The notes below the pieces were generated by a model, which made no database searches, was not told the origin of the DNA, and worked only from the letters and a program-made list of their open reading frames with translations. A stretch of 10,331 nucleotides of DNA. Origin: Methanobacteriota archaeon (GTDB lineage: Archaea > Thermoplasmatota > Poseidoniia > Poseidoniales > Poseidoniaceae). The translations under genes and the position numbers were made by a program. Positions 1 to 10,331 of this stretch are shown one piece after another; position 1 is the stretch's first letter; each line of letters opens with the position of its first letter. The stretch covers positions 1 through 10,331 of the forward strand of contig JAPOHM010000034.1 of NCBI GenBank assembly GCA_029979405.1, written 5' to 3'.

Positions 1-15
1 AATTTCGACTACTGA
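1..15 (+). CDS. possible 3' end of an upstream gene
   Basis: Reading from base 1, the frame gives N-F-D-Y and then a TGA stop at 13-15. Four residues cannot identify a protein. The only support is position: the stop is followed at once by a hairpin and T-tract that looks like a transcription terminator, as expected after a plus-strand gene. The stop could equally be a chance one. Confidence 0.2.
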   Translation, partial: NFDY

Positions 16-33
16 AAACGCACTGGCGTTTTT
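14..33 (+). terminator. hairpin plus T-tract terminator
   Basis: A perfect 7-bp stem (AAAACGC at 15-21 pairing with GCGTTTT at 26-32) closes a 4-base loop (ACTG), and the T-tract runs to 33. It begins inside a TGA stop codon. The symmetrical A/T flanks mean it could act on either strand. A short GC stem running into T residues resembles an intrinsic terminator; archaeal termination relies mainly on the T-tract. If real, the membrane-protein gene that follows has its own promoter in 34-136. There TAAAAA at 54-59 is the only weak TATA-like string I see. Confidence 0.45.
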
Positions 34-136
34 GCCACTTGTCGATTCTGAAGTAAAAAGAGAAGGTAATGTTCTGACGGATGGGCCAAGGTCTTGTTGG
101 AGTGTTAGCGATTTAGGGAATTGGGGCTTCGTATTG

Positions 137-1492
137 ATGGGTGCTGAATTAGGTGGTGGAAGAGAAACTGCAATGCTAACTGGGGGTGCCGCAGGAATTC
201 CAGCATGGTGGATGGCTTTTGTTTCTCTATCATTATCTGTGATATCCCTTTTCCTTGCTTATCCCGTGATGTACAAACTATATCACCAAGAAACAGATGA
301 TATGTTGTCAAGAACACACATCAAGAAAGTTGTCGTTGACGTATTGAGAAATAACGAGAATCGACTTCGAATTAACATAGACTGGGATTTGTATAAGATC
401 GAGGTAAGAGACCTATCGATAGATATCATGGTCCCTTACTCTAATACAGATGGTACATTTTCTGATACAAACGAAGTTAGGTCAGAAATACTCAAAGAAA
501 TTTTAGACGAGTTTGCATTATTTAGAGTTTACAAACCTGTTCAGCTGACTGTTAGGTCGATAGGTGAAAATCAAGCTATTGATTTCGAAACCGGGGTTGG
601 TGTTGGAAGCGGAATGATTGAAGACGAAGATTCTGAAGAACAGGATTACACCGCATTTTTCAGAGACTTACATTTACTTTCAAAAGTAGAAGACGATGTA
701 AGAGAATCCGTAAAGGGCTACTTCAGAGCAAACCCTGATTTGATTCTTCAAATGGCTACGGTGACAAGTGAAGATTCGATTATATTCGTAAGAGTAGCAT
801 ACAAACCTAACCAAAAGTTTGCATTCTTCAGGTTTAAAGATTCGAATATTGATATCGAAAAGAACCTGAGAAAATTCATTTCAAGAGAAAATCCTGAATT
901 GGTCGGTGTTCAGGAATTAATTGTCAAAGGTAGAAACCTTGTTTCAACACTTGCAGACAGGTCAGGTGCTGGTAGAGTTGAAAAACAATCTGGCACTTCT
1001 AATTCAGAAGATATGCGCGTTGCAGCGGTAGCGAAACAAGACGGTTTAGGTGGAAGAGTTTTACAGACGAAGTTGTTTGGAGACATCCTATCTACTGTGG
1101 AATATACTGCTAACGAAAAGAGAGAGATGATTAACAAATGGGGATTCTGGGGGCTTATCGTGTTCGTATGGATACCGTTTATGGCCTCAGGTGTGCTTGT
1201 TGGAGCAATGCTTGGATTACTATCCAGAATGAAATTCATGAGAGTTCTTTGGGCAACATTTGTTGGCGGAGCGATAGCTTCTCTGACGTGGGCATACACT
1301 GCTGAAGGTATTGTTACTGTGATGCACAAATACAAATTAGAAGCGGCAATTCCAATAGCAATTATTGCATTTATTGGTATGGCTTTCCTACACATGAGAT
1401 CCACAAAAATCAGAAGACAGGCTGAACTTTTCGAAGATACTCTTCTGGATTCCTTCCATGCAGATATCAAGGAAAAATATGGAAACCAGTGA
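137..1492 (+). CDS. membrane protein with C-terminal COG2426-like (small multidrug export) domain
   Basis: From ATG 137 the protein is 451 residues. A first hydrophobic helix lies at about 21-43. A soluble, charged region of roughly 290 residues follows, then three hydrophobic segments at about 335-362, 370-390 and 403-422 and a charged tail. The segment from W335 (IPF then ASG, GA and LGLLSR) resembles the repeat of the COG2426/Sm_multidrug_ex family, whose members have a GxG-type turn after an IP motif. The family name does not prove drug transport, so the substrate is unknown. The central domain is not recognised. The frame is open back to the window edge, with a TTG at 32 and an ATG at 173. 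I chose ATG 137 because a likely terminator occupies 14-33 and GGGG at 123-126 sits at a reasonable ribosome-binding distance. The stop is 9 bases before mogA, so the two are probably co-transcribed. Confidence 0.6.
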   Translation: MGAELGGGRETAMLTGGAAGIPAWWMAFVSLSLSVISLFLAYPVMYKLYHQETDDMLSRTHIKKVVVDVLRNNENRLRINIDWDLYKIEVRDLSIDIMVPYSNTDGTFSDTNEVRSEILKEILDEFALFRVYKPVQLTVRSIGENQAIDFETGVGVGSGMIEDEDSEEQDYTAFFRDLHLLSKVEDDVRESVKGYFRANPDLILQMATVTSEDSIIFVRVAYKPNQKFAFFRFKDSNIDIEKNLRKFISRENPELVGVQELIVKGRNLVSTLADRSGAGRVEKQSGTSNSEDMRVAAVAKQDGLGGRVLQTKLFGDILSTVEYTANEKREMINKWGFWGLIVFVWIPFMASGVLVGAMLGLLSRMKFMRVLWATFVGGAIASLTWAYTAEGIVTVMHKYKLEAAIPIAIIAFIGMAFLHMRSTKIRRQAELFEDTLLDSFHADIKEKYGNQ

Positions 1493-1501
1493 GTTGAAAC
1501 A

Positions 1502-2050
1502 ATGGTTGGAGACCCTGCGATTTTTGGAATATTGACGGTATCAGACCGTGCTTATAGCGGAGAGTATGAAGATGAAGGAGGCCCCGCTATTCTTGGATTC
1601 TTTGAGGAAGCAATTGCTTCTGAATGGTCTCACCACTACAGAGTAGTGCCTGATGTAGCTGAAGAAATTGAATCCGCTCTGAAGGACTTGGTTGACACGC
1701 TTGGATGCGATGTAGTGGTTACAACTGGAGGTACTGGACCTGCGAAAAGAGACATTACTCCTGAGGCTACTGAAGCAATCTGTGACAGAATAATTCCAGG
1801 ATTTGGTGAGCGCATGAGATCTATTTCTCTTGAATTTACACCCACAGCAATTCTATCTAGACAAATTGGTGGGATTAGGAGGAGTTCCCTAATCTTCAAC
1901 CTACCGGGAAGGCCTAAGGCAATCCGAGAAACTCTCGATGAGATATGGAAAGCGGTCCCATATTGTGTAGATTTACTCGAAGGCCCATACATAGATATGA
2001 ATGATGATATTTGCAATGCATTTAGACCAAAGAGCGCAAGGAGGAGATAA
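1502..2050 (+). CDS. mogA: molybdopterin adenylyltransferase MogA
   Basis: Adenylates molybdopterin with ATP before molybdate insertion in molybdenum/tungsten cofactor synthesis; cytoplasmic. The 182-residue protein is one MoaB/MogA fold from end to end. Visible motifs are SDRAYSG (14-20), the TTGGTGP nucleotide/pterin loop (74-80) followed by RDITPEAT, PTAILSRQ (114-121), NLPG (133-136), VPYC-LLEGPY near 152-163 and the terminal FRPKSARR. D51 and D84 match the two aspartates (D49 and D82) implicated in catalysis in E. coli MogA. The sequence is closer to bacterial MogA than to the usual archaeal MoaB. It lacks about 11 residues that E. coli MogA carries just before the VPYC motif. It lies 9 bases after the membrane-protein gene and 1 base before pyrC. 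No molybdoenzyme gene is in view, so the target enzyme is unknown. Confidence 0.93.
   Translation: MVGDPAIFGILTVSDRAYSGEYEDEGGPAILGFFEEAIASEWSHHYRVVPDVAEEIESALKDLVDTLGCDVVVTTGGTGPAKRDITPEATEAICDRIIPGFGERMRSISLEFTPTAILSRQIGGIRRSSLIFNLPGRPKAIRETLDEIWKAVPYCVDLLEGPYIDMNDDICNAFRPKSARRR
2038..2046 (+). promoter_or_regulatory. strong ribosome binding site that fixes the pyrC start
   Basis: AAGGAGGAG lies over the last codons of mogA. Its GGAGG core (2040-2044) is 7 bases ahead of ATG 2052. This decides the pyrC start against an upstream in-frame ATG at 2001 inside mogA, and suggests coupled translation of the pair. Confidence 0.75.
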
Positions 2051-2051
2051 T

Positions 2052-3443
2052 ATGAAAGGAAATATTTTGATTACGGGAGCAAATTTAGTTTTGCCAAATG
2101 GAATAGTAAAGGGTGATTTGAGAATAAGAGACGGAATAATTTCTGAAATTGCTACTGAATCCCAAATCGATGCAAGCGATGATGAATTGGTTTACGACGG
2201 GTCGGGTAAACACCTCCTCCCTGGAGGAATTGACCCTCAGGTTCACTTTAGAGAGCCAGGTCAGGAATTCAAGGAGGACCTACAAAGTGGGTCCGCAGCA
2301 GCCGCCAGTGGAGGCATAACCAGTTTTCTTGATATGCCAAATAACAAGCCACCTGCAACTACGTTAGAATCTATGTTTGCGAAGATTGAATCAGCAGACA
2401 AAAAGTGTATCACAAACTTTGGATTTTTCATAGGAGCAACTCCAGATAACCTTGAGGAATTACAAAAAACGGTCGGGAAGCCAGGCGAGGGCATAGCATA
2501 CCCTGGAATTTGTGGCATCAAGATATTCATGGGATCTTCAACTGGCGATTTGCTTGTTCATGAAAAAGCGCATTTGAGAAATATTTTCTCGAATACAGCA
2601 GGTTTGATAGCTGTACATGCAGAAGATGAAAACCGATTGAATGAAAGATTTGAAGATGTTAAGGAGAGAACTGATATTGCCGCTCATGCAGAGTGGCGAG
2701 ATGATATCACCGCATTGAATGCAACGAAGTTAGCGGTTGAAATGGCGAAAGAAAATCAGCACAGATTGCACGTCCTGCATTTGACAAGTGGAATTGAAGC
2801 TGATTATTTGGCTGAATTAAGCGATGATGAAAAATTATTCATCACAACTGAAACACTACCTCAGCATCTGACATTCGACGAGACCGATGTAGAAAAGCAT
2901 GGTACGAGACTGAAAATGAATCCTCCAATCAGATATGCAAAAGACAGAGAGATTCTTTGGAAAAGATTACTAGATGGAACAATCTGCTGTATTGCTACTG
3001 ACCATGCACCTCATACATTAGATGACAAACAGAAAGGATGGCCTGCTTCATCATCGGGAATGCCCGGAGTCGAGACTTCAATGGCGGTTTTACTAACGCA
3101 TGCAAAAAATGGCAAGTGTACAATCGAGCAAGTTGCACAATGGATGAGCACCAACGTTGCAAAAGCATACCAAATGGTCGGAAAGGGTTCTTTGGAAGTC
3201 GGATATGATGGTGACATAGTTCTCGTAGATATGGAAAAAGAAATTGTTGTCCAGGATGAAAATTCTTGGTCTAGGGTAGGATGGAATCCGTTCCATGGAA
3301 CACCACTTGTTGGATGGGCTACCCTTACCGTTGTTTCAGGAGTACCGGTTTTTGAAAGAAATGAAGAAACCGGAGTTAAAGGAAAGACACTTGTTCAGCC
3401 CGGCGAGGTTGGTTCACCTCTGGTAATGATGCCTTGGAATTGA
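2052..3443 (+). CDS. pyrC: dihydroorotase (class I, QVH-type)
   Basis: Interconverts N-carbamoyl-L-aspartate and L-dihydroorotate, third step of de novo UMP synthesis; cytoplasmic metalloenzyme. The 463-residue protein covers the whole amidohydrolase fold: an N-terminal beta cap, DPQVHFREPG (61-70), DMPNN (94-98), GIKIFMGSSTG (155-165) with the candidate carboxylated K157, metal-ligand candidates H189 (AVHAED) and H243 (VLHLTSG), then ATDHAPHTL with catalytic D317 and a C-terminal cap. The first histidine of the usual D-x-H-x-H motif is Q63. From memory, the same glutamine and the same GSSTG and GWNPF-type motifs occur in a dihydroorotase group common in Bacteroidetes, so this is probably a subgroup trait and not damage. 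Related cyclic amidases (hydantoinase, allantoinase) are less likely because of the REPG and DHAPHTL motifs. It follows mogA by 1 base and ends before a T-rich terminator. Confidence 0.92.
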   Translation: MKGNILITGANLVLPNGIVKGDLRIRDGIISEIATESQIDASDDELVYDGSGKHLLPGGIDPQVHFREPGQEFKEDLQSGSAAAASGGITSFLDMPNNKPPATTLESMFAKIESADKKCITNFGFFIGATPDNLEELQKTVGKPGEGIAYPGICGIKIFMGSSTGDLLVHEKAHLRNIFSNTAGLIAVHAEDENRLNERFEDVKERTDIAAHAEWRDDITALNATKLAVEMAKENQHRLHVLHLTSGIEADYLAELSDDEKLFITTETLPQHLTFDETDVEKHGTRLKMNPPIRYAKDREILWKRLLDGTICCIATDHAPHTLDDKQKGWPASSSGMPGVETSMAVLLTHAKNGKCTIEQVAQWMSTNVAKAYQMVGKGSLEVGYDGDIVLVDMEKEIVVQDENSWSRVGWNPFHGTPLVGWATLTVVSGVPVFERNEETGVKGKTLVQPGEVGSPLVMMPWN

Positions 3444-3482
3444 AAACTAAGTTTTTTTGGTATTTTTTGCGCTAAGTTTTTT
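3441..3482 (+). terminator. T-tract terminator region after pyrC
   Basis: The pyrC stop TGA (3441-3443) runs into a small hairpin, AAAAC (3443-3447) / GTTTT (3451-3455) with loop TAA. Three T-tracts follow at 3452-3458, 3463-3468 and 3477-3482. Repeated T-tracts downstream of a stop are the usual archaeal termination signal. CTAAGTTTTTT occurs twice, at 3447-3457 and 3472-3482. Confidence 0.6.
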
Positions 3483-3509
3483 ACATATAAGGCGATCAAG
3501 CACTGAGGA
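3478..3509 (+). promoter_or_regulatory. candidate promoter and ribosome binding site of the small membrane protein gene
   Basis: ACATATAA at 3483-3490 is a TATA-like box about 25-30 bases ahead of ATG 3515. GAGGA at 3505-3509 lies 5 bases before the ATG and would serve as ribosome binding site. A start site the usual distance from the TATA box would leave a very short leader, so one of the two elements may not be used. Confidence 0.4.
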
Positions 3510-3514
3510 TACAT

Positions 3515-3811
3515 ATGAGTGATCTTGAACAAAAACTTGGACCTGGACATCAGCAGATCGTTCTCGGACTGCTTATTTTTGCAGCAGGAGCGATTTGGGG
3601 AGTATTGATTGCAAACGGTGATGAAACATCTCTGAAAGACCTTTACATGTCGGCAGTAGTAATGTTATCTGGAGCGATGGTAACACTACTTGGAATGACT
3701 TTCGGCACTGGACATGAAGAGGATAGAACGAACGATTTACAAGATGCAATCGCAGAACTAACAACGATGTTGTCCAATTTACAAAGCAAAGTTAACTCTG
3801 AAGAAGAGTGA
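3515..3811 (+). CDS. small two-helix membrane protein of unknown function
   Basis: Unrecognised 98-residue protein. It has a short polar N-terminus, a hydrophobic helix at about 14-34 (IVLGLLIFAAGAIWGVL core), a short charged link (NGDETSLKDL), a second helix at about 44-65, and a charged C-terminal segment (about 68-98) with heptad-like leucine/isoleucine spacing that could form a coiled coil. A hairpin with both ends on the same side, probably cytoplasmic, is the simplest topology. There is no cleavable signal peptide and no conserved catalytic residue to point to. The gene has its own candidate promoter. Its TGA stop abuts the stop of the convergent carboxypeptidase gene with no spacer. 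It may be an oligomeric membrane adaptor, but nothing in the sequence shows a partner. Confidence 0.7.
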   Translation: MSDLEQKLGPGHQQIVLGLLIFAAGAIWGVLIANGDETSLKDLYMSAVVMLSGAMVTLLGMTFGTGHEEDRTNDLQDAIAELTTMLSNLQSKVNSEEE

Positions 3812-5299
3812 TCAAAGACCGTATAATTTCGAATATTTTCCTTCGACATAATTCAGGAATGGTTCTGGACTAGGAGGAGAACCTGTCGCAGACTGAATAA
3901 GTGCAGATGGCTCCATCACTGAACCCTTTGAGTGAATGTTCTCCCTCAACCACTCGAGCATTGAACTCCAATTGCCTGATGAGATTATGTCCTCGATATC
4001 TCCTAATTCTTGTTTCATTGCCTCTAATAATTGAGCCGCGTACAAATTTCCAAGTGTGTATGTAGGGAAATAGCCAAACGCTCCCATCGACCAGTGAATG
4101 TCTTGAAGACAACCCATTGAATCGTTTGGAACCTCGATTCCAAACCAATCTTTCATCATATTATTCCACAGGTTTGGGATTTCTTCGACTGGTAGATTCT
4201 CGTTGAAAATCTTCTTTTCAATTTCATACCTGATCATAATGTGTAGATTATATGTGATTTCATCTGCTTCAACTCTGATGAAATCAGGCTTGACCTCATT
4301 TGCAATCAAGTCAAGTGTTTCATTATCCCAATCTGGGCATTCAGGGAACTCTTTCTTGAACCAAGGAAGTGCTACTTTCCAAAATGATGCCGTCCTACCG
4401 ATTTGATTTTCCCAGAACCGACTTTGTGATTCGTGGACACCTAATGAGACTGCTCCACCTGCAGGAGAAAAAGACTGTTCTGATGGTAAGCCTTGTTCAT
4501 ACAAGCCATGGCCCGATTCATGCATAACAGCATAAAGGCACGAGAATGGATCTTTCTCGTCGAATCTCGTTGTGAACCTTGTGTCTCCCGGCCACAAACC
4601 TGCACAGAATGGATGGGTTGAGATATCCATGCGTCCGGCTTCGAAATCAAAGCCCATTGCTTTGGATACTTCGTTACAGAATTTTTGTTGCTTTTTCTCA
4701 GCAAAAATCAAATTTTCAGGTAGTCTTGGAATTTCTACTCCTGATTGCATAATCTTACTTAGCAGCGGCACGAGCCTTTCCTTTAACTCAGAAAATAAGG
4801 GGTCGTAATCGCTAACCTTCATTCCAACCTCATATTCATCGAGCAACACATCATATGGTGTATCTTCACATCCCAGATACTCAATTTTCTGTCTCGTTAA
4901 TGAAATCAACTTTTCTAAATGGGAAGAAAATAGTGAGAAATCGCTTTCCTTTCGTGCCTGCTGCCAAGCGATTAACGCCTCGCTTCTTGTTTTGGTAAAC
5001 TCTGCGACGAATTCAGTTGGTATCTTTACAGCCTCGTCATATTTTCTACGCATTTCTTTGACATTTGCGGCGAGAAAGTTATCCAATTCTTCGTTTTCGA
5101 GTTGTGAGATTAACTCACCAAATTTTGGGTCAATTAATTTCTCATGGCCTTGACTTGCCAACCATGCTAAGATTTCACCGCGTGCTGCTGCACCTTTTGC
5201 TGGCATTATCGTTTCTTGGTCCCAACCAAGATGACCTTGAATCGCCTGAAATTTATACAAATCATTCACCTGAGTCATGAATTGTGCTTTTGCTTCCAT
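3812..5299 (-). CDS. M32 family metallocarboxypeptidase (carboxypeptidase Taq type)
   Basis: Zinc/cobalt-dependent cytoplasmic carboxypeptidase removing C-terminal residues from peptides. From ATG 5299 it has 495 residues, the usual M32 length, and all family motifs are present in order: GHLGWDQETIMP (22-33), HPF (229-231), DTRFTTRF (239-246), the HESGH zinc site (260-264), the HESQSRFWEN ligand motif (289-298), RVEADEITYNLHI (342-354) and GYFPTYTLGN (409-418). The frame is open for another 62 codons upstream, but that stretch is Ser-rich, unlike M32 N-termini, and lies antisense to the start of the M29-like gene. ATG 5299 places LYKFQAIQGHLGWDQ at the normal distance from the N-terminus. A GTG at 5317 is an alternative. 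Its stop abuts that of the small membrane protein, and it is divergent from the M29-like gene, so the two peptidase-like genes may share control. Confidence 0.93.
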   Translation of the reverse strand: MEAKAQFMTQVNDLYKFQAIQGHLGWDQETIMPAKGAAARGEILAWLASQGHEKLIDPKFGELISQLENEELDNFLAANVKEMRRKYDEAVKIPTEFVAEFTKTRSEALIAWQQARKESDFSLFSSHLEKLISLTRQKIEYLGCEDTPYDVLLDEYEVGMKVSDYDPLFSELKERLVPLLSKIMQSGVEIPRLPENLIFAEKKQQKFCNEVSKAMGFDFEAGRMDISTHPFCAGLWPGDTRFTTRFDEKDPFSCLYAVMHESGHGLYEQGLPSEQSFSPAGGAVSLGVHESQSRFWENQIGRTASFWKVALPWFKKEFPECPDWDNETLDLIANEVKPDFIRVEADEITYNLHIMIRYEIEKKIFNENLPVEEIPNLWNNMMKDWFGIEVPNDSMGCLQDIHWSMGAFGYFPTYTLGNLYAAQLLEAMKQELGDIEDIISSGNWSSMLEWLRENIHSKGSVMEPSALIQSATGSPPSPEPFLNYVEGKYSKLYGL

Positions 5300-5378
5300 G
5301 ATTTTCCGGAGATACACCCACTCTTCAACGTTGTTAAAAAAAGCACAAATTGAAGTTAAGGAAATCACTCGGTCTATC
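5300..5378. promoter_or_regulatory. divergent promoter region between the M32 and M29-like genes
   Basis: This 79-base gap must drive both genes outward. An A-tract (TTAAAAAAA, 5334-5342) can serve as a TATA-like element in both directions: about 37 bases from ATG 5379 on the plus strand and about 35 bases from ATG 5299 on the minus strand. Next to it is a perfect 8-bp palindrome, CAACGTTG (5326-5333), a possible operator half-site or chance. No clear Shine-Dalgarno precedes either start, which would suit very short leaders. Confidence 0.35.
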
Positions 5379-6488
5379 ATGGCCCCACCTTTTCGCCGAA
5401 AAGATGCTGAGGAAGCCATCGACGACGATTTAGAGATATCAGAAGTTGTTGAGGAGGAGGAGCCAGATGAGTTTTCCTCAACCAATGACGATTCAAATGA
5501 AATAAAAATCGAGGACCTATATCAATCAGCTAAACAAGTAACTCATACTTGCATGGACATACGAAGAGGGGAAAATGTTCTAATTGTCTGCGACCCAACA
5601 ACGGGAGAAATCGGACAAGCATTACACAAGGCTGCTACAGAGAGATCTGAAAGAGTCTTGTTAATAGTGATGCCAAAAGGTAGACATCACGGAGAGGAGC
5701 CACCTTCACCTGTTGCTAACTTGATGAGACAACAACAAATTGTAATCGCACCTACAAGATATTCCCTTACTCACACGAGAGCGATTAGGTCTGCAATCAA
5801 AGAAGGAGCAAGAGTGGCTACGATGCCCGGACTGACTAACGAGATGTTCATCAATGGTGGAATGACTGCAGATTTCAACGAAGTAAAGAAAAATTTAGCT
5901 GGTCTTTCAAGCGTATTGAGAAGGAAAAAGTTGGTACATGTGAAGGATTCAAACGGTACTGATGTTGAATTTGAGATTGTTTGGAAGGAATGGAAACTTA
6001 ATGATAACGGGATTTGTAACCGCCCACGAATGATTACTAATTTACCTGCAGGAAAGGCATTTGTTATGCCAAAAGAAGGGTCGATGAATGGAACAATTGT
6101 AATTGACGGTTCATGGGAATCTACATTGCTTGAAGAGCCACTAGAATTGACAATTGAAAACGGCATTGTCATCGATATTAAGGGTGATTCTACTGCTGCA
6201 CAAATTAGACAACAATTTGGCGAAGCCGCATCAAGATTGAGATCAAGAGACAGAGAATCGGTATGGACTGTTGCCGAATTTGGTTTCGGAATGAATCCAA
6301 TGGCAAGGCTAACTGGACACGTTCTCGAAGATGAAAAAAGACAAGGCACTTGTTATTTCTCAATTGGTGATAATACAAGCTTAGGAGGAACTGCTGCTGT
6401 CGGAATTCATATCCCAGGAGTTATCACAAAACCATCGGTTTGGTTAGATGATTCCCAAATATTGGATGAAGGAAAATTCGTTGCTTGA
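5379..6488 (+). CDS. M29-like (AmpS/aminopeptidase T family) protein, probably degenerate metal site
   Basis: 369 residues matching the COG2309/M29 metallo-aminopeptidase fold. The N-terminal domain has LYQSAKQV (47-54) and MDIRRGENVLIV (59-70). The C-terminal part has NLPAGK (221-226), EGSMNGTIVIDGS (233-245), AEFGFGMNP-ARLTG (299-313), EDEKRQGT (317-324), GDN (330-332) and HIPGVITKPSVWLD (344-357). These align with family segments normally read NLPAGE, GTxHIALGDN and HxDGV-KPTV. Three expected ligands differ: K226 for Glu, Y326 for His and P346 for Asp; E300 and H344 remain. The fold is clear but aminopeptidase activity is doubtful. An acidic extension (about 11-45, including EVVEEEEPDEF) precedes the domain. 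ATG 5379 is chosen because the 34 codons before it lie over the start of the opposite M32 gene and resemble nothing. Its stop abuts the convergent EF-hand/zinc-ribbon gene. Confidence 0.82.
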   Translation: MAPPFRRKDAEEAIDDDLEISEVVEEEEPDEFSSTNDDSNEIKIEDLYQSAKQVTHTCMDIRRGENVLIVCDPTTGEIGQALHKAATERSERVLLIVMPKGRHHGEEPPSPVANLMRQQQIVIAPTRYSLTHTRAIRSAIKEGARVATMPGLTNEMFINGGMTADFNEVKKNLAGLSSVLRRKKLVHVKDSNGTDVEFEIVWKEWKLNDNGICNRPRMITNLPAGKAFVMPKEGSMNGTIVIDGSWESTLLEEPLELTIENGIVIDIKGDSTAAQIRQQFGEAASRLRSRDRESVWTVAEFGFGMNPMARLTGHVLEDEKRQGTCYFSIGDNTSLGGTAAVGIHIPGVITKPSVWLDDSQILDEGKFVA

Positions 6489-7949
6489 TTAGCGGTTCTG
6501 AGTCCCACAAACAGGACAGAATCTCCAACTTAAATCTAGCCCAATTCTACAACCTCTACAGTGGAAACCTGTTCTTAATGTAGGTTGAATTGGTTGCATT
6601 TGGTTATTCCACTGTTGCTGCTGTTGTTGCTGATATTGCCACTGTTGCTGCTGTTGCTGCTGTTGTTGCCACTGCTGTTGTTGCTGTTGCTGTTGCCACT
6701 GCTGTTGCTGCTGTTGTTGCTGTTGCTGTTGGCCTTGTGGTTGTTGAGAAGGTTGTGCTTGGATTCCTGCTCGAATTGGCTTTACAGGCTTTGGTAAAGC
6801 CATTTTCTCGGCAACCTCTGGTCGTGATTTTAATTCTTCGAGGGTTACTTGCCCATCTCCATCGACATCTGCCTCAGAATGTAGTTTTGCAGCCTCATCT
6901 AAATCGAGACCCGTAGCGTCTGCTACCTCTTGAATAGATAATCCACCACTATTGTCAGAATCTGCGGCTTCAAATGCTTCTTTAAGTTCGTCTTTATCCT
7001 CTACTTCTGGTTCAGGTTCGGGTTCAGGTTCTAGCTCTGGCTCTGATTCAGGCTCCGGTTCGGGTTCAGGTTCCGGTTCGGGTTCAGGCTCCGGTTCGGG
7101 TTCAGGCTCCGGTTCAGGAGCCATGACGGCAAATGCTCCGGAAAACGCATCTTCTGTCTTTTCGGATTCCTTTCTATTATCCTCCACCTCTTGGACAACC
7201 TCAACTGTGGGTAGGGGGATAAATTCTTCAGCTTCAGATGTGTTTGGAAGTGGTACAGATTCTTCTTTTTCTTGTTGTACTGGAAGTGAAACTACCGCTT
7301 CAATAACTGGCTCAGGTTTTGGCTCTTTCTTTGGAGGAGAAGGTTGAGTTTCAGCGGATGGAACAGCGATTGATGCTTCAATTTCCTTCGCTTCTGCGTT
7401 AGGACTACTGAGACTGGAGATGGGTGTTACATGTCCGGCTACATCAAATGCGCCTTGGAATTCCTGAGATAATTTCAGTAACCCGTCTTTATTTCCCGAT
7501 GGGTCTGAGAGAAGGCTTTCGACTTGTTTCAGATACTTTGTAGCCTCCCCATTTCCTCCAGTCTGGTAGGCAACTGCAAACAATTTCATCAATTTCATTG
7601 GGTCTGCAATTTCTGCAAGTAATTTAGATTCATCAGCGCTGAATTTGCCTTCATCTAATTCTAACATAAGTTTTTCAGGTAAAGACATAACACCCAAATG
7701 ACCTGCAACTAAGAAGTAGATTTCTCCTCCTTCACAATTTAGTCTTTGGCTAGCTTCTTCGAAGTCAAAATCTCCGGGTTTCAAGACTAAATCTGAAAGT
7801 AGAGTGAAGAATTTTTCGAATGCATCATCCCTTGACATTTCCATCATTTGGTGCAACGCATCAGAGGATTCGAATACGCCAAAATAAGCTGCTGCCTCGT
7901 CAACTTCAATGCCCTCAGGCATTGAAACATCGGCACCATCTTCGGACAT
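6489..7949 (-). CDS. EF-hand, poly-Gln and zinc-ribbon multidomain protein
   Basis: Unrecognised 486-residue protein without signal peptide or membrane helix, so probably cytoplasmic. In order: an acidic, mainly helical domain (about 15-170); a low-complexity Pro/Glu/Ser linker (about 175-275); a Pro-Glu tract (278-318); an EF-hand pair (321-376) with canonical 12-residue loops D330-E341 (D330, D332, S334, G336, E341) and D361-E372 (D361, D363, D365, E372); a basic/proline linker (386-405); a Gln tract (407-447) with W418, W427, W437 and W447; and a C-terminal zinc ribbon C464-x2-C467-x10-C478-x2-C481. EF-hands bind calcium and ribbons bind zinc; the remaining role is unknown. AGGGGAG, 7 bases before ATG 7949, supports the start. 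It follows the surface-protein gene by 61 bases on the same strand and may be co-transcribed. It ends directly against the M29-like gene. Confidence 0.85.
   Translation of the reverse strand: MSEDGADVSMPEGIEVDEAAAYFGVFESSDALHQMMEMSRDDAFEKFFTLLSDLVLKPGDFDFEEASQRLNCEGGEIYFLVAGHLGVMSLPEKLMLELDEGKFSADESKLLAEIADPMKLMKLFAVAYQTGGNGEATKYLKQVESLLSDPSGNKDGLLKLSQEFQGAFDVAGHVTPISSLSSPNAEAKEIEASIAVPSAETQPSPPKKEPKPEPVIEAVVSLPVQQEKEESVPLPNTSEAEEFIPLPTVEVVQEVEDNRKESEKTEDAFSGAFAVMAPEPEPEPEPEPEPEPEPEPEPEPESEPELEPEPEPEPEVEDKDELKEAFEAADSDNSGGLSIQEVADATGLDLDEAAKLHSEADVDGDGQVTLEELKSRPEVAEKMALPKPVKPIRAGIQAQPSQQPQGQQQQQQQQQQQWQQQQQQQQWQQQQQQQQQWQYQQQQQQQWNNQMQPIQPTLRTGFHCRGCRIGLDLSWRFCPVCGTQNR
6609..6731 (-). repeat. 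poly-Gln tract with periodic tryptophan
   Basis: About 41 codons, nearly all CAA or CAG, broken by single TGG codons every 9-10 residues (W418, W427, W437, W447). CAA and CAG are mixed irregularly, so it is not a pure trinucleotide microsatellite. A unit of about 27-30 bases (run of Gln, then Trp) is recognisable in imperfect form, so the tract probably grew by duplicating whole Gln-Trp blocks. Confidence 0.85.
6996..7118 (-). repeat. Pro-Glu tract with 18-base tandem units
   Basis: Encodes an alternating Pro-Glu run (residues 278-318) interrupted once by SEPEL. At 7051-7104 three 18-base units stand in tandem (7051-7068, 7069-7086 and 7087-7104). The first and third are identical and the second differs by one base. 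A partial fourth follows at 7105-7119. Near-identity points to recent expansion. The peptide would be a stiff, negatively charged spacer between the N-terminal domain and the EF-hands. Confidence 0.85.
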
Positions 7950-7956
7950 TTTTTCT

Positions 7957-7963
7957 CTCCCCT
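7957..7963 (-). promoter_or_regulatory. ribosome binding site of the EF-hand/zinc-ribbon gene
   Basis: On the minus strand AGGGGAG lies 7 bases before ATG 7949, supporting that start. The rest of the 61-base gap to the upstream gene (7964-8010) shows no convincing TATA box or T-tract terminator. Read-through from the surface-protein gene is therefore plausible. Confidence 0.6.
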
Positions 7964-8010
7964 TTCGGCTCCAAATTCTTACAGTTCTTGAGTGTGATGC
8001 ATGCTCAAAC

Positions 8011-10331
8011 TTACCTCTTAGAGAGTTCTATTATCGCTCGGGATTGAGGTGCTGACCATCCTGTAGTTTGTAATTGCATCAAAATACCTCTTTCAGATTC
8101 ACCGTCTTTCAAAGCACCTTTTGTCCAACTTATAGCAGCATCTCTGTCTTGGACTTCATCAGGTCCAAACAAATCAGGATCTATTTGTACGGCTTGTTTA
8201 CCTATTGCTTTTCTTTTGGATACTTTCTTTCCTCTTGCGGGCCCTCGAGGGTCTGGCATCATCGGGCCTGAAGGAGGTCTTCCTGATGGAGCTGATGCTC
8301 CTGGTGGACCTCGAGAGGGGCCTGCTCCTGGTGGACCTCGAGAGGGGCCTGCTCCTGGTGGACCTCGAGAGGGGCCTGCTCCTGGTGGACCTCGAGTTGG
8401 GCCTGAAGCTGGTCCTCTTGCTGGAGTTGGGGATTGTCTTGTATTACCTAAGACGTTGGACATGAAGTCATCTTCATCATCATCATAAAAATCTTCATCC
8501 TCATCATCATCGTCATCAAACCAATCATCATCAGAGCCACCACGTAGTCTGGAAACAACAATTACAATCAAAATAAGGAAGAATAGTCCTCCTCCACCAG
8601 CTACAGCATAGAACATCATTGGTTCCATTCCGAACATCATCTCTGATTCTCCATCATCGTTCGATTCTACTTCCTTTCTACAACCACTTGGATAAACAGG
8701 TACTCCTGGCTCGGTATTCATACATGCGTCGATGTCGTCTGTTACCCCATCACCATCAGTATCAGATTGGTAATCTGCACAACCATAATTTGCCCTTGCT
8801 TGGGCAGTTCTATCTCCTGCTGTGCTGGTGTCTAAACACTGGTCAGGGTCTTTACCGGATTGATTATCTCCCCAACCATCAAGGTCATTGTCAGCCCACT
8901 GAGTAGGTTCTGTTGGGAATTTGTCATCTCCAATATCTCTATACCCATCACCGTCAGTGTCGACGCAACCAAACTTGCCATTCATAGTTGAATTACCATA
9001 TTCAGTAGGACAGAAATCTGGTTCGTTTCCAGTCAATCTATCTCCGTAACCGTCTCCATCCATATCTTCCCACTGAGTGGAGTCTAGTGGGAATGCATCG
9101 CCCGTGTGAGTTCCATTGTCGGCATCATAGTAGTACTGCCCCATTAGACCATCTCCGTCGAGGTCTTGCAATAATGCGCTTTCATCCAAACAACCATCAG
9201 CTAACACTGGTAATCCGGCTTCTGTATCTGGGCACAGGTCTAGATTATCGGTTACCCCATCGTTGTCTCCGTCTAACTGATTTGGAGCACAACCATTGCC
9301 GTCTATTATCAAACCAGGATCCGTACCTGGGCATGAATCATAAGGATCGTTGATGCCATCTTCATCGGAATCGACCTCTCTTTGGGATTCTGAACAACCG
9401 ATTTCATCAGCAAGTTCCGAAATTGGAGTGTTTGGACAAGAGTCTTCAGCGTTTGAAACGGAATCTGAGTCGTCATCCTTCTGATATTCAGAACATCCAA
9501 TTTCGTCTACTGAGTGGCCTAATTCTGTATCCGCACAATCATCGAAATCATCCGGTACACCGTCGTTATCTTCGTCTTCTTCTTCGCCAATAATTGGACA
9601 GCCAACACCTGGTTCACCGTTTGGTTTTGTTCCGTTGATCACTCCGAAATCGTAAGGGCATGCATCTGGATCGTTACCATTTTGATTATCGCCCCAGCCA
9701 TCACCGTCAGTATCGTCAACTTGAGTAGAGTCTACGGGGAAAGCGTCTGAACCATCTTCACGACCATCTCCATCGGTATCTATACATCCATAATATGCTA
9801 CGAAATTTCCAGAGCCATCTAATGCCGAAGTTGAATTTCCTGCAATATTTGGACAATTATCGAGATAAAGTCCAGCTCTATTTGAGCCATTTTCTAACGA
9901 GGTCCAATCATCAGGATATCCATCATTGTCCGTATCGTTGGCGGCAGACGGATTTGTTGGGAATTTGTCGGGTAAGGTAGCGTTGTCCGAGGAATTATCT
10001 CCATAGCCATCAAGGTCTGAGTCAGCCCACTGTGTAGGGTCGTTCGGCCACCAGTCAGCTCCATCTTCTTCTGTCCATTCTCTAAATGTGCCAAAGTCAG
10101 ACGGGTCTGAGGCTCCATCTCCATCGGTATCGACACAACCAAGCCTGTCTCTCCAGGAAAATCCTTGAATCCACCAGCACTTGTCACCGAATTCTAAGTC
10201 TGAATCATTGTCGCCATATCCATCTTTATCTTTATCTTCCCACTGCTTGTGGTTATATGGGAATTCGTCGGGGATAATCGAAAGTCCTGAGGTTTCGAGG
10301 TCTGTTTCACAACAATCAGGACCATGGTTGT
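8011..10331 (-). CDS. membrane-anchored surface protein with thrombospondin type 3-like calcium repeats (5' end outside window)
   Basis: The frame is open from the window edge to the TAA at 8011-8013, giving 772 residues and no start, so the true N-terminus is missing. The first ~570 residues are Asp-rich calcium-type repeats (DTDGDG, DNDGV, DLDGWGDN) of two kinds: FP-x4-TQW-x-D-x-D-DG(Y/W)GD blocks, and thrombospondin type 3-like D-x-D-x-DG-xx-D-x2-D-x-C(P) units. There are 22 cysteines in this part, mostly alternating C(P) and GC, suggesting one disulfide per repeat, and N-x-S/T sites occur. A single hydrophobic helix (nt 8551-8616; core FFLILIVIVVS) follows. The ~179-residue tail has no cysteine. 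It contains an Asp/Glu cluster (nt 8464-8532), GPPGAGPSR repeats, a Lys/Arg patch, and a final helical segment of about 50 residues. Cys distribution and basic residues after the helix suggest repeats outside and tail inside. An adhesion or structural surface role is inference. Confidence 0.85.
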   Translation of the reverse strand, partial: NHGPDCCETDLETSGLSIIPDEFPYNHKQWEDKDKDGYGDNDSDLEFGDKCWWIQGFSWRDRLGCVDTDGDGASDPSDFGTFREWTEEDGADWWPNDPTQWADSDLDGYGDNSSDNATLPDKFPTNPSAANDTDNDGYPDDWTSLENGSNRAGLYLDNCPNIAGNSTSALDGSGNFVAYYGCIDTDGDGREDGSDAFPVDSTQVDDTDGDGWGDNQNGNDPDACPYDFGVINGTKPNGEPGVGCPIIGEEEDEDNDGVPDDFDDCADTELGHSVDEIGCSEYQKDDDSDSVSNAEDSCPNTPISELADEIGCSESQREVDSDEDGINDPYDSCPGTDPGLIIDGNGCAPNQLDGDNDGVTDNLDLCPDTEAGLPVLADGCLDESALLQDLDGDGLMGQYYYDADNGTHTGDAFPLDSTQWEDMDGDGYGDRLTGNEPDFCPTEYGNSTMNGKFGCVDTDGDGYRDIGDDKFPTEPTQWADNDLDGWGDNQSGKDPDQCLDTSTAGDRTAQARANYGCADYQSDTDGDGVTDDIDACMNTEPGVPVYPSGCRKEVESNDDGESEMMFGMEPMMFYAVAGGGGLFFLILIVIVVSRLRGGSDDDWFDDDDDEDEDFYDDDEDDFMSNVLGNTRQSPTPARGPASGPTRGPPGAGPSRGPPGAGPSRGPPGAGPSRGPPGASAPSGRPPSGPMMPDPRGPARGKKVSKRKAIGKQAVQIDPDLFGPDEVQDRDAAISWTKGALKDGESERGILMQLQTTGWSAPQSRAIIELSKR
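8297..8398 (-). repeat. 27-base tandem repeat encoding GPPGAGPSR
   Basis: Three identical 27-base units (8297-8323, 8324-8350, 8351-8377) and a partial fourth that diverges from 8397. Each unit encodes nine residues, GPPGAGPSR, in the cytoplasmic tail. Perfect identity including third codon positions implies recent duplication, so copy number probably varies between strains. The glycine spacing is not a strict G-x-y collagen register. Confidence 0.92.

Follow-up and report, generated by a model that had tools for sequence, protein, structure and literature searches.

A modular EF-hand and zinc-ribbon protein encoded beside an integrin-alpha-like surface protein in Poseidoniales archaea, and its possible role as a cytosolic adaptor

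The window, the whole stretch of 10,331 nucleotides analysed here, belongs to contig JAPOHM010000034.1 of a Poseidoniaceae archaeon (assembly GCA_029979405.1). The interval of interest coincides exactly with one gene, G, which begins with ATG and encodes 486 amino acids in five successive parts: a helical N-terminal domain, an acidic Pro-Glu spacer, an EF-hand pair, a Gln/Trp tract and a zinc ribbon. It lies behind a second gene, H, which is cut by the end of the window, and converges with the flanking gene F. The features, by position, are as follows.

5277..6488 (+), gene F, an M29-like aminopeptidase (Pfam E 2e-8), the convergent flank of H-G
6489..7949 (-), gene G, 486 aa, ATG start
6492..6569 (-), C-terminal zinc ribbon CRGC-x10-CPVC, residues 461-486 of G (alignment; Pfam subthreshold)
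6588..6755 (-), Gln/Trp tract with a Trp every 9-10 residues, weakly predicted helix, residues 399-454
6771..6797 (-), basic LPKPVKPIR motif, conserved, lying between the EF pair and the tract, residues 385-393
6798..6998 (-), EF-hand pair resembling a calmodulin lobe, residues 318-384
6834..6869 (-), EF loop 2, DVDGDGQVTLEE, residues 361-372
6927..6962 (-), EF loop 1, DSDNSGGLSIQE, residues 330-341
6996..7379 (-), disordered acidic spacer with VPLP-type motifs and Pro-Glu repeats, residues 191-318
7131..7151 (-), DAFSGAF, a short motif of the spacer, residues 267-273
7380..7910 (-), N-terminal helical domain, residues 14-190 (alignment, AlphaFold)
7950..8010 (-), H-G gap of 61 bases with a GGGGAG box ahead of the G start codon
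8011..10329 (-), gene H, C-terminal 772 aa, with TSP3-like repeats, membrane span and tail
8014..8193 (-), H tail, helical and C-terminal, ILMQLQTTGWSAPQSRAII
8548..8619 (-), transmembrane segment in H, residues 571-594 of the window part (by hydropathy, span 570-599)

Neither RNA families at gathering score nor tRNAs were found within the window. On the plus strand, the long frames that face the Gln and Glu-Pro repeats (e.g. 6585-6797 and 6952-7347) were judged from their composition to be mirrored low complexity and not genes.

The modular build of G was supported by structure prediction. Residues 1-185, modelled alone with AlphaFold, gave a compact fold of ten helices (pLDDT 82, pTM 0.77), which bears out the helical N-terminal domain proposed in an earlier sequence-only reading of this DNA. 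In the full-length model, ten-residue pLDDT means were 87-98 for residues 31-190, 37-52 for the spacer (residues 191-320) and 78-93 for the EF pair (residues 321-380), while the Gln/Trp tract, partly helical, had means of 39-70 and the ribbon 76-77. The N-terminal domain had no match in Pfam, PDB sequences or a fold search, and 32 of 32 diverse members share its motif I-x-V-D-x-x-x-A-Y-F-G and E-x-G-E-x-Y box without change. G is strongly acidic, with 96 acidic versus 35 basic residues, of which the spacer (residues 191-318) holds 40 and 7, respectively. We detected no hydrophobic or membrane-like span in G (highest 19-residue hydropathy 1.13), and Pfam and NCBIfam assigned no DNA-binding family to the whole protein or its N-terminal domain, except for one isolated subthreshold HTH row.

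Two collections of homologues were used to follow these modules. A search with the N-terminal domain (residues 1-185) returned 317 proteins, the best 120 of which were surveyed together with the query as a set of 121. Separately, 186 unique N-terminal domains were gathered; 153 of these proteins carry a C-terminal zinc ribbon and are called complete here, a definition that makes conservation of the ribbon circular within the 153. The remaining 33 were set aside, some being truncated where a contig ends, others out of frame and one partly masked. Within the spacer, a motif of the form DA(F/L)xxx(F/L) was present in 135 of the 153 complete members and missing from 18, among them the clade that carries G without H. 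A looser form of the basic motif LPKPVKPIR was found in 142/153.

The EF-hand pair scored above the curated Pfam cut-offs for both EF-hand_1 (E 6.3e-10, 38.3 bits against 25.4) and EF-hand_7 (E 3.6e-8, 34.1 bits against 30). In both loops the ligand positions are filled by residues of canonical type that are conserved in the alignment. By the presence of a loop pair above the curated cut-off G is thus an EF-hand protein, and calcium binding is predicted from its ligand positions. Other known or candidate EF-hand proteins were seen in genomes of the order: an amino-acid permease (L081:22-1737, plus strand; AA_permease E 9e-37) with a C-terminal EF-hand pair (EF-hand_1 E 1e-10), long frames with an EF match near their end (L082, L083, L088) and EF-hand proteins of other build (L079:940-2175, L084:1144-1731). 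The proteins of other build suggest that EF-hands are no rarity in this group.

The tract that follows (residues 399-454) contains 42 Gln, with Trp at positions 418, 427, 437 and 447, and in composition and spacing it has the character of a prion-like segment, namely Gln/Asn-rich low complexity with spaced aromatics. Its Gln codons are mixed (23 CAA, 19 CAG) and the longest pure run is five, a mixture that speaks against recent triplet expansion. At the DNA level, both the Pro-Glu and the Gln/Trp stretches rest on degenerate tandem repeats, with 68-77% matches in that of the tract. Trp placement was surveyed in unique members that combine an EF pair with a Gln content above 20% ahead of the ribbon, 123 in all. 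From the start of the N-terminal domain to 20 residues beyond the second EF loop, Trp was absent in all 123; beyond that point, 118 of the 123 had 2-6 Trp, spaced by a median of 11, and the remaining five, without Trp there, had at least two aromatic residues. The length of the stretch between EF pair and ribbon ranged from 40 to 102 residues among members. Within the limits of shared descent, Trp placement in those 123 members appears to be a maintained pattern, and the Trp-punctuated tract of the window's clade would fit a sticker-and-spacer element. In one lineage (P0081, P0083, P0099, P0117, P0118), the tract is Asn/Gln-rich and Phe or other aromatics take the place of Trp.

At the C-terminus, the four cysteines of the ribbon (C464, C467, C478 and C481) were invariant in 29 of 29 aligned rows, which were hand-chosen from the 121 proteins and reach down to about 45-50% identity. 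The Pfam DZR model gave 13.8 bits against a cut-off of 27.3. The zinc-ribbon motif occurred in 106 of the 121 proteins, the 15 without it comprising 11 short forms and four with early or altered ends.

Exactly two EF loops together with the zinc ribbon were present in 102 of the 121 proteins. Among the other 19, four had a third, apparently chance, loop, four had the loops without the ribbon and 11 short proteins had neither. The same order of parts recurs down to about 45-50% identity, which is more than chance would give; the domain order first noticed in the single sequence is therefore real and recurs through Poseidoniales, and the claim that the combination was undescribed also held in the open-licence literature searched. 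The 11 short homologues (267-299 aa) are unlikely to be natural two-domain forms, since most of them, inspected by eye, either depart from the common frame or terminate no later than the Pro-Glu repeat; they keep the sequence upstream of the break, and the survey covered forms above the length limit of the search. In seven homologues (P0004, P0005, P0007, P0008, P0013, P0017, P0058) the frame departs shortly before the Pro-Glu repeat. Sequencing error is the likely cause because several of them sit on very long contigs, and a real hot spot is not excluded.

Homologues with a named source came from assemblies labelled Poseidoniales, Poseidoniaceae, Euryarchaeota, Methanobacteriota or Thermoplasmatota, most rows carrying no name, and one distant relative was named Thalassarchaeaceae. 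Of the 318 genomes of the order searched, 179 contained a match to a profile of the N-terminal domain. A phylum-wide draw of 389 genomes gave 76 matches, all in genomes already included in the search of the order, and the newly drawn genomes gave none.

Scoring of modules in the 153 complete members, with Gln-rich defined as more than 25% Gln over the 70 residues ahead of the ribbon, showed considerable variation. The EF pair and the Gln tract occurred together in 122 members (two of them with a third loop), the EF pair without the Gln tract in 14, the Gln tract without the EF pair in four and neither in 13; the EF pair was thus missing from 17 and the Gln-rich tract from 27. On a tree of N-terminal domains from 40 representatives, midpoint-rooted with no outgroup and with long branches (L071, P0081), EF pairs fell on both sides of the midpoint split and at one constant position, flanked by the DAF-like motif and the basic Pro-rich one, so the pair is probably ancestral and was lost more than once. 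EF pair and Gln tract together were confined to the window's side of that tree. By these counts the EF pair and the Gln/Trp tract are clade-level options and not part of the family core, which consists of the helical domain, a long disordered linker and the C-terminal zinc ribbon. A calcium switch or condensate formation, as the sequence-only reading had it, thus fails as a function of the family as a whole, because relatives with the same N-terminal domain and ribbon lack the EF-hands, the Gln tract or both. The same reading had named, as the finding that would count against it, orthologues lacking EF ligands and the Gln tract, which would mark these as strain-specific additions; such orthologues do exist, in the 13 members without both, and the difference is one between clades and not between strains.

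The neighbouring gene H was characterized from the window and from eight near-full-length relatives. The window part has 14 DxDxDG-type motifs and one membrane span. Seven of the relatives are 2,014-2,084 aa long and the eighth, which apparently has a late start, 1,896 aa. A signal-like N-terminal span was present in seven of the eight, and one further span followed by an acidic run in all eight. Near-full-length H has 20-25 DxDxDG-type motifs per protein, compared to an average of one in shuffles of one H. Full-length relatives have an N-terminal propeller of the integrin-alpha type, after which come thrombospondin-3-like repeats. The sequence-only reading, which had just the C-terminal 772 aa of H in view, missed this propeller and the unit that H forms with G. 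FG-GAP scored above the Pfam cut-off in all three H proteins searched (E 1.5e-9, 4.7e-14 and 3.6e-5), and the thrombospondin-3 match was below the cut-off in the three proteins showing it and not listed for L094.

A profile of seven H N-terminal regions matched integrin alpha-V with E 1.8e-27, and integrin alpha chains made up all 60 of the matches listed, from a total of 63. For a single H sequence, all 51 matches were integrin alpha chains (best E 7.6e-10). To our knowledge, the PDB holds few FG-GAP proteins besides integrins, so this all-integrin list partly reflects what has been solved. Thigh or calf leg domains were not found by Pfam at E 0.01 in three H proteins, nor a GFFKR-like juxtamembrane motif in the eight relatives and the window part, and H is therefore not classed as an integrin. 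The tail segment occurred once, in H, in each of 10 H-bearing genomes searched, and was not found in either of two genomes of the clade without H. Window positions 8296-8405 hold 4.1 copies of a 27-base repeat with 97% match, coding for RGPPG repeats of the H tail whose number and form vary among relatives.

H and G form a presence/absence unit at one chromosomal site, the two being mostly present or absent jointly. In all 29 near loci H lies directly upstream of G on the same strand, with a gap of 31-89 bases in 27 of them and of -11 and 229 in the other two. Among 10 divergent loci, H stood beside G in nine, with the tail matched in eight and the ectodomain only in L099. Across the 318 genomes of the order, 165 had both genes, 14 G only, 20 H only and 119 neither, where H was counted up to an E of 1e-50 (185 genomes, out of 230 with a match at 1e-5), G by its N-terminal domain (179 genomes) and at most two H candidates were scored per genome, so that single cells of this tally are uncertain. 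For instance, G253 was tallied as G only, yet H adjoins its G, and several genomes tallied as H only contain pieces of the G C-terminus, often where a contig ends. Because the genomes are related, the Fisher p (5e-49) overstates independence.

Most absences of H and G are not assembly gaps, as flank gene F was found in 30 of 40 sampled genomes with neither gene. In 18 of these 30 F-bearing genomes the empty locus was read, and in 18/18 a thiamin pyrophosphokinase gene (identified by Pfam in three examples) lies right against F, -37 to +25 bases away. In the 21 filled loci with both flanks visible, the flanks are 7.5-8.9 kb apart with H and G between them; one further locus, L018, is rearranged. 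Presence on both sides of the midpoint-rooted N-domain split points tentatively to loss of the cassette and not to gain. One clade of five genomes (G004-G008) lacks H, and G stands alone between the flanks in all three loci inspected. The two G proteins of this clade that are readable to the end keep the zinc ribbon and have little acidic excess, with no EF loops and no DAF motif. Beyond its thiamin pyrophosphokinase gene, the clade carries another protein with a TSP3-like match to H (L098:1464-3917, L166, L167), which may replace H.

We tentatively favour, at somewhat under an even chance, the reading in which G is a cytosolic adaptor or scaffold of the integrin-alpha-like surface protein H. 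It fits best because a long linker joins the two conserved ends of G, and because the companion of G is receptor-like and has a conserved tail too. The H tail would be cytosolic, the N-terminal domain or the zinc ribbon of G would bind that tail or a partner near the membrane, and the long acidic linker would allow the two ends to act at a distance. In the window's clade, the EF pair would add calcium sensing and the Trp-spaced Gln tract multivalent clustering, both being tuning devices of some clades, and H molecules might thereby be gathered or tuned from inside the cell. In favour of an adaptor are the adjacency and co-occurrence of H and G, the clean empty loci, the integrin-type propeller, the restriction of the tail segment to H and the absence of both EF pair and DAF motif from G of the H-less clade. 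Against it, adjacency is weak evidence, since synteny extends over the whole neighbourhood and F accompanies G about as constantly; the clade with G and a good ribbon but no H indicates that G has, or had, a use independent of H; several H-bearing clades carry G without EF-hands or Gln tract; and the fold of the N-terminal domain gives no functional hint.

Much the same cassette evidence would serve the nearest rival, in which G assists the making of H. As a chaperone or export tether in the cytosol, G would hold the H chain of some 2,000 aa, or the acidic tail of that chain, in a secretable state, and its ribbon would dock at the ribosome or translocon. H is giant and looks exported, and G is encoded right after it; EF-hands and a Trp-spaced Gln tract are unexpected in an export factor, however, and G survives without H in one clade, so we consider this role unlikely. 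Detaching G from H altogether makes it a free-standing, calcium-switched, condensate-forming cytosolic factor beside which H is incidental. The canonical EF loops, the mixed Gln codons and the exclusion of Trp from everything ahead of the tract (123/123), with 2-6 Trp within it (118/123), all speak for such a factor, but 17 of the 153 complete members are without the EF pair and 27 without the Gln-rich tract, and H and G mostly come and go jointly; we regard it as quite unlikely.

Ranked after the condensate-forming factor, and likewise of low probability, is a zinc-ribbon regulator that binds nucleic acid or RNA polymerase and carries disordered, acidic, activation-like segments, perhaps acting on cassette or surface genes. 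The CxxC-x10-CxxC ribbon is kept where EF pair, Gln tract or H are lost, and the long acidic and Gln-rich stretches would suit an activator, whereas the strong overall acidity of G and the lack of any DNA-binding family beyond the subthreshold HTH row in Pfam and NCBIfam do not. Finally, the Pro-Glu and Gln/Trp stretches could be neutral low-complexity drift, leaving the N-terminal domain and ribbon as the parts that matter. Their variable length (40-102 residues between EF pair and ribbon), their absence from other clades and the degenerate tandem repeats behind both point that way; the mixed Gln codons argue otherwise, as does the confinement of Trp to the tract at regular spacing in 118 of 123 members, with at least two aromatics kept in the other five, and we think drift improbable.

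Under the adaptor reading, H and G may make up a simple adhesion system. A stronger version, a prokaryotic integrin-like module in which H, as a giant calcium-rich receptor, would be coupled across the membrane to a dedicated adaptor G, with calcium sensing by the calmodulin-like lobe and receptor clustering by the Trp-spaced Gln tract in one major clade, is rather unlikely. The host archaea are common at the ocean surface, and the H-G unit is a concrete, testable candidate for coupling of a receptor to the cytoplasm in archaea, for which clades with and without H-G offer a natural comparison. The G family is also an archaeal example of an otherwise constant scaffold that has gained, or lost, a calcium-binding module and a Gln module with spaced aromatics.

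Parts of this picture touch on earlier work. Modules of protein families that occur specifically in Poseidoniaceae and Thalassarchaeaceae, carry calcium-binding domains and are suggested to act in signalling are described in the accessible portion of PMC9258230, and the G family may or may not be among them. Integrin-type propellers are reported from bacteria (PMC3192720, in the part available), and calcium blades are described for a small number of proteins from archaea (Methanosarcina, Archaeoglobus), and archaeal EF-hands as rare, in the available text of PMC3123361. Thrombospondin genes are reported to be widespread in Poseidoniales, with adhesion or aggregation proposed from gene content (PMC6461757, accessible sections), and were likewise found in these archaea with adhesion or aggregation proposed (PMC8821943, accessible sections). 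In the accessible portions of the open-licence literature on Poseidoniales or Marine Group II, we found no description of G or of the H-G pair.

Comparison with known systems places the two proteins as follows. H may be of the kind of the thrombospondins reported in Poseidoniales, from which it differs in that neither an integrin-type propeller nor a partner like G is described in the accessible parts of those reports (PMC6461757, PMC8821943). The EF pair of G (residues 318-384) resembles a calmodulin lobe with two canonical loops. The solved sequences nearest to it are mostly calmodulins (among 60 of 241 matches listed), and most of its fold matches are calmodulin or centrin lobes (Foldseek E 0.03 and weaker, probability 0.99-1.00). 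In contrast to calmodulin, G carries one lobe only, set within a largely disordered protein and absent in sister clades. H shares with integrin alpha the calcium-binding FG-GAP propeller (matches to alpha-V, alpha-5 and alpha-IIb) and the build of a single-pass surface protein, whereas thrombospondin-3-like repeats take the place of the leg domains. In animals, CIB1, paxillin and zyxin are EF-hand or zinc-finger adhesion adaptors linked to integrins. They would resemble G in being cytosolic and modular, with proline-rich linkers and a zinc-binding C-terminus or EF-hands, a likeness offered as analogy only, with no sequence relation claimed.
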